Translations under genes and position numbers: made by a program | Shown here: positions 1 to 64,000 of the stretch, in pieces | Layout of the letters: every line of letters begins with the position of its first letter | Position numbering within the stretch: position 1 is the stretch's first letter | Notes under the pieces: model-generated | What the model saw: the letters and a program-made list of their open reading frames with translations, nothing else | Databases searched by the model: none | What the model was told of the DNA's origin: nothing | Source of the DNA: Agromyces albus | Lineage (GTDB): Bacteria; Actinomycetota; Actinomycetes; Actinomycetales; Microbacteriaceae | Direction: 5' to 3' | Assembly: GCF_030815405.1 (NCBI RefSeq) | Contig: NZ_JAUSWX010000001.1 | Location: forward strand, 806,001 to 870,000 | Length of the DNA: 64,000 nucleotides

Positions 1-786
1 GCTCTGGAGGCCGACATCTGCGAGATCTACACTGATGTAGACGGCGTGTTCACGTCCGACCCGCGCGTGGTGAAGAAGGCCCGCAAGCTCGACCGCATCA
101 CGAGCGAGGAGATGCTCGAGCTCGCGGCATCCGGAGCCAAGGTCTTGCACATCAGGGCCGTCGAGTTCGCTCGCCGGCACGGCGTGACCCTGCACGTGCG
201 TTCGTCGTTCAACAACAGTGAGGGCACGATCGTCTACGATCCCTCGCGTCTTCCCGAAGGAGAAACTGTGGAAGAGTCCGTCATCGCCGGTGTCGCGGTC
301 GACCTCACCGAGGCCAAGATCACGATCGTCGGCGTGCCCGACGTGCCCGGCGTCGCCGCGAAGATCTTCAAGATCGTCGCCAACACGAACGCGAACGTCG
401 ACATGATCGTGCAGAACGTCTCGGCCGCCTCCACGGGTCGCACCGACATCTCGTTCACCCTGCCGAAGACCGACGGCCAGCGGGCGCTCACCGCGCTCTC
501 GAGCGCGCAAGAGGCCGTGGGCTTCACCTCGTTGCAGTACGACGACCAGATCGGCAAGGTCTCGCTCGTCGGCGCCGCCATGCGCTCGGCAGCGGGTGTC
601 TCGGCGCGACTCTTCGAGGCGCTCTACGAAGCGGGCATCAACATCGAGATGATCTCCACGAGCGAGATCCGCATCTCGGTCGTCACGCGCGCCGACAGCG
701 TGCACGCCGCCGCGCGCGCCGTGCACACGGCGTTCGAGCTCGACGGCGAAGACGACGCGGTCGTGCACGCCGGCACCGGCCGCTGA
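1..786 (+). CDS. lysC: Aspartokinase, 3' part (5' end outside window)
   Basis: Aspartokinase phosphorylates L-aspartate, the first step towards lysine, threonine, methionine and diaminopimelate. The reading frame is open from base 1, so the N-terminal part of the kinase domain is missing. The visible start of the fragment has the kinase-domain signature YTDVDGVFTSDPR. Two ACT domains follow: one near EAKITIVGVPDVPG and one near GKVSLVGAAMRSAAGV, which bind the feedback inhibitors. The protein ends at TGA 784-786. The gene lies about 200 bases upstream of asd on the same strand, the classic actinobacterial ask-asd order. The identification is firm; only the start is unknown. Confidence 0.95.
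   Translation, partial: ALEADICEIYTDVDGVFTSDPRVVKKARKLDRITSEEMLELAASGAKVLHIRAVEFARRHGVTLHVRSSFNNSEGTIVYDPSRLPEGETVEESVIAGVAVDLTEAKITIVGVPDVPGVAAKIFKIVANTNANVDMIVQNVSAASTGRTDISFTLPKTDGQRALTALSSAQEAVGFTSLQYDDQIGKVSLVGAAMRSAAGVSARLFEALYEAGINIEMISTSEIRISVVTRADSVHAAARAVHTAFELDGEDDAVVHAGTGR
268..786 (+). CDS. Aspartokinase beta subunit from an internal in-frame start
   Basis: An in-frame GTG at 268 sits five bases after a strong Shine-Dalgarno sequence, AAGGAG at 257-262. It would give a 172-residue protein starting VEESVIAGVAVD, made only of the two ACT domains. In Corynebacterium glutamicum the lysC gene makes a beta subunit from an internal start at the homologous place (its beta protein starts MEEAVLTGVATD), giving an alpha2-beta2 enzyme. 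By homology the same overlapping gene is inferred here. The ribosome-binding site is seen directly; expression is not. Confidence 0.7.
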   Translation: MEESVIAGVAVDLTEAKITIVGVPDVPGVAAKIFKIVANTNANVDMIVQNVSAASTGRTDISFTLPKTDGQRALTALSSAQEAVGFTSLQYDDQIGKVSLVGAAMRSAAGVSARLFEALYEAGINIEMISTSEIRISVVTRADSVHAAARAVHTAFELDGEDDAVVHAGTGR

Positions 787-869
787 TCGCGGCATCCGAG
801 GGCGAGCGGATGCCGCATCCGCTCGATTCGCGGTGAAGCACGACACCGAATCCCTGCCGCTTTGCATGA

Positions 870-2057
<1,188 letters not shown>

Positions 2058-2065
2058 CGGAGAGA

Positions 2066-2758
2066 ATGCGCCAGCCGCGGCGGCCTGCGTCGGCCGCTCT
2101 GTGGTCGGCGGCGGCGCTGGCCTGCCTCGCACTCACGGGTTGCGCGATCGCGGCACCCGACCCCGACCAGCCGGTGCCGCCATCGGATGGAGCGACGATC
2201 GCCGCCTTCTACGGCGACTCGTACACGCGCGGCACGGGCGCGAGCTCACCCGAGCGTCGCTGGTCGACGATCGTGTGCGCCGAACGCGGCTGGTACGAGT
2301 TCAATCCGAGCGTCGACGGCCTCGGCTACGTGAACAATCGTGGACTCGCCCCGGGCGGCGATCTCGTCGACCAGATCGTCGACCATGAGCCGTCGCCCGA
2401 CGTCGTCATCGTGACGATGGGATTGAACGACGCGTTCTCGATGCCGTCGGCCGGTGACGAGATCCGCGAGGCGATCACCGACGACCTCGAACGGTTCCGC
2501 ACCGAGCTGCCCGACGCGCGGCTCGTCGTCGTCGAGCCGTTCTGGTACCAGGACGACCGACCCGATGAGTTCGGGCAGATCGTCGAATGGGTCGAGGACG
2601 CCGCGAGCCGAGTGGACGCCGACTACATTTCGGGCGCGTCGCACTGGCTCGAGGGGCACCCGGAGTGGATGTCGTCCGACGTCATCCACCCGAACGACGA
2701 CGGATACGCCGAACTCGCCCGCAGGATGGACGCCGAGCTCGAGCGCCTGGGGCTCTGA
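2066..2758 (+). CDS. SGNH/GDSL-hydrolase family lipoprotein
   Basis: This is a 230-residue secreted lipoprotein. A basic N-terminus and hydrophobic stretch end in a lipobox, ALTGC, near residue 26. The mature part has the SGNH blocks: GDSYTRG with the nucleophilic serine, VTMGLNDAF with the block III asparagine, and a C-terminal DVIHPNDDGY with the Asp-His pair. Such proteins are esterases or acyl/acetyl hydrolases acting outside the membrane; the substrate cannot be read from sequence. It starts nine bases after asd, with GGAGAGA abutting the ATG, so it may be read through from asd, but no functional link is evident. Confidence 0.85.
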   Translation: MRQPRRPASAALWSAAALACLALTGCAIAAPDPDQPVPPSDGATIAAFYGDSYTRGTGASSPERRWSTIVCAERGWYEFNPSVDGLGYVNNRGLAPGGDLVDQIVDHEPSPDVVIVTMGLNDAFSMPSAGDEIREAITDDLERFRTELPDARLVVVEPFWYQDDRPDEFGQIVEWVEDAASRVDADYISGASHWLEGHPEWMSSDVIHPNDDGYAELARRMDAELERLGL

Positions 2759-2825
2759 CCGCGGTCGCCACGCGTGCGCAGTCAGGACTTTCGGACATGG
2801 CCGCGCCGCGTGTCGTGGCCCCCGT

Positions 2826-2837
2826 TAGGCTCATCGC
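2826..2837 (+). promoter_or_regulatory. Leaderless promoter -10 (TAGGCT) of the histidine kinase gene
   Basis: TAGGCT at 2826-2831 is followed by only six bases and then ATG 2838, and no Shine-Dalgarno sequence precedes that ATG. This spacing puts the transcription start at or next to the start codon, as in leaderless actinobacterial mRNAs. The same arrangement occurs before 23286, 23801, 35152 and 57395 (minus). Confidence 0.55.
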
Positions 2838-4484
2838 ATGGGGGGAACGGGGGACACGACACGCGGCAGCGCGCTCGCGACGCTCGATCGATCTGTGATC
2901 CTGTCGCAACTGCTGTTCGGCGCGGTGGTCGTCGTCTTCGTCTTCACGCTCCTGGTGTTCGTGCCCGAGTCCGCGTCGCGGCCGCTCATGCTCGCCGGAG
3001 CCGCGGTGGCGTTCGTCGTGACCGGGCTGAGCGTGGTCATCCCGTGGCATCGGTTGCCTCGCGACGTCGTCATGCTCGTGCCCATCGTGGACATCGTCGC
3101 AGTAGGGCTCATGCGGCTCGGGGATCCGGCAGCGGGTGTCGGGCTGCTGTGGGTGTTCCCGACACTCTGGCTCGCGAGCTACTTCGGCCTGCGGGGCGCC
3201 GTGATCGCGGTGTCATCGTCGGCGGGGCTCGTCTGGCTCACCGAGATCATCACGGGACGCGCGCTCACCGTGGGAAGCATCCCTGGAGTCGTGCTGCTGC
3301 CGATGGCGCTGCTCTTCGTGGCGACGAGCGCAGTGCTCACGAGCCGGCGCACCAATGCGCAACGCGTCCTCCTGCGCACGCAGGCCGGACAAGTCGAGCG
3401 CGCCCTGCGCCGCGCGAACCGGCAGGAATCGCTCATCGCCGAGGTGCTGAACGCGGTCGACTTCGGAGTGGTGCGACTCGACCGCGAAGGACACGGGGCC
3501 GTCATGAACACCGCATACGCGCGCCTCTACCGGCTCGACATGGCCGTGCCCGACGCGGCCCGGCTCGGTGTCGCCTTCGCGGAAGACAGGGTCACCCCGC
3601 TCACACGCGACGAACTGCCGTTCAACCGCGCGGCGCGGGGCGACGAGTTCGACAACGTGATCACGTGGATCCCACGCGGAGGCGCGGAGCTTGCCGCGGT
3701 CGCCGTGACCTCGCGCCGGCTCTACGACGACGACAACGAGCCCGACGGCAGCGTGCTCGTCGCGCGTGACGTGACCGCCGAGCTGCTCGCCGTCCGCGCA
3801 CGAGACGATCTCGTGGCATCCGTCTCCCACGAACTGCGCACGCCGATGACGTCGGTGCTCGGCTTCGTCGATCTCTCGCTCGACGAACCAGACCTGCCCT
3901 CGGGCGTACGGCGCAACCTCGAGATCATGGAACGAAACGGGGAGCGGATGCTCCAGCTCATCGCGAGCATCCTGCAGAGCGCACGTCAAGCGGATGCGCC
4001 GTCTCAGCTCGAGCTCGGTGACACCGACCTCGGCTCCATCGTGCTCGAGTCCGTCGAGTCGCTCCGTCCCCGTTCAGACGAGCGGGCACTCACGGTGACC
4101 GTCACGACGGCTGAGCACGTCATCGTTCGCGCCGATCACTTCCGCATCCGGCAGGTCGTCGACAACGTGCTCTCGAACGCCATCAAGTACAACCACACGG
4201 GCGGCGAGGTGACCCTCGGTGTGACGGCCGAGGAGGACACGGCATGGATCGTGGTGCGCGACGGCGGCATCGGCATCCCGGAGGCGGAGCTGCCACGGGT
4301 CTTCGACCGCTTCTTCCGGTCGGAGTCCGTGCGGCAGGGCAGCGTGCACGGCAGCGGGCTGGGTCTCGGCATCGCCCGCGACTTCGTGGAGCTGCACGGC
4401 GGGCGGCTGAGCATCGACAGCGAAGAAGGACGCGGGACCACCGTGATCATCACACTGCCCGTGTCCGGACCGGGGGCGGCATGA
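2838..4484 (+). CDS. Membrane PAS-domain sensor histidine kinase
   Basis: This 548-residue kinase starts with about five or six hydrophobic segments in residues 20-170, then a short coiled region. A PAS-like domain covers roughly residues 198-310 (starting ESLIAEVLNAVDFGVV). The dimerisation/phosphoacceptor helix has SVSHELRTP with His331. The ATPase domain shows the N box NAIKYN (Asn447), the G1 box DGGIGIP, the F box FDRFF and the G2 box GSGLGLGIA. All catalytic motifs are present, so it should be active. Its last codons overlap the start of the GGDEF-like gene. No response regulator is in the same operon; the OmpR-type regulator at 6019-6939 on the other strand is the nearest candidate partner. 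Confidence 0.9.
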   Translation: MGGTGDTTRGSALATLDRSVILSQLLFGAVVVVFVFTLLVFVPESASRPLMLAGAAVAFVVTGLSVVIPWHRLPRDVVMLVPIVDIVAVGLMRLGDPAAGVGLLWVFPTLWLASYFGLRGAVIAVSSSAGLVWLTEIITGRALTVGSIPGVVLLPMALLFVATSAVLTSRRTNAQRVLLRTQAGQVERALRRANRQESLIAEVLNAVDFGVVRLDREGHGAVMNTAYARLYRLDMAVPDAARLGVAFAEDRVTPLTRDELPFNRAARGDEFDNVITWIPRGGAELAAVAVTSRRLYDDDNEPDGSVLVARDVTAELLAVRARDDLVASVSHELRTPMTSVLGFVDLSLDEPDLPSGVRRNLEIMERNGERMLQLIASILQSARQADAPSQLELGDTDLGSIVLESVESLRPRSDERALTVTVTTAEHVIVRADHFRIRQVVDNVLSNAIKYNHTGGEVTLGVTAEEDTAWIVVRDGGIGIPEAELPRVFDRFFRSESVRQGSVHGSGLGLGIARDFVELHGGRLSIDSEEGRGTTVIITLPVSGPGAA

Positions 4485-5635
4485 ACATCGACCTGTACAC
4501 GATCCAGCTCGCCACGACCACCGTCACCATCGTTGCCGGCGTGATGTTCATCCTCGACACCTTCCTCCGGAGGACGGATGCCGCGGGCCGCGTGTGGGCG
4601 GTCTCGTTCATGGCCGGCATCATGGCCTCCTTCGCTTACGCTGCGTGGGTCGTCGTGCCGGGCGCATGGTGGGCGGTCGCCGTCGGCAACGCGGCCATCG
4701 TGCTGAGCCCGGCGTTGCTCTGGAGCGGTGCGCGCGCCTACAACGGGCGACCGCACCTGGCGTGGATCGGCGTGCTCGGCTCCGCGGCAGCCGCCACGGC
4801 GGTGCTCGGTGCGGGCCCCCGCGGCGGCGACTGGGCGGGCGCCGCCGTGATGTTCGCGCTCATCGCGACGTTCGGTGTGCTCGGAGCGATCGAGTCGTTG
4901 CGGGCGCCGATGCACGAGAACTGGACGGCGCGCGGGCTCACCGTCATCTTCCTGGTGGTGGCGCTCTTCTACGCGGCGCGCACCGCGGTCTTCCTGCTGC
5001 GAGGACCCGATGACCCCTTCTTCGCGACGTTCCTCGGCACGGAGGCCTCGGCGTTCGTGATCATCTCACTCGTCATCGTGACCTTGGCGAGCCTGCTGAT
5101 CCTCCAAGGCGAGCGCGTGCCACGGATGCCGGGACGGGGCGACATCGCGCTCTTGTACAACTCCGATGCGGTCCTGAACGATGAGTTGTTCCGGGAGATC
5201 GTCGACGACTGGCTCGAGCGCGCGAACTTCCACGACGAGCAGCTCGTGTTCATGCGAGTGGAACTCGACGAGTGGGACGCGCTCAACACCGCGTTCGGGC
5301 GGTCGGTGGGCTCGAAGCTCCAGGGAGAGTTCACGGCCGCGGTCCGGCGCTTCAGCTCGCCGCACTCGAACATCGGCACCGCTGGGCCGGGCGCGCTCGT
5401 GGTCGTCGGGCCGTACGTGCGAGTCGAGCAGGCGGCGCTGAATGCCGAGGCGATCCAGGTGGGTCTCCGCGAGAACCGCATCGAGGCGGCGCAGGGGATC
5501 CGGTTGTCGGCGAGCATCGGGCTTGCCGGCACCGACCGGTACGGCTACGACTTCGATCGGCTGATGGATGCCGCAACGGATGCCGCTTCGAGCGCACGCG
5601 AAGGCGGGGGAGACGCCATCGTGCTCGCGGAGTGA
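4481..5635 (+). CDS. Membrane protein with a degenerate GGDEF domain
   Basis: ATG 4481 overlaps the kinase stop codon (ATGA), so the two genes are translationally coupled. The 384-residue product has about seven hydrophobic segments in residues 8-210, resembling membrane sensor regions of cyclic-di-GMP proteins. A domain with GGDEF-like layout follows at about 230-380: a nucleotide-side helix near LFREIVDDWL and a late strand LSASIGLAG resembling the family's conserved SIG element. Where the catalytic GG[D/E]EF loop should be, the sequence is AGPGALVV. Cyclase activity is therefore unlikely, and a signal-binding or regulatory role for the coupled kinase is inferred. Confidence 0.7.
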   Translation: MNIDLYTIQLATTTVTIVAGVMFILDTFLRRTDAAGRVWAVSFMAGIMASFAYAAWVVVPGAWWAVAVGNAAIVLSPALLWSGARAYNGRPHLAWIGVLGSAAAATAVLGAGPRGGDWAGAAVMFALIATFGVLGAIESLRAPMHENWTARGLTVIFLVVALFYAARTAVFLLRGPDDPFFATFLGTEASAFVIISLVIVTLASLLILQGERVPRMPGRGDIALLYNSDAVLNDELFREIVDDWLERANFHDEQLVFMRVELDEWDALNTAFGRSVGSKLQGEFTAAVRRFSSPHSNIGTAGPGALVVVGPYVRVEQAALNAEAIQVGLRENRIEAAQGIRLSASIGLAGTDRYGYDFDRLMDAATDAASSAREGGGDAIVLAE

Positions 5636-5662
5636 GCGGCGGCGCGCTGTACCCCGAATGCC

Positions 5663-5684
5663 GAGATCTTGAGGAGATCTTGAG
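5663..5684 (+). repeat. 11-bp direct tandem repeat
   Basis: GAGATCTTGAG occurs twice without a gap (5663-5673 and 5674-5684) in the spacer after the GGDEF-like gene. It is too short to interpret but is exact. Confidence 0.7.
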
Positions 5685-5781
5685 GAGACGTTGCCGCATC
5701 CCCGCGCTGATCTCGAGGTCACCCAGCGAGACTCGTGGCGTGGTGCGGGGACGCTGCACCAGAAGTCAGGAGAAAACCGAG

Positions 5782-5970
5782 ATGCTCGATCTCGCCACCC
5801 TCGAGGTCCACCCCCGGACCACCCCCGTGGGCGTGGCGACCATCGCAGCTCGGTTCACGCAGCCGCTTCTCGATCCCGAACTTGAAGCGTACGCATTCGA
5901 CTTCGTCGCCGGTCGACTCCCTACCGTCCATCCGCTCGACCGGTTGCATCGTCCCCGCCACAATTCTTGA
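5782..5970 (+). CDS. Small hypothetical protein (62 aa)
   Basis: This is a possible 62-residue protein starting MLDLATLEVHP. AGGAG at 5768-5772 lies nine bases before ATG 5782, which is the main support. The product has no signal peptide, membrane segment or recognisable domain. It fills the gap between the GGDEF-like gene and the convergent response regulator. It could also be a chance frame. Confidence 0.4.
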   Translation: MLDLATLEVHPRTTPVGVATIAARFTQPLLDPELEAYAFDFVAGRLPTVHPLDRLHRPRHNS

Positions 5971-6018
5971 CACGGCCTGCCTGCCTGAGCGGATGCCGCG
6001 CTGCAGCCACTGGCCGGC

Positions 6019-6939
6019 TCACGCGCCGTCGTCGGCCGTCAGCCGGTAGCCGACGCCGCGCACCGTCTCGATCCACCGGGGATGCGAGGCGCTCTCGCCG
6101 ATCTTCCGGCGCAGGTTCGCGAGGTGCACCTCGACGGCGCGCTTGTCGGCGTCGCTGACGAAGGACGACGTGACGTAGCTCTCTCCGCGGAGGGCCACGG
6201 CGAGGTCGGACTTGCTTCGCACGCGTCGCCTCGACGACATGATGTCGCTCAGGAGCTCGAACTCGCTGCGTGTGAGCTCGAGTTCGTCTCCGTCGACGGT
6301 GACGAGATGCATCTCGGAGTGGAGCCGGAGGCCTCGATGCTCGAGCCATCCGAGCTCGGATCCGACCGGCTGTGCAGCCGGATTCGCCGGCGGCCTGCCA
6401 CCGGGCGGGTGTCCCGAGGCGACCGCATTCGCGGCCTCGGATGCGGCCGTCTCCCGCCGCGGCACCGGTGACGGGGCACGCTCGCCGAGCATGGACGGCG
6501 CCGCGCCGTCGGCGTTTCCCGACCCGCTCGCGAGGCGTGGGCGGCGGAGCATCGCCTCGATCCGTGCCCGGAGCTCGCGCGGCCGGAACGGCTTCGCGAC
6601 GTAGTCGTCGGCCCCGGCCTCGAGCCCCATGAGCGTGTCGATCTCGTCGCTTCGAGCGGTCAGCATGATGAGGTAGGTCTCGCTGAACGCGCGGATGCGC
6701 TTCGCGGTCTCGAACCCGTCGATCCCCGGCATGCTGATGTCGAGCGTTGTCAGCGTCGGATGGTGCCGCCGAACCTCCTCGATGCCGTCGAGCCCGTTTC
6801 CGGCGCTGTGGGTCTCGAAACCCGCTTGCTCGAGCACTTGCTCGAGCAGTTGCCGGATGTCGGCGTCGTCCTCGATGACGACCGCGACGCGATCACGTCT
6901 CGTCGTCGGTGCGTCACCGCGTGCATCGTTGCTCGCCAC
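6019..6939 (-). CDS. OmpR-family response regulator with a long linker
   Basis: The receiver domain (about residues 17-135) has the acidic pocket IEDD, phosphoacceptor Asp67 in LTTLDISMPG, the T/S motif LTAR and Lys116 in AKPFRP. A winged-helix DNA-binding domain occupies roughly residues 215-306 (LTRSEFELL, VEVHLANLRRKIG, IETVRGVGYRL). Between them lies a low-complexity Pro/Ala/Gly linker of about 75 residues, much longer than usual. GTG 6939 is chosen because GGGGAGGGCGAA lies directly upstream; an earlier GTG at 6990 has no such site. It converges on the kinase operon at 2838-5635 and may be its partner, but this is only proximity. Confidence 0.88.
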   Translation of the reverse strand: MASNDARGDAPTTRRDRVAVVIEDDADIRQLLEQVLEQAGFETHSAGNGLDGIEEVRRHHPTLTTLDISMPGIDGFETAKRIRAFSETYLIMLTARSDEIDTLMGLEAGADDYVAKPFRPRELRARIEAMLRRPRLASGSGNADGAAPSMLGERAPSPVPRRETAASEAANAVASGHPPGGRPPANPAAQPVGSELGWLEHRGLRLHSEMHLVTVDGDELELTRSEFELLSDIMSSRRRVRSKSDLAVALRGESYVTSSFVSDADKRAVEVHLANLRRKIGESASHPRWIETVRGVGYRLTADDGA

Positions 6940-7033
6940 TTCGCCCTCCCCGTGCGGCCCGTGTCTCCCCGGCGCCAGTCTAGAGCGCACGGCCGGGCGG
7001 GGACAGGCGGCACGCTCCGGCCGCCCGCCTTCG

Positions 7034-7417
7034 TCAGTCCTGCGGGATCGCCGCGACGACGTCGATCTCGACGAGGATGTTCGCCAGGCGCGAGCCGACG
7101 GTCGTGCGCACCGGGTAGGGCTCGGTGAAGAACTCGGCGTAGGCCGCGTTGTACTCGGCGAAGTCGGCGAGGTCCTCGAGATGGGCGGTGACCTTCACGA
7201 CGTCGTCGAACGAGAGCCCGTACTCGGCGAGCACGGCGCCGATGTTGCGCAGCACCTGGCGGGTCTGCTCGGCTGCGCCGCCCTCGACGACGAGACCCGT
7301 GGCCGGATCCTGCGGGCCGAATCCGGCGGTGTACAGGAATCCGTTCGCGACCACGCCATGGCTGTACGGCCCTGCGGGCTTCGGCGCGTTCGAGAGGGTG
7401 ACGGCGGTCTTGGACAT
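7034..7417 (-). CDS. RidA-family enamine/imine deaminase
   Basis: This is a 127-residue RidA (YjgF/YER057c) family protein. These small trimeric enzymes hydrolyse reactive enamines and imines released by PLP enzymes. Family features include the start SNAPKPAGPYSHGV, the central GGAAEQTRQVLRNIGAVL and the end VGSRLANILVEIDVVAA. GGAGG lies just upstream of ATG 7417. It is the last gene of the minus-strand group with a PLP-dependent deaminase, whose 2-aminoacrylate-type intermediates are typical RidA substrates. That makes its role in this cluster plausible. Confidence 0.9.
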   Translation of the reverse strand: MSKTAVTLSNAPKPAGPYSHGVVANGFLYTAGFGPQDPATGLVVEGGAAEQTRQVLRNIGAVLAEYGLSFDDVVKVTAHLEDLADFAEYNAAYAEFFTEPYPVRTTVGSRLANILVEIDVVAAIPQD

Positions 7418-7489
7418 GGTTCCTCCGGTGGGATTCGAGCAGATGCGGTATCCGCTGGTCTGACGGATGCGCCGAGGCATCCGCTGTGG

Positions 7490-8221
7490 TCAGCCGAGCT
7501 CTCGCGAGATGAGCTCGGCGGTCTCGCGCAGGGCGGGCAGGTGCGCCTGCAGCTGGTCGAGGTCGGCGACCATGCGGATCGCGGTGACCGAGAGCGCGCC
7601 GACGACGCCCATCGGGCTGCGGATCGGCACGGCGATGCAGTTCACGAACGCCTCGAACTCGCGATCGTCGGTGGCCCAGCCGCGGGCGTTCACGAGGGCG
7701 AGCTCCCGGTCGAGGCGATCGCGGGTGGTGATGGTGTGCTCGGTGTAGCGCTGCCAGGTGACGCCGGCGAGCACGGCGTCGCGGGCGGGCCGGTCGAGGC
7801 CGGCGAGGATCGCCTTGCCGACCCCCGAGCAGTAGGGGATCACCTCGCGGCCGATGCGCGAGTACATGCGGACCCCCGATTCGTCCTCGGCCTTGTCGAC
7901 GTAGACGATCGAGCGGTCCATGAGGGCGGCGAGGTGCACGGTGTTGCCCGTGCGGCGCTGCAGTCGGCGCACGTGCTCGGCGCCGGCCTCCCGGAGGTCG
8001 AGCGAGTCGAGCGCCAGCTTCGAGAGGGCCGCGAGCCGGGTGCCGAGCGAGTAGCGGCCCGAGCCGCGCCGGCGCACCCAGCCGACCCCCTCGAGCGCCT
8101 GCAGCTCCCGGAACATCGTCGAGCGGTGCAGTCCGAACGACTCGGCGAGTTCGGCGACGGTGCGCGGGTCGGCGGCGATCGCATCGATGATGCGCGCGGC
8201 GCGGGTGACGCTCTGCGACAT
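7490..8221 (-). CDS. IclR-family transcriptional regulator
   Basis: This 243-residue protein has an N-terminal winged helix-turn-helix (VAELAESFGLHRSTMFRELQALEGVGWV) and a C-terminal IclR effector domain with PYCSGVGKAILA and FVNCIAVPIRSPMG. Its ATG 8221 is one base after the stop of the D-aminoacylase gene, with GAGGAGG upstream, so it is co-transcribed with the genes it probably controls. A likely target is the divergent intergenic region 11206-11299, which contains a GTTGC-N7-GCAAC palindrome. The effector is unknown; a D-amino-acid derivative or keto-sugar acid would fit the neighbours. Confidence 0.9.
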   Translation of the reverse strand: MSQSVTRAARIIDAIAADPRTVAELAESFGLHRSTMFRELQALEGVGWVRRRGSGRYSLGTRLAALSKLALDSLDLREAGAEHVRRLQRRTGNTVHLAALMDRSIVYVDKAEDESGVRMYSRIGREVIPYCSGVGKAILAGLDRPARDAVLAGVTWQRYTEHTITTRDRLDRELALVNARGWATDDREFEAFVNCIAVPIRSPMGVVGALSVTAIRMVADLDQLQAHLPALRETAELISRELG

Positions 8222-8222
8222 G

Positions 8223-9833
8223 TCAGGCCTCCTCGGCTTCCGCGGGTTGAGAAGGGAGCGCAGGTGAGCGACGGATGCCGCGCCCCGGCGTCGCACCGCT
8301 GAGCGCGCCGCCCGCGAGCACCGGAACTCCCGCGACGAACGCGTCGTCGATGCCCCGGGACAGCCCGAGCGGCGACTCGTAGCTCGCCGTGTCGGCGACC
8401 CGATCGGGATCGACGAGCACGACGTCGGCGATCCACCCCGGACGGATGCGCCCGCGCCGGCCGAGCCCGAACCGGTCGACGGCGCGCGTGGAGCACAGCG
8501 CCGCCGCCTCGGGCCACGACAGCGCGCCGCGCTCGCGCACGAGGTCGCCGAGGTATCTCGCGAACGTGCCGCGCGCCCGCGGGTGCGGGTGGGCGCCGAC
8601 GAAGATGCCGTCGGAGCCGCCGAGGGCCCGAGGATGGGCGAGGATCGAGGCCAGCTCGGCCGGCGAGCGCTCGTTGCGCACCGCCATCACGACGTTCACC
8701 TCGAGGCGAGAGGCGGCGAGCACATCGAGGGCGAAGCTCGCCGGGTCGGTGTCGGCGCGGCGCGCCGCTTCGTCGAGGGTGAGACCGTGCGCCCAGTCGT
8801 ACTCGGGGGCCGCGATGTGGGCGAGCGTGAGCATCGACGGCCACTCCGCGCCGAGGCTCGGGTAGTCGGCGATCGAGGGGAACCAGTACCGGAACAGCAC
8901 CTCGCGCTCGGCGGGATCCGCGAGCGCCTCGATCACGTCGGCGACCGGCTGCACCGAGAGCGCAGCGGGCAGGATCGGCATCGTGAGGATGCTGCATCCC
9001 CGCGTGTACGGGTACGCGTCGAACGTCGCATCGACGCCGGCTGCCGCGAGCCCGTCGAGCAGGCCGTGGACGATGCCGGGCGCGGCGTGGAAGTGGGAGA
9101 CGTGCACGGCGACGCCCGAATGCAGAGCGATCGCCTCCAGCTCGGCGACGCCGGCCGCCGAGTTGGCCTCGTACCCTCCGCGAAGGTGGGAGACGTAGAC
9201 GCCGCCCGCGGCGGCGACGGGCTCGACGAGATGCGCGAGCTCGTCGGTCTCCGCGAAGATGCCGGGCACGTAGTCGAGTCCGGTCGAGAGGCCGAGGGCG
9301 CCGGCGGCGAGGCCGTCGGCCACGAGCGAAGTCATGGCTTCGAGCTCTGCGGATGCCGCGGCATCCGTCGACCGGCCCATCACCACATGCCGTACGGTGC
9401 CGGCTGGAACGAGGGTGCCGGCGTTCAGCGCCGTGGTGCCGTCGTAGCCGGCGAGCAGCGCAGCGACGCCGCCGCCCCGATAGGTCGGATGCCGGCCGTT
9501 GATCGCTGCGAAGTACTCGCTCGCGTAGCTGCCGTCGCCGGGTGCGAACGAGACGCCGTCCTGCCCGCCGATGACCGTCGTGACGCCCTGCCGCAACAGC
9601 GCGAGTTGCACGTCGGGATCGAAGAGGAGCGCATCAGCGTGCGAGTGCGCGTCGACGAATCCGGGCAGGAGCAGTCGCCCGGCGCCCTCGAGCACGGTGT
9701 CGGCTGCCGACGGGGCGACGCTGTCCGCGGGGTCGATTCGCACGATGAGCTCGCCGTCGAGCAGCACGTCGGCCGGCGCCGCGCCCGCGCCGACGCCATC
9801 GACGACGGTCACGTTGCGGATCAGGTGCGGCAC
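8223..9833 (-). CDS. N-acyl-D-amino-acid deacylase (D-aminoacylase), amidohydrolase superfamily
   Basis: This 536-residue metal-dependent hydrolase removes acyl groups from N-acyl-D-amino acids. It has the amidohydrolase motif LLPGFVDAHSHAD, then ALGLSTGLDYVPG, YVSHLRGG, HVSHFHAAP, and ALGGSDGIFVGAHPHPRARGTFARYLG near the end, all typical of the DAA family. The GTG start at 9833 follows AAGGAGG by a normal gap. It lies between the PLP deaminase and the IclR regulator on the same strand. Together the genes suggest deacylation and then deamination of D-amino acids, perhaps derived from cell-wall or acylated D-residues. Confidence 0.9.
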   Translation of the reverse strand: MPHLIRNVTVVDGVGAGAAPADVLLDGELIVRIDPADSVAPSAADTVLEGAGRLLLPGFVDAHSHADALLFDPDVQLALLRQGVTTVIGGQDGVSFAPGDGSYASEYFAAINGRHPTYRGGGVAALLAGYDGTTALNAGTLVPAGTVRHVVMGRSTDAAASAELEAMTSLVADGLAAGALGLSTGLDYVPGIFAETDELAHLVEPVAAAGGVYVSHLRGGYEANSAAGVAELEAIALHSGVAVHVSHFHAAPGIVHGLLDGLAAAGVDATFDAYPYTRGCSILTMPILPAALSVQPVADVIEALADPAEREVLFRYWFPSIADYPSLGAEWPSMLTLAHIAAPEYDWAHGLTLDEAARRADTDPASFALDVLAASRLEVNVVMAVRNERSPAELASILAHPRALGGSDGIFVGAHPHPRARGTFARYLGDLVRERGALSWPEAAALCSTRAVDRFGLGRRGRIRPGWIADVVLVDPDRVADTASYESPLGLSRGIDDAFVAGVPVLAGGALSGATPGRGIRRSPALPSQPAEAEEA

Positions 9834-9891
9834 GGGTTCCTCCTTCGGTGGGCGGCTGGGCGGCTGGGCGGTGGGTGGTGGCTCTGGCGCG

Positions 9892-11205
9892 TCAGAAGAA
9901 CGTGCGCACGAGGTCGACCACGCGGTCGGAACCGCGGTGCTCGACGACCGGGATCCAGCGCCACTTGTCGAACGCCGTGCACGGATGCGAGAGGCCGAGT
10001 GACACGACATCGCCGATGCCGACCGGCAGCGCGGCATCCGAGCGCAGGAAGCCGTGCTGGTCGTTCACAGCGGTGACGGATGCCGCGACGAGCGGCTCCT
10101 CCTCGGCGCCGAGCCGCGCGGCCCACCCGAACGGCACCGGCAGTCCTTCGTCGTAGGGGAAGTCGCGCTTGCCGCCGTCGAGCAGGGCGAGCCCCGGCTC
10201 GGGATGCGAGACGACGCGAGCATAGCCCCGCATCGCCGAGATCAGCGCAGCACCGCCCGAGCGAGCGCCAGAGCCCGCGTCCGCGTCCGCGTCGAGCGGG
10301 GAGATGCCGTGGTAGAAGCCGTCGTCGTGCAGGAGCGAGGCGCCTGAGCGGAGGATCCAGCTCGCCGGGAGCCCCGCCGCGGCATCCGCTGCCATGGCCG
10401 GTGCGAACACGTCGGCGACGACGTCGAGGTAGGCGCTGCCGCCCGCGGTCACGACGAACTCGCGGTCGCCGACGAGCGGTCGCACCGCGGCGCGCAGTTC
10501 GAGGAGGTGACCGAGGTAGTCGCGCACGGCGGCGAGCGCCGCGAGGGAGCGGTCGTGGCCGAGGCTGCCCTCGTAGCCCGCCACGCCCGCGAGGCGAAGA
10601 GACGGCGAGCCGGCGATGCGCTCGGCGACCGCGACGGCTTCGTCGAGCGTGCGGGCGCCCGTGCGGCCCCCGGCTGCGCCCAGCTCGACGAGCACGTCGA
10701 TCGGGCGGGGGAGCGGGGCATCCGGAAGCGCGTGCTCCATCGCCTCGATCGTCGCGACCGAATCGGCCCAGCAGGAGAAGGCGAAGCCGTCATCGGCGAG
10801 CTCGCTCGCGATGAACGCGAGCCCGGCGGGGGCGACGAGGGTGTTCGCGAGCATGATCCGGGCGACGCCGAACGTGCGCGCGGTGCGCACCTGCCCGGGT
10901 GTCGCGAGGGTGATGCCGGCCGCCCCGGCGTCGAGCTGGCGCTGCCAGAGCGCCGGTGCCATCGTGGTCTTGCCGTGCGGCATGAGGTCGAAGCCGTGAG
11001 AGGTCGCCCACTCCTGGATGACGCCCGCGTTGTGCGCGAGGGCCCGTTCGTCGAGCACGAGGAGCGGGGTCCAGAACTCGCTGAGGCGGGGCCCGCTCGC
11101 GAGGAACTCGCGCACCGTGAGTCCGGCAGCTCGAGCTGGGAGGCCCTTGTCGCTCGCCTCGAGGCGCTCCTCGGCGAGCTCGGCGATCACGCGCGGTTGC
11201 GGCAT
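9892..11205 (-). CDS. PLP-dependent D-amino-acid deaminase (D-serine dehydratase-like, fold III)
   Basis: This 437-residue protein belongs to the alanine-racemase-fold, D-serine dehydratase/D-threonine aldolase-like group. The PLP lysine is Lys79 in MPHGKTTMAP. The C-terminal domain has DQHG and SHPCTAFDKWRWIPVV, where His and Cys are the usual metal ligands. ATG 11205 is preceded by a GAGGAT sequence. It is the promoter-proximal gene of the minus group, so the order is deaminase, deacylase, regulator, RidA. The fold is certain; the exact amino acid used is not. Confidence 0.85.
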   Translation of the reverse strand: MPQPRVIAELAEERLEASDKGLPARAAGLTVREFLASGPRLSEFWTPLLVLDERALAHNAGVIQEWATSHGFDLMPHGKTTMAPALWQRQLDAGAAGITLATPGQVRTARTFGVARIMLANTLVAPAGLAFIASELADDGFAFSCWADSVATIEAMEHALPDAPLPRPIDVLVELGAAGGRTGARTLDEAVAVAERIAGSPSLRLAGVAGYEGSLGHDRSLAALAAVRDYLGHLLELRAAVRPLVGDREFVVTAGGSAYLDVVADVFAPAMAADAAAGLPASWILRSGASLLHDDGFYHGISPLDADADAGSGARSGGAALISAMRGYARVVSHPEPGLALLDGGKRDFPYDEGLPVPFGWAARLGAEEEPLVAASVTAVNDQHGFLRSDAALPVGIGDVVSLGLSHPCTAFDKWRWIPVVEHRGSDRVVDLVRTFF

Positions 11206-11242
11206 CCGTCATCCTCTCGTTCAGCGATGCGACCGGAGACGT

Positions 11243-11259
11243 GTTGCGTATGCTGCAAC
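11243..11259. promoter_or_regulatory. Candidate IclR operator in the divergent promoter region
   Basis: GTTGC at 11243-11247 and GCAAC at 11255-11259 form an inverted repeat with a seven-base spacer. It lies between the two divergent gene groups, the natural site for the IclR regulator. A -10-like CATAGG at 11290-11295 stands just before the kinase GTG 11300. The arms are short, so this is a candidate only. Confidence 0.4.
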
Positions 11260-11299
11260 TGGTTTGCGCCGAATCTGCACACGCGCCAGCATAGGGCTC

Positions 11300-12199
11300 G
11301 TGACCCTCGCAGCGCAGCCCGACGTCGTCGCCATCGGCGAGACCATGGTGCTCATCGCGCCGACCGATGCTGAACCGCTCGAGCGCGCTGCCGACTTCCG
11401 CCTCGATCCCGGCGGCGCCGAGGCGAACGTCGCCTCGCACCTCGCCGCGCTCGGTCGCCGCGCAGCTTGGGCCGGCGTCGTCGGCGACGACGCGCTCGGG
11501 CGCCGCCTCGTGCGACAGCTCGCCAAGCGTGGCGTCGACACCCGCTGGGTCGGCGTCGACCCCGTGGCGCCCACGGGCGTGTACTTCAAGGACCCCGGCC
11601 GTGGCGTGCAGTACTTCCGTGCCGGGTCGGCGGCGTCGCGCATGACCTCGGCGCTCCTCGACGAGCTGCCCCTCGACACCGCCCGCATCGTGCACCTGAG
11701 CGGCATCACGCCGGCGCTCTCGGCAACGTGCGACGCCCTCGTCGACGCGGCTTTCACGCGGATCGCGTCAGGTCCCGCGATCGCGAGCTTCGACGTCAAC
11801 CACCGGCCGGCGCTCTGGCCGTCGACGGATGCCGCGGCGCGCCGTCTTCGCGACCTCGCGGCGCGTGCCGACGTCGTGCTCGTCGGCCTCGACGAGGCAG
11901 CCGACCTCTGGGGCATCGCGACGGCCGACGACGTGAGGGCGCTGGTGCCCGAGCCGGCGCTCCTCGTCGTGAAGGACGGCGCAGTCGGCGCAACCGAGTT
12001 CGGAGCGGGAGGTGCCGTGCACGTGCCCGCGATCGAGACGGAACTCGTCGAGGCCGTGGGTGCAGGCGACGCGTTCGCCGCGGGCTACCTCGCCGCCCTG
12101 CTCGACGGCGCGCCATCCGACGGGCGACTGCGCGCCGGACACGAGCGCGCCGTGCTCGTGCTCGCAGATACCGCCGACTTCCCCCGCAACCGACCGTGA
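11300..12199 (+). CDS. PfkB-family carbohydrate kinase, probable 2-keto-3-deoxygluconate kinase
   Basis: This 299-residue ribokinase-fold kinase has the substrate-side motif DPGGAEANVASHLAALG and the PfkB signature VEAVGAGDAFAAGYLAALL containing the catalytic Asp. The RAGSAASRM region resembles 2-keto-3-deoxygluconate (KDG) kinases. The next gene is a KDPG aldolase, so the pair would phosphorylate a 2-keto-3-deoxy sugar acid and split it to pyruvate and glyceraldehyde phosphate. GTG 11300 has no ribosome-binding site and stands a few bases after a -10-like element, so translation may be leaderless. Specificity for KDG is inferred from context. Confidence 0.85.
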   Translation: MTLAAQPDVVAIGETMVLIAPTDAEPLERAADFRLDPGGAEANVASHLAALGRRAAWAGVVGDDALGRRLVRQLAKRGVDTRWVGVDPVAPTGVYFKDPGRGVQYFRAGSAASRMTSALLDELPLDTARIVHLSGITPALSATCDALVDAAFTRIASGPAIASFDVNHRPALWPSTDAAARRLRDLAARADVVLVGLDEAADLWGIATADDVRALVPEPALLVVKDGAVGATEFGAGGAVHVPAIETELVEAVGAGDAFAAGYLAALLDGAPSDGRLRAGHERAVLVLADTADFPRNRP

Positions 12200-12213
12200 C
12201 CGAGAGACCGCAG

Positions 12214-12825
12214 ATGACCGAGATCGTGAACGCCGAATTCGATGAGATCCTCGCAGGGCGGCCGCTCATGGCGATCCTCCGAGGCCTGGGCGCCTCGCGC
12301 AGCCTCGAGATCGCCCGGCGCGCCTGGGAGCTCGGCATCGAGGTCGTCGAGCTTCCGATCCAGTCGCCGGCAGATCTCGAGGCGCTCACAGCCGTCGCCG
12401 AGGCCGGGCGAGCCGAGGGTCGCCTCGTCGGCGCGGGCACGGTCGTGTCGGCGCGCCACGTCGAGCTCGCGGCATCCGCCGGCGCTGCCTTCACGGTGAG
12501 CCCCGGCTTCGATGCGGACGTCGTGCGTGCCTCGGTCGCCGCGGGCCTCCCACCGCTGCCCGGCGTCGCGACGGCGAGCGAGGTGCAGGCCGCGATGGCG
12601 CTCGGCCTCACGTGGCTGAAGGCGTTCCCCGCGTCGCTGCTCGGCGCCCCCTGGTTCGCCGCGATGGCGGGCCCGTTCCCCGATGCCCGTTTCGTCGCGA
12701 CCGGAGGGATGGATGCCGCGAATGCCGGCGCGTTCCTCGACGCGGGGGTTCGCACGGTCGCCGTCGGCTCGGCGCTCGAAGACCCGGCACAGCTGCCTGA
12801 GCTCGCGGCGGTGCTCGCGCGCTGA
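12214..12825 (+). CDS. eda: 2-keto-3-deoxy-6-phosphogluconate (KDPG/KHG) aldolase
   Basis: This 203-residue class I aldolase has the active-site glutamate in GIEVVELPIQSP, the GAGTVV phosphate-side loop and the Schiff-base lysine in LTWLKAFPAS, followed by ATGGMDAANA. It is complete. ATG 12214 has a weak GAGAG upstream; an in-frame GTG at 12196 overlapping the kinase stop (GTGA) is an alternative. It acts directly after the kinase to yield pyruvate and glyceraldehyde-3-phosphate. Confidence 0.9.
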   Translation: MTEIVNAEFDEILAGRPLMAILRGLGASRSLEIARRAWELGIEVVELPIQSPADLEALTAVAEAGRAEGRLVGAGTVVSARHVELAASAGAAFTVSPGFDADVVRASVAAGLPPLPGVATASEVQAAMALGLTWLKAFPASLLGAPWFAAMAGPFPDARFVATGGMDAANAGAFLDAGVRTVAVGSALEDPAQLPELAAVLAR

Positions 12826-12988
12826 CGTCGCGAATTCCTCCGGGACCGCGGGTGGGCGCCCTCCGCTGGCGTGCTTCCTTCGCCGGACCTCCTGGCGTGC
12901 CGTTCTTCGCGCCCGTCCTTCGGCCTGCCCCGAGCACCTTCGCGGCGCCCCGCCGAACCTCGCGAAATGACCGCCGGATGGCGCCGCT

Positions 12989-13036
12989 GTTTCCTATTCG
13001 TAAATAAAGTTTCCGGATAGTTCGTTTTCTGATAAG
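12989..13036 (+). promoter_or_regulatory. AT-rich repeat block upstream of the ABC importer operon, candidate ROK operator
   Basis: In otherwise GC-rich DNA, this block has GTTTCC at 12989, GTTTCC at 13009 and GTTTTC at 13024. The segment TAAATAAAGTTTCCGGATAG (13001-13020) matches TAAAGAATGTTTTCAGATAG at 18495-18514, in front of the ROK repressor gene, at 16 of 20 positions. A third partial copy, GTTTTCTGATAAG, lies at 13024-13036. The shared motif suggests that the repressor controls both units. The rest of 12826-13119 shows no gene. Confidence 0.55.
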
Positions 13037-13119
13037 TTCCTTCCCAGTAACGCCCCCGGGCCCGTGTCCTGCTTGCCGCGGCGCTCTCTCCAGCAACGAA
13101 GCACGAGAAAGAAGGAACG

Positions 13120-14784
13120 ATGATTCGTCGACCGAAACGCTCCATCGCCGCGGCTGTCGCCGCGGGCGCGGCCGCCCTGGCGCTCGCCCTGACCGGGTGC
13201 AGCCCCTCCGCGGAGGCCGGGGCGGACTCGCGACCGCTCCGCGTCTGGGCCGGCAGCGCCACGCCGATCAACAACAACTTCAACCCGTTCAACGTCGACA
13301 CCGCCGTGCACGCGACCTACGGTGCGATCTACGAGCCGTTGTTCTTCTTCAACCAGCTCTCGAGCGAGCCGCCCGTGGGACTCCTCGGCGACAGCTACGA
13401 GTACAGCGAAGACGGCACGGTCATCACCGTGACGCTGAAGCCCGACCTCGAATGGAACGACGGCGAGCCGCTCACCGCCGCCGACGTCGCGTTCACCTTC
13501 GGCTACGGGCCGAACAAGAGCGAGGACCTGGTCTCGGCGGAGGCGGTCGACGACACCACCGTCGTGCTCAGCTTCTCCAAGCCGCAGTTCACCGGTGCGT
13601 CGCTCATCCTCGGGTCGACGTGGATCGTGCCCGAGCACGTCTGGGGCGAGATCGACGACTACATGGCCGAGACCAACCCCGAGCCCGTCGGCAGTGGACC
13701 GTACATGCTCAAGTCCTTCACCGAGGCCGCCTACACCGTGACCGCCAACGAGCACTTCCGCGACGGCGAGCCCGCCGTGAAGGAGGTGCAGTACATCGGG
13801 ATCGATAGCAACCAGTCGTCCCAGGATCTCCTCGCCACAGGCCAGCTCGACTGGGTGGGACAGTTCGTCGCGAACCCCGATTCGGTCACCGGCAACGGCG
13901 TGATCTCCACGCTCAACCTGCAGCAGGACCCGACCGTGATCGTGACCTGTTCCTCGGCCGAGCTCGGCTGCACCGGGCCGCAGACCGACCCGGCGGTTCG
14001 CCAGGCGATCAACGTCGCCATCGACCGTTCGACGATCCGCGAGAAGGCCTTCGCCGGACTCGCAGGTGAGGCGACGCCCACGTTCATGCTCCTGCCGCGA
14101 GACGAGGGCTGGCTGAGCGACCCGACCCTCGAGGTGAGCCCACAGGAGTCGAATGCCGCCGAGGCATCCGGAATCCTGGAGGCCGCCGGCTACGCGAAGG
14201 GCGTCGACGGCTTCTATGCCAAGGACGGCCAGACGATCGAGCTCGACCTCTTCTCGCCCGACGGCTGGACCGACTACAACGATGCCGCGAAGCTCATCTC
14301 GGAGCAGGCTGCGGAGGCCGGCATCAAGATCACGGCCCGCACCGTCTCGGACGCCGACTACTGGACGCCGATCTCGGCAGGCGACTTCCAGCTCGCCATG
14401 TACGGACTCGCCGCGAGCCTCGTGGCCGACCCCTACTCGACGTACAGCGAATACTTCGCGGGCACGTCCACGGCGAAGGTCGGCGAGGACCCGGTCTCTG
14501 GCCAGAACTACGTGCGCTACAGCAACCCGACGGTCGACGCCGCGATCGTCGCCGCCGGAGCCACGCAGGACGAGGCGACGAAGCGCGACGCCTACGCGAC
14601 CATCCATGCCGAGATCGTTCGTGACCTCCCGTACATCCCCGTCGTGCTGAACGCCTCGCAATCGTTCTTCAACACGACGGACTTCACGGGCTGGCCGTCG
14701 GAAGACGATCTGTACGCGGCTCCGCTGCCGTACACCTCGGTCGCGAACGCGGTCGTGCTCGCCCACCTCTCGCCCGCGAAGTAG
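13120..14784 (+). CDS. ABC transporter substrate-binding lipoprotein, family 5
   Basis: This 554-residue extracellular binding protein has a basic N-terminus, a hydrophobic signal segment and lipobox LALTGC near residue 27. It has the layout of family 5 (oligopeptide/nickel/beta-glucoside) proteins: NFNPFNVDTA, then LKPDLEWNDGEPLTAADVAFTF, EPVGSGPYMLKSF and a late AYATIHAEIVRDLPYIPVV. GAAGGAAC precedes the ATG. It heads a five-gene operon followed by the ROK regulator, GH4 hydrolase and sugar-kinase-like genes, so an oligosaccharide or aryl/alkyl glycoside ligand is more likely than a peptide. Confidence 0.9.
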   Translation: MIRRPKRSIAAAVAAGAAALALALTGCSPSAEAGADSRPLRVWAGSATPINNNFNPFNVDTAVHATYGAIYEPLFFFNQLSSEPPVGLLGDSYEYSEDGTVITVTLKPDLEWNDGEPLTAADVAFTFGYGPNKSEDLVSAEAVDDTTVVLSFSKPQFTGASLILGSTWIVPEHVWGEIDDYMAETNPEPVGSGPYMLKSFTEAAYTVTANEHFRDGEPAVKEVQYIGIDSNQSSQDLLATGQLDWVGQFVANPDSVTGNGVISTLNLQQDPTVIVTCSSAELGCTGPQTDPAVRQAINVAIDRSTIREKAFAGLAGEATPTFMLLPRDEGWLSDPTLEVSPQESNAAEASGILEAAGYAKGVDGFYAKDGQTIELDLFSPDGWTDYNDAAKLISEQAAEAGIKITARTVSDADYWTPISAGDFQLAMYGLAASLVADPYSTYSEYFAGTSTAKVGEDPVSGQNYVRYSNPTVDAAIVAAGATQDEATKRDAYATIHAEIVRDLPYIPVVLNASQSFFNTTDFTGWPSEDDLYAAPLPYTSVANAVVLAHLSPAK

Positions 14785-14839
14785 GAACGGGCGGTCCCAT
14801 GTCACCGATTCCTTCGACAGCCGCGAGAGCGGGTGCGTC

Positions 14840-15841
14840 ATGAGCTACTACCTCCGACGGATCACCTTCTACGTGGTGACGATGTGGGCGGCGGTCTCGC
14901 TCAACTTCCTGCTCCCGCGGCTGCTGCCGGGCGACCCCGCCAAGATCATGATCGGCAAGCTCCGACGTGCCAACGGCGGACGACCGATCTCGCAGGAGAT
15001 GATCGACGCCATCACGTCGATCCTCGGCTCCGACGAGGGATCAATGTGGGACCAGTACGTGGCGTACTGGGGCCGGTTGCTTCAGGGAGACCTCGGCGTC
15101 TCCTCCACGAGGTACCCGGCTCCGGTCGCCGATCTCATCGCCCAAGCGCTGCCCTGGACGATCGTGCTCGTCGGCGTGGCGACGGTGATCTCGTTCATCC
15201 TCGGCATCGTCGTCGGTGCGTGGGTCGGATGGCGCCGTGGCACCTGGCTCGACCACCTCGTGCCGATCACCACCGTGTTCCAGTCGATCCCGTACTTCTG
15301 GCTCGCCCTCGTGCTCGTCGCCGTCTTCTCGGTGAACCTCGGGCTCTTCCCGATCATCGGCGGGTACGACTTCTTCGCCTTCCCGGCGGGGCCGGAGTGG
15401 AGTTGGGCGTTCGTCGGGAGCGCGGTGACCCACGCGATCCTCCCGGCGACCACGATCGTGCTCTCGTCGGTCGGCGGGTGGCTGCTCGGCATGCGCAACA
15501 TGATGGTGTCGACGCTCTCCGAGGACTACGTCGTCACCGCCGAGGCGAAGGGCCTCACCCCTCGTCGCATCCGCACGAAGTACGCCGCGCGGAACGCCGC
15601 GATCCCGTCACTCGCGGGATTCGGCATCGCGCTCGGGTTCGTCGTCGCCGGCTCGATCGTGATGGAGCAGGTGTTCAGCTACCCGGGCATCGGCAAGCTC
15701 ATGATCCAGTCGGTCCAGGGACTCGACTACGCGCTCATGCAGGGCGTGTTCCTCGTCATCACCGTCACGGTGCTCGCCGCCAACCTCTTCATGGACGTCA
15801 TCTATGGATTCATCGACCCGAGGGCGCGCCACAATGGCTGA
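14840..15841 (+). CDS. ABC transporter permease (DppB type)
   Basis: This 333-residue inner-membrane permease is of the oligopeptide/glycoside importer class. It has an N-terminal helix (RRITFYVVTMWAAVSLNFLLPRLLPGDP), about six membrane segments, and a cytoplasmic EAA-like coupling loop at EDYVVTAEAKGLTPRRIRTKYAARNA. It pairs with the next permease, with which it overlaps by eight bases. Confidence 0.92.
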   Translation: MSYYLRRITFYVVTMWAAVSLNFLLPRLLPGDPAKIMIGKLRRANGGRPISQEMIDAITSILGSDEGSMWDQYVAYWGRLLQGDLGVSSTRYPAPVADLIAQALPWTIVLVGVATVISFILGIVVGAWVGWRRGTWLDHLVPITTVFQSIPYFWLALVLVAVFSVNLGLFPIIGGYDFFAFPAGPEWSWAFVGSAVTHAILPATTIVLSSVGGWLLGMRNMMVSTLSEDYVVTAEAKGLTPRRIRTKYAARNAAIPSLAGFGIALGFVVAGSIVMEQVFSYPGIGKLMIQSVQGLDYALMQGVFLVITVTVLAANLFMDVIYGFIDPRARHNG

Positions 15842-16781
15842 CACCCGGTCCCGGTTCCGCACTCTCCTGCCGCGCCGGTCAGCGAAGCTCATCGGCGGAT
15901 TCGCGATCGTCGGCGCCATCGTGCTGTTCGCCATCCTCGGCCCGCTGATCGCGCAACCGCCACGTGACTCCGACAACGCGTCGCTCCAGCAGCCGAGCGC
16001 CGAGCACTGGCTCGGCACCTCGAAGCTCGGCTACGACGTGTTCTCGCAGCTCGCGTGGGGCACGCAGGGCTCGCTCATGATCGGCCTCGTGGCCGGCGTC
16101 ATCGCGCTCGTCCTCGCGGTCGTCTTCGGAGTGCTCGCCGGTTACTTCGGCGGCTTCGCCGATGAGGCGCTGTCGCTGTTCACGAACATCATGCTCGTGA
16201 TCCCGGGCCTCCCGCTCGTCATGGTGATCGCCGCCTACGTGCAGCGGTCGGAGGGACTCGGCGATTTCGCCCGCAGCTCGGTGCTCGTGGCGATCGTGCT
16301 GGGCATCACCGGCTGGGCGGGCTCGGCCGTGGTGCTCCGTGTACAGGCGAAGTCGCTTCGCTCGAGGGAGTACGTCGCCGCCGCACGGGTGGCGGGGGAG
16401 AAGGCCTGGCGAGTCATCTTCGTCGAGATCCTCCCGAACCTCGTGCCGCTCCTCGCCGCACAGTTCATCTTCGGCATCATCTTCGCGATCCTCGGCGAAG
16501 CCGGGCTCTCCTACCTCGGGCTCGGCGCCACCGGTTCGATCACGTGGGGCACGATGCTCAACGACGCCCAGACCGGGCAGGCGGTCGGCACGGGAGCGTG
16601 GTGGTGGTTCGTGCCGCCCGGTGCGATGATCGCCGCGCTCGGCGCAGGGCTCTCGCTCATCAACTTCGCGATCGACGAGGTCGTGAACCCGAAGCTCCGA
16701 CTCGCCCCCGAGAACGCCCGGAAGGTGCGCCGGGCCGCGAGGGCCGGAGTCGGCGTGACCGAGACAGGAGTCATCGCATGA
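15834..16781 (+). CDS. ABC transporter permease (DppC type)
   Basis: This 315-residue second permease has a first helix near residue 18, an extracytoplasmic loop with HWLGTSKLGYDVFSQLAWG (the usual DppC N-terminal motif), and an EAA loop at REYVAAARVAGEKAWRVIFVEILPN. ATG 15834 overlaps the end of the upstream permease. It ends with a four-base overlap with the first ATPase gene. Confidence 0.92.
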   Translation: MADTRSRFRTLLPRRSAKLIGGFAIVGAIVLFAILGPLIAQPPRDSDNASLQQPSAEHWLGTSKLGYDVFSQLAWGTQGSLMIGLVAGVIALVLAVVFGVLAGYFGGFADEALSLFTNIMLVIPGLPLVMVIAAYVQRSEGLGDFARSSVLVAIVLGITGWAGSAVVLRVQAKSLRSREYVAAARVAGEKAWRVIFVEILPNLVPLLAAQFIFGIIFAILGEAGLSYLGLGATGSITWGTMLNDAQTGQAVGTGAWWWFVPPGAMIAALGAGLSLINFAIDEVVNPKLRLAPENARKVRRAARAGVGVTETGVIA

Positions 16782-17644
16782 AGCCCGACGCACAGCCCGT
16801 GCTCACCGCACGAGACGTCTCCATCGAGTACGAGGTCGACCCGCCCGTCAAGGCCGTGCGGAACGCCTCGCTCACCCTCCACCGCGGAGAGATCCTCGGT
16901 CTCGCGGGCGAGTCGGGCTGTGGCAAGACCACCCTCGCCTACGGCCTCAACCGGCTGTTGAAGGCGCCCGCCCTCATGACCGCCGGCGAGGTGACGTTCC
17001 ACGACGCCGACGGGCGCGACATCGACGTCGTCGAGCTCCGCGACGAATCACTTCGCACATTCCGCTGGGACAAGGTGTCGATGGTCTTCCAGGGGTCGAT
17101 GAACTCGCTGAACCCGGTCATGAGCATCCGGCGCCAGTTGCATGACGTGTTCACGACGCACCGACCCGGCATGAGGCGCCGTGAGCGTGAGGCGCGGTGT
17201 GCGGAGCTGCTCGGACTCGTCGGCGTCGACCCGTCGCGCCTCTCGAGCTTTCCGCACGAGCTCTCGGGCGGCATGCGCCAGCGGGTCATGATCGCCATGG
17301 CCCTCGCGCTCGACCCGCAGGTCATGATCATGGACGAGCCGACGACGGCGCTCGACGTCGTCGTGCAGCGGGGCATCATCCGCGAGATCATGCGACTCCG
17401 TGAGCGCCTCGGCTTCGCGGTCATCTTCATCACCCACGACCTGCCGCTCCTCATCGAGATCAGCGACCGGATCGCGATCATGCTCGAGGGCGAGATCGTG
17501 GAACAGGGCACCGCGGCCCAGGTCTACCGCGCGCCGAGGCACGACTACACCAAGCGGTTGCTCGCGAGCTTCCCGAGCCTCCGCGGCGAACGCGGGGACT
17601 TCGTGCGCCGCGGCGCGGGCACGACGACGGGAGACGCGGCATGA
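16778..17644 (+). CDS. ABC transporter ATP-binding protein (DppD type)
   Basis: This 288-residue ATPase has Walker A GESGCGKTT, Q-loop VFQGSMNSLNP, signature LSGGMRQR, Walker B VMIMDEPTTALD and the switch histidine in ITHD. GACAGGAG precedes ATG 16778. It forms a heterodimer with the following ATPase, and its start and end overlap both neighbours by four bases. Confidence 0.93.
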   Translation: MKPDAQPVLTARDVSIEYEVDPPVKAVRNASLTLHRGEILGLAGESGCGKTTLAYGLNRLLKAPALMTAGEVTFHDADGRDIDVVELRDESLRTFRWDKVSMVFQGSMNSLNPVMSIRRQLHDVFTTHRPGMRRREREARCAELLGLVGVDPSRLSSFPHELSGGMRQRVMIAMALALDPQVMIMDEPTTALDVVVQRGIIREIMRLRERLGFAVIFITHDLPLLIEISDRIAIMLEGEIVEQGTAAQVYRAPRHDYTKRLLASFPSLRGERGDFVRRGAGTTTGDAA

Positions 17645-18483
17645 GAGACATCCGGCAGCAGGCGGGAATCCTCGAAGCCCAGCACCTCGTGAAGGACTTC
17701 CGGTTCCGTGACGGCGTTCGCCTCTCCACACTGCACGCCGTGAAGGACGTGTCGTTCTCGCTCGAGCCAGGACGCACCGTCGCGCTCGTGGGCGAGAGCG
17801 GCTCCGGCAAGTCGACCATCGCGCGCATGATGGCGAAGCTCGAGACGCCGAGCTCAGGGCGCGTGATCATCGACGGGAAGCCGAGCGCCGACCGTGGCCG
17901 TGGCCTCGCGCAGTACCGGCGCGACGTGCAGATGGTCTTCCAGGATCCGTTCGGCTCGCTGAACCCGTTCCACACGATCCGCCACCACGTCGAGCGCCCG
18001 CTTCGCATCCACCACCCCGAATGGTCGTCATCCCAGGTCCGGAACCGCGCGCACGAGCTGCTCGAGCGAGTGCAGCTCACCCCCGCGAGCCGATTCGCCG
18101 ACCGGCGGCCGCATGAGCTCTCGGGCGGCCAGCGACAGCGTGTCGCGATCGCCCGGGCGCTCGCCCCCGGCGCCCGCTTCATCGTGGCCGATGAGCCGGT
18201 CTCGATGCTCGACGTGTCGATCCGGCTGGGAGTCCTGAACCTGCTCGCCGACCTCCAGCGCGAGGAACGGCTCGGCGTGCTCTACATCACGCACGACCTC
18301 GCGACCGCCCGCCACTTCTCCGACGAGATCCTCGTGATGCTCCGCGGGGAGCTCGTCGAGCGTGGGCCGAGTGACCGCGTCATCCTCGACCCCCAGCACG
18401 AGTACACCAAGACGCTGCTGGATGCCGCGGCCGACCCCGAGAACCTCGGGATGCTGCGCGACGAGGTACGGAACGGCGGGTGA
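17641..18483 (+). CDS. ABC transporter ATP-binding protein (DppF type)
   Basis: This 280-residue partner ATPase has Walker A GESGSGKST, Q-loop VFQDPFGSLNP, signature LSGGQRQR, Walker B FIVADEPVSMLD and the switch region ITHD. The C-terminal extension with ILDPQHEYTKTLLDAA is typical of DppF/OppF. It is the last gene of the importer operon, 64 bases before the ROK gene. Confidence 0.93.
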   Translation: MRDIRQQAGILEAQHLVKDFRFRDGVRLSTLHAVKDVSFSLEPGRTVALVGESGSGKSTIARMMAKLETPSSGRVIIDGKPSADRGRGLAQYRRDVQMVFQDPFGSLNPFHTIRHHVERPLRIHHPEWSSSQVRNRAHELLERVQLTPASRFADRRPHELSGGQRQRVAIARALAPGARFIVADEPVSMLDVSIRLGVLNLLADLQREERLGVLYITHDLATARHFSDEILVMLRGELVERGPSDRVILDPQHEYTKTLLDAAADPENLGMLRDEVRNGG

Positions 18484-18494
18484 TCTCCATTCAG

Positions 18495-18514
18495 TAAAGA
18501 ATGTTTTCAGATAG
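18495..18514 (+). promoter_or_regulatory. Second copy of the ROK-operator-like motif
   Basis: TAAAGAATGTTTTCAGATAG lies 34 bases before the ROK start codon. It is the only AT-rich patch in the spacer and matches 13001-13020 at 16 of 20 positions. It would allow the repressor to control its own gene. Confidence 0.55.
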
Positions 18515-18547
18515 AGTGACGGCAGCGCGAACTGCGCCGAGAGACGG

Positions 18548-19714
18548 ATGGAAGAGATGAGCCAGATCGACCCCGGAACGCCCACGTGGCTCCGTGCGCA
18601 CAACGACCGCACGGCGTTCCGGCTGCTGCTCGAGCACGGCCCCCTGACCCGCTCGAAGCTCGGTGAGCTCTCGGGAATGTCCAAGCCCACCGCCACCCAG
18701 ATGATCACCCGACTCGAGCGAGTCGGGCTCATCAAACCCGTCGGCGAGGTGTCGGGCGGTCGAGGCCCCAACGCGGTGAGCTATGGCGTGCGAACCGACC
18801 GCATCACGGGAGTGGCGATCAGCATCCTCCATCGGGTCATCCAGGCTGTCGTCGTCGACGCCGTCGATCGCGATCATCCCGTCGTCGAGATCGCGACGGA
18901 TGCCCCCGCCGAGCGAACCCCCGAGGGCGACGTGCGCGCCGCGGTCCGTGCCGCATGCGCCGCCGCCGGACTCGACGAGGCGACCGTCAGCCGGGTCGTC
19001 GTGGGCGTGCAGGCCGCGTTCTTCGTGGAAGGCGACGAGCTCTCCTTCACGGACACCCTTCCCGGGTGGCCGGCCGTCGGCGCCCGCCGGCGCATCGAGG
19101 AGGCGCTCGGCCTCGCCGTGACGCTCGACAACGACGTGAACCTCGCCGCCATGGCCGAGCGATCGGCGGGCGCAGCACAGGATGTCGCGAGCTTCGCGCT
19201 CTTCTGGATCGGCGATGGCCTCGGTGTCGGCGTCGACATCGGGGGCACGCTGCACCGCGGCTCGTCGGGCGGAGCAGGCGAGATCGGGTACCTCGCGGTA
19301 CCCAGCGCCGCGGTTCGACTCGCGCCCGAGGCGAACGACTTCACCGATCTCCTCGGGGGTCCTGCGGTCGTGCGGATGCTCGGCGGCTCACGGGAGACGC
19401 TCGTCGAAGCCCTGCCCCGACTTGCCGGCGACGAAGCGGCGCTCGCCGCGCTCGCCGACCGCGTGACCCTCGCCGTCGCGCCGCTGCTTGCGATCCTCGA
19501 TCCGTCGATGGTCGTGCTCGGCGGACCGACGGGGACTGCGGGTGGAGCGCGCCTCGCTCAGCTCGTCGCCGATCGTGTCGATGAGGGCGCACACCCGAGG
19601 CTCGCCGTGCGAACGAGCGGCACGGGAGCGCAGCCCGTGCTCCTCGGCGCGCGCCAGCAGCTCGTCGAGCAGATCCGCGCGCAGCTCGAGGCCGATATCT
19701 CGCTCGCCCCCTGA
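18548..19714 (+). CDS. ROK-family transcriptional repressor
   Basis: This 388-residue protein has an N-terminal winged helix-turn-helix (GPLTRSKLGELSGMSKPTATQMITRLERVGLI) and a C-terminal ROK sugar-binding domain with LDNDVNLAAMAE, VDIGGTLHRGSSGGAGEIGYL and a late MVVLGGPTG. The cysteine-rich zinc motif of many ROK proteins is absent: after GEIGYL there is VPSAAVRL, so the metal site is probably lost. It lies between the importer and the hydrolase/kinase pair and probably senses the imported sugar. ATG 18548 is preferred; an in-frame ATG at 18557 is possible. Confidence 0.88.
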   Translation: MEEMSQIDPGTPTWLRAHNDRTAFRLLLEHGPLTRSKLGELSGMSKPTATQMITRLERVGLIKPVGEVSGGRGPNAVSYGVRTDRITGVAISILHRVIQAVVVDAVDRDHPVVEIATDAPAERTPEGDVRAAVRAACAAAGLDEATVSRVVVGVQAAFFVEGDELSFTDTLPGWPAVGARRRIEEALGLAVTLDNDVNLAAMAERSAGAAQDVASFALFWIGDGLGVGVDIGGTLHRGSSGGAGEIGYLAVPSAAVRLAPEANDFTDLLGGPAVVRMLGGSRETLVEALPRLAGDEAALAALADRVTLAVAPLLAILDPSMVVLGGPTGTAGGARLAQLVADRVDEGAHPRLAVRTSGTGAQPVLLGARQQLVEQIRAQLEADISLAP

Positions 19715-19731
19715 CCCACCCGGCCGATCGA

Positions 19732-19753
19732 CGGATGCCTGCAGAGGCATCCG
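19732..19753 (+). terminator. Hairpin between the ROK and GH4 genes
   Basis: CGGATGCCT at 19732-19740 and AGGCATCCG at 19745-19753 form a perfect nine-base stem with a GCAG loop. No T-run follows, so it may be a weak terminator or an mRNA-stabilising hairpin. It is built from two inverted copies of the genome-abundant GGATGCC word. Confidence 0.45.
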
Positions 19754-19814
19754 CTCGTCCCGCCTGCCATCGAACCGCCCAGCACCCACCGCCACGCACC
19801 TGAATCGAGGACCC

Positions 19815-21074
19815 ATGAAGCTCGCCATCGTCGGCGGAGGCTCCACCTACACGCCCGAACTCATCGACGGCTTCGCCCGACTCCGAGGAGTACTCCCGCT
19901 CGAGGAGATCCACCTCGTCGACCCCGACGAGCATCGACTCGGGCTCGTGGCCGGAATGTCGCAGCGGATGCTCGCCCACGCCGGTCACCCGGCCCGGGTC
20001 GTCGGCACGACCGACCTCGTCGCAGGCGTCGCGGATGCCGACGCGGTGCTCATCCAGCTGCGCGTCGGCGGGCAGGACGCGCGGCACGCCGACGAGACCT
20101 GGCCGCACGAGGCCGGATGCATCGGCCAGGAGACGACCGGGCCGGGGGGTCTCGCGAAGGCGCTCCGCACGGTGCCGGTCGTCCTGCGGATCGCCGAGGT
20201 CGTGCGCGCCCACGCGAAGCCCGACGCCTGGATCGTGGACTTCACGAACCCGGTCGGCATCGTCACGCGCGCCCTGCTCGAGGCCGGCCATCGCGCGGTC
20301 GGACTCTGCAACGTCGCGATCGGATTCCAGCGCCGATTCGCGTCGATCCTCGGTGTCGCACACGAGGAGGTCGAGCTCGGCCATGTCGGCCTGAATCACC
20401 TCACCTGGGAACGCAGCGTGCAGGTGGGCGGCCGTGACGAACTGCCCGGCCTCCTGCACGACCGGCTGGGCGACCTCGCCGCCGACGTGCACCTCGCGCC
20501 GGCGCTCATCGCGCAGCTCGGCGTCGTGCCGTCGTACTACCTCCGCTACTACTACGCGCACGATGAGGTGCTCCGTGAACAGCTCGCTGAGCCGACGCGG
20601 GCCGAATCCGTTCGGGCCATCGAGCACGAGCTCCTCGAGCTCTACGCCGACGAGGCGCAGCGTGAGAAGCCCGTTGCGCTCGAGCGTCGAGGCGGAGCGT
20701 TCTACTCGGAGGCGGCGATCGAGCTGCTCGCGGCGATGCGGACGCCCGGCGGGCGCTCGCGCGTCGTCAACCTGCGCAATGACGGCGTGCTGCCGTTCCT
20801 GCCCGACGACCATGTCATCGAGGTGCCGGCGGTGTTCCGCGACGGGGGATTCGTCGCGGAACCGGTCGCGCCGCTTCCCGACGATATCCGCGGACTCATC
20901 GCCGCCGTGGCGGGATACGAACGTCTCGCGCTGGATGCGGCGATCTCCGGCGGTCGCGATCGCGTGCTCCGCGCGCTCCGAGCGCATCCGCTCGTGCTGC
21001 AGCACGACCGCGCCGAACAGCTGACCGACCTGCTGCTCGCGCAGAACGCGCCGTTCCTGGAGTGGGCGCGATGA
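19815..21074 (+). CDS. Glycoside hydrolase family 4 (6-phospho-beta-glucosidase-like)
   Basis: GH4 enzymes use NAD and a divalent metal in an oxidation-elimination mechanism to split glycosides. This 419-residue protein has the N-terminal dinucleotide motif MKLAIVGGGSTYTPELIDG, VDPDEHRLGLV, IGQETTGPGG, the catalytic cysteine in VGLCNV and the metal-binding histidine in GLNHLTW. These motifs match the 6-phospho-beta-glucosidase branch. Since the importer is an ABC system rather than a phosphotransferase, phosphorylation would be needed first; the overlapping kinase-like gene may supply it, or this member acts on unphosphorylated sugars. Confidence 0.9.
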   Translation: MKLAIVGGGSTYTPELIDGFARLRGVLPLEEIHLVDPDEHRLGLVAGMSQRMLAHAGHPARVVGTTDLVAGVADADAVLIQLRVGGQDARHADETWPHEAGCIGQETTGPGGLAKALRTVPVVLRIAEVVRAHAKPDAWIVDFTNPVGIVTRALLEAGHRAVGLCNVAIGFQRRFASILGVAHEEVELGHVGLNHLTWERSVQVGGRDELPGLLHDRLGDLAADVHLAPALIAQLGVVPSYYLRYYYAHDEVLREQLAEPTRAESVRAIEHELLELYADEAQREKPVALERRGGAFYSEAAIELLAAMRTPGGRSRVVNLRNDGVLPFLPDDHVIEVPAVFRDGGFVAEPVAPLPDDIRGLIAAVAGYERLALDAAISGGRDRVLRALRAHPLVLQHDRAEQLTDLLLAQNAPFLEWAR

Positions 21075-22078
21075 GCGGCCTCGTCGTCGCGCTCGACGGC
21101 GGCGGCTCGAAGACCGACGCCGTCGCGCTGACCCTCGAGGGGGAGCTCGTGGCGCATCGCCGAGGGCAGGGCTCGAGTCCGCACTTCGAAGGACTCGCCA
21201 CGTCGGTCGAGGTCGTCGACGGCCTCGTTCGCGCAGTTGCGGGTGATGCGGCGATCATCCAGGTCGATCTCTATCTCTCGGCGCTGGACCTGCCGATCGA
21301 AGTCGAGCGCTACGTCGCGGCGATCGCCGGGCTCGACTGGGCCTCCGCCTCGCACTTCGTCGGCAACGACCTCTATGCGCTCCTCCGCGCCGGCACCGAT
21401 GAGCCCGACGCAGTCGCGGTCGTGTGCGGCACGGGCGTGAACGCGATCGGCGTGCGTGCCGACGGCGCCGACGCGCGGTTCCCCGCGCTCGGCCCGATCT
21501 CGGGGGACTGGGGCGGTGGCAGCGGACTCGGCGAACAGGCGCTCTGGCATGCAGCCCGGGATCTCGACGGCCGTGGGCCGCGTACCGCCCTGACCGCGGC
21601 GATCGCCGAACGGCTCGGCGTGCCCTCGGTGACCGCGCTCATCGAGGAACTCCATTTCGGCACGAGGAACGGCACCGAGCTCGCCGGGCTCGCACCCGTC
21701 GTCTTCGAGACGGCGCGCGCGGGCGATGTGGTCGCGGGGCAACTCGTCGACCGGCAGGCCGAGGAGATCGCCGCGTTCGCGAGGGCGTGCATCACGAGGC
21801 TCGGGCTGCACGGTCGTGCGATTCCGGTCGTGCTGGGTGGCGGCATCATCCGCTCAGGTGACGAACGACTGCTCGACGGCATCGCGGCGAGGCTCGCGGT
21901 GGCAGCACCAGCGGCGCGCATCGAGATCTTCGACGGCGCGCCGATCGTGGGAGCGGCCCTCCTCGCGCTCGGTCGTGCGGGCGCCACGGGGGATGCCCTC
22001 CTCAGGGCGCGCGAGGCGGTCACGGCCGCAATGCACGCCGACGCTCCGGTTCCGGTGGTCACTTCCGTTGCGGGTTGA
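21071..22078 (+). CDS. BadF/BadG/BcrA/BcrD-type ATPase family kinase (N-acetylglucosamine kinase-like)
   Basis: This 335-residue ASKHA-fold protein has phosphate-1 motif ALDGGGSKTDAVAL, NDLYALLRAGTDEPDAVAVVCGTG for phosphate-2, GGGSGLGEQAL, and a late adenosine motif VVLGGGIIRSG. Proteins of this layout include eukaryotic-type N-acetylglucosamine kinases. ATG 21071 overlaps the GH4 stop codon (ATGA), so the two are translated together. A sugar-phosphorylating role in the same catabolic pathway is likely; the substrate is open. Confidence 0.82.
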   Translation: MSGLVVALDGGGSKTDAVALTLEGELVAHRRGQGSSPHFEGLATSVEVVDGLVRAVAGDAAIIQVDLYLSALDLPIEVERYVAAIAGLDWASASHFVGNDLYALLRAGTDEPDAVAVVCGTGVNAIGVRADGADARFPALGPISGDWGGGSGLGEQALWHAARDLDGRGPRTALTAAIAERLGVPSVTALIEELHFGTRNGTELAGLAPVVFETARAGDVVAGQLVDRQAEEIAAFARACITRLGLHGRAIPVVLGGGIIRSGDERLLDGIAARLAVAAPAARIEIFDGAPIVGAALLALGRAGATGDALLRAREAVTAAMHADAPVPVVTSVAG

Positions 22079-22141
22079 ACGCCCTCGGCGGTGGCCAAAG
22101 CGCCAGGGCTGACGCGCCGTGGCCGACGCGGGTTCGGCGCC

Positions 22142-22759
22142 TCAGCGGGGGACGCCGCGACGCCGCGCAGCCTCGTCCTGGTGGGCGAGGCGGCGCAGCG
22201 CGACCACGACGGGCTCGTACAGCGCCGTGCCGAGCACCGTGTACTCGACCGCGGCATGCGGCTCATCGGGCATCCGCTCGAGGTCGAAGGCGGCGAGCTC
22301 GCGAAGCAGCTCGCCGTACCGCTGCAAGCGCTCGTCGCTGATCGGCATGCCGGCCGCCTCGGCGGCCGCGAGCGCCGACTCGAGCTGCGCCACCGCGGCG
22401 TACTCGGGGTCGAACACCTGGCCGAGCGCGGCGAGCGCTGCGCGGGCGCGAGGATACGGGTCGTCGCCCTCGCGCCGCTCCACGTCGGGCGGCAAGGCCC
22501 CCACAGCCCGGCCGAGCGTCGAGTAGAGGTCGTCGCCCGGGTCGTCGACGAGATCGAGGATGGTGCGGGCCTGCTGCACGCTGAGCCCGACGGAACCGAT
22601 GAGCGCGCGCACGAGCCGCAGCCGCCGCACGTGCGACTCGTCGTAGCTCGCTTGCGTGGCCGAGGTCGCGAGCCCGGGCTGGAGGAGTCCCTCGCGCAAA
22701 TAGAACTTGACGGTCGCGACGGGCAGGCCCACCGCTTCAGCGAGTGCCGAGATGCGCAT
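22142..22759 (-). CDS. MerR-family transcriptional regulator
   Basis: This 205-residue regulator starts MRISALAEAVGLPVATVKFYLREGLLQPG, the MerR winged helix. The second half of the DNA-binding domain is SHVRRLRLVRALI. The C-terminal half is alpha-helical and lacks clustered cysteines, so it is not a metal or SoxR-type sensor. It is divergent from a small membrane-protein gene and separated from it by an unusually symmetric spacer, so that gene is the probable target. Confidence 0.88.
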   Translation of the reverse strand: MRISALAEAVGLPVATVKFYLREGLLQPGLATSATQASYDESHVRRLRLVRALIGSVGLSVQQARTILDLVDDPGDDLYSTLGRAVGALPPDVERREGDDPYPRARAALAALGQVFDPEYAAVAQLESALAAAEAAGMPISDERLQRYGELLRELAAFDLERMPDEPHAAVEYTVLGTALYEPVVVALRRLAHQDEAARRRGVPR

Positions 22760-22773
22760 GCCGAACTCCTTGC

Positions 22774-22819
22774 ATTGGATAGTGCCGCTCTCTATTATTG
22801 GAGAGTAAAACTATCCAAT
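22774..22819. promoter_or_regulatory. Nested palindrome between the MerR gene and its divergent neighbour
   Basis: ATTGGATAGT at 22774-22783 and ACTATCCAAT at 22810-22819 are perfect ten-base inverted arms. Inside them CTCTC at 22788-22792 and GAGAG at 22801-22805 form a second pair. This AT-rich block is the whole divergent promoter region and is the obvious binding site for the MerR protein. Confidence 0.65.
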
Positions 22820-22844
22820 CACAATCCACCCGAAAGGACAGCTC

Positions 22845-23264
22845 ATGCCGTCCGCCCAAGACATCATCCTCATCGGCATCCTGTTGCTCGCGCTCGTCAC
22901 GGTCGAGAGCGGCGGGTACTTCCTCACTCGGGTCGTGCGCGGCCACGTGCCGGTGAACGGCCTGCAGCAGGGATTCTTCCGCGCCGGCCACGCCCATGCC
23001 GCGGTGCTCCTCGTGCTCTCGATCGCGATCCTCGCGGTCATCGGCCACGCGGCGCTCGACGGCTTCTGGCTGTGGCTCGCCCGCACCGGCGTGCCGATCG
23101 CGGCAATCCTCATGCCGGCCGGGTTCTTCCTCTCGGTCACGGGCCGCGACCCGCAGCGCCCGAACCGCCTCATCGTGCTCCTCTGGGTCGGGGTCGCCGT
23201 GCTCACGGCCGCGCTCATCACGGCAGGCATCGGGCTCATCGCCGGCGGTATCGCGGCGCTCTGA
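22845..23264 (+). CDS. Small four-helix membrane protein
   Basis: This 139-residue protein has four predicted membrane helices (near residues 6-27, 49-66, 75-97 and 110-137). AAAGGA precedes the ATG. No domain is recognised with confidence. Divergence from the MerR gene across a shared palindrome suggests regulated expression, possibly a stress or efflux-related role, but nothing in the sequence fixes the function. Confidence 0.75.
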   Translation: MPSAQDIILIGILLLALVTVESGGYFLTRVVRGHVPVNGLQQGFFRAGHAHAAVLLVLSIAILAVIGHAALDGFWLWLARTGVPIAAILMPAGFFLSVTGRDPQRPNRLIVLLWVGVAVLTAALITAGIGLIAGGIAAL

Positions 23265-23273
23265 GGTCAGCGG

Positions 23274-23279
23274 TACGCT
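23274..23279 (+). promoter_or_regulatory. Leaderless -10 element before the VOC gene
   Basis: TACGCT at 23274-23279 is followed by six bases and ATG 23286, with no ribosome-binding site between. It matches the pattern seen before 2838. Confidence 0.5.
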
Positions 23280-23285
23280 CGCCAC

Positions 23286-23732
23286 ATGGGCATTCCGCAG
23301 CGATTCTCCCTCGTCACCCTCGGGGTCGCCGACGTCGAAGCGGCGACGGCGTTCTACCACCGCATCGGCTGGCACGAGGCGCGGTCGTCGGTGCCGGGCG
23401 AGGTCTCGTTCTTCGCGACGCCGGGCGGTGTGCTCGCCCTGTGGGAGACGGCCGAGCTCGCGAAGGATGCCGCCCTCCCCACATTCCACGCGAACGCGCC
23501 GCATTTCCGAGCCGTCGCCATCGCCATCAACTTCGCCTCGCGCGAGGAGGTCGATGATGCCGTCGGCGACTGGGTCCTCGCCGGCGGGCAGATCTCCAAG
23601 CGTGCCGCGAACACGGCGTGGGGCGGCTACACCGCCTACGTCGCCGATCCCGACGGCAATCTCTGGGAGCTCGCGCACAACCCGGGCTGGCCGCTCGACG
23701 AGCGAGGACTGCCGCAGATCGGCGACGCCTGA
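23286..23732 (+). CDS. VOC-family (glyoxalase/bleomycin-resistance fold) protein
   Basis: This 148-residue single-module pair of beta-alpha-beta units begins FSLVTLGVADVEAATAFYHRIGW and ends YTAYVADPDGNLWELAHNPGW, the normal VOC signature with a C-terminal metal-side glutamate. Such proteins are metal-dependent lyases, dioxygenases or binding proteins; this one cannot be assigned further. It appears leaderless. Confidence 0.85.
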   Translation: MGIPQRFSLVTLGVADVEAATAFYHRIGWHEARSSVPGEVSFFATPGGVLALWETAELAKDAALPTFHANAPHFRAVAIAINFASREEVDDAVGDWVLAGGQISKRAANTAWGGYTAYVADPDGNLWELAHNPGWPLDERGLPQIGDA

Positions 23733-23753
23733 GGCGAGGCATCCGGTCGTGCA

Positions 23754-23773
23754 TCACCCCCGGTCAGGGGTGA
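23754..23773 (+). terminator. Hairpin between the VOC gene and mqo
   Basis: TCACCCC at 23754-23760 pairs with GGGGTGA at 23767-23773 around a six-base loop. It lies just after the VOC gene and before the mqo promoter. No T-run follows. Confidence 0.45.
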
Positions 23774-23800
23774 CCTCGCGGCGCATCTAGACTGGAATCC

Positions 23801-25279
23801 GTGACTTCAGAGGAATCCGTCGACGTCGTGCTCATCGGTGGTGGCATCATGAGTGCCACGCTCGGCTCCCTCATCTCGCAGCTGCAGCCCGACTGGAGCA
23901 TCCGCGTCTACGAGCGCCTGGGCGAGGTGGCCCAAGAGAGCTCGAACGCCTGGAACAACGCCGGCACGGGCCACGCCGCGCTCTGCGAGCTGAACTACAT
24001 GCCCGAGGCGCCCGATGGCACGGTGAGCGCGGCCAAGGCCGTCTCGATCAACGAGCAGTTCCAGATCAGCCGGCAGTACTGGGCGTACCTCGTCGCGACC
24101 GGGGCGCTGCCCGAGCCGCACAACTTCATCAACTCGACCCCGCACATGACGTTCGTCAAGGGCAAGGCGAACATCGAGTACCTGAAGAAGCGCGTCGAGG
24201 CGCTGCGGAACGAGCCGCTCTTCCCCGACCTGGAGTACACCGAAGACCTCGAGCGTATCGCCCAGTGGACCCCGCTCCTCGCGAAGAAGCGCAACCCCAA
24301 GCAGAAGGTCGCCGCCACCCGCGTGGCCTCGGGCACCGACGTCGACTTCGGTGCACTCACGAAATACCTCTTCGCCGACATGGAGCGTCGCGGCGCGACC
24401 GTGCAGACGAACCACCAGGTCACCTGGCTCAAGCGCCAGAAAGACGGCCGATGGAAGCTCCGCGTGCGGCACCTCGTGGGCCAGACGCCGAAGATCACCT
24501 ACGCCAGGTTCGTGTTCGTCGGCGCGGGCGGCGGCGCGCTCGCGTTGCTCCAGCACTCCGGCATCCCCGAGATCAGGGGCTTCGGCGGCTTCCCGATCTC
24601 AGGTCAGTTCCTCCGCACCACGAACCCGAAGGTCGTGGCGCAGCACCAGGCGAAGGTCTACGGCAAGGCCGCCGTCGGTGCGCCGCCGATGTCGGTGCCG
24701 CACCTCGACACCCGCGTCGTCGACGGCGAATCCGCACTGCTCTTCGGCCCCTACGCCGGGTTCACGCCGAAGTTCCTGAAATCGAGCACCTGGTTCGACC
24801 TGCCGTTCTCGATCCGGCTGCACAACCTCGGCCCGATGCTGCAGGTCGGGCTCAAGAACTTCGACCTTGTGAAGTACCTCGTCTCCGAGCTGCTCGCCTC
24901 GCGCCAGAAGAAGATGGCCGCCCTTCGCGAGTTCATGCCGACTGCGAAAGACCGCGACTGGGAGCTCATCACCGCCGGCCAGCGAGTGCAGGTCATGAAG
25001 AAAGATCCGGAGAAGGGCGGGGTGCTCCAGTTCGGCACCGAGCTCATCACCGGCGCCGACGGCACGATCGCGGGGCTCCTCGGCGCTTCGCCGGGGGCGT
25101 CGACGGCCGCGCCGATCATGCTCGATGTGCTCGCCCGCTGCTTCCCCGACCGCTTCCTCGGCTGGGAGCCGAAGCTCCGTCAGATGATCCCGAGCTTCGG
25201 CCGGCAGCTGTCGGCCGAGCCCGCCGTCGCCGAAGCATCCCTCACCGAGACCGCGAAGCTGCTCGAGCTCACCGCGTAG
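23801..25279 (+). CDS. mqo: Malate:quinone oxidoreductase
   Basis: This FAD-dependent membrane-associated enzyme oxidises malate to oxaloacetate and feeds electrons to the quinone pool. The 492-residue protein has an N-terminal FAD motif VVLIGGGIMSATLGSLI, followed by SSNAWNNAGTGHAALCELNYMP, GGFPISGQFL and a C-terminal GASPGASTAAPIMLDVL, all characteristic of Mqo. GTG 23801 lies seven bases after TAGACT (23788-23793) and has no ribosome-binding site, so it is probably translated from a leaderless mRNA. Confidence 0.95.
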   Translation: MTSEESVDVVLIGGGIMSATLGSLISQLQPDWSIRVYERLGEVAQESSNAWNNAGTGHAALCELNYMPEAPDGTVSAAKAVSINEQFQISRQYWAYLVATGALPEPHNFINSTPHMTFVKGKANIEYLKKRVEALRNEPLFPDLEYTEDLERIAQWTPLLAKKRNPKQKVAATRVASGTDVDFGALTKYLFADMERRGATVQTNHQVTWLKRQKDGRWKLRVRHLVGQTPKITYARFVFVGAGGGALALLQHSGIPEIRGFGGFPISGQFLRTTNPKVVAQHQAKVYGKAAVGAPPMSVPHLDTRVVDGESALLFGPYAGFTPKFLKSSTWFDLPFSIRLHNLGPMLQVGLKNFDLVKYLVSELLASRQKKMAALREFMPTAKDRDWELITAGQRVQVMKKDPEKGGVLQFGTELITGADGTIAGLLGASPGASTAAPIMLDVLARCFPDRFLGWEPKLRQMIPSFGRQLSAEPAVAEASLTETAKLLELTA

Positions 25280-25293
25280 AACCCGCAGGGTGC

Positions 25294-25323
25294 TTGTCTT
25301 CGGGGCGCGACCTCTGCTAACGT
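25294..25323 (+). promoter_or_regulatory. Promoter of the ABC-F leader
   Basis: TTGTCT at 25294-25299 and TAACGT at 25318-25323 are 18 bases apart and fit a housekeeping promoter. Transcription would start about 25330, placing ATG 25334 and GTG 25339 at the very 5' end of the mRNA, some 250 bases before the ABC-F gene. Confidence 0.6.
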
Positions 25324-25338
25324 CGACTCCGCTATGAA

Positions 25339-25545
25339 GTGAGCACATCCCATCGTCCCGCGCCTGAGGCGCCGTTGACTGCAGGGTGTGCTCTTTTCAC
25401 TGATCGCGACAGTGTCGATCGCACCCTTTCACGACGGCGAATGCCCGGCGGGATCAACCCTTCGCTCCCGGGTCGCCGCCCGCACCTTCGTGCCGCCGGC
25501 GTGCCGTTCGGTGCATCGTTCGTGCCCGCCCGCCCTCGGCGGTGA
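25339..25545 (+). CDS. Possible upstream leader ORF(s) for the ABC-F gene
   Basis: Two tiny frames begin at the probable 5' end of the mRNA. ATG 25334 gives only Met-Lys-stop (TGA 25340-25342). GTG 25339, overlapping it, could give a 68-residue product starting MSTSHRPAPEAPLTAG, whose first 18 codons run through the stem-loop described next. Neither has a ribosome-binding site, as expected for leaderless starts. Regulatory rather than functional peptides are more likely. Confidence 0.35.
   Translation: MSTSHRPAPEAPLTAGCALFTDRDSVDRTLSRRRMPGGINPSLPGRRPHLRAAGVPFGASFVPARPRR
25341..25397 (+). terminator. Attenuator-like terminator in the ABC-F leader
   Basis: GAGCACATCCC at 25341-25351 can pair with GGGTGTGCTC at 25384-25393 (one bulged T), and TTTT follows at 25394-25397. 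A second hairpin, GCGCC-TGA-GGCGC at 25360-25372, sits inside the loop. The terminator stands between the promoter and the ABC-F gene, so it would stop most transcripts unless ribosomes on the leader frames alter folding. The remaining leader (25398-25584) shows no other gene. Confidence 0.65.
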
Positions 25546-25584
25546 CGGCCGGCGACCCGGGAGCACTCGTGAAAGGGCGTCCCC

Positions 25585-27363
25585 ATGGCGCTACACGTCT
25601 CCCATTCCCAACATCTCCGCGCCGACGGACTCTCGGTCTCCTACCCCGAGCGGCGCATCTTCACCGACCTCGCCTTCGCGGTCGCGCCGGGTCATCGGCT
25701 CGGTCTCATCGGCGAGAACGGCGTGGGCAAGTCCACGTTGCTCCGACTCGTCGCGAGCGGTGATGAGCGAGCGGATGCCGAATCCGCCGCCGCCTTCGCC
25801 GACGCCCACGTCGCGGGCCGCATCTCGCGGCCTCGGCGCACGGGGCTCCTCGCGCAAGAACTGCCGTTCCACCCGCACGAGCGCGTCGGCGAGGTGCTCG
25901 AGGCGGCGCTCGCCGAGGTGCGCGCCATCGAGCGGGAGCTCGACGCCGCGGCATCCGCGCTCGCACACGACGAGTCCGTGGCATCCGCGAACCGCTATTC
26001 GGCGGCACTCGACGCGGCCGAACGCGCCGAGGTGTGGTCGGCCGAGTCGCGGCGCGACGAGCTGCTCGAGGGCCTCGGCGTCGCCGGGCTGGGCCTCGAG
26101 CGGGCGATCGGCGAGCTCTCCGGCGGCCAGCGCAGCCGGTTCGCGCTCGCGGCGCTGCTGCTCGGGGCTCCCGACGCGCTCCTGCTCGACGAGCCGACGA
26201 ACCATCTCGACGACGACGCCGCGGCCTTCCTCGAGGGCCGGCTCCGCGAGTGGCGCGGACCGGTGATGTTCGCGAGCCACGATCGGGAGTTCCTCGATCG
26301 GGTCGCGACCGGGCTCCTCGACCTCGATCCGGGCCGCGCGGGCGCGCTCGCCCTCTCGGCCTCGGGTGCGGCAAACGGTTCGACTCGCGACGACGCGCTC
26401 GCGGCCGCCGGAGGCACCATCTTCGGTGGCGGCTTCAGCGAGTTCCTCATGGTGAAGGCCGAGGAACAGGAGCGGTGGCGACGGCAATACGAGGCCGAAC
26501 AGGATGAGCTGAAGCGACTCCGCCTCGGCGTCGTCGAGACGGCACGCAACGTCTCGCACGGCCGCGCGCCGACCGACAACGACAAGTACCTCAAGCATTT
26601 CAAGCGGGGGAAGGTCGATCAGGCGGTATCGCGCCGCGTGCGCAACGCCGAGCTGCGCCTCGACACGCTCGAACGGGAGCAGGTGCGAAAGCCGCCGGCC
26701 CCCTTGGAGTTCGCGGGCATCCCGTCGGGCTCCCAAGCGCTCGAGGAGGCGTCGGGGCTGCTGCTGCAACTCTCGGATGTCGCGGTCGCCGGTCGCCTCG
26801 AACTCGACGCGCTGCAGGTGGCGCCGCTCACGCGGCTGCTCGTCACGGGCGCGAACGGCGCGGGCAAGTCGACCCTGCTCGGCGTGCTCGCGGGCACGCT
26901 TAGGGTCGACCGCGGCATCGTGCACCGGCGCAAGGGGCTGCGCGTCAGGCTCCTCGAGCAAGATGTGCGGTTCGCCGATCCGGATGCCTCGCCTCGTCGC
27001 CTCTACGAACAAGCGCTCGGTGAGCGACGCGCCGAGCAGGTTCCGCTCGCGAGCCTGGGACTCATCGCTCCACGCGACGAGAGCCGCCCCGTCGGCGCGC
27101 TCTCGGTGGGGCAGCAACGGAGGCTCGCGCTCGCGCTCGTGATCGCTCGGCCGCCGCACGTGTTCCTGCTCGACGAGCCGACGAACCATCTCTCGCTCGG
27201 GCTCGCGACCGACCTCGAGGAGGCGCTCGGCGCCTACCCCGGTGCGGTCATCATCGCGAGCCACGACCGCTGGCTGCGCCGCCGCTGGGCGGGGGAGCGC
27301 CTCGCTCTCGAGGCGGGGCGACCTGCTGGTGCGGAGCTGGAGCAACAGGTCGCCAAGGCGTGA
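25585..27363 (+). CDS. ABC-F family ATPase, probable ribosome-protection protein
   Basis: This 592-residue protein has two ABC domains and no membrane segments, as in ABC-F proteins. The first has GENGVGKST, LSGGQRSR and LLLDEPTNHLD. The second has TGANGAGKST, LSVGQQRR and FLLDEPTNHLS. Between them is a charged linker with an extended coiled region (KAEEQERWRRQYEAEQDELKRLR) that would enter the ribosomal E/P site. ABC-F proteins either protect the ribosome from antibiotics or act as translation factors. The long leader with an attenuator is typical of the antibiotic-inducible resistance type, so that role is favoured. The start follows GAAAGGGCG. Confidence 0.85.
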   Translation: MALHVSHSQHLRADGLSVSYPERRIFTDLAFAVAPGHRLGLIGENGVGKSTLLRLVASGDERADAESAAAFADAHVAGRISRPRRTGLLAQELPFHPHERVGEVLEAALAEVRAIERELDAAASALAHDESVASANRYSAALDAAERAEVWSAESRRDELLEGLGVAGLGLERAIGELSGGQRSRFALAALLLGAPDALLLDEPTNHLDDDAAAFLEGRLREWRGPVMFASHDREFLDRVATGLLDLDPGRAGALALSASGAANGSTRDDALAAAGGTIFGGGFSEFLMVKAEEQERWRRQYEAEQDELKRLRLGVVETARNVSHGRAPTDNDKYLKHFKRGKVDQAVSRRVRNAELRLDTLEREQVRKPPAPLEFAGIPSGSQALEEASGLLLQLSDVAVAGRLELDALQVAPLTRLLVTGANGAGKSTLLGVLAGTLRVDRGIVHRRKGLRVRLLEQDVRFADPDASPRRLYEQALGERRAEQVPLASLGLIAPRDESRPVGALSVGQQRRLALALVIARPPHVFLLDEPTNHLSLGLATDLEEALGAYPGAVIIASHDRWLRRRWAGERLALEAGRPAGAELEQQVAKA

Positions 27364-27439
27364 CGCGCCGGCCGGCCGCGCTCGCCCCGGCCGCCCCCGC
27401 GCGTCGCTGTGAGGCCGTCCACGGTGCGGATGAACCGGT

Positions 27440-27480
27440 GCGGATGCCTCGGCCGAGCCGCGGCGCGCCGGGGCATCCGC
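27440..27480 (+). terminator. Hairpin downstream of the ABC-F gene
   Basis: GCGGATGCC at 27440-27448 and GGCATCCGC at 27472-27480 are perfect inverted arms around a GC-rich 23-base loop. It ends just before the SOS promoter and may terminate the ABC-F transcript. Confidence 0.4.
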
Positions 27481-27490
27481 TTGCCGTTCA

Positions 27491-27508
27491 TTCGAACATG
27501 TGTTCGAA
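27491..27508. promoter_or_regulatory. LexA SOS box
   Basis: TTCGAACATGTGTTCGAA is an almost perfect palindrome; with one more base pair on each outer side (27489-27510) the arms are ten bases around a central TG. It fits the Gram-positive/mycobacterial LexA consensus CGAAC-N4-GTTCG exactly. It lies seven bases before ATG 27516, where LexA would block the promoter. Rv2578c, the mycobacterial homologue of the downstream gene, is known from the M. tuberculosis DNA-damage regulon studies to carry an SOS box. Confidence 0.85.
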
Positions 27509-27515
27509 TGTCGGT

Positions 27516-29621
27516 ATGAGGTGGAGCGGGCAGGAACTCGGCGTGGAGCAGTCCGACGCATTGCCCGGGCTCGCAAAGCTCAACAATCTCGTGCGCTCGG
27601 TGCAGACCCCCGATTTCGCCGGGGTGACCTTCCACGAAGTGCTCGCGAAGTCGGCGCTCAACAAGGTGCCCGGCCAGTCCGCGATGCCCTTCGGCTGGAC
27701 CATCAACCCCTACCGGGGCTGCACCCATGCTTGTGCCTATTGCCTGCATCCCGAGACCTCGATCACGATGGCCGACGGTCGACAGCAGCCGCTGTGGTCG
27801 GTCGAGGTCGGCGACGAAGTGCTCGGAACGCATGTGGTCGACGGGTTTCGCAGGTACACGGCCTCGAAAGTTCTCGCGAAGTGGGAATCGCGCAAGCGCG
27901 CGTACCGCGTATCACTCGCCGACGGCACCGAGCTCATCGCAAGCGGCGATCACCGATTCCTGACGAACCGAGGGTGGAAGTATGTGACGGGCGCGATGTT
28001 CGGCCCCGGGCAGCGCCCTTACCTCACCACGGCGAACTCGCTGATCGGGTTCGGGAGCCGAGGCGTCGGTCGCGCCCCATCCGTGCTGTCCGACGAGTAC
28101 GTCCGCGGCTACCTCTCCGGGATGATCCGGGGCGACGGAATGATGCTCCGTCGCACTTATCCGCGAAGTCGTGGCGGATCGTATGTCGCACACCACTTCC
28201 GGCTCGCCCTCGCCGATGAAGAGGCACTCGCAAGATCGCGCATGTATCTCGCGACCGTCGGTGTCTCGACGAATCAATTCCCCTTCTCGGGAGCCACCGA
28301 GACGCGTCGAGCCATGACCGCGATCCGCACGAGTCGTCGTGCAGATTTCGACGCGATCACGGAGGTGATCGCATGGCCGCCGATCCGTTCACGGGAGTGG
28401 CACGCCGGTTTCCTTGGCGGGGTGTTCGATGCTGAAGGATCGTGTTCACGCAGCGTCCTCCGCATCTCCAATTCCGATGAGGCGATTCTGCACTCGATTG
28501 AGGTCGCGCTCGCTGTGTTCGGGATCCCGTTCATCCGAGAAGCACCTCACCTCAATGGGGTCGCGAATATACGGATCACGGGCGGGTTGTCGTCACGGAA
28601 CGCCTTCTTCGCAATCGCACAGCCAGCGATCACGCGAAAACTGCAACTTGTCGGGGCCATGGTGAAGACCACCGCCGACCTCAGCATCGCAGCTATCGAT
28701 GATCTCGGCCAAGACGTCGACATGCTCGACATCACCACGACGACGGGGGACTTCATTGCGAACGGAGTCGTCAGCCACAACTGCTTCGCGCGGCCCACGC
28801 ACACGTACCTCGACCTCGACGCCGGCGACGACTTCGATCGCCAGATCATCGTGAAGGTGAACGTCGCCGACGTGCTGCGCACCGAGCTCGCGAAACCGTC
28901 GTGGAAGCGCGACGCGGTGGCGCTCGGCACGAACACCGATCCATACCAGCGAGCCGAGGGCCGATACACGCTCATGCCGGGCATCATCGACGCGCTCGCC
29001 ACGAGCGGCACGCCGTTCAGCATCCTCACGAAGGGCACGCTGCTGCGCCGCGATCTTCCGCTCATCGCCGAGGCGGCCAAGCTCGTGCCCGTCGACGTCG
29101 CCATGTCGATCGCGATCTATGACCACGAGCTGCAGCAATCGGTCGAGCCGGGCACGCCCAGTGCGAAGGCGAGGCTCGCGACGGTCTCGGCGGTTCGGGA
29201 GGCCGGCCTCGATTGCGCGGTCTTCCTGATGCCGATCCTGCCGTACCTCACTGATTCGAAGGCGCACCTCGACGATGCCTTGCGGCAGGCGAAGTCCGCC
29301 GGCGCCACGAGTGTGCTCTACACCGCGTTGCATCTCAGGGCCGGCGTGAAACCGTGGTTCATGCAGTGGCTGGAACGAGAACACCCTGAGCTCGTGCCGA
29401 AGTATCGGTCGATGTACTACGGCAACAATGCCTACGCGCCGAAGGCGTACCGGCGCTGGCTCGGCGAACGGATCCATCCGCTCATCAGGGCTCACGGGCT
29501 CGAGCGAGGTCGCGAAGATCCGGTCACGGGCGGCATCCGCTCGACCGCGCTCACCGGGGGAGCGGCCGTCGAGCTTCCCGAGGTCTTCGGCAGTCCGGCG
29601 GATCCCGCAGCCCTCTTCTGA
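27516..29621 (+). CDS. Rv2578c-family radical SAM protein, interrupted by an intein
   Basis: This 701-codon gene encodes a radical SAM protein of about 354 residues split by a 347-residue intein. The extein matches mycobacterial Rv2578c from the start (MRWSGQELGV, LVRSVQTPDFAGVTFHEVL, NKVPGQSAMPFGWTINPYRG) to the end (REDPVTGG region). The radical SAM motif is CTHACAY-C, and the intein sits before the third cysteine; after splicing it reads CTHACAYCFARPTH. Downstream are VALGTNTDPYQRAEGRY and SILTKGTLLRRDL. ATG 27516 is chosen because it aligns with the homologue and lies just after the SOS box. The family is related to spore-photoproduct-lyase-like enzymes, but its reaction is unknown. DNA-damage induction is inferred from the SOS box. 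Confidence 0.9.
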   Translation: MRWSGQELGVEQSDALPGLAKLNNLVRSVQTPDFAGVTFHEVLAKSALNKVPGQSAMPFGWTINPYRGCTHACAYCLHPETSITMADGRQQPLWSVEVGDEVLGTHVVDGFRRYTASKVLAKWESRKRAYRVSLADGTELIASGDHRFLTNRGWKYVTGAMFGPGQRPYLTTANSLIGFGSRGVGRAPSVLSDEYVRGYLSGMIRGDGMMLRRTYPRSRGGSYVAHHFRLALADEEALARSRMYLATVGVSTNQFPFSGATETRRAMTAIRTSRRADFDAITEVIAWPPIRSREWHAGFLGGVFDAEGSCSRSVLRISNSDEAILHSIEVALAVFGIPFIREAPHLNGVANIRITGGLSSRNAFFAIAQPAITRKLQLVGAMVKTTADLSIAAIDDLGQDVDMLDITTTTGDFIANGVVSHNCFARPTHTYLDLDAGDDFDRQIIVKVNVADVLRTELAKPSWKRDAVALGTNTDPYQRAEGRYTLMPGIIDALATSGTPFSILTKGTLLRRDLPLIAEAAKLVPVDVAMSIAIYDHELQQSVEPGTPSAKARLATVSAVREAGLDCAVFLMPILPYLTDSKAHLDDALRQAKSAGATSVLYTALHLRAGVKPWFMQWLEREHPELVPKYRSMYYGNNAYAPKAYRRWLGERIHPLIRAHGLERGREDPVTGGIRSTALTGGAAVELPEVFGSPADPAALF
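27741..28781 (+). mobile_element. Intein with LAGLIDADG homing endonuclease
   Basis: The insert begins at Cys (27741-27743) with CLHPETSITMADGRQQPLWSV and ends at Asn (28779-28781) in GVVSHN, followed by Cys+1. Block B is ELIASGDHRFLT. Two endonuclease motifs are seen, YLSGMIRGDG and FLGGVFDAEGS, each with its acidic residue. Block F is DMLDITTTTGDFIANG. All splicing residues (Cys1, block B His, penultimate His, final Asn, Cys+1) are present, so it should splice, and the endonuclease looks intact. Its codon choice is less GC-biased than the flanking extein. Cys+1 is also the third cluster ligand of the host enzyme. Confidence 0.93.
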
Positions 29622-29772
29622 GGTGCTCCGCCGGCCTGATCGCGGCACGGCGACGGCGCGGCGACGGCGCGGCGAGCTCGTGGGCTGCGCCGGCCGCCCA
29701 CAAACTGGGATAATCCGCAGAAGCCCGAAGGCAGATCGTCGGTCTCGGGTGGAAGCAAGGGGGAGGAACCCG

Positions 29773-30990
29773 ATGACGTTGGGCTTGCCCGGCCACCTCG
29801 CGCGCGATTCGATGAGCCGCGCCCTCGTCACCGCGGGCCACTTCGCGGCCTTCACGTGTCTTGCAGCAGCCGCGACCGTCGCAATCGTCTCGGCGATCGT
29901 CTTCGGCGACATCGACGACTGGGCGGCGTTCATCCTCACCGTCGCCATGGCCGTATTCCTCGTCGCCGTCTCCATCTTCCCGACCGTGACGCTCACCGTC
30001 GTCTACCTGGTCGTCGGTGCGGCCGTCGTGTGCGCACTCACCGTCATCGTCATGGGCCCCGACGGGGGATTCGCGAACACGAACAATGCGCTCAGCGCGC
30101 TCCCGCTCATCGCGCTGCTCCTCGTCGGTGGCGCGGGGAGCGGTTCGGTGACCGCACTCGTGTGGGCAGCACTCGGGTACGGCCTCGGCGAGGCAGCGAC
30201 CTTCCTCGGGGTCGCGCTCGTCGGCGGCACGTACGCGCCGAACCTGGCCGCGGCGGGTGCGTTCGGGCTCGTCGTCATCGTGCGCACCTTCGACGGGTTG
30301 AGCCGACGATCGGATTCGCGCCAAAACGCCGGGCTGCATCGCGCGAGCCAGCAGTCGCATGAACTCGAGATCCGTCACGACTACGAGCTCCGCGCCACCG
30401 CCAGACTTCACGACACCGCGCTCAGCCACCTCGTCGCGATCGCCGCTGCGGGCTCGGGGCCCGTCGACGAACGGCTGCGCGTGGGCATCCGGCAGGACCT
30501 CGGCCTCATCGTCGGCCGCGACTGGGTGACCGATCACGCCGAGACCAATGGTTCGGGCGACATCGGGGCGCGAGCGGGTGCCCGCCCACCGGCATCCGTC
30601 GACGTGGAACGACTGCCGTACGCCGTGGCGGCGGCGGCCAATGCCGGGCTCGAGGTTCGCGTGACCGGTGACCTCGCGGTGCTCGGCGCGCTCGGACCCA
30701 GGCGAGCTGCTGCGCTCGATGCGGCCGTGGCCCAATGTCTCATCAACGTCGCGCGGCACGCCGGCGTCGACGAGGCCGAGGTCGCCGTGGGGCTCGGCGG
30801 CGGCGAGGTGACGGTCGCCGTCATGGACAGCGGGGTGGGCTTCGACGAACAGGAGGTGCCCCAAGATCGCATCGGGTTGCGCACCTCGATCCGCGCCCGC
30901 ATCGAGCAGGAGCAGGGCGCCGTGCGCCTCTGGTCGACGAAGGGCATCGGCACGACGATCGTCTTGACCGTGCCGGAGGGCGGCGAATGA
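29773..30990 (+). CDS. Sensor histidine kinase (LuxR-regulator partner type)
   Basis: This 405-residue kinase has about six hydrophobic segments in residues 18-170. The phosphoacceptor helix has RATARLHDTALSHL with His213. The ATPase domain has the N box INVARHAG, G1 DSGVGFD and G2 RIGLRTSI near the C-terminus. This is the compact kinase type that pairs with NarL/LuxR-like regulators. GGGAGGAACCCG precedes ATG 29773. The next gene overlaps by four bases and the regulator follows, making a three-gene operon. The signal is unknown. Confidence 0.85.
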   Translation: MTLGLPGHLARDSMSRALVTAGHFAAFTCLAAAATVAIVSAIVFGDIDDWAAFILTVAMAVFLVAVSIFPTVTLTVVYLVVGAAVVCALTVIVMGPDGGFANTNNALSALPLIALLLVGGAGSGSVTALVWAALGYGLGEAATFLGVALVGGTYAPNLAAAGAFGLVVIVRTFDGLSRRSDSRQNAGLHRASQQSHELEIRHDYELRATARLHDTALSHLVAIAAAGSGPVDERLRVGIRQDLGLIVGRDWVTDHAETNGSGDIGARAGARPPASVDVERLPYAVAAAANAGLEVRVTGDLAVLGALGPRRAAALDAAVAQCLINVARHAGVDEAEVAVGLGGGEVTVAVMDSGVGFDEQEVPQDRIGLRTSIRARIEQEQGAVRLWSTKGIGTTIVLTVPEGGE

Positions 30991-32129
30991 GCGCGAGAAT
31001 GCGCCTGACGCAGCAGGAGGCCGACCCGATCGGCGGCATCACGGCCGCGCCCATCGTCTGGGTCGGCGCGGTGCTGGCGGTCGGTGCCGCGATCGCGCTG
31101 ACGTGGCTCCACTGGAGTGAAGTGAGCTGGCCGGTGGCCGCCGTGCTCGCGATCGCGCTCGTCGCTGCTGCCGGCATCGCCGCCGCGATCTCCGCGTCAC
31201 CGGCCCGGGCGCCGTTCACGACCGACCGGCTCTGGCTCGTGGTTGCGTTCGGAGTCGGTGCGGCGATCGCCGAGTACGTGAGCACGATCGGCGCCGACAC
31301 GTATCTCTACGACAACTTCGGACCGGCCGTGATCGGACTGCTCATCCTCTCCGTCGCACCGTATTGCACCTGGGCGTCGCTTGTGCTGGCCGGGGTGATG
31401 GCGTCGGCAGTGCTCTCGATCCTCGTGATCGGCACGTCGACGTACATTGCCACGATCGCTCCGATCGGCGCCGTCATCGCCGTGAACTCCGCGCCGACGC
31501 TCGCGATGTCGGCGGCCGCGGCTGGCTACGCGTATTCGATCGTCGGCGAGACGCTGAGATGGCAGCGCGAAGCGAATCGGGCCGCGCTGCAGCGCGATGC
31601 CGAGTTGCGCGCCGGCATCGCGCGTTCGGTGCAGCAGAGCCGGGTCTCGGTGCTCGGGCGTGAGGTGCTCCCGTTCCTCGCCGGTGTGATGACCGCCGAT
31701 CGCATCTCGGTGGCCGACGCCGATCGTGCCCGCGAACTCGCCGAGGCGTTGCGTCGAGCGCTGAAGGCCGGCATCGAGTCCACGTGGCTCGACGACCTCG
31801 CCGCGAACGTGCAGCAGAGCCGGGGTGTCGAGACCGTCGTCGTCGATCCCGCGGGAGCGGCGGCCGATCTCGATGGCGACCAGCGCTCTGCGCTCACCGC
31901 CCTCATCTCGTGGCTCGGCGATGCTTCGCGCTCGACCGCGATCCGTGTCGTGTTCGGTCGTGACGGCGAACGCCGCAAGATCACCCTGACGACTCAGAGC
32001 GGCGCAGCCCCGCCGTCGCGTCGTGAGCTCGAGCGGTTCGTCGTCGTGGCACGTGCGGTCGCATTACGCGCGGAATCGACCCAAACGCGAGAGAATGTCA
32101 CGGTGGAGTTCAGTTATGTCGCCGAATGA
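30987..32129 (+). CDS. Membrane protein, degenerate histidine-kinase-like partner
   Basis: This 380-residue protein has about six hydrophobic segments in residues 20-190, like the preceding kinase. The C-terminal half (ALQRDAELRAGIARSVQQSRVSVLG onwards) occupies the place of a kinase core, with helices and a late strand region RKITLTTQSG. No phosphoacceptor LHD, N box or glycine boxes are visible, so it is probably not a kinase. ATG 30987 overlaps the kinase stop codon, and its end overlaps the regulator start. A co-sensor or inhibitor role for the kinase is inferred. Confidence 0.6.
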   Translation: MSARMRLTQQEADPIGGITAAPIVWVGAVLAVGAAIALTWLHWSEVSWPVAAVLAIALVAAAGIAAAISASPARAPFTTDRLWLVVAFGVGAAIAEYVSTIGADTYLYDNFGPAVIGLLILSVAPYCTWASLVLAGVMASAVLSILVIGTSTYIATIAPIGAVIAVNSAPTLAMSAAAAGYAYSIVGETLRWQREANRAALQRDAELRAGIARSVQQSRVSVLGREVLPFLAGVMTADRISVADADRARELAEALRRALKAGIESTWLDDLAANVQQSRGVETVVVDPAGAAADLDGDQRSALTALISWLGDASRSTAIRVVFGRDGERRKITLTTQSGAAPPSRRELERFVVVARAVALRAESTQTRENVTVEFSYVAE

Positions 32130-32808
32130 GTCCCAGGCGACCAACCCGTACCGACTCGCGCTGCTCGACGATCACGGACTCATCGTCGACAGCCTCGCCC
32201 GATGGTTCGAAGATAGCGCGCCCGATTTCGACGTCGTGGTGCGCGCGACCAGCTGGATGGAGCTGATCAGGAGCCCCGAGTTCCCCGTCGATCTCGTGCT
32301 GATGGACCTGCAGCTCGGCGACACTGTCTCGATCGAATCGCGCATCCGCGCGTGCCGGGCTGCGGGTGCGAAGGTGCTCGTCGTCACCGCGCTCGACGAC
32401 GACGAGTCGCGCGAACGATCGCTCGCAGCCGGCGCGGCGGGATTCGTGTCGAAAACCCTCCCGGCCGACGAGCTTGTCGAGATGGCGCGGCGAGCGGTCC
32501 GCGGAGAGCGGCTGCCGCGGCATCCGTCACGAACTACCACAGGTCACAGCAGACACTCGTCCGACCCGGCGACGAAACCCGTCGATGCGCCCGTGGGCGT
32601 GCACCTCAGCCCCGCCGAGGAGCGAGCGCTGCGGTACTACGTCCAGGGCCTCAGTACTCTTGAGGTGAGCCGCCGCATGGACGTCGGATACGAGACGGCG
32701 AAGACCTACCTCCGGCGCGTTCGCGAAAAGTACGCGAAGGCCGACCGCCCTGCGAGCCGCAAGTCGGAGCTGATCCGCCGTGCGGCGGAGGATGGATACC
32801 TCGAATAG
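32116..32808 (+). CDS. NarL/LuxR-type response regulator
   Basis: This 230-residue regulator has a receiver domain with LLDDHGLIVDSL, phosphoacceptor Asp64 in LVLMDLQLG, TALDDD and Lys113 in GFVSKTLPADELVEMARR. The C-terminal LuxR helix-turn-helix is LSPAEERALRYYVQGLSTLEVSRRMDVGYETAKTYLRRVREKYAKA. ATG 32116 lies inside the end of the upstream gene. It is the natural output of the kinase at 29773 and ends one base before the thymidine kinase gene. Confidence 0.9.
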   Translation: MSPNESQATNPYRLALLDDHGLIVDSLARWFEDSAPDFDVVVRATSWMELIRSPEFPVDLVLMDLQLGDTVSIESRIRACRAAGAKVLVVTALDDDESRERSLAAGAAGFVSKTLPADELVEMARRAVRGERLPRHPSRTTTGHSRHSSDPATKPVDAPVGVHLSPAEERALRYYVQGLSTLEVSRRMDVGYETAKTYLRRVREKYAKADRPASRKSELIRRAAEDGYLE

Positions 32809-33423
32809 ATGGCGAAGCTGTACTTCCGCTATGGGGCGATGAACTCCGGCAAGTCGACGGCATTGCTCCAGGCGGCGTTCAACTACGAGGAACGAGGCCA
32901 TCGAGTACTGCTCGCGAAGCCGGCGATCGACACCAAGGGCGACCGCCACATCGTCTCGCGGCTCGGCAACGTGCGTGAGGTCGACTTCACGATCGAGCCA
33001 GACACCGGGGTCATCGAGCGATTCCAGCAGCACCGCACGCGAGTGATCGAAGACCACGGCCGTGACGTGAGTTGCCTGCTCATCGACGAGGCGCAGTTCC
33101 TGAGCTCCGACCAGGTCGACGACTTGCTGCGCATCGCGCTCCTCGACGACATCCCGGTGCTCGCCTACGGCATCCGCACCGACTTTCAGACCGTCGCCTT
33201 TCCCGGCAGCAGGCGGCTCCTCGAGATCTCGCACAGCCTCGAGGAGCTGAAGACCATCTGCCGCTGCGGCCGCAAGGCGATCTTCAACGCTCGCCTCATC
33301 GACGGCCGCTTCGTCTTCGATGGGGTCCAGGTGGCGATCGACGGAGCGGATGTCACCTATGAGTCGCTCTGCGGCGTGTGCTATCTCGAGGAGAGCGGTG
33401 GCGTGCTGAACGGCCGGCACTGA
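32809..33423 (+). CDS. tdk: Thymidine kinase
   Basis: This enzyme phosphorylates thymidine with ATP in the salvage of thymine nucleotides. The 204-residue protein has P-loop YGAMNSGKST, Walker B-like LLIDEAQFL, a zinc-binding lasso with TICRCGRKA and SLCGVCYLEE (four cysteines), and ends with a short tail. Its ATG follows the regulator stop codon directly, without a spacer. Confidence 0.95.
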   Translation: MAKLYFRYGAMNSGKSTALLQAAFNYEERGHRVLLAKPAIDTKGDRHIVSRLGNVREVDFTIEPDTGVIERFQQHRTRVIEDHGRDVSCLLIDEAQFLSSDQVDDLLRIALLDDIPVLAYGIRTDFQTVAFPGSRRLLEISHSLEELKTICRCGRKAIFNARLIDGRFVFDGVQVAIDGADVTYESLCGVCYLEESGGVLNGRH

Positions 33424-33469
33424 GCGGCAACGCGCGGAGCGGATGCTGCGCGCCCGCCGAAAATGGGCG

Positions 33470-33475
33470 TACAAT
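33470..33475 (+). promoter_or_regulatory. Candidate -10 element for the exopolysaccharide operon
   Basis: TACAAT at 33470-33475 is the best -10 match in the spacer 33424-33614. It sits between GAAAATGGGC at 33459-33468 and the imperfect inverse CCCCATTTCGGGG further on. No good -35 is seen. The gene start at 33615 has its own ribosome-binding site, GGAGGT. Confidence 0.35.
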
Positions 33476-33614
33476 CTATCCTCCGCCCGCCCCATTTCGG
33501 GGGGCATTTGGCTGACTGGCCTCTCGCGAACGTATGCCGACGGGTAACCTTTCGAGTAGTTCGCCTGATGGCGGGCCATATCGGCCCCACGACGGCCGGC
33601 GGCGGAGGTACTTC

Positions 33615-35090
33615 ATGACCTTGACGCGGCAGTCGACGACCGACTCTCCAGCAGCGGCCGTCGCAACGTGGCAGCGCGCGTACGCGTCTCGCCTGCTCAT
33701 CAGCGACCTCATCGTGATCGTCGTCGCGGTCTACGGTTCGCAACTCCTTCGCTTCGGAACGAACGAGCGGACGGTCATCATCCCGGGCCTGCAGGACGCA
33801 GACATCACGATGACCTACACGCTCATGTCGGCGATCCTCGTGGTCGGCTGGTTTCTCTCCCTCTCGCTCTTCGCCACGCGCGACGGCACGGTCATCGGCA
33901 CGGGGACGGCCGAGTACAAGCGCATCGCCGATGGCACGATCCGGTTGTTCGCCCTGCTCGCCATCGGCGCGTTCCTGCTGCAGTCCGAGATCGGTCGCGG
34001 CTACCTCCTCGTGGCGTTGCCGCTCGGCCTCGCGCTCCTGTTGCTCTCGCGGTGGCTGTGGCGGAAGTGGCTCGTACGCCGTCGTGCGACGGGGGCGTAC
34101 TCGCATCGTGCGATCCTCATGGGGGAGCGCCAGAAGTCGGTGCACGTGGCGCAGCAGATGGCGCGCGACGGCAGCTCCGGCATCGAGATCGTCGGCGCCA
34201 TCACCGAGCATGGCGGGGCCCAGCGGCAGCTCGCGCCCGGCATTCCCGTGCTCGGCGACTACGCGAACTTCGCTCAGGTGCTCGAGGACGCCCGCGCCGA
34301 CACCATCGTCTTCACCGGTGCCGACACCATCGATCCGCGTGGCATGCGCGAGCTCGGCTGGCAGCTCGAGGCCACGTCGACCATCCTCATCGTGGCTCCG
34401 GCGCTGACGGATGTCGCGGGCCCGCGCATCCACGCCCGCCCGGTGGCCGGGCTCCCGCTCATCCAGGTCGACTATCCCAAGTTCACGGGTCGTAAGTATG
34501 CGGCCAAGCGCGCGTTCGACCTGGTGATCTCGTCGCTCGCGCTCGTCGTGCTGAGCCCGGTGTTCCTCGTGATCGGGCTGCTGGTGCGGAATGGCAGTCG
34601 GGGTCCCGTGTTCTACCTGCAGGAGCGGGTTGGGCTCAACGGCAGACGGTTCCGCATGCTGAAGTTCCGGTCGATGGTGGTCGACGCCGAGGCGCAGCTG
34701 CCCTCGCTCCTCGACCGCTCCGAGGGCAGTGGGGTGCTCTTCAAGCTGAAGGCCGACCCGCGTGTGACTCGCATCGGTGCTGTGCTGCGCCGATACAGCC
34801 TCGACGAGCTCCCGCAGCTCGTGAACGTGCTGCTGGGTGACATGTCGCTCGTCGGGCCCCGCCCGCCACTCGCGTCCGAGGCCGAGAGGTACGACGAGAG
34901 GACGCGCCGTCGCCTGCTGGTGCGGCCGGGCATCACGGGCCTGTGGCAGACGCAGGGTCGCTCCGATCTGTCGTGGGAGGACAGCGTGCGGCTCGATCTC
35001 TACTATGTCGAGAACTGGTCGCTGACCGGCGACATCATCGTGCTCTACCGCACGGTCCGAGCGGTCGCTCGAGCCGAGGGCGCCTATTGA
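33615..35090 (+). CDS. Exopolysaccharide polyprenyl glycosylphosphotransferase (first copy)
   Basis: This 491-residue initiating enzyme transfers a sugar-1-phosphate from a nucleotide sugar to undecaprenyl phosphate at the membrane. The N-terminal half has about four membrane helices and a CoA-binding-like domain (residues about 140-260). The C-terminal catalytic domain has KRAFDLVISSLALVVLSP, LKFRSMVVDAE, YSLDELPQL, MSLVGPRPPL and RPGITGLWQTQGRS. A close paralogue is at 40269-41756; both end in the peptide EGAY. GGAGGT precedes ATG 33615. Confidence 0.9.
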   Translation: MTLTRQSTTDSPAAAVATWQRAYASRLLISDLIVIVVAVYGSQLLRFGTNERTVIIPGLQDADITMTYTLMSAILVVGWFLSLSLFATRDGTVIGTGTAEYKRIADGTIRLFALLAIGAFLLQSEIGRGYLLVALPLGLALLLLSRWLWRKWLVRRRATGAYSHRAILMGERQKSVHVAQQMARDGSSGIEIVGAITEHGGAQRQLAPGIPVLGDYANFAQVLEDARADTIVFTGADTIDPRGMRELGWQLEATSTILIVAPALTDVAGPRIHARPVAGLPLIQVDYPKFTGRKYAAKRAFDLVISSLALVVLSPVFLVIGLLVRNGSRGPVFYLQERVGLNGRRFRMLKFRSMVVDAEAQLPSLLDRSEGSGVLFKLKADPRVTRIGAVLRRYSLDELPQLVNVLLGDMSLVGPRPPLASEAERYDERTRRRLLVRPGITGLWQTQGRSDLSWEDSVRLDLYYVENWSLTGDIIVLYRTVRAVARAEGAY

Positions 35091-35151
35091 CGGGCGGTGC
35101 GCGGCGTGCGCGAGGCGTGCACTCGGGTTTGTGCGTCTAGGCTAGGCCCTC

Positions 35152-36969
35152 GTGACGAATCGAGAGTTCAGTTCCGTGTCCGACTCCGGCCGCCAGCGCT
35201 CGCGGTCGAAGAAGAAGCGACGTTCGCGCCGGGTCGTTCACGCGATCGTCTGGCCGCTGCTCGCGCTCGTCGTCGTCGGAGGCGGGTTCGCCGCGTTGAC
35301 GCTCTTCAACGATGCGATGTCGGTGCGTGCCGACCTCGAGGCCGCGCGCACCTCGATCTCCGAATTCCAGAGCGCAGCGACGGCCCGCGAGCTCGACCGG
35401 CTGCAGCCGATTGCCGATGATCTAGCGGCATCCGCTGATGCTGCTGTCGACCCCACGGCGTCGCCGACCTGGCGCATGGGCGAGCTGATCCCGGTCGTCG
35501 GCGAGAATCTCCGCGCGGTGCGCGTGATCGCCGAGGGCGTCGACGAGGTGTCGACGGAGATCGTGAACCCGGCCGTCGGGCTGATCGGCTCCTTCGGGCT
35601 GCAGCGCGACGAGGCGACCGGCGGCTTCGATCTCGCGCCGCTGCGTGAGGCGACCGAGATCACCGCCACCGCCGATCGGGTCGTCACCGACCTGCACGAG
35701 AGGGTGCAGTCGATCGACACGGATGCCACGATCGGTCAGGTCTCGGAGGCCGTCGTCGAGTTCGAGCAGATGCTCGGCTCGGCGCAGCAGACCATCCCGC
35801 AGCTGAACGGCGCCCTGGCGGGCGTCGGCGCGCTGCTCGGCGTCGACGGACCGAAGAACGTCGTACTCGCGTTCTTGAACAATGCCGAGGCCGCGGCGCT
35901 CGGCGGCGGGCCGGCATCCCAGACCCTGGTGCAGGTCGACAACGGCACGGTCGACATCGCACGACAGGTGTCGAGCAACGACTTCCTCAACCGCACCCCG
36001 CTCGACATCCAGGTCGATGAAAGCGCGAGCCAGCTCTACAACGACATCTTCTTCAACCAGAACAATGCGTCGACGAGCCGGCCCGACTTCCCGACCGCGG
36101 CGCAGTTCATCACGGCGCACTGGCAGCGTGAGCAGGGTCTCACGCCTGACGTCGTCGTGTCGATCGATCCCATCGCCCTCTCGCGCTTGCTCGAGGTCAC
36201 GGGGCCGGTCACGCTGACCGACGGCGAGCAGCTCGACAGCGGCAACGTCGTCTCGAAACTGCTCAACGAGGCGTACTTCAGGTACCCCGAAGGCGGTGCG
36301 GAGTCCGACGCCTACTTCGCCGCCGCGGCATCCGCGGTTTTCGATCGCATCATGTCGGCCGACTATGACATCTATGACATGGGCCAAGCCGTCATCGACG
36401 CCGCGAACCGCGGCACGCTCATGATGTGGAGTGCCGACCCCGCCGTCCAGCAGCTCTTCGACGACACGCGACTGCAGGGCGTGCTGCCGAAGACCAACGT
36501 CGGCGCCACGGTGCTCGGCATCTACTTCCGCGACCGTTCGTCGTCGAAGATCGACTACTACTTGCACAGCGAGGCGACGATCACGACCGACACCTGCACG
36601 CCCGATGCGCCGAGCTACACGGTCGAGACGCGCCTATGGTTCGACATCCCGGGCGACATCGAGCTGCCCCCTTACGTCGACAGCGGGCTGTATGACTTCT
36701 ACCGCACCGAGGTGTTCCTCTACGGACCCGCCGGCGGCACGACCATCGCGGTCGAGGTTCCCGAGTCCGGCCTCCAGACCGTGACCGGCCCGTCGGTCGT
36801 CGACCTGGGTCGACCGGCAGAGAAGTTCACGGTTGACCTCGTGAACGGCCAGACCGCGGTGGTGCGCGCGACCTTTGCCGGTACGCCCGGCCCCGGCCCC
36901 ACCGAAGTTCGCGCCACGCCGATGATCAACCCCACTACCGTCACCATGGCCGAGGCGCCCTGCGGCTGA
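35152..36969 (+). CDS. DUF4012-domain membrane-anchored protein
   Basis: This 605-residue protein has an Arg/Lys-rich cytoplasmic N-terminus, one membrane helix at about residues 28-50, and a long extracytoplasmic part typical of DUF4012, with NNAEAAALGGGPASQTLVQ, DFPTAAQFITAHWQREQG and VVSIDPIALSRLL. The family is found in actinobacterial polysaccharide loci; its function is unknown. GTG 35152 lies eight bases after TAGGCT (35138-35143) with no ribosome-binding site, so it may be leaderless. The last 110 bases or so are repeated at 45384-45494. Confidence 0.85.
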   Translation: MTNREFSSVSDSGRQRSRSKKKRRSRRVVHAIVWPLLALVVVGGGFAALTLFNDAMSVRADLEAARTSISEFQSAATARELDRLQPIADDLAASADAAVDPTASPTWRMGELIPVVGENLRAVRVIAEGVDEVSTEIVNPAVGLIGSFGLQRDEATGGFDLAPLREATEITATADRVVTDLHERVQSIDTDATIGQVSEAVVEFEQMLGSAQQTIPQLNGALAGVGALLGVDGPKNVVLAFLNNAEAAALGGGPASQTLVQVDNGTVDIARQVSSNDFLNRTPLDIQVDESASQLYNDIFFNQNNASTSRPDFPTAAQFITAHWQREQGLTPDVVVSIDPIALSRLLEVTGPVTLTDGEQLDSGNVVSKLLNEAYFRYPEGGAESDAYFAAAASAVFDRIMSADYDIYDMGQAVIDAANRGTLMMWSADPAVQQLFDDTRLQGVLPKTNVGATVLGIYFRDRSSSKIDYYLHSEATITTDTCTPDAPSYTVETRLWFDIPGDIELPPYVDSGLYDFYRTEVFLYGPAGGTTIAVEVPESGLQTVTGPSVVDLGRPAEKFTVDLVNGQTAVVRATFAGTPGPGPTEVRATPMINPTTVTMAEAPCG

Positions 36970-37267
36970 CCCCGAACAGTGGACCGTCCACTTGACCCTT
37001 TGCCGGGCCAAGAGAGGCCGGTTCTCCGGCGATAGGAGTGCACTCGATTTGACAACCGTCGGGCCCACAGGCATGGTGTGGAGACGCTATAGGGGCCAGC
37101 GTATGCGCGATCAACGAGTGATTCTGCGGGAGACATCGAACTCGTTGTTCGTAACCTCCTCGTAATCCATCGTGTTGCGGAGGGTCATCTGTGGCTGCCA
37201 TCATGGCGACACGTGGCAACAACGGGGGGCGCGGCCACGGCTGCGTCTCGGGCAGGAGGAGCAGTGG
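36859..37267 (+). repeat. Repeat copy A: DUF4012 3' end, spacer and wzz 5' end
   Basis: This segment is homologous to 45384-45884. It covers the last codons of the DUF4012 gene, the intergenic promoter region and the ribosome-binding site region of the next gene. This copy joins two intact genes, so it is the parental form. The 294-base spacer 36970-37263 holds no other gene. Confidence 0.85.
37049..37077 (+). promoter_or_regulatory. Promoter of the Wzz/BY-kinase gene
   Basis: TTGACA at 37049-37054 and CATGGT at 37072-37077 are 17 bases apart. The same element, TTGACA-17-CATCGT, is kept in the duplicate at 45668-45696, with the same spacing despite many changes between. A leader of about 180 bases follows. 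Confidence 0.6.
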
Positions 37268-38724
37268 AACTGCACGACTATATCCGCGTGCTGCGAAAAA
37301 GCTGGGTCACCATCGTGGCGCTGACGCTCGTCGGAATCGGCGTCGCGGCAGCGTACGCGCTGCTGCAGACGCCGAACTACAGCACCTCGGCGAAGGTCTT
37401 CGTGTCGACGTCGAACAGCGGCAGCGTCTCCGAGCTGGCGCAGAGCAACAACTTCTCACAGCAACGAGTCAAGACGTACACCAGCCTCGTGACCACGCCG
37501 ATGGTGCTCTTGCCGGTCGTCGACGAGTTGAAGCTCGACCTGACCGCCGGTCAACTCTCGAGGCTCGTGACCGCCTCGGTTGCGCCGGACACGACGCTCA
37601 TCGAGATCACGGTCGGCAACAAGGACCCCGAGCTCGCGGCTGAGATCGCCACTGCGGTCTCGGAGAGCCTCACCCTGATCGTGCAGTCGATCGATTCGCC
37701 CGCGGCAGGCATTGAGACCGAGGCCACCGCCTCGCCCGTGCGACTCACGCTCGTGCAGCCGGCGACAGTGCCGCAGCGACCGGTGAGCCCGAACGTGCCG
37801 CTCTACATCGCTCTCGGCGCGCTCGTGGGCCTCGCGCTGGGCGTCGGGCTCGCAGTGCTCCGTGAGATGCTCGACACGCGAATCCGCAATGAGCGCGATG
37901 TACAGCACATCACCGACGTGCCGATCATCGGCGGGATCGTCTTCGACCCCAAGGCTAAGGAGCGTCCGCTCATCGTGCAGGCCGACCCGCACTCGCCGCG
38001 GGCCGAGTCGTTCCGCACGCTGCGCACGAACCTCCAATTCCTCGACACCGACCGCACCCGGCGCATGTTCGTCGTGACGTCGTCGATCCAGTCCGAGGGC
38101 AAGTCCACCACGGCCGCGAACCTCGCCATCGCGGTCGCCGATTCGGGTGCCCGTGTGCTGCTCGTCGACGCCGACCTTCGCCGCCCGAAGGTCGCCGACT
38201 ACATGGGCATCGAGGGCGCGGTGGGTCTCACCGACTTGCTCATCGGGCGCGCCGAGCTACAGGATGTCGTGCAGCGCTGGGGTCGAAACAACCTGTTCGT
38301 GCTGCCCGCCGGCAGCGTTCCGCCGAACCCGAGTGAGCTCCTGGGCTCGACGGCGATGGTGTCGACCATCGAGGAGCTGGGCCGGGCATTCGACGTCGTG
38401 CTGTTCGACGCGCCGCCGCTCCTGCCGGTGACCGACGCCGCGGTGCTCACCCGCAGTGTCGGCGGTGCCATCGTCGTCGTCTCCGCGGGCCGGGCGCACC
38501 GGGCACACCTCGAGGGTGCGATCGCGGCCCTCGCCAACGTCGACGCGCAGATATCCGGCATCGTCCTGACGATGCTGCCCACCAAGGGGCCTGATGCCTA
38601 CGGCTATGGCCGCTATGGCTATGGCTATGGCTACGGCTACGCCTCCTCCGCCGCCGAGACGGAGAGCCCGCGCAGCGCGAAGGCGGCCGCGAAGGCGGCC
38701 GCGAAGAATGGCGTTGGCGTGTGA
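37264..38724 (+). CDS. Wzz-type chain-length regulator fused to a tyrosine autokinase
   Basis: This 486-residue protein controls polysaccharide chain length and export. The N-terminal Wzz domain starts MELHDYIRVLRKSWVTIV with the first membrane helix; the second helix is near residues 180-200 (LYIALGALVGLALGVGLAVL). The cytoplasmic BY-kinase has Walker A SIQSEGKSTTAAN (Lys280), Walker A' RVLLVDADLRRP and VLFDAPP. The C-terminal tail has seven tyrosines in AYGYGRYGYGYGYGYA, the autophosphorylation cluster. GTG 37264 follows AGGAGGA. An in-frame GTG at 37213 is an alternative start, and the frame from there is also kept in the duplicated copy. Confidence 0.88.
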   Translation: MELHDYIRVLRKSWVTIVALTLVGIGVAAAYALLQTPNYSTSAKVFVSTSNSGSVSELAQSNNFSQQRVKTYTSLVTTPMVLLPVVDELKLDLTAGQLSRLVTASVAPDTTLIEITVGNKDPELAAEIATAVSESLTLIVQSIDSPAAGIETEATASPVRLTLVQPATVPQRPVSPNVPLYIALGALVGLALGVGLAVLREMLDTRIRNERDVQHITDVPIIGGIVFDPKAKERPLIVQADPHSPRAESFRTLRTNLQFLDTDRTRRMFVVTSSIQSEGKSTTAANLAIAVADSGARVLLVDADLRRPKVADYMGIEGAVGLTDLLIGRAELQDVVQRWGRNNLFVLPAGSVPPNPSELLGSTAMVSTIEELGRAFDVVLFDAPPLLPVTDAAVLTRSVGGAIVVVSAGRAHRAHLEGAIAALANVDAQISGIVLTMLPTKGPDAYGYGRYGYGYGYGYASSAAETESPRSAKAAAKAAAKNGVGV

Positions 38725-39323
38725 GCCTCTCGATCCTCGTCGTCTGCACGGGCAACGTGTGCCGTTCGCCGTTGGCCGAGCAACTGCTCGCGGCGCGCTT
38801 CGCGGATGCCGGCTTCGACGCGACCGTATACAGCGCGGGCACGGCCGCGCTCGTCGGCGAGCCCATGCCGGTCCAGGCGGTCGCGCTCTCGACGCGCTAT
38901 GGGGGCGTTCCCGGCAATCATGTGGGCGTGCAGCTCACTCAGCAGCTCGTCGACGCCGCCGACCTCGTGCTCACCGCCTCTCGCGAACACCGCGCGGCGG
39001 TGGCGTCCATGGTTCCGAGGGCTGCCCGGCGCTCGTACACGCTGCGCGAGTTCGCGCGCATCGTGCAATTCCTCGAGCAGGATCCCGATGGCTTCGTGAG
39101 CCTTGCCGAGGCCTCGTCACCGCTCGAGATCATCGGTGCCGTCTCGACGAACCGAGGATTCGCCACACGGCCCAACTTGGCGATCAACGACGACGTGGTC
39201 GACCCGTTTGGGCGTTCTTCCGAGGTCTACGAAGAGTCCGGCCGCGTCATCGAGGCCGCGGTCACCGCGATCGTGCGGGCCTTCACCGCAGTGTCGAGGA
39301 CGGGCCGTGGTGACGCAGCGTAA
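38721..39323 (+). CDS. Low-molecular-weight protein tyrosine phosphatase
   Basis: This 200-residue phosphatase has the P-loop VCTGNVCRSP (Cys9 to Arg15) and a late acid motif VDPFGRSS. It dephosphorylates the tyrosine tail of the Wzz kinase in such systems (Wzb-like role). GTG 38721 overlaps the kinase stop codon (GTGA), so the kinase/phosphatase pair is translated together. Confidence 0.9.
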   Translation: MSLSILVVCTGNVCRSPLAEQLLAARFADAGFDATVYSAGTAALVGEPMPVQAVALSTRYGGVPGNHVGVQLTQQLVDAADLVLTASREHRAAVASMVPRAARRSYTLREFARIVQFLEQDPDGFVSLAEASSPLEIIGAVSTNRGFATRPNLAINDDVVDPFGRSSEVYEESGRVIEAAVTAIVRAFTAVSRTGRGDAA

Positions 39324-40281
39324 GCGGAAGCGAGGCGAATCGTGGCCGAGCTGGTGGGCCTTCGGTGTCATCGCTGCGCTCGTGCTGGTGGATGTCGTGC
39401 TCGTCTCGATGGCGCTCGCCTCGACGCGGCCGTCTGACGCGAGCGGCGCGGATGGTGTCGCCGCGCCCCTGACCACGTCGTCGGCGAGCGTGATCGCAAC
39501 GCCGACGCCGACGCCGACGCCCACGCCCACGCCGACACCCTCGGCCGCACCGACGCCCGAAGCGAGCTCAGTCGCGGCGCAGTCGGTCGTGTTGAGCGGG
39601 GTCGATGACCTGGTCGCCTACCGTGCGGTCACCGGCGCGTGCCCCGACACCGCGGCACTCCTCGAGGTGACGGTCGACGGGGGCGCCACCTGGAATGCTG
39701 CGGCCCCCGCCGACGCACGCTCGATCCAGTCGATCACCGATACGACGGAAGAATTGTCGATCATCGCACGCGACCCCGGGTCGTGCGCGCCGGTTGTGCA
39801 CCGCAGTTTTGTGCAGGGTGCCGACTGGGTTGCCGTCGACGATCTCGGCTCGCGCTGGTATCTCGATGCTGAGCAGGTCGTCTCACCGGGGGGCGCCGTG
39901 TCGACGCCGTGTGGCCGTCCGGTGCAGCTCGCCGTGCGGTCTCCTTCAGAGGCGGCCGTGTTGTGTGAGAACGCGACGGTGTCGGTGACGACGGATGCGG
40001 GCGCGGCATGGGCCACTTCGGCACCGGTGCCAGGTGCGGCATCCGTGGCGACCGGCGGCGCCGGCTATCTCGTGGCGGTCGCCCACCGCGATGGGTGCGA
40101 CGGTGCACAGGTCGTGTCGCTCTCCGCCGAGCTCGCGCCGGGCGCGCCGGGTGCCTGTATCGCTGCGAATGCCGCCGAAGGAGCGACGGTGATCGCGGCC
40201 GCATCCAGCGGCGTGCTGTGGTACTGGTCGGGCGACGTGGTCGCTCGTTCGTCTGATGGAGGTGCGACGTGGTCACCATGA
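39307..40281 (+). CDS. Membrane-anchored protein with TP repeats and Asp-box beta-propeller-like domain
   Basis: This protein of about 324 residues has a basic start, one membrane helix (WAFGVIAALVLVDVVLVSMAL), then an extracytoplasmic linker of threonine-proline repeats. The outer domain has repeats that end in Asp-box motifs: VDGGATWNAA, TDAGAAWATS and SSDGGATWSP, as in sialidase/YCF48-like beta-propellers. No catalytic residues were recognised, so a structural or binding role in polysaccharide assembly is likely. GTG 39307 and 39310 are both possible starts. It overlaps the phosphatase gene at its 5' end and the next transferase gene at its 3' end. Confidence 0.75.
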   Translation: MVTQRKRKRGESWPSWWAFGVIAALVLVDVVLVSMALASTRPSDASGADGVAAPLTTSSASVIATPTPTPTPTPTPTPSAAPTPEASSVAAQSVVLSGVDDLVAYRAVTGACPDTAALLEVTVDGGATWNAAAPADARSIQSITDTTEELSIIARDPGSCAPVVHRSFVQGADWVAVDDLGSRWYLDAEQVVSPGGAVSTPCGRPVQLAVRSPSEAAVLCENATVSVTTDAGAAWATSAPVPGAASVATGGAGYLVAVAHRDGCDGAQVVSLSAELAPGAPGACIAANAAEGATVIAAASSGVLWYWSGDVVARSSDGGATWSP

Positions 40282-41756
40282 CGTCAACCACGCGGATGGT
40301 TTCGGCGGGTCGGGTGCCCACAGCCAAATGGCCGGAGGTGCTCGCGACCCGAGTGGCGATCACCGACCTCGCTGTGCTCGTCTGGGTGGTGTTCGGCACG
40401 CAGATCGCGTGGCTCGGGCTCGACAGTAGGGCGGTCGGTTTCAGCGGTTACCGTGGCGACATCGTCATCAGCTACACGATGGTGTCGCTGCTCATCATCG
40501 CCGGTTGGATGGTTGCGCTCGAACTCTTCGACACCCGATCGGTGCGCGTGCTCGGCGTCGGCACGCAGGAATATCGTGCGATCGCCGACTCGGCCATCCG
40601 ACTCTTCGGCATCGTGGCGATCATCGCCTTCCTCTTCAAGCTCGATCTCGCCCGCGGGTACATTCTGATCTCGTTCCCGCTCGGCCTGCTGACCCTGCTG
40701 TTCTCCCGGTGGATCTGGCGCCAGTGGCTCGGCGTCAAGCGCCGGAACGGCGAGTACTCGTCGAAAGTGCTGCTCGTGGGAACGATCGACTCAGCGACGA
40801 CGATCGCCCGGGAGTTCGCCCGAACGCCCGAGGCCGGTTACCAGGTCGTGGGTGCCTGTGTGTCGACGGAGGCGATCGGCGGCACGCTGCCCGGTCTCGA
40901 CGTACCGACGTCGCGCGGCGTCGACCGCTCGCTCGAGGTGATGCGGGAGCTCGGCGCCGACACCATCGTCGTGACGAGTGCCGACGAGCTCGACCCGCAG
41001 CGTGTGCGCCAGCTCAGCTGGGGCCTCGTGCCCGGCAGCGAGCACCTCGTCGTCGCGCCGAGCCTGATCGACATAGGCGGTCCTCGCATCCACACGCGCC
41101 CCGTCGCCGGCCTGCCGCTCATCCACGTCGAGACGCCGAAGCTCGGCGGCCAAAAGGCGTTCACGAAACGTGCTTTCGATATCGTCGCGTCGGGCGCGCT
41201 GATCCTTGTGCTCTCGCCGGTGCTCGTGTTCATCGCCATCGCTGTCAAGCTGGCTTCGCCCGGCCCGGTGCTCTTCAAGCAGCCGCGCGTCGGACTCAAT
41301 GGCGACGAATTCAAAATGCTGAAGTTCCGTTCGATGGTCGTCGATGCCGAAGCCCGTCTGAAGGACCTCGAGGTGCAGCAGCGCGACGCGGGCAACACCG
41401 TCATGTTCAAGATGAAGGACGACCCGCGGGTCACTCCAATCGGTCGGCTGCTGCGACGATTCAGCCTCGACGAGATCCCGCAGCTCTTCAACGTCCTCGC
41501 CGGGAACATGTCGCTGGTGGGCCCACGTCCCCCGCTCTTTCGCGAGATCGAGCACTACGCCGACCATGTGCACCGTCGTTTCCTCGTCAAGCCGGGCATC
41601 ACCGGGCTGTGGCAGGTGAGCGGCCGGTCGAACCTCTCGTGGGAGGACACGGTGCGTCTCGACCTCTACTACGTCGAAAACTGGTCGGTTACCGGAGATC
41701 TCGTGATCCTCTGGCGGACTGCAAAGGCCGTCTTGGCAAGCGAGGGGGCATACTAA
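40269..41756 (+). CDS. Exopolysaccharide polyprenyl glycosylphosphotransferase (second copy)
   Basis: This 495-residue paralogue of the protein at 33615-35090 has the same layout: about four N-terminal helices, a middle domain, and a C-terminal transferase domain with KRAFDIVASGALILVLSP, LKFRSMVVDAE, FSLDEIPQL, MSLVGPRPPL and KPGITGLWQVSGRS. GTG 40269 has GGAGGTG upstream; ATG 40278 is an alternative overlapping the previous stop. The two enzymes could start two different polymers or be redundant. Its end (ASEGAY) marks the boundary after which the GC content falls. Confidence 0.9.
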   Translation: MVTMTSTTRMVSAGRVPTAKWPEVLATRVAITDLAVLVWVVFGTQIAWLGLDSRAVGFSGYRGDIVISYTMVSLLIIAGWMVALELFDTRSVRVLGVGTQEYRAIADSAIRLFGIVAIIAFLFKLDLARGYILISFPLGLLTLLFSRWIWRQWLGVKRRNGEYSSKVLLVGTIDSATTIAREFARTPEAGYQVVGACVSTEAIGGTLPGLDVPTSRGVDRSLEVMRELGADTIVVTSADELDPQRVRQLSWGLVPGSEHLVVAPSLIDIGGPRIHTRPVAGLPLIHVETPKLGGQKAFTKRAFDIVASGALILVLSPVLVFIAIAVKLASPGPVLFKQPRVGLNGDEFKMLKFRSMVVDAEARLKDLEVQQRDAGNTVMFKMKDDPRVTPIGRLLRRFSLDEIPQLFNVLAGNMSLVGPRPPLFREIEHYADHVHRRFLVKPGITGLWQVSGRSNLSWEDTVRLDLYYVENWSVTGDLVILWRTAKAVLASEGAY

Positions 41757-41894
41757 CGTGGGCAAAGGAGCTGTTCATCGCGATGGCGTCGGACGACGCA
41801 ATATCAGGATGCCGTCGGGATCTGCCGTACGATTCTGCTCGGCGATGGCGACGGATACGTCGGCGCCCCTGCGCAGTGTCCGAGGTGATATCTG

Positions 41895-43130
41895 ATGCAG
41901 GGCATCAGCAACGAGGCTCAGCGTAGTCAGGTCGACTACCTAGTCGGCGGTCTGCGAATTGGCGTCGACGAGGAGTCGAACACACCGGGGCCGCGTAGCC
42001 ACATTCTGGGCTTCTGTGAAGGGTTGCGCCGCGAAGGACTAATTGTCAGGACTTTCCTTGCCTCACGTGCCCCTGGGCTCAAGCGATTCGCAAAGATACG
42101 TGAGGGCCACGGTGCATCAGGCTCGAGCGCGCGTCTGCTGGTATCCGATGTAGTGAGGGCGATGGCAGCGTGCTGGAGCGGCGCGCTCGTTTTCTCGAGC
42201 TCCCTGCGCTCCGAGAAGCCCTACTTCATCTATGAACGCGTTGCTGTCATGCAATCCCTAACCAGTTTTCACAGGTGGAAGGGACGCGTTACGAGAGTCG
42301 TCGAGTCAAACGGACTAATGGCTATGGAGACGGCTGGCGACCGCAACGCTCTGCTCCTGAAGAGGGTGGCTGTCGCAGTTGAGCGGCACGTTTACCGGCG
42401 AGCGGACCTTATTGTGGCCGTTAGCGACGCGCTCGCGGAGGAGATCGCGAACTTCGCAGGGATCACCAGAGACAAGATCCTCGTGTTGCCCAACGCCATT
42501 CCATTTGTGATCACCGACGATGCCGTCCTGAAGGTCCGGCAGCCCCGCAACGGTGAGCCAGGTCTGCGTATCGGCTTCGTAGGAGCGGTCGTCAAGTGGC
42601 AACAGCTTGATGTCCTCATTGAAGCGATGGCACGGATGGGCGCACATGATCGCCAACAACTTCACCTTGATCTTGTGGGCGAAGGGCCGGAGATGCCCGA
42701 GCTAAAGGAGAGGGTGTCACGTCACCGGCTGAACGGCTCCGTGACGTTCCATGGCAGGCTCCCGCAGCGTGAGGCTTTGAACGTGCTCCGGCAATGCGAC
42801 CTTGGGTACTCCGGCCACGTCGAAACCGTCGGCGCCCGTATGTATCACTCGCCGCTGAAGCTCTACGAGTACGCGGGGCTGGGGCTCGGGGCCATAGTTA
42901 CTCCTTCGGAAGACGCAGTCGCTTTGCGAATGCAAGGTATGCCGCTCTGGGAATTCACAGACCTCATCACTCTGTGCTTGGCGATGAAGGACGCTCTCGG
43001 GACTCATGAGGCGCTCGTCAAGTACCGCACTGACTTGGTCGGCCGCGTAGTTGAACAGAACACTTGGTCGAGCAGAGCTCATGAGCTTATTGAGACAATT
43101 CGACCGAGTGTAGAGGCGGTACGTTCGTGA
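41895..43130 (+). CDS. Glycosyltransferase family 4 protein
   Basis: This 411-residue GT-B glycosyltransferase has an N-terminal acceptor domain and a C-terminal donor domain with GLRIGFVGAVVKWQQLDVLIEA, LDLVGEGPEMPELKE, VTFHGRLPQREALN and SPLKLYEYAGLG. GAGGTGA stands eight bases before the ATG. Its codon use and base composition are visibly less GC-rich than upstream genes, marking the start of the variable cassette. Donor and acceptor are unknown. Confidence 0.88.
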   Translation: MQGISNEAQRSQVDYLVGGLRIGVDEESNTPGPRSHILGFCEGLRREGLIVRTFLASRAPGLKRFAKIREGHGASGSSARLLVSDVVRAMAACWSGALVFSSSLRSEKPYFIYERVAVMQSLTSFHRWKGRVTRVVESNGLMAMETAGDRNALLLKRVAVAVERHVYRRADLIVAVSDALAEEIANFAGITRDKILVLPNAIPFVITDDAVLKVRQPRNGEPGLRIGFVGAVVKWQQLDVLIEAMARMGAHDRQQLHLDLVGEGPEMPELKERVSRHRLNGSVTFHGRLPQREALNVLRQCDLGYSGHVETVGARMYHSPLKLYEYAGLGLGAIVTPSEDAVALRMQGMPLWEFTDLITLCLAMKDALGTHEALVKYRTDLVGRVVEQNTWSSRAHELIETIRPSVEAVRS

Positions 43131-43888
43131 TTGAATCGACTCAAGATGTCGCCGCGCGGGTTCAGGTTGGTCCGTTCCAAGTGGCCGATCTTTCGCGAAG
43201 TGCAGTTGTAGACGCCCTCAGCGGCCAGCCAGGACGTCGAGTTGTTGCCTACGCCCTTCATATCGGTGGACTCAACGATCGGGGAGATCAACGATTCGTT
43301 GACACAATGAACGCGGCGGATTTCACGTACGCGGACGGCGCTGCGGTTGTTCTGCTGGCAAAGCTTGCTGGGGCTCGCGAAATGGAGCGCTCTGCAACCA
43401 CTGACATCGGGTTGGTGACCATCAAGGCACTCGGTGAGGGCCTTGGCCGCAAGGCTCGGGTAGCACTAATCGGGGGGCCGCCTGAGCTCGTGGAACGCGC
43501 ACGGCCTGCAATCGAGGAGCGAGCAGGGGCTGTGGTTGTTTATGCTACCCACGGCTACCATGATGACTACGCAACGGTGCTTGGTGAGATTCGTCTAGCC
43601 AAACCGGACGTCCTGATTGTTGGAATGGGGATGCCGCGTGAGGCTCTGTGGGTCGAGAGTTATCGACATGATCTTCCTCAGGCACTGATCCTGACGTGCG
43701 GCGGCTGGCTCGGATTTTTGGCGGGCGACGAAGTACGTGCTCCCGGTTGGATGCAACGCAGCGGTCTCGAGTGGATGTACCGGCTGAGCCAAGCCCCGAC
43801 CCGGCTGTTCAGACGCTATGCGCTCGGCATCGCCACCGTGTGCGCACTCGTTCCAGAGCAGTTTGTTAGAAGTCGGGAGTCCCGATGA
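43127..43888 (+). CDS. WecG/TagA/CpsF-family glycosyltransferase
   Basis: This 253-residue GT26 enzyme has the family motifs YALHIGGLND, ADGAAVVLLAKLAG, VALIGGPPELVERA, KPDVLIVGMGMPREALWV and LTCGGWLGFLAG with a late GLEWMYRLSQAPTRLFRRY. Members add a hexosamine or mannosamine-type sugar to lipid-linked intermediates. GTG 43127 overlaps the previous gene by four bases. Confidence 0.9.
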   Translation: MIESTQDVAARVQVGPFQVADLSRSAVVDALSGQPGRRVVAYALHIGGLNDRGDQRFVDTMNAADFTYADGAAVVLLAKLAGAREMERSATTDIGLVTIKALGEGLGRKARVALIGGPPELVERARPAIEERAGAVVVYATHGYHDDYATVLGEIRLAKPDVLIVGMGMPREALWVESYRHDLPQALILTCGGWLGFLAGDEVRAPGWMQRSGLEWMYRLSQAPTRLFRRYALGIATVCALVPEQFVRSRESR

Positions 43889-45261
43889 ATGGCCGGGAGA
43901 GTGCGGACGGATTCTTTGGACGATTCGCCGTTGCCGCTGTGGCCGCATATCCCGTCCTATGGGTGCTCGGCGGGGCAGGCGCCTTCTGGATCTTGCTTGC
44001 CATCCCCGCTGTCGTGTATCTCCTTCAAAATAGAATCCCTGCTGTCGCTTGGTTGTCAATCTCGGTTGCGCTTTGCCTTCTACTCTCCTGGCCGATAGGG
44101 ATCGTGCAGTTCGGCTTCCAGGCGGGTCGAAGCTTCTCATTGCTCGCGAACGTCGCCGTGTGGCTGGTCGTCGCGGCCCTCCTGAGCGTCGCATATCGTT
44201 CGGCTGCATTGGATCGGATGCGAGAATCCGTCGCGATTGTTTGTGCCGTTCAGGGTGCTCTTATCTTCGTGTCCAGTCAGGTCTTTCCTGCACGCCTGCC
44301 TATCCCGATCTTTGGCCATTCTGAACAGCTCGGCGCGGGGTTCGCCGCTTTTGGAAGGAACACGCTCTACCAACCGGGTTGGCTCGGTGAGATCACGTTT
44401 CGCTCCGCCGGCATCATGGCTCAGCCAACTTGGAGCGGCGCAATAGCAGCCATCGGTATCGCGGCGAGTGTGCCTCTGATCGCGCAGCGGGGACGACGTG
44501 TCTTGGGTCTGTTGGGTGTATTGGGCAGCTTCGTGGCCATCGACCTAGCACTCTCACGATCCGTATCGGTCTGTCTGGTCCTGGCGTTGGTTGTAGGACT
44601 TGTTGTTCACCTACGGAATAGGTCTCCACTCGCTTTCTTCACTGCAGTGACCCTTGGCTCCATTGGGATCACGATCGTGTTGATCACGAAATGGGCCGCT
44701 CTGGTGGAATTTGTGTTCGATCTCAACGCTCAACGCGCAGGATCGCTTGATGCGCGGGGTGCGATCTACAGTCGAACACTCGAACTGATTGCAGTGCTTC
44801 CGATCCCAATACTTGGGTACGGCATCAAGCCGCAAGAGAGTGACTTGGTTGCAAGTGTCGCCACCCACTCGACTTTGCTTGGACTGCTGTTCCGAGGTGG
44901 CGTCCTTGCTCTCGCCGCGTTTCTTCTCCTTTGCGGGTACATCTTGTGGGCAGCGTACAAAGCACGCAATGGCTATGCGTTCGGAATCATGGTGTTTGTA
45001 CTTGGCTGGTCGGTTCTTGAAGATCTCGACCCCGGTCACTTGGTGCCTCTCGGGCTCGTTATCGCATGGGTCTCGATCCTCAGAAAGAGGGAGGTCCTAC
45101 CCGGAGCTGCTCCTGAAACTGAGGCGCGATCGCGCCCACTTGGAGGACCGCGGTCCAGGCTCAGATCGACGCCAGCACGAAGGTCGGCCCAACCAGTGCG
45201 AGACAGGAGACCAGTTCGCGGGGCAACGCGCCACGGCTTTGGACGTAGGGGGGCTTGGTAG
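43885..45261 (+). CDS. O-antigen/exopolysaccharide polymerase (Wzy-like), altered C-terminus
   Basis: This 458-residue protein has about ten membrane segments and a periplasmic loop in the second half (LDARGAIYSRTLELIAVLPIPILGYGIKPQ), as in Wzy polymerases and ligases. ATG 43885 overlaps the previous gene. The last 50 residues or so are Arg/Pro-rich and unlike a membrane protein. From about 45165 this tail is read antisense through an IS30-family remnant, so the original C-terminus seems to have been replaced. It may still function if the last helices suffice. Confidence 0.8.
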   Translation: MNGRESADGFFGRFAVAAVAAYPVLWVLGGAGAFWILLAIPAVVYLLQNRIPAVAWLSISVALCLLLSWPIGIVQFGFQAGRSFSLLANVAVWLVVAALLSVAYRSAALDRMRESVAIVCAVQGALIFVSSQVFPARLPIPIFGHSEQLGAGFAAFGRNTLYQPGWLGEITFRSAGIMAQPTWSGAIAAIGIAASVPLIAQRGRRVLGLLGVLGSFVAIDLALSRSVSVCLVLALVVGLVVHLRNRSPLAFFTAVTLGSIGITIVLITKWAALVEFVFDLNAQRAGSLDARGAIYSRTLELIAVLPIPILGYGIKPQESDLVASVATHSTLLGLLFRGGVLALAAFLLLCGYILWAAYKARNGYAFGIMVFVLGWSVLEDLDPGHLVPLGLVIAWVSILRKREVLPGAAPETEARSRPLGGPRSRLRSTPARRSAQPVRDRRPVRGATRHGFGRRGAW

Positions 45262-45356
45262 ATCGCCTCGTGCGAGATCCGTACAGACTCATCATCCGGG
45301 ATGTCGATCAGCAGTCTGTTCGCGATTTGCTCTGGTGGGGCTTGTTCCGACCATTC
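45165..45356 (-). mobile_element. IS30-family transposase remnant
   Basis: On the minus strand the translation contains PPEQIANRLLIDIPDDES and VRISHEAIYQAPL, which match the conserved IS30 transposase stretch (SPEQIAxRL, ISHEAIYQ). A frameshift follows: in another frame GALPRELVSCL continues the match. Both ends of the element are missing. It overlaps the 3' end of wzy and abuts the duplicated DUF4012 fragment. Confidence 0.75.
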
Positions 45357-45383
45357 CATTTTGGCGGGAGCTGGCCTGGCACT

Positions 45384-45914
45384 GTGGTGCGCGCGACCTT
45401 CGCCGGAACGCCTGACTCTGGCTCCACCGAAGTTCGCGCCACGCCGATGATCAACGCCACCACCGTCACTCTCGCCGAGGCGACCTACGGCTGACCCCGA
45501 ACACGGATCGGGTGTGCGCCACGTGCGGCGTGTGTCGCCGTTCGACGGCCCGCTTACGCGGCGGAGGCGCCTCAAGTGGGCGGCGCACGTCACCCTTCCT
45601 GGTGTTAGGGGGCGCTTCCTGGTGTTAGGGGGCGCCCCGTCTCATGTGATCGGAGTTCGCGCTCGATTTGACAACGTCAGGCCCACCGGGCATCGTGTGA
45701 AGACGCCACGGGGCCAGCGTATTCGTGACCGGTGCGAATTTCTGCGGGATCGCCGAACTCGTGCTCGTGACCTCCTCGTAACCCATCGTGTTGTGGAGGG
45801 TCATCCGTGGCTGCCATCATGGCGACACGTGGCAACAACGGGGGCGCGGCCACAGGCTGCGTTTCGGGCAGGAGGAGCATTGGACCTGGTCGTTGCGAGC
45901 GAGGGAGCATATTG
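45384..45914 (+). pseudogene. Repeat copy B: DUF4012 tail, spacer, wzz start fused to a transferase tail
   Basis: Bases 45384-45494 encode a close copy of the last DUF4012 codons (VVRATFAGTP, STEVRATPMIN, then stop). The spacer with the TTGACA promoter (45668-45696) and the start of the wzz region (to about 45884) follow. There the match jumps: GALDLVVASEGAY with its stop resembles the end of the sugar transferases (LASEGAY at 41756). So everything between the wzz start and a transferase end has been deleted. None of these pieces is a working gene. Confidence 0.85.
45596..45635 (+). repeat. 20-bp exact tandem duplication
   Basis: TTCCTGGTGTTAGGGGGCGC is present twice in a row in the spacer of repeat copy B. 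It is absent from copy A and accounts for part of the extra length of copy B. Confidence 0.85.
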
Positions 45915-46988
45915 ATGCGCAGCGGTCGCATCGAAGTCGGCGCTCGCCGGCCAACCGAAGCTCACGGCGGCGAGGCCCGAAACATCCGAGTGCTCGAATC
46001 GGTGTCAGCACCCGCATCCACCACCAAGTTCATCGATCAGGTGGTGAGATTCGCTCCGTCGAACATCTCATTTCTCTACTTCGGGTGGCGTGCCGCACTG
46101 TTCTCTCGGTTCGACGTGTTTCATGTGCATTGGCCTGAGTTCCTGCTCAGGGCAGACAACCAGCTCATCGCAGCCGCGAAACAAATTCTGTTTCGTCTCT
46201 TCATCAGTCGACTTCGGCGACGCGGGACGCCAGTCGTCCGGACGCTGCACAATCTTCATCCGCACACACCCGGTACCAGATTAGAGGAGCGACTACTCGC
46301 CGAACTCGACAAGGTCACGACTGTGACTGTGCTATTGAACGAGTCGACCTCTATTGAACACTGGCGAAAAACCCTCACGATCTTGCATGGGCACTACGTC
46401 GACGTATTCGCGGAGCATCCCCGGTCGACACCGACGCGGGGAAGACTGGTCTATGCCGGTCGGATCGAGCCCTATAAGGGTGTGATCGACCTGTTGGACG
46501 CATTCTCGGAGGTTGATCAGGAGCAGCTGAGTGTGCGGATCGTTGGAGAGCCGAGCTCCGGGCTTGGCGAACAGATCACCTCGCGTATCCGCATCCTCAA
46601 GAACGCTAGCGCCGCGCTCGAGTTCGTCAGCGACAGTCAGATGGTCGCTGAGATCACGGCAGCGGAGCTAGTGGTGCTCCCGTATCGGGAAATGCATAAT
46701 TCCGGCGTGCTTCTCGTGGCGTTGTCGCTCGGTAAACCCGTTCTGGTACCTCGATCCGAGTCCAATCAACTCCTTGCGAACGAGGTCGGTGCTGACTGGG
46801 TGCTCCAATACGACGGCATGATCAGTGCCGAGATCATTCGGCGCGGTGTCGAGGACGCTCGCCGCACGGCGGGTCGCGTTCCCGACCTCTCGCGACGTGA
46901 TTGGGCGACAATCGCCTCCCGTTACGCGGATGTGTTCATGGATGCGATTTCCTCGAGTCATGAATTTGAACAGACGTTGGCGCGTTGA
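45915..46988 (+). CDS. Glycosyltransferase (GT-B fold)
   Basis: This 357-residue glycosyltransferase has an N-terminal region with FDVFHVHWPEFLL and VVRTLHNLHPH, then a donor domain with GRLVYAGRIEPYKGVIDLLDAF, VRIVGEP, and LVVLPYREMHNSGVLLVALSLGKPVL. GAGGGAG seven bases before ATG 45915 is part of the deleted transferase tail, so the scar has become this gene's ribosome-binding site. The sugar is unknown. Confidence 0.85.
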   Translation: MRSGRIEVGARRPTEAHGGEARNIRVLESVSAPASTTKFIDQVVRFAPSNISFLYFGWRAALFSRFDVFHVHWPEFLLRADNQLIAAAKQILFRLFISRLRRRGTPVVRTLHNLHPHTPGTRLEERLLAELDKVTTVTVLLNESTSIEHWRKTLTILHGHYVDVFAEHPRSTPTRGRLVYAGRIEPYKGVIDLLDAFSEVDQEQLSVRIVGEPSSGLGEQITSRIRILKNASAALEFVSDSQMVAEITAAELVVLPYREMHNSGVLLVALSLGKPVLVPRSESNQLLANEVGADWVLQYDGMISAEIIRRGVEDARRTAGRVPDLSRRDWATIASRYADVFMDAISSSHEFEQTLAR

Positions 46989-47076
46989 AGATCTTTGTGA
47001 AGGTTGCACGGGACCGAGTCCGCGCGACGGCGCCTATTAAGTCCCGAAACACCAAATAATGAGGAGAGCGCGAGAA

Positions 47077-48234
47077 ATGGTAGTAAAGGTCTTCGCTGCG
47101 GTTGCGGGTCAGCGCGACAACGTCGGGGATTCACTGCTTCGTCGACCGCTCCTCCGAGCCGCCGAGGGACTAGGTGAGCGGCACGTTCTAGTCGGGCCGA
47201 TGTCTGATGAATACGTTTCGAACCTCGATGTCCGCCCCGAGGATGTTGTCTACACGGATCGACGTAAGTGGCTGCTCAATCTAGCCAAATCCGCGGCGAG
47301 TTCGAAGATCCATCTGTTGCTGAATGCTGGAGAAGCGACGATCAATTCGCGGTACCTCCTGGACAGGCTAGTGATGCTGCCAATCTTTCTTCTCATTCGT
47401 ATTCGCCGCGGAAGCGTCGTTCAGACTGGCACGGGATTGCGCAACGTCGAGCACAACTCAATGTGGGTCACTCGCGTATTGCTCGGGATGGCTTCGGTTG
47501 TCACATGGCGCGATGATCAGTCCCGACGCGCGGTCGGGCTCGGTGGCGTACAGCCGGACTGGGGCTTCTTCGAAGGAGAACCAAGTGACATCATCGCGAG
47601 TCGCCAAAGCGTCGCGCGTGCTCGGCGCCTGGTGTTGAGCATTCGAGGCGATCGAACTCCGCCGAGCAAAGGCTGGATTGAACAGACCTGGGATGTTCTG
47701 AACGCTGAGGGCATTTCGGCTGTGGTTGTGTGTCAGGTGAGGCGCGACGAACCTCGTCTGCGTTGGCTTGCCGCGCAACTTGGTGCTGACTACGTTGGCT
47801 GGGACGCAGATGCCGACCACGCCGAGCAGGAGGCACAGGTACGCGCAGTCTATGCGGGCGCGACTTGGGTCGTGTCAGACAGGCTCCACGTCCTCGTCGC
47901 CGCTGTCACGGAAGGATGCGTCATCCTGCCATGGCTTCCCGATCGCGGCGAAAAGCTCGCACGTACGCTAGCGGGGGCCGGCATGACATACGACTTTGCG
48001 AGAGCCCTCCCGAGAGCATTTGAACGGAACAGCAGCTTCTCAGGTCAACACCCTGAGAGCAGTAGAGCGGTCTCGGAATCAACTTGCACAACTCATTACG
48101 ACCATTCGCGCCGCAATGGGGGAGACCACGTCCAAGGGAGCACAATCCTCGCGTCGACGCGGTTCCGACGAGCCACGGCGGCTCCGGACCCGTCGGCGAG
48201 AAGCTCTCAAGAAGGGCGAGTTCACCCATCCTGA
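47077..48234 (+). CDS. Polysaccharide pyruvyl transferase family protein, frameshifted C-terminus possible
   Basis: This 385-residue protein matches the pyruvyl-transferase (WcaK/CsaB-like) fold: an N-terminal AVAGQRDNVGDSLLRRPLL, a middle RRLVLSIRGDRTPPS, and DRLHVLVAAVTEGC near the end. Members add pyruvate ketals to glycans. ATG 47077 is chosen because GAGGAGAG lies eight bases upstream; ATG 47059 is possible. After about residue 315 the translation becomes unlike the family, while frame 2 (47996-48268) has a better tail, LRAVERSRNQLAQLITTIRAAM. A frameshift near 48000-48040 is therefore suspected. Confidence 0.75.
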   Translation: MVVKVFAAVAGQRDNVGDSLLRRPLLRAAEGLGERHVLVGPMSDEYVSNLDVRPEDVVYTDRRKWLLNLAKSAASSKIHLLLNAGEATINSRYLLDRLVMLPIFLLIRIRRGSVVQTGTGLRNVEHNSMWVTRVLLGMASVVTWRDDQSRRAVGLGGVQPDWGFFEGEPSDIIASRQSVARARRLVLSIRGDRTPPSKGWIEQTWDVLNAEGISAVVVCQVRRDEPRLRWLAAQLGADYVGWDADADHAEQEAQVRAVYAGATWVVSDRLHVLVAAVTEGCVILPWLPDRGEKLARTLAGAGMTYDFARALPRAFERNSSFSGQHPESSRAVSESTCTTHYDHSRRNGGDHVQGSTILASTRFRRATAAPDPSARSSQEGRVHPS

Positions 48235-48412
48235 CTATGACCGAGAGACTCGGAGCGGCCGCTTCTAGAAGCGCTGTCCTAGTAAATGTTCGGACAGACC
48301 TGACGAATACTCGTGCAGTTGGCGTCCGTGGTGGTGCTGATACCTGGAACGCGCTTTCGGCAGGAGCGGGTCCGCGTGTGTCTAGGAACGAGCCTGGACC
48401 GTGTGGCGGGTT

Positions 48413-48612
48413 GCTCATAGAAGTCTCGCGGGTCGGGACCGCGACCGGCGTGATCTCGTCCAGCCGCAGCAGCCGGGCAAAGTGCACCGCGTCTTTCGCG
48501 TCGGTTTTCACCCGATCGACAGACGGTCTTTGCAGTTTCGAGGGCGTCACGACCTCGCACCGGATCCCACCCCTGCCGGTAACCCACGAACATCTGTGAG
48601 CGAGGCCCGGCC
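48413..48612 (-). mobile_element. IS110-family transposase remnant
   Basis: The minus-strand translation has CEVVTPSKLQR and DRVKTDAKDAVHFARLLRLDEITPVAVP, the conserved DEDD-transposase stretch of IS110 elements. It is cut at both ends. The rest of 48269-48637 holds no recognisable gene. Confidence 0.75.
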
Positions 48613-48637
48613 CGCAATCACGGTCACTACAAACCGT

Positions 48638-49435
48638 CTAGTGCGGGGATCTTCTCCACCATAGATCCGTTGGGAAGGCACCGAGCAGCTGCATCGGATC
48701 CCATTCGGGCGGTGGGCATCCCCCCATTCTTACGGCTGAATCGACGTTCGGCGCAAACGCTCCAGGCTCGCGTCCGGTCCCTAGATAGTAGTCGTCGTAC
48801 TTGAATCTGGGCTCGGTGCTCGAGGTCACCAAGCGCGCAGGTATCCCGAGACTCTCAGCGATCACCACTCCGTGGAGCGAACTGCCCACGACCATCCGCG
48901 ACGCTGCGATTCTCCCGAGTACGTGCCAGACGTTTGCTTGAGGGTTTACGACGTCTGGATGATGCCTGCTCGCCACGTAGTCGTGAAGGTTGGGTACAAC
49001 GGCAAGGTCGCTTGGTGCGTGGCCATGAGCAAGTTCTTCACGCGACCACAGGTAACCGATGAGAAGACCAGGATCACCGTAGACTTCGGGTGCCGTGATG
49101 CCCTCTTGCGCAAGATAACTACGCGTCAGCGGTCCTCTCACCGCTCTGACATCGAGAGACGCATACGGCAGCGGCTCGGCGACGGATTTTCCGTTGGCAC
49201 CTGTGCCCCAGACCACGTCCCCGTCGCGGGCTAAACGGAGGATCGAGCCGACTGCGACGAGGCGACGTCGATCGGTGGGTTCCTTAAGCCCCAGACGTTC
49301 CGTAATCCGCTGGACGATGAGCGGGCCAAGTATATCGCCGAAGTTGTTGACGGGGCGGCGGACGGGTAAAGCACGTCCTAGCAGACCGGGGAATGCAGGG
49401 CGGCGCGGATTCCAATGAATGACTTCAACTGCCAC
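48638..49435 (-). CDS. Polysaccharide pyruvyl transferase family protein
   Basis: This 265-residue protein is of the short pyruvyl-transferase type, with VNNFGDILGPLIVQRITE at the N-terminus, GTGANGKSVAEPLPYASLDVRAVRGPLT, YGDPGLLIGYLW, and MVVGSSLHGVVIAESLGIPAR. It runs opposite to the rest of the cassette. It ends beside the IS110 remnant, so it probably came in or was inverted during a rearrangement. Close in layout to the protein at 52615-53415. Confidence 0.85.
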   Translation of the reverse strand: MAVEVIHWNPRRPAFPGLLGRALPVRRPVNNFGDILGPLIVQRITERLGLKEPTDRRRLVAVGSILRLARDGDVVWGTGANGKSVAEPLPYASLDVRAVRGPLTRSYLAQEGITAPEVYGDPGLLIGYLWSREELAHGHAPSDLAVVPNLHDYVASRHHPDVVNPQANVWHVLGRIAASRMVVGSSLHGVVIAESLGIPARLVTSSTEPRFKYDDYYLGTGREPGAFAPNVDSAVRMGGCPPPEWDPMQLLGAFPTDLWWRRSPH

Positions 49436-49437
49436 GA

Positions 49438-49824
49438 TCAGGCCATCGCCTGTCTGGTCAGTTCTGCTGAGACGCTCTGGGTGGCAACGACGAGCGCGCG
49501 AAGCTCGCCAAGGTTCGCAGTAGCGGCTTCGGCTTCCAGCACGGTGACTGTCTCCGCAGCGGTCTGATCAAGCTGCTCGGTGGCGAGTGCCTTGACCGCG
49601 TCGATGACAGACTCACGAGGCTTTGTCGACCACTTGAGACCAATTGAGTCGAGGTGCCCGCTCATCTTCTCAGTCGTCCCTTCGCACGAGCCGAGCGGCA
49701 TTGCGCCCTCAGCGGCCGCGATGATGAGCCCCTGCAGGCGGTCGCTCTGCATCAGGCGCATTCCCGCGTACTCGTGCGTGACTCGCGCCTCCTGCTCAAC
49801 ACCCTTCGCAGCGCCGATCTGCAT
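49438..49824 (-). pseudogene. Unrecognised gene remnant
   Basis: This frame of 128 codons ends three bases before the pyruvyl-transferase gene. It reads MQIGAAKGVEQEARVTHEYAGMRL, then LGSCEGTTEKMSGHLDSIGLKW and a helical Ala/Glu-rich end. It looks like the C-terminal part of a glycan-related protein, but I cannot name it. No ribosome-binding site precedes its ATG, and a convincing N-terminal half is missing, so a 5'-truncated remnant is the best reading. Confidence 0.45.
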
Positions 49825-49869
49825 ATGAGTGGCGCATGTCGTACTTTGCCGCGGGCGCGCGGGTGGCAT

Positions 49870-50240
49870 GCAACGCGGTGATCTCCGGAAGTCGCGGAGG
49901 CTGGTCCGAGGGCGGCTGAATCAAACTCGTGCTCCCTGTGTCCCGGTCGACTAATCACAGACTCACATTACCGTCGTCAGTTCTGTGCCAACGCTGGGTG
50001 CCACGAATCTCGTTGCAGGTCCGTTCGTCCGGTCCGATAGTGTTTGTGATCGAGTGGCGCACATGATCGTGAGTCACAGATCGCATCGGCGCGCCGCTCG
50101 CATCGATGGCAAGAATTCCTTGCCCGACGCGAAAGGGCAGCGCCGATGGTTAGAGTCCGAAGTGACATCACGATGCGCCGTCTGAGCGGCGTGCTTCAAC
50201 CTGCTGTAGAACCCTGGCTCGACTCCGAGGGTCACCGAGC
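49870..50240. other. Intergenic stretch without a recognised gene
   Basis: Both strands hold only short frames with mixed codon use. The stretch separates the minus-strand pair from the flippase gene and must contain their divergent promoters. I see no clear -35/-10 pair. It is probably rearrangement debris plus promoters. Confidence 0.5.
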
Positions 50241-51710
50241 GTGACGGATGACTCGCTCTCACGGCGCACAGCTTCGGGCGTGCTGTGGACGGCGGTGGAG
50301 CGGTGGGGGAGTCGGACTCTCGCGTTGGTGGTGTTCTCAGTCCTGGGCCGCCTTCTCGCCCCGGAAGCCTTCGGCCTAGTCGCAATTGTGACGGCGTTTA
50401 TGGCTGTGTTCGCGGTGTTCGTCGAATACGGTTTCGCGCAGTCTCTCGTGCAGCGTGAGACCGTTCGTTCGATCGACATATGGACATCCTTTTGGACGTC
50501 GCTCGTGCTTGGGCTCGTCATGTACGGGTTGGTCTGGGCAGCTACGCCGCTCATAGTCCTCATATACCGCGAGCCGGCTCTCACCGAACTTATTCCCGTC
50601 GCGGGATTGGTATTGATTTTTTCCGGACTATCGTCCGTACCGGCCGCCGTGCTCCAGCGCGAGCTCAGCTTCAGACCACTCGCCGCGCGTCAACTGACGG
50701 GTGCAATCGTTGGTTCGGCCGTTGCCCTGATTCTGGCCCTTCTCGGCGCTGGCGTGTGGGCTCTTGTGATCCAGCCAGTTGCGATGGCACTTGCTGGAAC
50801 AGTGACGTTATGGATTGCCGCACGATGGGTGCCGAGGCTTGAGTTCTCGTTCGCGTCTCTTAGAGCTTCCTGGGCGTTTAGCGTCCAAGTCGTCATGATC
50901 GAGCTCCTGAATGCTTTGCAATCCAACGTCGACAAATTCATCGTGGGATTCTTCTTCACTCCAGCACAACTCGGCTATTACTTCCTTGGCCAACGGGTCC
51001 TCACGATCCTCATGGAGATTGTTGCGTCAGTTATGTCTAAGGTTTCGCTCTCCGCGCTTTCTCGAGTGCAGACCGATCACCAGCGCTTCCTTCAGTACTT
51101 CTATACGTTCACGTTCGCGAGTGCGGCAGCGGCGTTCCCGATATTCGGGCTGGTCACCGTGTTCGGTTATCCCCTGACAGCCTTTGTTTTCGGGCCAGGC
51201 TGGGAGGATGCGGTGCCGATCATGGCGCTACTGGCGCCATCCGCGGTTCTCGCCTCCGTGACCTTCTTCGACAAGAGTGCACTCCTCGCGAAAGGCCGCG
51301 GCGATGTCTCGCTGGGCGTCGCGGCTGGACAGTTCGTCTTCGGGACTGCAGTCTTGTTCGCGTCGGTGCCCTTCGGTCTGTATTCGGTCGCCGCGGGCAG
51401 AAGCATCAGACAGTTCCTGTATTGGCCCGTTCGGATACTCGCCTTGAAGAGACACTCCGGCGTGGTTCCGCGCGAATACCTGCAGCGCTTCGTTGCCCCA
51501 ACGGTCGGTATAGTGGCGCTCGTAGGTGGCGGCCTTCTACTTCAGTTGACGCCGTGGGCCGACGCGCCGCTACCGATGCTTTCCTTTGTTCTCCCGGCAG
51601 GCGTGATCGTGTCCGGTTTGTACATTGCCATCGTCGCCTTGATCGCTCGACGGCAGATCAGGCAAATCCTTGCGATCCTGCGGCGACCGAAAGGCAACGG
51701 CACCGAGTGA
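50241..51710 (+). CDS. Wzx-type polysaccharide flippase
   Basis: This 489-residue membrane protein has 12-14 helices and the start of the MATE/PST superfamily: SRRTASGVLWTAVERWGSRTLALVVFSVLGRLLAPEAFGLVAIV. Further features are a central NVDKFIVGFFFTPAQLGYYFLGQRV and late FGPGWEDAVPIMALLAPSAV. It flips the lipid-linked repeat unit to the outer face for Wzy. GTG 50241 is the start. Its last base overlaps the next ATG. Confidence 0.9.
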   Translation: MTDDSLSRRTASGVLWTAVERWGSRTLALVVFSVLGRLLAPEAFGLVAIVTAFMAVFAVFVEYGFAQSLVQRETVRSIDIWTSFWTSLVLGLVMYGLVWAATPLIVLIYREPALTELIPVAGLVLIFSGLSSVPAAVLQRELSFRPLAARQLTGAIVGSAVALILALLGAGVWALVIQPVAMALAGTVTLWIAARWVPRLEFSFASLRASWAFSVQVVMIELLNALQSNVDKFIVGFFFTPAQLGYYFLGQRVLTILMEIVASVMSKVSLSALSRVQTDHQRFLQYFYTFTFASAAAAFPIFGLVTVFGYPLTAFVFGPGWEDAVPIMALLAPSAVLASVTFFDKSALLAKGRGDVSLGVAAGQFVFGTAVLFASVPFGLYSVAAGRSIRQFLYWPVRILALKRHSGVVPREYLQRFVAPTVGIVALVGGGLLLQLTPWADAPLPMLSFVLPAGVIVSGLYIAIVALIARRQIRQILAILRRPKGNGTE

Positions 51711-52618
51711 TGAAGAGGATCGTCCGTCTGAACGGTGAACGGTACGCTGCTCTCGAGTCGCGGTTGGATGGATTGACAGCCAGATTTGAGCTAAGGAATG
51801 TATTCAATCCGAGTGATGCGCGAATAGCGGGAAAAACCTACATTGCCTTTCGAGCGATACCAGCCGCCGGTGGTCGGGTGCGCGCATATCTCGCTTCTTG
51901 GAGCGAAGACGGATCTCATGAACTTGTTGACTTGACTGCCACAGCACGAGAACACGGGATTGCATTCATTGCGGATCCGAAACTGGTGGAACTCCGAGGT
52001 CAGCTCTACGTCACATTCAATACCGGCTTTTCGCCAGTGCATGACAACAGCATTTTTCTCCAGCGGGTCACGCCGGAGATTGGCGAGCCACAGTTCTGCG
52101 TACTGAGGCATCGCCAGCGCGTGGAGAAGAACTGGGCGTTCTACGTCGACCAGGCCGGACATCTTCGAGCGGTGTATGGGCTTGAACCGATCGCTCTCCT
52201 CCATCAGACTGACGGCGAACTCGGGCTCGGGGGCGATCTGATCTTTGAGCACTCGTCGCCTCATATCGTCCCTCAGACCGGACACTTGACGATTGGCACC
52301 CAGATGATAGTCGATGGGAACGACAGCGGCTTCCTGATTGCACATACCAAGGTTCATCTCGGACGGAAACGCGCATATGTAGGACGTGCGATCTCCCTTG
52401 ATCTTTCTGGAACCGGGCAACCGGTTTCTAAGAGCCGTGTGATCCTAATTGACTCTTACGCTGCGCTTATTCCGTCGCGGCAACGGCTGAACCCCAACTT
52501 GTTGTCGGCGACGTACTTTTCTGGGCTGCGCCGCGAAGCGGGGCACGTCATTATCGGCTACGGCGTAAGCGACGCCCGGGCGGCATTTGCCCGCACCGAA
52601 GAGAAGAGGCTCTGGTGA
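51710..52618 (+). CDS. Five-bladed beta-propeller protein, glycosidase-related
   Basis: This 302-residue soluble protein has repeated strand units: FNPSDARIAGKTYIAFRA, ADPKLVELRGQLYVTFNTG, EKNWAFYVDQAGHLRAVYGLEP. This layout resembles GH43/GH130-like propellers seen in polysaccharide loci. I do not see a sure catalytic set. ATG 51710 shares a base with the flippase stop, and its end overlaps the next gene, so it is an integral part of the operon. It could trim or phosphorolyse the glycan, or be non-enzymatic. Confidence 0.65.
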   Translation: MKRIVRLNGERYAALESRLDGLTARFELRNVFNPSDARIAGKTYIAFRAIPAAGGRVRAYLASWSEDGSHELVDLTATAREHGIAFIADPKLVELRGQLYVTFNTGFSPVHDNSIFLQRVTPEIGEPQFCVLRHRQRVEKNWAFYVDQAGHLRAVYGLEPIALLHQTDGELGLGGDLIFEHSSPHIVPQTGHLTIGTQMIVDGNDSGFLIAHTKVHLGRKRAYVGRAISLDLSGTGQPVSKSRVILIDSYAALIPSRQRLNPNLLSATYFSGLRREAGHVIIGYGVSDARAAFARTEEKRLW

Positions 52619-53415
52619 TCCGCACCTACTATTGGCAACCTCCCGTGAAGAGGATGGTGTTCGGTCGCCGCGGTGGATTCCGATACGGCAATGCTGGAGA
52701 TTCATATAATGTCGATCTCATTGGCTCGCGCTATCCGGGACCGGTCGAGAATGTCGAGGACGGCGGGAACCGGCTCCTTCTTGTCGGATCGATCGGCCAT
52801 CGTGTGCAGCCAGGAGACGTGCTCAGCGGTGTAGGAGTGAAGTCGTCCGAGATCGGTCAAGTTCGCGCCGATGGTGCTGAACTGCAGGGGGTGCGCGGCC
52901 CGTTGAGTCTCGAAGTGTTAAAGCGCGCGGGAATGCGCGATGACAACGTTATATTCATGGCGGACCCAGGCTTGCTTGTGGCTGAGGTGTTCCCCGAACT
53001 GCGTGGGATCACGCCGGTTCGAAACCGTGTGATATTCATCCCGCACTATCGAGAGCGGCACAGGTACCACTCCAACCGGCACTATCGTGTCGTGAACATT
53101 GATGCCCCGGCGAAGGAAGTAGCGCGAAGAATTGCTGAAGCTGAGGTCGTATACTCATCTTCGCTCCATGGGCTTGTTTGGGCGCACGCGATCGGCCGAC
53201 CAGCACGAAGCGTCGTCTCTCTGGCAGGCGAGGCTGCATTCAAGTACAACGACTATTTCGCGTCGATAGGCGCCACGTTCCGACCGGCTCGCTCAATCGA
53301 CGAGGCCCTGCGTGAGTCCCTCCCGCAGAGCCCCATTGACGTATCGTCAGTGGTGAAGTCGATCGTTCTTCCTTCACCATCTGAATTGCGTGCGCGCGGC
53401 ATCATGTCAGATTAG
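52615..53415 (+). CDS. Polysaccharide pyruvyl transferase family protein
   Basis: This 266-residue protein has GNAGDSYNVDLIGSRY, LLLVGSIGHRVQPGDVLSGVGVKSSE, VRGPLSLEVLKRAG, MADPGLLVAEVFPEL and YSSSLHGLVWAHAIGRPAR, the same signature set as the protein at 48638-49435. GTG 52615 overlaps the previous stop. It is the last gene of the low-GC cassette. Confidence 0.87.
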   Translation: MIRTYYWQPPVKRMVFGRRGGFRYGNAGDSYNVDLIGSRYPGPVENVEDGGNRLLLVGSIGHRVQPGDVLSGVGVKSSEIGQVRADGAELQGVRGPLSLEVLKRAGMRDDNVIFMADPGLLVAEVFPELRGITPVRNRVIFIPHYRERHRYHSNRHYRVVNIDAPAKEVARRIAEAEVVYSSSLHGLVWAHAIGRPARSVVSLAGEAAFKYNDYFASIGATFRPARSIDEALRESLPQSPIDVSSVVKSIVLPSPSELRARGIMSD

Positions 53416-53621
53416 GGATGCCCGGAAGGCATGCCTGACGCGGGTCTGCCGCGAAAGTGGCCTCGGTGTTTCGGTGCGGGGACAACTATCAGCGTCATGC
53501 CCTAGTGGCTCGCACGAATCCTCGGCCGTCGATGGCCGAGCCGATCGTGAATTGCCCTGGCTGTAGCGAAGCGTTCGCCTTCTCGAAAGGGTTCCGCGCA
53601 ATTGGCGTGCTGACGCCATGT

Positions 53622-53686
53622 TGCTCGATGGCAATCTAGGCATATCCCCGACCCCGAACCGCCGTCGTGCTCGATGGCCCTCTAGG
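53622..53686 (+). repeat. Pair of near-identical direct repeats before the acyltransferase gene
   Basis: TGCTCGATGGCAATCTAGG at 53622-53640 and TGCTCGATGGCCCTCTAGG at 53668-53686 differ at two bases and are 46 bases apart. The second lies 30 bases before the acyltransferase ATG and could contain its -10 (TAGGAT at 53683). The rest of 53416-53715 shows no gene. Confidence 0.55.
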
Positions 53687-53715
53687 ATTCCAATCGGACC
53701 ACGAGGGGGAAACCG

Positions 53716-55740
53716 ATGAAGCTGACGACGGCGATCACTCAGGGAGTGCGACCTGAGATCCAAGCGCTACGGGCCATCGCGGTCCTGCTCGTCCTGATCT
53801 ACCACTTCTGGCCGACGTCCCTGCCGGGTGGGTACGCGGGCGTCGACGTCTTTTTTGTGATCAGCGGGTTCCTGATCACCTCTCATCTGCTGCGCGAGGT
53901 GACCCGGACTGGGACGGTGAAGCTGGGACAGTTCTGGGCTCGGCGTGCTCGTCGACTGCTACCCGCCTCGCTCCTCGTGATCGTGGTGTCAGCGGTCGGG
54001 ACGATCCTCGTTGCGCCGATAACGTTCTGGCAGGAATGGTTCAAGCAGATCGGTGCCGCGGTCGGTTACGTTCTGAACTGGCTCCTCGCCGTGGACTCTG
54101 TCGACTACCTGGCCGCCGAGAACAAAGCGTCCCTCGTTCAGCACTACTGGTCGTTGTCCGTCGAGGAACAGTTCTACTTGGTGTGGCCGCTCCTGATCAT
54201 CCTCGGCGTCTGGCTGGCGCGGAAGGGCCTCGCGCGTCACAAGGTGCTGGCAGTGATCCTCGCTGGCGTCACCATCGCGTCGTTCGTTGCCTCGGTGGTG
54301 TTGACCGTGTGGAATCCCGCTGAGGCGTACTTCGTGACGCCAACCCGTGCCTGGGAGTTCGGGCTCGGCGGGCTTTTGGCCTTCCTGCCCGCCCTCGCGT
54401 CGACCGCAGCTCGTTCCGTCGTCGCGTGGGCAGGATTCGCGGGGCTACTCGCGACGGGCCTGCTGTACACATCAGCGACACCGTTCCCCGGGTACGCTGC
54501 CCTGCTCCCGGTCCTCGCGACCGCCGCAGTCATCTGGGCCGGAGTGACCCCGGAGCGTTGGTCGCTCGCGCAGCTTTCCCGATTCCGCCCAATCCAATAC
54601 GTCGGCGATATCTCCTACTCGCTGTACCTCTGGCACTGGCCGCTCATCGTTCTCGTCCCGTTCGCGCTCGGCCGCGCTCTCAGCCCCATCGACTCGTGGC
54701 TGCTGTTCTTCGTGTCCTTCGCGCTGGCGGCAATCACGAAACGTTTCGTCGAGGATCCGGGCCGCTCAGCAGAGCTCCTCACGAGCCGCCGTCCGGCGTT
54801 CACATTCTCTCTCGTGGCGGCCAGCATGGTCGTTGCGCTGGCCGTTCCCGCAGGAGGCTTCGCCTACGCCCGGGCCGAGAGGATTCAAGGCACAGAACAG
54901 GTCGCCGCGCTCCTTGAAGCCCCGCCCGCATGCCTTGGGGCTGACGTGATGGCGGCGACCGACTGTGTTGCGCCACTCGGCGAGGAATTCGTTCCGAACC
55001 TCGCAGCACTCAAGACCGACAATGGCAACGCGTACCGCTGCTACTCGAACAACCCGCAGAACGGCAAGCTCAAGTCGTGTACCTATGGCTCCGAACATCC
55101 TGATGCGACGCGGGTCGCGATCACGGGCGACTCTCACGGTGCCCTGCTCCTCCCAGCCCTCCTTCCACTGTTCGAGGATTTGAACTGGAACGTCGATACG
55201 TACGTCTCGCGTGGCTGCACTTGGGGCATCGCCACACTTGACGCGCGCTGCCGCGACTACGCGACGGCCATGCAGGAGCGATTCGAGTCAGGCGAATACG
55301 ACATCATCATCACGACCGCGTCGCGAGGACGCGACACCACCGATGCCGATGCTCGAGAGTTCGCTGAGGCGCGCGCCGTCGTGTGGGCGCCGGTCATCGC
55401 TATAGGCACCGACGTCGTCGCGATCGGTGACAACCCACTCGTCCCTGCTGGCATGGCGGACTGCGTCATAGAACGGCCTGTCGACGCCGTACGCGGTGAG
55501 GCGTGTGTACTCCCAGAAGATCGAGCGACCACGCCTCCAGACTCACTCCGTCTCGCCGTCGAGCTCGAACCGCGCGCGCACTACATAAGCACGACCGACC
55601 TCTATTGCGCGGAGGGTGGATGCCCCATGGTGATCGGCAACGTCGTGGTCTATCGAGATGAGCACCACATTTCAGCGACCTATGCGCGAACGGTCGGGCC
55701 GCACTTGGTCTCGCGCATGGCAACGGCCGGTGTTGGCTAG
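53716..55740 (+). CDS. Acyltransferase 3 family membrane protein with C-terminal SGNH domain
   Basis: This 674-residue OafA-type O-acyltransferase has ten or so membrane helices in residues 15-385. The acyltransferase motif is RPEIQALRAIAVLLVLIYHFWP with the catalytic histidine, then GGYAGVDVFFVISGFLIT and WSLSVEEQFYLVWP. The periplasmic SGNH domain (about 430-674) has ITGDSHGALLLPALL with the nucleophilic serine and DEHHIS near the end. It acetylates or acylates the exopolysaccharide. GC content is back to the genomic style here. Confidence 0.92.
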   Translation: MKLTTAITQGVRPEIQALRAIAVLLVLIYHFWPTSLPGGYAGVDVFFVISGFLITSHLLREVTRTGTVKLGQFWARRARRLLPASLLVIVVSAVGTILVAPITFWQEWFKQIGAAVGYVLNWLLAVDSVDYLAAENKASLVQHYWSLSVEEQFYLVWPLLIILGVWLARKGLARHKVLAVILAGVTIASFVASVVLTVWNPAEAYFVTPTRAWEFGLGGLLAFLPALASTAARSVVAWAGFAGLLATGLLYTSATPFPGYAALLPVLATAAVIWAGVTPERWSLAQLSRFRPIQYVGDISYSLYLWHWPLIVLVPFALGRALSPIDSWLLFFVSFALAAITKRFVEDPGRSAELLTSRRPAFTFSLVAASMVVALAVPAGGFAYARAERIQGTEQVAALLEAPPACLGADVMAATDCVAPLGEEFVPNLAALKTDNGNAYRCYSNNPQNGKLKSCTYGSEHPDATRVAITGDSHGALLLPALLPLFEDLNWNVDTYVSRGCTWGIATLDARCRDYATAMQERFESGEYDIIITTASRGRDTTDADAREFAEARAVVWAPVIAIGTDVVAIGDNPLVPAGMADCVIERPVDAVRGEACVLPEDRATTPPDSLRLAVELEPRAHYISTTDLYCAEGGCPMVIGNVVVYRDEHHISATYARTVGPHLVSRMATAGVG

Positions 55741-56139
55741 CAGCCACGCATGCCAGTAATCGACATGGAGCGCGTGCGGCGTGGCGTCGTCGTCTTCCCG
55801 TTCTCATCGTCGATGACGGGCGGGCTGTCCGTCGAGCCGCGGAGCGGTTCCAATGCTCGGCGGCGACGGCGTCGCAGTGGTCTCGTCGTAACCGGGCTGC
55901 CGATCGCTCGGCACCGGGGTGGGCACACTCAGTTCGGGGGACACTACTGAGTCAGTTGGCAATCCTCGCGCATCTTGCCTTCGACGAAGACGACCCGTTC
56001 ACGCAATGGAAACACGGCGACTAACGTTCACCTGTGAGTCTGCCGTAAGGTCGAAGTACGCCGACGTGAAAGTCCGCCTTCTTCAAGCTCGGGGGACGCG
56101 AATCAACGTGAATCACTTCTGCAAACCGGGGGAAGTCAA
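55741..56139. other. Intergenic stretch without a convincing gene
   Basis: Short frames exist on both strands (for example 55750-55950 on plus and 55737-55928 on minus), but both are Arg-rich and lack ribosome-binding sites, so I do not call them. It must carry the promoter of the next small gene. Confidence 0.5.
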
Positions 56140-56379
56140 ATGACTCGCAAATTTCTTGCCGCTCTACTGTTGGCGCTGACGGCCGTCATCGCGCTTCCGA
56201 CCATCGCCAACGCCGCCGGCGACGACGAGGCAGGCAGCGCTGTCACACGCACAGACTCCTTGGTGCTCTTCTCCCAGGGGCCGATGCTCGCAGTGTGGGT
56301 CGGCGCGGGCGCGCTCGTGCTTTCCGTTGCCTTCGTCGCCGTCATGATCAGTGTGCGTCGGAGCCGCGCTGCAGTCTGA
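56140..56379 (+). CDS. Small secreted/membrane protein (79 aa)
   Basis: This protein has a signal peptide (MTRKFLAALLLALTAVIALPTIANA), a short exposed segment of about 25 residues, then one membrane helix (MLAVWVGAGALVLSVAFVAVMI) and a basic tail. No domain is recognised. GGGGGAAG precedes the ATG and a strong hairpin follows, so it is a separate one-gene transcript. The layout suggests a small envelope protein. Confidence 0.75.
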   Translation: MTRKFLAALLLALTAVIALPTIANAAGDDEAGSAVTRTDSLVLFSQGPMLAVWVGAGALVLSVAFVAVMISVRRSRAAV

Positions 56380-56398
56380 CCGAGGGGCACCGCCGCCC

Positions 56399-56432
56399 CA
56401 GAAGGCCCGGACGACAGAGTCCGGGCCTTCTG
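56399..56432 (+). terminator. Strong hairpin terminator
   Basis: CAGAAGGCCCGGAC at 56399-56412 and its exact inverse at 56419-56432 form a 14-base stem with a six-base loop, 20 bases after the small gene. The following sequence has few T residues, so it may be of the actinobacterial T-poor type. Confidence 0.75.
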
Positions 56433-56478
56433 CCTGTCCCAGACATCAACGATTCATCTCGAGCGCACAAGGAGTGCA

Positions 56479-56961
56479 ATGCGCATCTCGGTCATCGGTT
56501 GCGGGTATCTCGGCACCGTCCACGCTTCGGCGATGGCCGCGCTCGGGCATGACGTGATCGGCATCGACGTCGACGACCACAAGATCGGCGAACTCGCGCA
56601 GGCTGGCCCGCCGTTCTTCGAGCCGGGCCTTCCCGAGATCCTCACCTCCGCGACCGCGACGGGCCTGCTGCGCTTCAGCACTGACCTGGCGGATGCCGCG
56701 GGCGCCGGGGTGCACTTCGTCGCCGTCGGCACGCCGCAGACACGCGGAACGGACGCGGCCGACCTGCGCTACGTCGACGCGGCGATCGAGTCGCTGCTCC
56801 CGCACCTCGCGCCCGGTGCGCTGGTCGTGGCAAGAGCACCGTGCCTGTCGGCACGGCGGCGCGCCTCGCCGCCCGCATCGCAGAGTGCGCGCCCAAATAC
56901 CGCGACCTCGCGGGCTTGGCGCGCCGCGGGATGGCGGTATCAGGGGCTCGGGCGCCCGTAG
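56479..56961 (+). pseudogene. Disrupted UDP-glucose 6-dehydrogenase
   Basis: The first 115 residues or so match the intact enzyme at 59488 almost word for word (MRISVIGCGYLG, HASAMAALGHDVIGIDVDD, PPFFEPGLPEILTSATATG). Near 56826 one base is missing compared with the paralogue, and the frame reads nonsense where GKSTVPVGTAARLA should be. After a short stretch the sequence jumps to the very C-terminus, AWRAAGWRYQGLGRP and stop. The frameshift and an internal deletion of nearly 300 residues remove the catalytic half. Confidence 0.9.
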
Positions 56962-57395
56962 TGGGAGTGCCGGGGCGTTCGGAGTGCGAGGGCGCTGTAG
57001 CCGATCGCGGCGCCGATGACCGTGCCGATCGTGTTCGCCAGCACGTCGAGCGCGCTCGGGAAGCGCGCAGGGAGCAGCAGCGACTGCCCGAGTTCGATCA
57101 CGACGCTCGCACCGGCCCCCGCGAGCACGGCGAGCCAGACTCGCCGCCGTCCTGTGGCGAAGACCGCGAGCGCCCCGAACGGCACGAACAGCGCGATGTT
57201 GGCCCCGAACTCGATGAAGTCGTAATTGAACCAGTCGGGCACGCCACGCCGGTGCAAGGCCGCCAAGGCCCGCCAGATCAACGGCGCTGCGCCCCGGTCG
57301 ACCGGCGTCGGGAAGAATCCGACGACCGCGGTGAGCGCGCCGTAGATCACGAGCGCGACGGCGGCCGGGCGGCGCATGCTCGCATCGATGGTCAT
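56940..57395 (-). CDS. VanZ-like family membrane protein
   Basis: This 151-residue protein has four membrane helices and the VanZ-type motifs FNYDFIEFGANIALFVPFGAL and ELGQSLLLPARFPSALDVLANTIGTVIGAAIGY. ATG 57395 lies six bases after TAGGCT (57407-57402 on minus), the leaderless pattern; GTG 57401 is the alternative. Its end overlaps the 3' end of the dehydrogenase pseudogene on the other strand. Function is not known beyond the association with glycopeptide response in other bacteria. Confidence 0.85.
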   Translation of the reverse strand: MTIDASMRRPAAVALVIYGALTAVVGFFPTPVDRGAAPLIWRALAALHRRGVPDWFNYDFIEFGANIALFVPFGALAVFATGRRRVWLAVLAGAGASVVIELGQSLLLPARFPSALDVLANTIGTVIGAAIGYSALALRTPRHSHYGRPSP

Positions 57396-57472
57396 CGCCA
57401 CAGCCTACGAGCAGTGTGTGACGACCTTGTGAAGATCCTGCGACGCGACCGCAGCCATGCGAGAGTGGCAAC

Positions 57473-58654
57473 ATGAGCGCTGACGCGTCTGGACTCGTTT
57501 CGACGGCACGAATGCCGCGGCGCATCGACGGTGTCGACGCGGCCCGCGGCCTCGCGCTCATCGGCATGTTCATCGCACACGTGGCACCCGACGTCGATGC
57601 GCTCACCGCCGCGGAGTTCCTCGCCCTCGCCGATGAACGCCCCCGTCTGCTCTTCGCCCTCACCGCTGGCATCGGCCTCGGATTCATGTCGGGTGGCATG
57701 CGGCCCATCAGCGACGGCCGCGGCGATCTACGCAGGCAGATCGCCGTGCGTGCCGTCATCCTCATCGCGCTCGGCATGCTCATCTGGTCAACGCTGAACC
57801 CGCTCGTGTTCATCATCCTCGACGTCTACGGCGTCGCCTTCCTCGTGATGCTGCCCCTCCTCTTCGTCTCGCGGCGCGTCACGCTCGGCGCGGGCATCGT
57901 GCTGCTCGCCGTGACCCCGGCAGTCGCCTCGATCGGCGCACACAGCGAGTTCGTGAACGCGGTGCGACGGACTCCGCTGAAGTTCCTCGCCGACTGGGCG
58001 GTCGGTGGTGCCTACCCCGTGATCGTGTGGGTCTCCGTGATGCTCATCGGCCTCGCGCTCGCCCGTTACGACCTCACGTCGGGTCGAGTGATCGGCGTCG
58101 CCGCGCTCGCCGGCACCGCAGCGGCATCCGTGTTCCTGCCGATCTCGAGACTGCTGCCCGCACCCGAGATCGTCGCCGAGATGGCCTGGTCGGTGCCGCT
58201 GCGCGCCTCGCTCGAGACGCTCGGCAATGTCGGCGTGGGCGTGCTCACCGTTGCTGCGATGCTCACGCTGACCGCCCTCGCCAGGCCGGTCGTGCGCCGG
58301 GTGGCCGGCACGCTGCTGTCGCCGATCACCGCGATGGGGTCGATGCCGCTCAGCATCTACACGATCCACCTCGTCATCATCGGGCTGGCCGTGCGCGAGG
58401 AAGACGGTGTCATCACCGACGACTCGTGGCCGCTCCTCATCGGGCTCATCGTGGGTTCGATGCTGTTCGCGTGGCTGTGGCGCCGCTACCTCGGACGCGG
58501 CCCGCTCGAGCGCATACTACGCTGGGCGAGCGGCCGGAGCCGCGCCACGGCCGACAGCCGAGCCACGGCCGAGAGTCGCGCGAGTCGCGAGAGCTCTGAC
58601 GCCCCGCCTGCGAGCCAACCCACCCGCCTCCCCAGATTGAATGGAGACCCGTGA
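57473..58654 (+). CDS. Multi-pass membrane protein, DUF418/heparan N-acetyltransferase-like
   Basis: This 393-residue protein has about ten membrane helices. The start RRIDGVDAARGLALIGMFIAHVAP resembles the DUF418/DUF1624 acyltransferase-like group, in which a conserved histidine follows the first helix. A late helix pair, SMPLSIYTIHLVIIGL, also fits. The C-terminal tail is a low-complexity Arg/Ala/Ser repeat (ATADSRATAESRASRES). It may modify a glycan or lipid. Its last bases overlap the next start. Confidence 0.7.
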   Translation: MSADASGLVSTARMPRRIDGVDAARGLALIGMFIAHVAPDVDALTAAEFLALADERPRLLFALTAGIGLGFMSGGMRPISDGRGDLRRQIAVRAVILIALGMLIWSTLNPLVFIILDVYGVAFLVMLPLLFVSRRVTLGAGIVLLAVTPAVASIGAHSEFVNAVRRTPLKFLADWAVGGAYPVIVWVSVMLIGLALARYDLTSGRVIGVAALAGTAAASVFLPISRLLPAPEIVAEMAWSVPLRASLETLGNVGVGVLTVAAMLTLTALARPVVRRVAGTLLSPITAMGSMPLSIYTIHLVIIGLAVREEDGVITDDSWPLLIGLIVGSMLFAWLWRRYLGRGPLERILRWASGRSRATADSRATAESRASRESSDAPPASQPTRLPRLNGDP

Positions 58655-59409
58655 GCCCTCGACTCATCGCCTTCGACCTCGACGACACCCTCGCGCCGTC
58701 GAAATCACCGCTCGAACCCGCCATGGTCGACGCCCTCATCAGATTGCTCGACGTCGTCGACGTGTGCATCATCTCGGGTGGCCACTTCGGGCAGTTCAGT
58801 GCCCAAGTGCTCGATCGGCTCGGCGACGGGGCATCCGCTCGCTTCGAGCGCCTCCACCTCATGCCGACGTGCGGCACGCAGTACCTGCGATTCGTGGGTG
58901 GTGAGTGGCGCGAACAGTATGCCGAGACGCTGACCGACGATGAGAAGAGCAGGGCGCTCACCTCGGTCGAGGGCCACGCACGCGCACTCGGGTACTGGGA
59001 GACGCAGACTTGGGGCCCCGTTCTCGAGGACCGAGGATCACAGGTGACGTTCTCGGCCCTCGGCCAGGCGGCGCCCGTCGTCGCCAAGGCGGCTTGGGAC
59101 CCGAGCGGCGAGAAGAAGTCGGTGCTCCGCGACGCCGTAGCGGTCGACCTTCCCGACCTCGAGGTGCGCTCGGGCGGCTCGACCTCGATCGACATCACGA
59201 GACTCGGAGTCGACAAGGCGTATGGCATGCGAAAGCTCGCCGAAGCCACCGGGGTGCCGCTCTCCGACATGCTGTTCGTCGGCGATCGGCTCGACCCGGC
59301 AGGCAACGACTACCCGGTCAAGGTGCTCGGAGTAGCCTGTGTCGCGGTCGAGGGGTGGGAGGCCACCGTCGACGTCATCGACGAGCTCGTCGAGGCGAAG
59401 GCGGCATAG
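58651..59409 (+). CDS. HAD-superfamily hydrolase (type IIB, sugar-phosphatase-like)
   Basis: This 252-residue phosphatase has motif I FDLDDTLAPSKSP with the nucleophile aspartate, motif II IISGGHFGQF, the Lys in VDKAYGMRKL, and motif III LFVGDRLDPAGND. The C2B cap lies between about residues 80 and 190. This group includes phosphomannomutase-type and sugar-phosphate phosphatases. GTG 58651 overlaps the previous stop codon. Its place before UDP-glucose dehydrogenase suggests sugar metabolism for the polymer. Confidence 0.85.
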   Translation: MSPRLIAFDLDDTLAPSKSPLEPAMVDALIRLLDVVDVCIISGGHFGQFSAQVLDRLGDGASARFERLHLMPTCGTQYLRFVGGEWREQYAETLTDDEKSRALTSVEGHARALGYWETQTWGPVLEDRGSQVTFSALGQAAPVVAKAAWDPSGEKKSVLRDAVAVDLPDLEVRSGGSTSIDITRLGVDKAYGMRKLAEATGVPLSDMLFVGDRLDPAGNDYPVKVLGVACVAVEGWEATVDVIDELVEAKAA

Positions 59410-59487
59410 CGGGCCCATTCGAAGGCTCGTAGTGGACAATTGACACGCCTGTGTGCACGCGCGGGCACGACTTCTCAAAGGAGCACT

Positions 59488-60789
59488 ATGCGAATCTCGG
59501 TGATCGGTTGCGGCTATCTCGGTGCCGTGCACGCCTCGGCGATGGCCGAACTCGGCCACGAGGTGATCGGCATCGACGTCGACGAGCGCAAGATCGCCGC
59601 GCTCGCCGCGGGGCGCCCGCCGTTCTTCGAGCCCGGCCTCCCCGAGATACTCACCTCGGCCACCGCGACCGGCAGGCTGCGGTTCAGCACCGACATCGCG
59701 GATGCCGCGGGCGCCGAGGTGCACTTCCTCGCGGTCGGCACCCCGCAGACCGCCGGCACCAATGGCGCCGACGTCTCGTACGTCGACGCCGCGTTCGAGG
59801 GGCTGCTCCCGCATCTCGCCGAGGGCGCTCTCGTCGTCGGCAAGAGCACCGTGCCGGTCGGCACCGCCGCGCGCCTCGCCGGCCGGCTCGCTGAGGCGGC
59901 GCCGCACGCGAGCCTGGCATGGAACCCCGAGTTCCTGCGCGAGGGGTTCGCGGTGAAAGACACGCTCGAGCCCGATCGACTCGTCTACGGCGTCGCGCAC
60001 GATCACGTGACATCCGTGCTCGACCAGGTCTACCGGGCCGCCATCGAGGCCGGCACCCCGCGTCTCGTCACCGACTACGCGACCGCGGAGCTCGTGAAGG
60101 TCGCGGCGAACGCCTTCCTCGCTACCAAGATCAGCTTCATCAACGCCATGTCCGAGATCGCCGACGCCACCGGAGCGGATGTCACGGCCCTCGCCGACGG
60201 GATCGGGCACGATGCGCGCATCGGCCGGCGCTTCCTCAACGCGGGCATCGGGTTCGGGGGCGGCTGCCTGCCCAAGGACATCCGGGCGTTCACGGCCCGC
60301 GCCGAAGAGCTCGGTCGCGGCGATTCGCTCGAGTTCCTGAAGGAGGTCGACACGATCAACCTCAGGCAGCGACGGCGAGTGGTCGACCTGGCCGTCGCCG
60401 CGCTCGGGGGATCGGTGCATCGCTCGAAGATCGTCGTGCTCGGCGTCACGTTCAAGCCCGAGTCCGACGATGTGCGCGACTCGCCTGCGCTCGATGTCGC
60501 CGTGCAGCTCAAGGGCCTCGGGGCAGAGGTGGTCGCAACCGATCCCGAGGGAATCGAGAACGCCCGCGCGCGGCATCCGCAGCTCACGTACGTCGAGTCG
60601 ACCCGCGAGGCGCTGCGCGGCGCCGACCTCGTCGTGCTCGCGACCGAGTGGCGCGAGTACCGCTCGCTCGATCCCGTCGAGACTGCCCGGCTCGCCGGCA
60701 ACCCGCACATCATCGACGGCCGGAACGTGCTCGATCCTGCCGCATGGCGAGCGGCCGGCTGGACCTACCGGGGTCTCGGGCGTCCCTGA
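59488..60789 (+). CDS. UDP-glucose 6-dehydrogenase
   Basis: This enzyme oxidises UDP-glucose twice to UDP-glucuronate, a likely acidic building block of the polymer. The 433-residue protein has the NAD motif ISVIGCGYLGAVHA, VGKSTVPVG, EFLREGFAVKDTLEPDR, the catalytic Cys260 in GFGGGCLPKD, and VLGVTFKPESDDVRDSPA. AAAGGAG precedes ATG 59488. A broken paralogue lies 2.5 kb upstream. Confidence 0.95.
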   Translation: MRISVIGCGYLGAVHASAMAELGHEVIGIDVDERKIAALAAGRPPFFEPGLPEILTSATATGRLRFSTDIADAAGAEVHFLAVGTPQTAGTNGADVSYVDAAFEGLLPHLAEGALVVGKSTVPVGTAARLAGRLAEAAPHASLAWNPEFLREGFAVKDTLEPDRLVYGVAHDHVTSVLDQVYRAAIEAGTPRLVTDYATAELVKVAANAFLATKISFINAMSEIADATGADVTALADGIGHDARIGRRFLNAGIGFGGGCLPKDIRAFTARAEELGRGDSLEFLKEVDTINLRQRRRVVDLAVAALGGSVHRSKIVVLGVTFKPESDDVRDSPALDVAVQLKGLGAEVVATDPEGIENARARHPQLTYVESTREALRGADLVVLATEWREYRSLDPVETARLAGNPHIIDGRNVLDPAAWRAAGWTYRGLGRP

Positions 60790-60793
60790 GTCG

Positions 60794-62644
60794 ATGCCCC
60801 AGCCGATGCCACAGCCGATCGAGGGGTACGCCGTCATCGGCGACTGCCGCACGGCCGCGCTCGTGGGCGTCGAAGGCGGCATCGATTGGCTGTGCCTGCC
60901 TCGCTTCGACTCGGCTTCGGTCTTCGGCGCGATCCTCGGCGGAGCAGACCAGGGCGGCTGGATCCTGAGGCCCACGGATGCCGCAGCCACGATGACGCGG
61001 GCGTATGCACCTGACACGTTCACGCTCGTGACCCGCTGGACGACACCCGACGGCGAGGTGGAGGTCACCGACCTCATGCCGCGCACCGACGGGCGAAGCG
61101 ACGTGATCCGCCGTATCCGCGGCATCCAGGGTCGCGTGCCGATGCGGCAGACCCTTCGGGTGCGCTTCGACTACGCGGCGTCGCTGCCGTGGATGCGGCA
61201 GGTCGGCACCGCCGACGCGCCCGCCCTGCTCGCCGTGGCCGGCCCCGATGCCCTCGTCGTGCGCGGGGCCGAGCTCGAGGCGCACGGGCACAGCCACATC
61301 GCCGATTTCACACTCGATGCCGGCGAGACCCTCGACCTCCAGCTCTCGTGGTTCGCCCCGCACGAGCAGATGCCGGCGCCGCTCGACGTCGACGGGGCGA
61401 TCGCCGGCACCGAGCGCTGGTGGCGTTCCTGGGTGAGCGGATGCCTGGAGCCCGGCGCCTACGACGACGCCGTGCGCCGCTCGCTGCTTGTGCTGCGCTT
61501 GCTCACCCACGAGGATACCGGCGGAATCGTCGCCGCCGCGACGACGAGCCTGCCCGAGGAGTTCGGCGGCTCACGCAACTGGGACTACCGCTACGTGTGG
61601 CTCCGTGACGCGGCGCTCACCCTCGAGGCGCTCATGCACCATGGCTACACGCGAGAGGCGCAGGCGTGGCGCCAGTGGCTGCTGCGGGCCATCGCGGGCG
61701 ACCCCGCCGACGTGCAGATCATGTACGGCCTCGCGGGGGAGCGGCGCCTGCCCGAGTGGGAGGTGCCGTCGCTTCCCGGGTATGGCGGCAGCTCGCCGGT
61801 GCGGGCCGGCAACGCGGCATCCGAGCAGTACCAGGCCGACGTGTTCGGCGAGGTGATGATCGCGCTCGACGCGGCTCGTCACGTCGGGCTCGACGACGAC
61901 GACTTCTCGTGGTCGTTGCAGGTGGCGCTGCTCGGAGAGGTCGAGCACAGCCTCGACCGGCCCGACAGCGGCATCTGGGAGATCCGCGGCGACGAGCGGC
62001 ACTTCACGCACTCGCGGGCCATGCTGTGGGCCGCGTTCGACCGCGGCGTCTGCGCCGTCGAGTACGAGGGCCGGCCCGGTCCGGCCGAGCGCTGGCGGAA
62101 GCTGCGAGATCGGCTCGCCACGGAGATCGAGCAGACCGGGTTCGACGCCGAGCTCGGCAGCTACGTGCAGTTCGCCGGCACTCGCGAAGTCGACGCAGCG
62201 CTGCTGCAGCTCGCGCAGATCGGCTACGTCGCCTACGACGACCCGCGCATGCTCGGCACGGTCGCCCGCATCGAGCAGACCCTGCTGCGCGACGGACTCG
62301 TGCGTCGCTATCGCACTGAGGGCGACGTCGACGGCGTGCCCGGCGATGAGAACGCGTTCCTCGCATGCTCGTTCTGGCTCGTGGAGCAGTACGCGCACAG
62401 CGGGCGCCTTCCCGAGGCCGAGTCGCTCATGGAGCGCCTCCTCGGCTTCCGCAACGAGCTCGGCCTGCTCTCCGAGGAGTTCGACGTGCGGCATCGGCGG
62501 CACGCGGGCAACACGCCGCAGGCGCTCTCGCACCTCGCGCTCGTGCGGGCGGCCGACGCCATCGCACATGCCCGCGGCATCGTGGCCGAGCACGCCCGAG
62601 CGAGCATCGCACGCAGTTCGCGACGGATGGCGCCGGCGCATTGA
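60794..62644 (+). CDS. Glycoside hydrolase family 15 protein (glucoamylase/trehalase type)
   Basis: This 616-residue soluble enzyme has the bacterial GH15 start (IEGYAVIGDCRTAALVGVEGGIDWLCLPRFDS), an N-terminal beta-sandwich domain to about residue 230, and an alpha/alpha barrel with SRNWDYRYVWLRDAALTLEAL, QIMYGLAGERRLPEWE and a late GLLSEEFD. Actinobacterial members are often trehalases or oligosaccharide glucohydrolases. ATG 60794 lies four bases after the dehydrogenase stop, and a hairpin follows. Substrate not certain. Confidence 0.9.
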   Translation: MPQPMPQPIEGYAVIGDCRTAALVGVEGGIDWLCLPRFDSASVFGAILGGADQGGWILRPTDAAATMTRAYAPDTFTLVTRWTTPDGEVEVTDLMPRTDGRSDVIRRIRGIQGRVPMRQTLRVRFDYAASLPWMRQVGTADAPALLAVAGPDALVVRGAELEAHGHSHIADFTLDAGETLDLQLSWFAPHEQMPAPLDVDGAIAGTERWWRSWVSGCLEPGAYDDAVRRSLLVLRLLTHEDTGGIVAAATTSLPEEFGGSRNWDYRYVWLRDAALTLEALMHHGYTREAQAWRQWLLRAIAGDPADVQIMYGLAGERRLPEWEVPSLPGYGGSSPVRAGNAASEQYQADVFGEVMIALDAARHVGLDDDDFSWSLQVALLGEVEHSLDRPDSGIWEIRGDERHFTHSRAMLWAAFDRGVCAVEYEGRPGPAERWRKLRDRLATEIEQTGFDAELGSYVQFAGTREVDAALLQLAQIGYVAYDDPRMLGTVARIEQTLLRDGLVRRYRTEGDVDGVPGDENAFLACSFWLVEQYAHSGRLPEAESLMERLLGFRNELGLLSEEFDVRHRRHAGNTPQALSHLALVRAADAIAHARGIVAEHARASIARSSRRMAPAH

Positions 62645-62670
62645 GCCGCGGGACTGCTGATCGAGAAGAA

Positions 62671-62688
62671 CCCCGCCCGAGGGCGGGG
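62671..62688 (+). terminator. Hairpin terminator after the GH15 gene
   Basis: CCCCGCCC at 62671-62678 and GGGCGGGG at 62681-62688 form a very stable stem with a two-base centre. It closes the operon at its last gene. Confidence 0.7.
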
Positions 62689-62734
62689 CTCTGGTGCCTT
62701 GCGGCGATGGTCGGGGTGACAGTGTTTGGTTTCA

Positions 62735-62801
62735 GGACATCGTTGACAGGTGTGTCGGGACATCGTTGACAGGCCGGATGTGTCGAGACATCGTTGACAG
62801 G
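62735..62801 (+). repeat. Three copies of a 14-bp element, IS481-type end
   Basis: ACATCGTTGACAGG occurs three times, ending at 62750, 62773 and 62801, with slightly different spacers (GTGTCG, GTGTCGAG). Tandem copies of this word are known at IS481-type element ends in actinobacteria; here the identification is from memory. A short transposase-like frame starts just after. Confidence 0.55.
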
Positions 62802-62808
62802 CCGGACG

Positions 62809-62875
62809 ATGGGGGATGCCGCTACGAATCGGAGCCGGGTCATCGTCCACGCCGTGATCGAGGGCGGGATGTCCG
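62809..62875 (+). mobile_element. Possible IS481-family transposase N-terminal remnant
   Basis: ATG 62809 starts MGDAATNRSRVIVHAVIEGGM, which resembles the N-terminus of IS481 transposases. After about 22 residues the match ends. The frame is too short for certainty, but its place right after the end repeats supports it. The rest up to 62959 shows no clear gene. Confidence 0.4.
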
Positions 62876-62959
62876 CCGGAGGTGTGCGTCTCGTAGTAGC
62901 CGGAGAAGCCGGCGGAGCGCGTGGATGTCCTCGGGCGTGATCGCCTTCGCGGCGACGTC

Positions 62960-64000
62960 ATGGGCATCAACGGCACCATTCGGCTCGACGCCTCAGACGG
63001 CCTCGGCGACGGTGTTGTTATCGGCAACGCCTCCAACCGGGGTGCGTACACGATCCGAGGGTTCGTGCGGGGCATGGCCGGTGCGGGCGTCTCCCGACAA
63101 GGCCGGTGCAACGATCCCCGAGCGCCTCACCCTCGACCTCGATGTCAGCGGCTGCGGGACGGACGACGTCGCACTCGACAGGTCCAGCCACGACCTGACG
63201 CTGAACGTCCGCGAACGAAGCAATGGTGGCCACGGCATCGCACTGAGCGGCGCCTCATCGACCGCCACAGACCTCACCATCGCAAACACCGACGTGCGCG
63301 CCCACAGCATCCTCATCGGGCAGACGCTCGCGGGAGACTTCATCGCCGCTCCGCCACTGTGCAGGTTCGCGCTGGGGGCACCGTATGGGCTGACACTGTC
63401 AACCTCGCACGTACTCGACCGGGAACCTCCCATCGGCGGCGACACCGTCACCGACTACAACCACCGCATCCGGTGTGCTGGGGATTTCGTCGGGCACGGT
63501 CGCGAAAACGATCTCGCGCGGGGGCCGCGTTCGCCCGTCTCACGCTCGGCGCGGACGGCGCGGTGCAGATAATGTTCCATACCCTCAACTCGAGTGTCGC
63601 AAACCGGCACCAGTCGCTGTTGTTCCCCTACGTCGACACCAACAACTACTGGCGAATCGTGGCACAGTTCGGGCGACCTCACGATGGGCCTCACGAAGAC
63701 CGTCGCAGGCACCACGACCACCGTGAGCACCCACGCGCAGCAGGCCATCTCCGGCGACGTTGTGCGGGCCGAGTTCATCGGCAACGACATCGCATGGTTC
63801 GTGAACGACGTGCTGGTCGAGATGGTCACCAACGCCGCACTGAACACGGCCACGCTCGCCGGGTGGCACGGGGACTTCTCCACCAACGCCACCGGCCGAG
63901 TCGAGGACTTCAAGGGGCTGGGCTACCTAGCCCACCCTGTTCGCACCCTCAGCGCCCTCTTCTGCTCCGACCGGGCGGGAGGGGGCGCTGTCGGCATTTC
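62960..64000 (+). pseudogene. Frameshifted repeat-rich (beta-helix/LamG-like) gene, 3' end outside window
   Basis: Good coding stretches appear in turn in different frames: MGINGTIRLDASDGLGDG (frame 2), LTLDLDVSGCGTDDVALD and LTIANTDVRAHSILIGQT (frame 3), LLFPYVDTNNYWRIVAQFG (frame 2, from about 63530), and VVRAEFIGNDIAWFVNDVLV (frame 3, from about 63672 to the window end). Together they resemble a parallel-beta protein with a C-terminal lectin-like domain, as in tail-fibre or secreted structural proteins. At least three frame changes make it a decayed gene or a poorly assembled one. Confidence 0.5.

Follow-up and report, generated by a model that had tools for sequence, protein, structure and literature searches.

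The interrupted radical SAM gene

In the window, the 64,000-nucleotide stretch of the Agromyces albus genome analysed here, an Rv2578c-family radical SAM precursor gene lies on the forward strand at 27516..29621 and encodes 701 residues, intein included. The profile alignments of NF038136 and NF038135 both begin at the Met encoded at 27516, while the ATG at 27507 is a possible alternative start. The start at 27360 in the mechanical list of open reading frames was rejected, and the true start lies near 27507/27516.

The gene is composed of an N-extein (27516..27740), a 347-residue intein (27741..28781) and a C-extein (28782..29621), all on the forward strand. The N-extein ends in CTHACAY, which contributes Cys-7, Cys-3 and Tyr-1. 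The C-extein begins with CFARPTH, the first residue of which, Cys+1, is the third cluster ligand, as judged from the translation and the PF04055 match. The Cys1 codon is at 27741, the terminal His-Asn of the intein ends at 28781, and the Cys+1 codon is at 28782. Thus, the intein separates the second from the third Cys of the CxxxCxxC motif. An earlier note, made from the letters of the window, had placed an intein inside this motif with the same flanks, and its coordinates proved exact.

Profiles, alignment and Foldseek identify the insert as a class 1 intein with a LAGLIDADG homing endonuclease. It has Cys1, a block B S68-x-x-H71, the block F D330, the C-terminal His346-Asn347 and the downstream Cys+1, which together constitute the sequence features of class 1. 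S68, H71, D330 and H346-N347 are unchanged in all 12 rows of an alignment of family-level sequences. The block B position held by Ser here is usually Thr; with this nuance, all of the splicing and LAGLIDADG residues are visible, as the earlier note had read them. The homing endonuclease part occupies approximately 28086..28640 on the forward strand, a segment missing from three mini-inteins of the same alignment. Within it, on the same strand, the catalytic acids reside in GYLSGMIRGDG and GFLGGVFDAEG. The assignment to the LAGLIDADG homing endonucleases is based on these two motifs with their acids, on a PF14528 score above cut-off, and on the matches to I-DmoI. In a PDB profile search, I-DmoI was aligned over intein residues 118–280 and PI-PfuI was also matched, and the best Foldseek matches of the predicted intein were the homing endonucleases PI-PfuI, Tli VMA and PI-SceI, together with I-DmoI.

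The whole precursor matches NF038136, the NCBIfam model for the intein-containing Rv2578c family radical SAM proteins, at 769.4 bits (cut-off 700). The host matches NF038135 at 506.5 bits (cut-off 430), in agreement with its earlier description as an Rv2578c homologue, and the joining of CTHACAY to CFARP restores CxxxCxxC. Among the Pfam models, Radical_SAM (PF04055) and LAGLIDADG_3 (PF14528) exceeded their cut-offs; the intein splicing domain fell short of its own. The intein is ordered in the predicted precursor structure. Overall confidence in this prediction is modest (pTM 0.55), and the intein blocks are mostly at pLDDT 80–95 with patches near 65. Residues 66–72, including Cys-7, have pLDDT values below 50, and the model therefore gives no argument on Cys-Cys distances. 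The GC content of the intein is 0.626 as compared to 0.691 for the extein; being barely lower, it gives no strong indication that the intein arrived recently from a foreign source. A search of the whole genome with the intein N-terminal model TIGR01445 revealed no second intein.

Empty sites, relatives and loss of the endonuclease

The earlier note had staked its reading beforehand on a direct junction in intein-free homologues. Three congeners provide it: the alleles of G079 (L042, identical to L023), G142 (L043) and G194 (L044) read AC[AV]YCFARP in frame with no extra bases, and the insertion is clean at the codon level. The junction and these empty alleles bear out the proposal that Cys+1 occupies the positions of both third cluster ligand and splicing nucleophile. 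Before splicing, Cys1 of the intein holds the place of the third Cys, as also foreseen, and the precursor still reads CxxxCxxC.

The host family was matched in 138 of the 199 genomes of the window's family, in 133 of them above the cut-off. Twelve of the 138 host-bearing genomes have inteins (nine full and three mini, by match length and then by reading of all 12). With the precursor as query, 7992 relatives were retrieved in a protein search (E ≤1e-10), of which the best 120, the window's own included, were analysed; since this query contained the intein, this sample is biased toward intein carriers. The earlier note had suggested searching Rv2578c homologues for inteins at the same site, and Cys-7, Cys-3, Cys1, His-Asn and Cys+1 were present in 120/120 of these best 120 of 7992. 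Full-length inteins (at least 330 residues) made up 109 of the 120. Their two LAGLIDADG positions hold Asp and Glu in 100 cases and Glu and Glu in one. The other eight depart from the pattern at a single motif: in some it is an adjacent residue that deviates, and in at least one (P0058) it is the acid. The dN/dS of the endonuclease was 0.08–0.19 in four pairs, with dS saturated in three of them, and that of the C-extein was 0.13 and 0.23 against two congeners. The N-extein values were set aside, because the compared stretch included bases upstream of the start. The C-extein of the intein-free relative L046 contains a short tandem repeat (DDGLR repeated) that stays in frame.

In the window's class, up to five candidates were scored per genome, so that the counts are lower bounds. 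The host family was found at E ≤1e-60 in at least 172 of 394 genomes, and above the cut-off in at least 158. The intein profile matched at E ≤0.001 in at least 94 of the 394 and exceeded 115 bits in at least 33. No best score per genome fell between 41 and 115 bits, and the other 61 profile-matching genomes had weak, mostly N-terminal matches of at most 40.6 bits. The 33 strong genomes comprise 32 Rv2578c genes, with 11 full and 21 mini-inteins (29 read in sequence and three judged by match length), and one DUF5131 gene. In another genus, a mini-intein was present in 12/12 sampled gene-bearing genomes, as judged by match length among the matches listed. Nine of these were read (L069–L077), and all are 152 residues long with Cys1 as the sole cysteine. 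Across the sequences used for the trees, Cys1 is the only cysteine in 20 of 21 mini-inteins versus 0 of 18 full ones.

The extein tree had 73 rows, of which 34 were empty, 21 carried a mini-intein and 18 a full one. Omitted from the trees were L045 and L048, whose genes are broken or cut by a contig end; L067, a DUF5131 gene; and the duplicates L042 (= L023), L049 (= the window) and L050 (= L038). Presence and absence of the intein required eight changes on the best extein tree, clustered by lineage, and the starred branches force two. The splicing-domain and extein trees (39 rows each) had seven strongly supported splits in common and were in strong conflict at four intein splits, such as that joining L037 with L054. 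The eight presence changes and the strong conflicts between the trees point to some movement of the intein, and its history appears to have been largely one of vertical descent, with some transfer. The closely related sister hosts L033 and L040 carry a full intein and a mini-intein, respectively, and the splicing residues are intact in the mini-intein; the pair thus captures loss of the endonuclease with retention of the splicing residues. L045 is a decayed Rv2578c gene, in which a truncated cluster motif is followed by a fragment of the intein's block B region. Imprecise loss of the intein therefore kills the host gene, which alone can explain retention of the intein.

The closest outside relatives found were inteins of DUF5131 proteins (PF07505, phage Gp37/Gp68), a family known here by its three-Cys motif, and they lie at the last Cys of that motif. 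One such intein, L067:1501-2535, was the single strong non-Rv2578c match among those listed for the 394 class genomes. A protein search with L067 gave 286 relatives at E ≤1e-30, 120 of which were submitted to a strict parse. Eighty were parsed, 60 with an intein and 20 without, and Cys1, HN and Cys+1 were present in 60/60 of the strictly parsed inteins. The 40 unparsed proteins include some without an N-terminus and some with an intein but no C-junction under the pattern; a looser parse, which itself demands HN and Cys+1, gave 78 DUF5131 inteins. They and the Rv2578c inteins are homologues throughout their length: an hhalign comparison (331 columns, probability 100) covers the splicing as well as the endonuclease part. 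On the other hand, the motif spacing is C-x6-C-x2-C in DUF5131 as compared to CxxxCxxC in the Rv2578c family, and the profile match between the two hosts was not significant (38 columns around the three cysteines, probability 2.3). We therefore call the sites equivalent in motif and claim no homology between them. By raw identity counts, both DUF5131 examples share 14 of 21 bases with the insertion-site DNA of the window, and the archaeal site described below shares 10 of 21. Direct movement of the intein between the Rv2578c and DUF5131 host families is plausible, judging from these comparisons.

Another DUF5131 intein (L181:2501-3505) lies on a Streptomyces plasmid, adjoining the gene for a three-Cys-motif partner (TcmP); the PLSDB table, itself incomplete, has no gene at the position of the intein. 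A phage or plasmid origin was considered and rejected. A tblastn search returned no phage record and one plasmid record, a DUF5131 intein at 29% identity, and the intein profile picked out three viral contigs, all with weak matches and, by eye, in other hosts. These three are unrelated inteins, which appear by eye to reside in a ThyX-like host (L173) and in terminase-like hosts (L174 and L175).

A candidate LexA-type operator at the gene start

A candidate LexA/SOS-type operator, TTCGAACATGTGTTCGAA, lies at 27491..27508 (unstranded) and overlaps the gene start. It is a perfect TTCGAACN4GTTCGAA and the sole match within two mismatches in the window, where 0.21 were expected. Of 59 loci, 56 were usable in a scan for this box (L003 and L006 were short, and L067 is another gene), L055 was uninformative (a wrong-sized stretch), and 55 entered a shuffle control. 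The box core was found within one mismatch upstream of 51 of the 56 loci, perfectly in 31, and in intein-bearing and empty loci alike. It was absent at this threshold in five, including the full-intein loci L052 and L054. The distance from the box to the NPxRGC codon is 203–218 bases in 43 of the 51, 225–263 in seven and 426 in L065. Stretches of the same length inside the gene contained the box in 0/56 loci, and 200 shuffles gave a mean of 0.585 and a maximum of three boxes, as compared to 51 observed in the 55 loci.

In the 4.27-Mb genome, the perfect TCGAACN4GTTCGA occurs at three sites and the reversed pattern at none. One of the three precedes a gene pair. The second gene matches the Y-family polymerase family PF00817, and the first, which has no Pfam family, is ImuA' by eye. 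The third perfect site is seemingly inside a gene, again by eye. The presence of an SOS box near the start, conserved in relatives, is as expected of a member of a LexA regulon, and DNA damage probably induces the host and the endonuclease through this LexA-type box. If the box works, the two would be induced together, when recombination is also high.

Many database entries name the Rv2578c family 'DNA repair photolyase'. The available text of one report describes a Streptomyces venezuelae radical SAM gene, vnz_31145, that is induced about 20-fold by mitomycin C, is bound by LexA and is likened to thymine-lesion repair enzymes (PMC9380542). The box given for it, TCGACCGTTCGCTC at −61, forms a poor palindrome and does not resemble that of the window (PMC9380542). 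In Mycobacterium tuberculosis, the induction of a 'DNA repair photolyase' is RecA-dependent, according to the available part of PMC8151990. Both genes are set beside that of the window by description only, at the level of detail that these texts provide.

Interpretation and comparison with known systems

We propose, with a probability of about 0.82, that a working class 1 LAGLIDADG intein was inserted and has been retained at the codon for the third cluster Cys of an SOS-induced Rv2578c-family radical SAM gene, and that it homes to empty alleles. The anatomy, the conservation, the empty sites, the loss of the endonuclease and the SOS-type box, all read from the sequence, carry this proposal; from them we infer splicing and homing activity. 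Splicing would proceed by the four standard steps: the acyl shift at Cys1, transfer to Cys+1, cyclisation of Asn and the S-N shift. Cys+1 would then become the third cluster ligand. The host is probably a SplB-like DNA-lesion enzyme, and we suggest that the precursor is enzymatically inactive, because the intein parts the motif from the remaining barrel. The endonuclease would home into intein-free alleles, and binding of LexA to the host operator would tie its expression to DNA damage. Near-invariance of its sequence may favour the site of the third Cys, as may the destruction of the host gene on imprecise loss. A disulfide between Cys-3 and Cys1, as in the Pyrococcus abyssi 'MoaA' intein, would offer a ready brake in oxidising conditions. 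The ordinary reading of the locus is a homing element in a site that is hard to lose.

The geometry of the site raises the question of whether such a brake serves the host. In one alternative, the Cys-3/Cys1 disulfide keeps the precursor unspliced in an oxidised cell and protects the oxygen-sensitive enzyme, and reduction frees splicing to the benefit of the host. The C-x-x-C1 spacing in the best 120 of 7992 homologues is consistent with this, but Cys-3 is required by the enzyme anyway and the spacing needs no selection. The same positions form a published disulfide in the P. abyssi 'MoaA' intein, as far as the available texts of PMC10663303 and PMC3922620 go, and inteins occupy the same third Cys of a Thermococcales radical SAM protein. 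The reduction to a sole Cys1 in 20 of 21 mini-inteins, as against 0 of 18 full ones, and the endonuclease-free inteins in 12 of 12 gene-bearing genomes of one genus (nine read, among the matches listed) might also reflect service to the host. Retention of mini-inteins is expected in any case, however, with imprecise loss breaking the motif, and a switch carried by only 12 of 138 matching genomes of the family would be dispensable. We regard such a redox-gated switch as unlikely.

The earlier note had further claimed that a normal cluster could not form until splicing and that redox state or iron supply could gate activity. The claim about the cluster appears reasonable. Because Cys1 replaces the third Cys, the precursor keeps CxxxCxxC, and a non-productive cluster or metal site that blocks splicing is conceivable; this counts against a simple gate by iron supply, for which no evidence was found, since the splicing thiol might be occupied by iron or a cluster. 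In a second alternative, Cys-7, Cys-3 and Cys1 could coordinate Zn, Fe or an Fe-S cluster in the unspliced precursor and restrain Cys1, so that splicing would follow the metal or cluster state. The precursor motif with Cys1 as its third ligand is in line with such a sensor, whereas the predicted structure, with pLDDT below 50 at residues 66–72, is neutral either way. As any Cys1 intein placed before the third Cys gives the same geometry, geometry alone is no sign of regulation, and we judge a sensor very unlikely. It is extremely improbable that the element is dead or merely cleaving, with splicing and the host gene lost in this strain. Elsewhere, in L045, a remnant of the intein does lie in a broken host gene, but here the frame is open throughout, the catalytic residues are complete and the C-extein remains at a dN/dS of 0.13 and 0.23 against congeners. 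A bolder synthesis, which we consider quite unlikely, would make the third Cys of radical-SAM-type motifs a recurrent intein site, reached independently in archaea and shared by descent across two bacterial host families. In it, Cys1 would serve as a surrogate ligand, and the SOS response would produce a cluster-, metal- or redox-responsive precursor, from which splicing would free the repair enzyme only with reduced, free cysteines.

Whether inteins serve their hosts is still disputed, and a 2014 review saw, in its available text, no evidence that conditional splicing plays a physiological role (PMC4031507). The Rv2578c family provides a natural case for parasite versus control: its matched intein-free, full and endonuclease-free forms of one probably damage-induced gene make the distinction between parasite and switch directly testable, both in E. 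coli and in harmless actinomycetes of the soil. The insert sits at a metal ligand whose free thiol splicing needs. Taken together, the site of insertion, the relatives of the intein and the probable damage switch before the gene make the locus a good natural test of whether inteins are parasites only or also controls. Moreover, one site common to three host families bears on how inteins choose their targets and move between them.

The intein family itself is already named, by the NCBI model NF038136, and the same geometry is published for the P. abyssi 'MoaA' intein. NF038136 describes the same host family, insertion point and intein (aligned to profile positions 76–334), with no sequence difference of note; its name and description are silent on the cluster-cysteine position and on regulation. 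We found no published treatment of the Rv2578c-family intein by title or abstract opening, in a search that lay mostly outside the subscription journals. New here are the conservation of the motif in homologues, the spread of mini-inteins, the kinship with the DUF5131 inteins and the LexA/SOS-type box before the gene.

The Thermococcales have interrupted radical SAM genes with frames of 1040–1052 residues, in which the Radical_SAM match begins behind the cysteines. Five of the six genes were read (L176–L180), and all show RCNLxCWY / intein / CFFYA, the same third Cys as in the window. The host differs, with an extein of 589–597 residues from another family and frames below the archaeal MoaA cut-off; it is probably the 'MoaA' of reviews, and we take it to be perhaps a tetraether lipid synthase. 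True archaeal MoaA was rejected as the precedent host: no intein-sized span was found at the 88 TIGR02668 places listed from 91 Thermococcaceae genomes (one of which ends at a contig end), and no intein or LAGLIDADG domain in 66 long MoaA-like proteins. The Thermococcales inteins end in Ser-Asn, as compared to His-Asn in the Rv2578c intein, and homology between the two was undetected beyond a 63-column LAGLIDADG stretch. The site has thus been taken by at least two inteins between which no sequence kinship is detectable.

In the P. abyssi 'MoaA' intein, a Cys-3/Cys1 disulfide blocks splicing (Callahan et al. 2011, as related in the available parts of PMC10663303 and PMC3922620). As in the window, Cys-3 and Cys1 are three residues apart and Cys+1 follows. 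The Cys at −3 of the N-extein on which this redox trap depends is present in the window and in 120/120 of the best 120 of 7992 homologues. The central idea of the earlier note is therefore already in print for another radical SAM family, as these texts describe it. Oxidation likewise inhibits splicing of the M. tuberculosis SufB intein (PMC6195587) and of the Mycobacterium smegmatis DnaBi1 intein (PMC8891592), according to the available text of each. Like that of the window, these two inteins interrupt Fe-S or DNA-maintenance proteins, but they reside in other hosts and at other sites, and DnaBi1 belongs to class 3.
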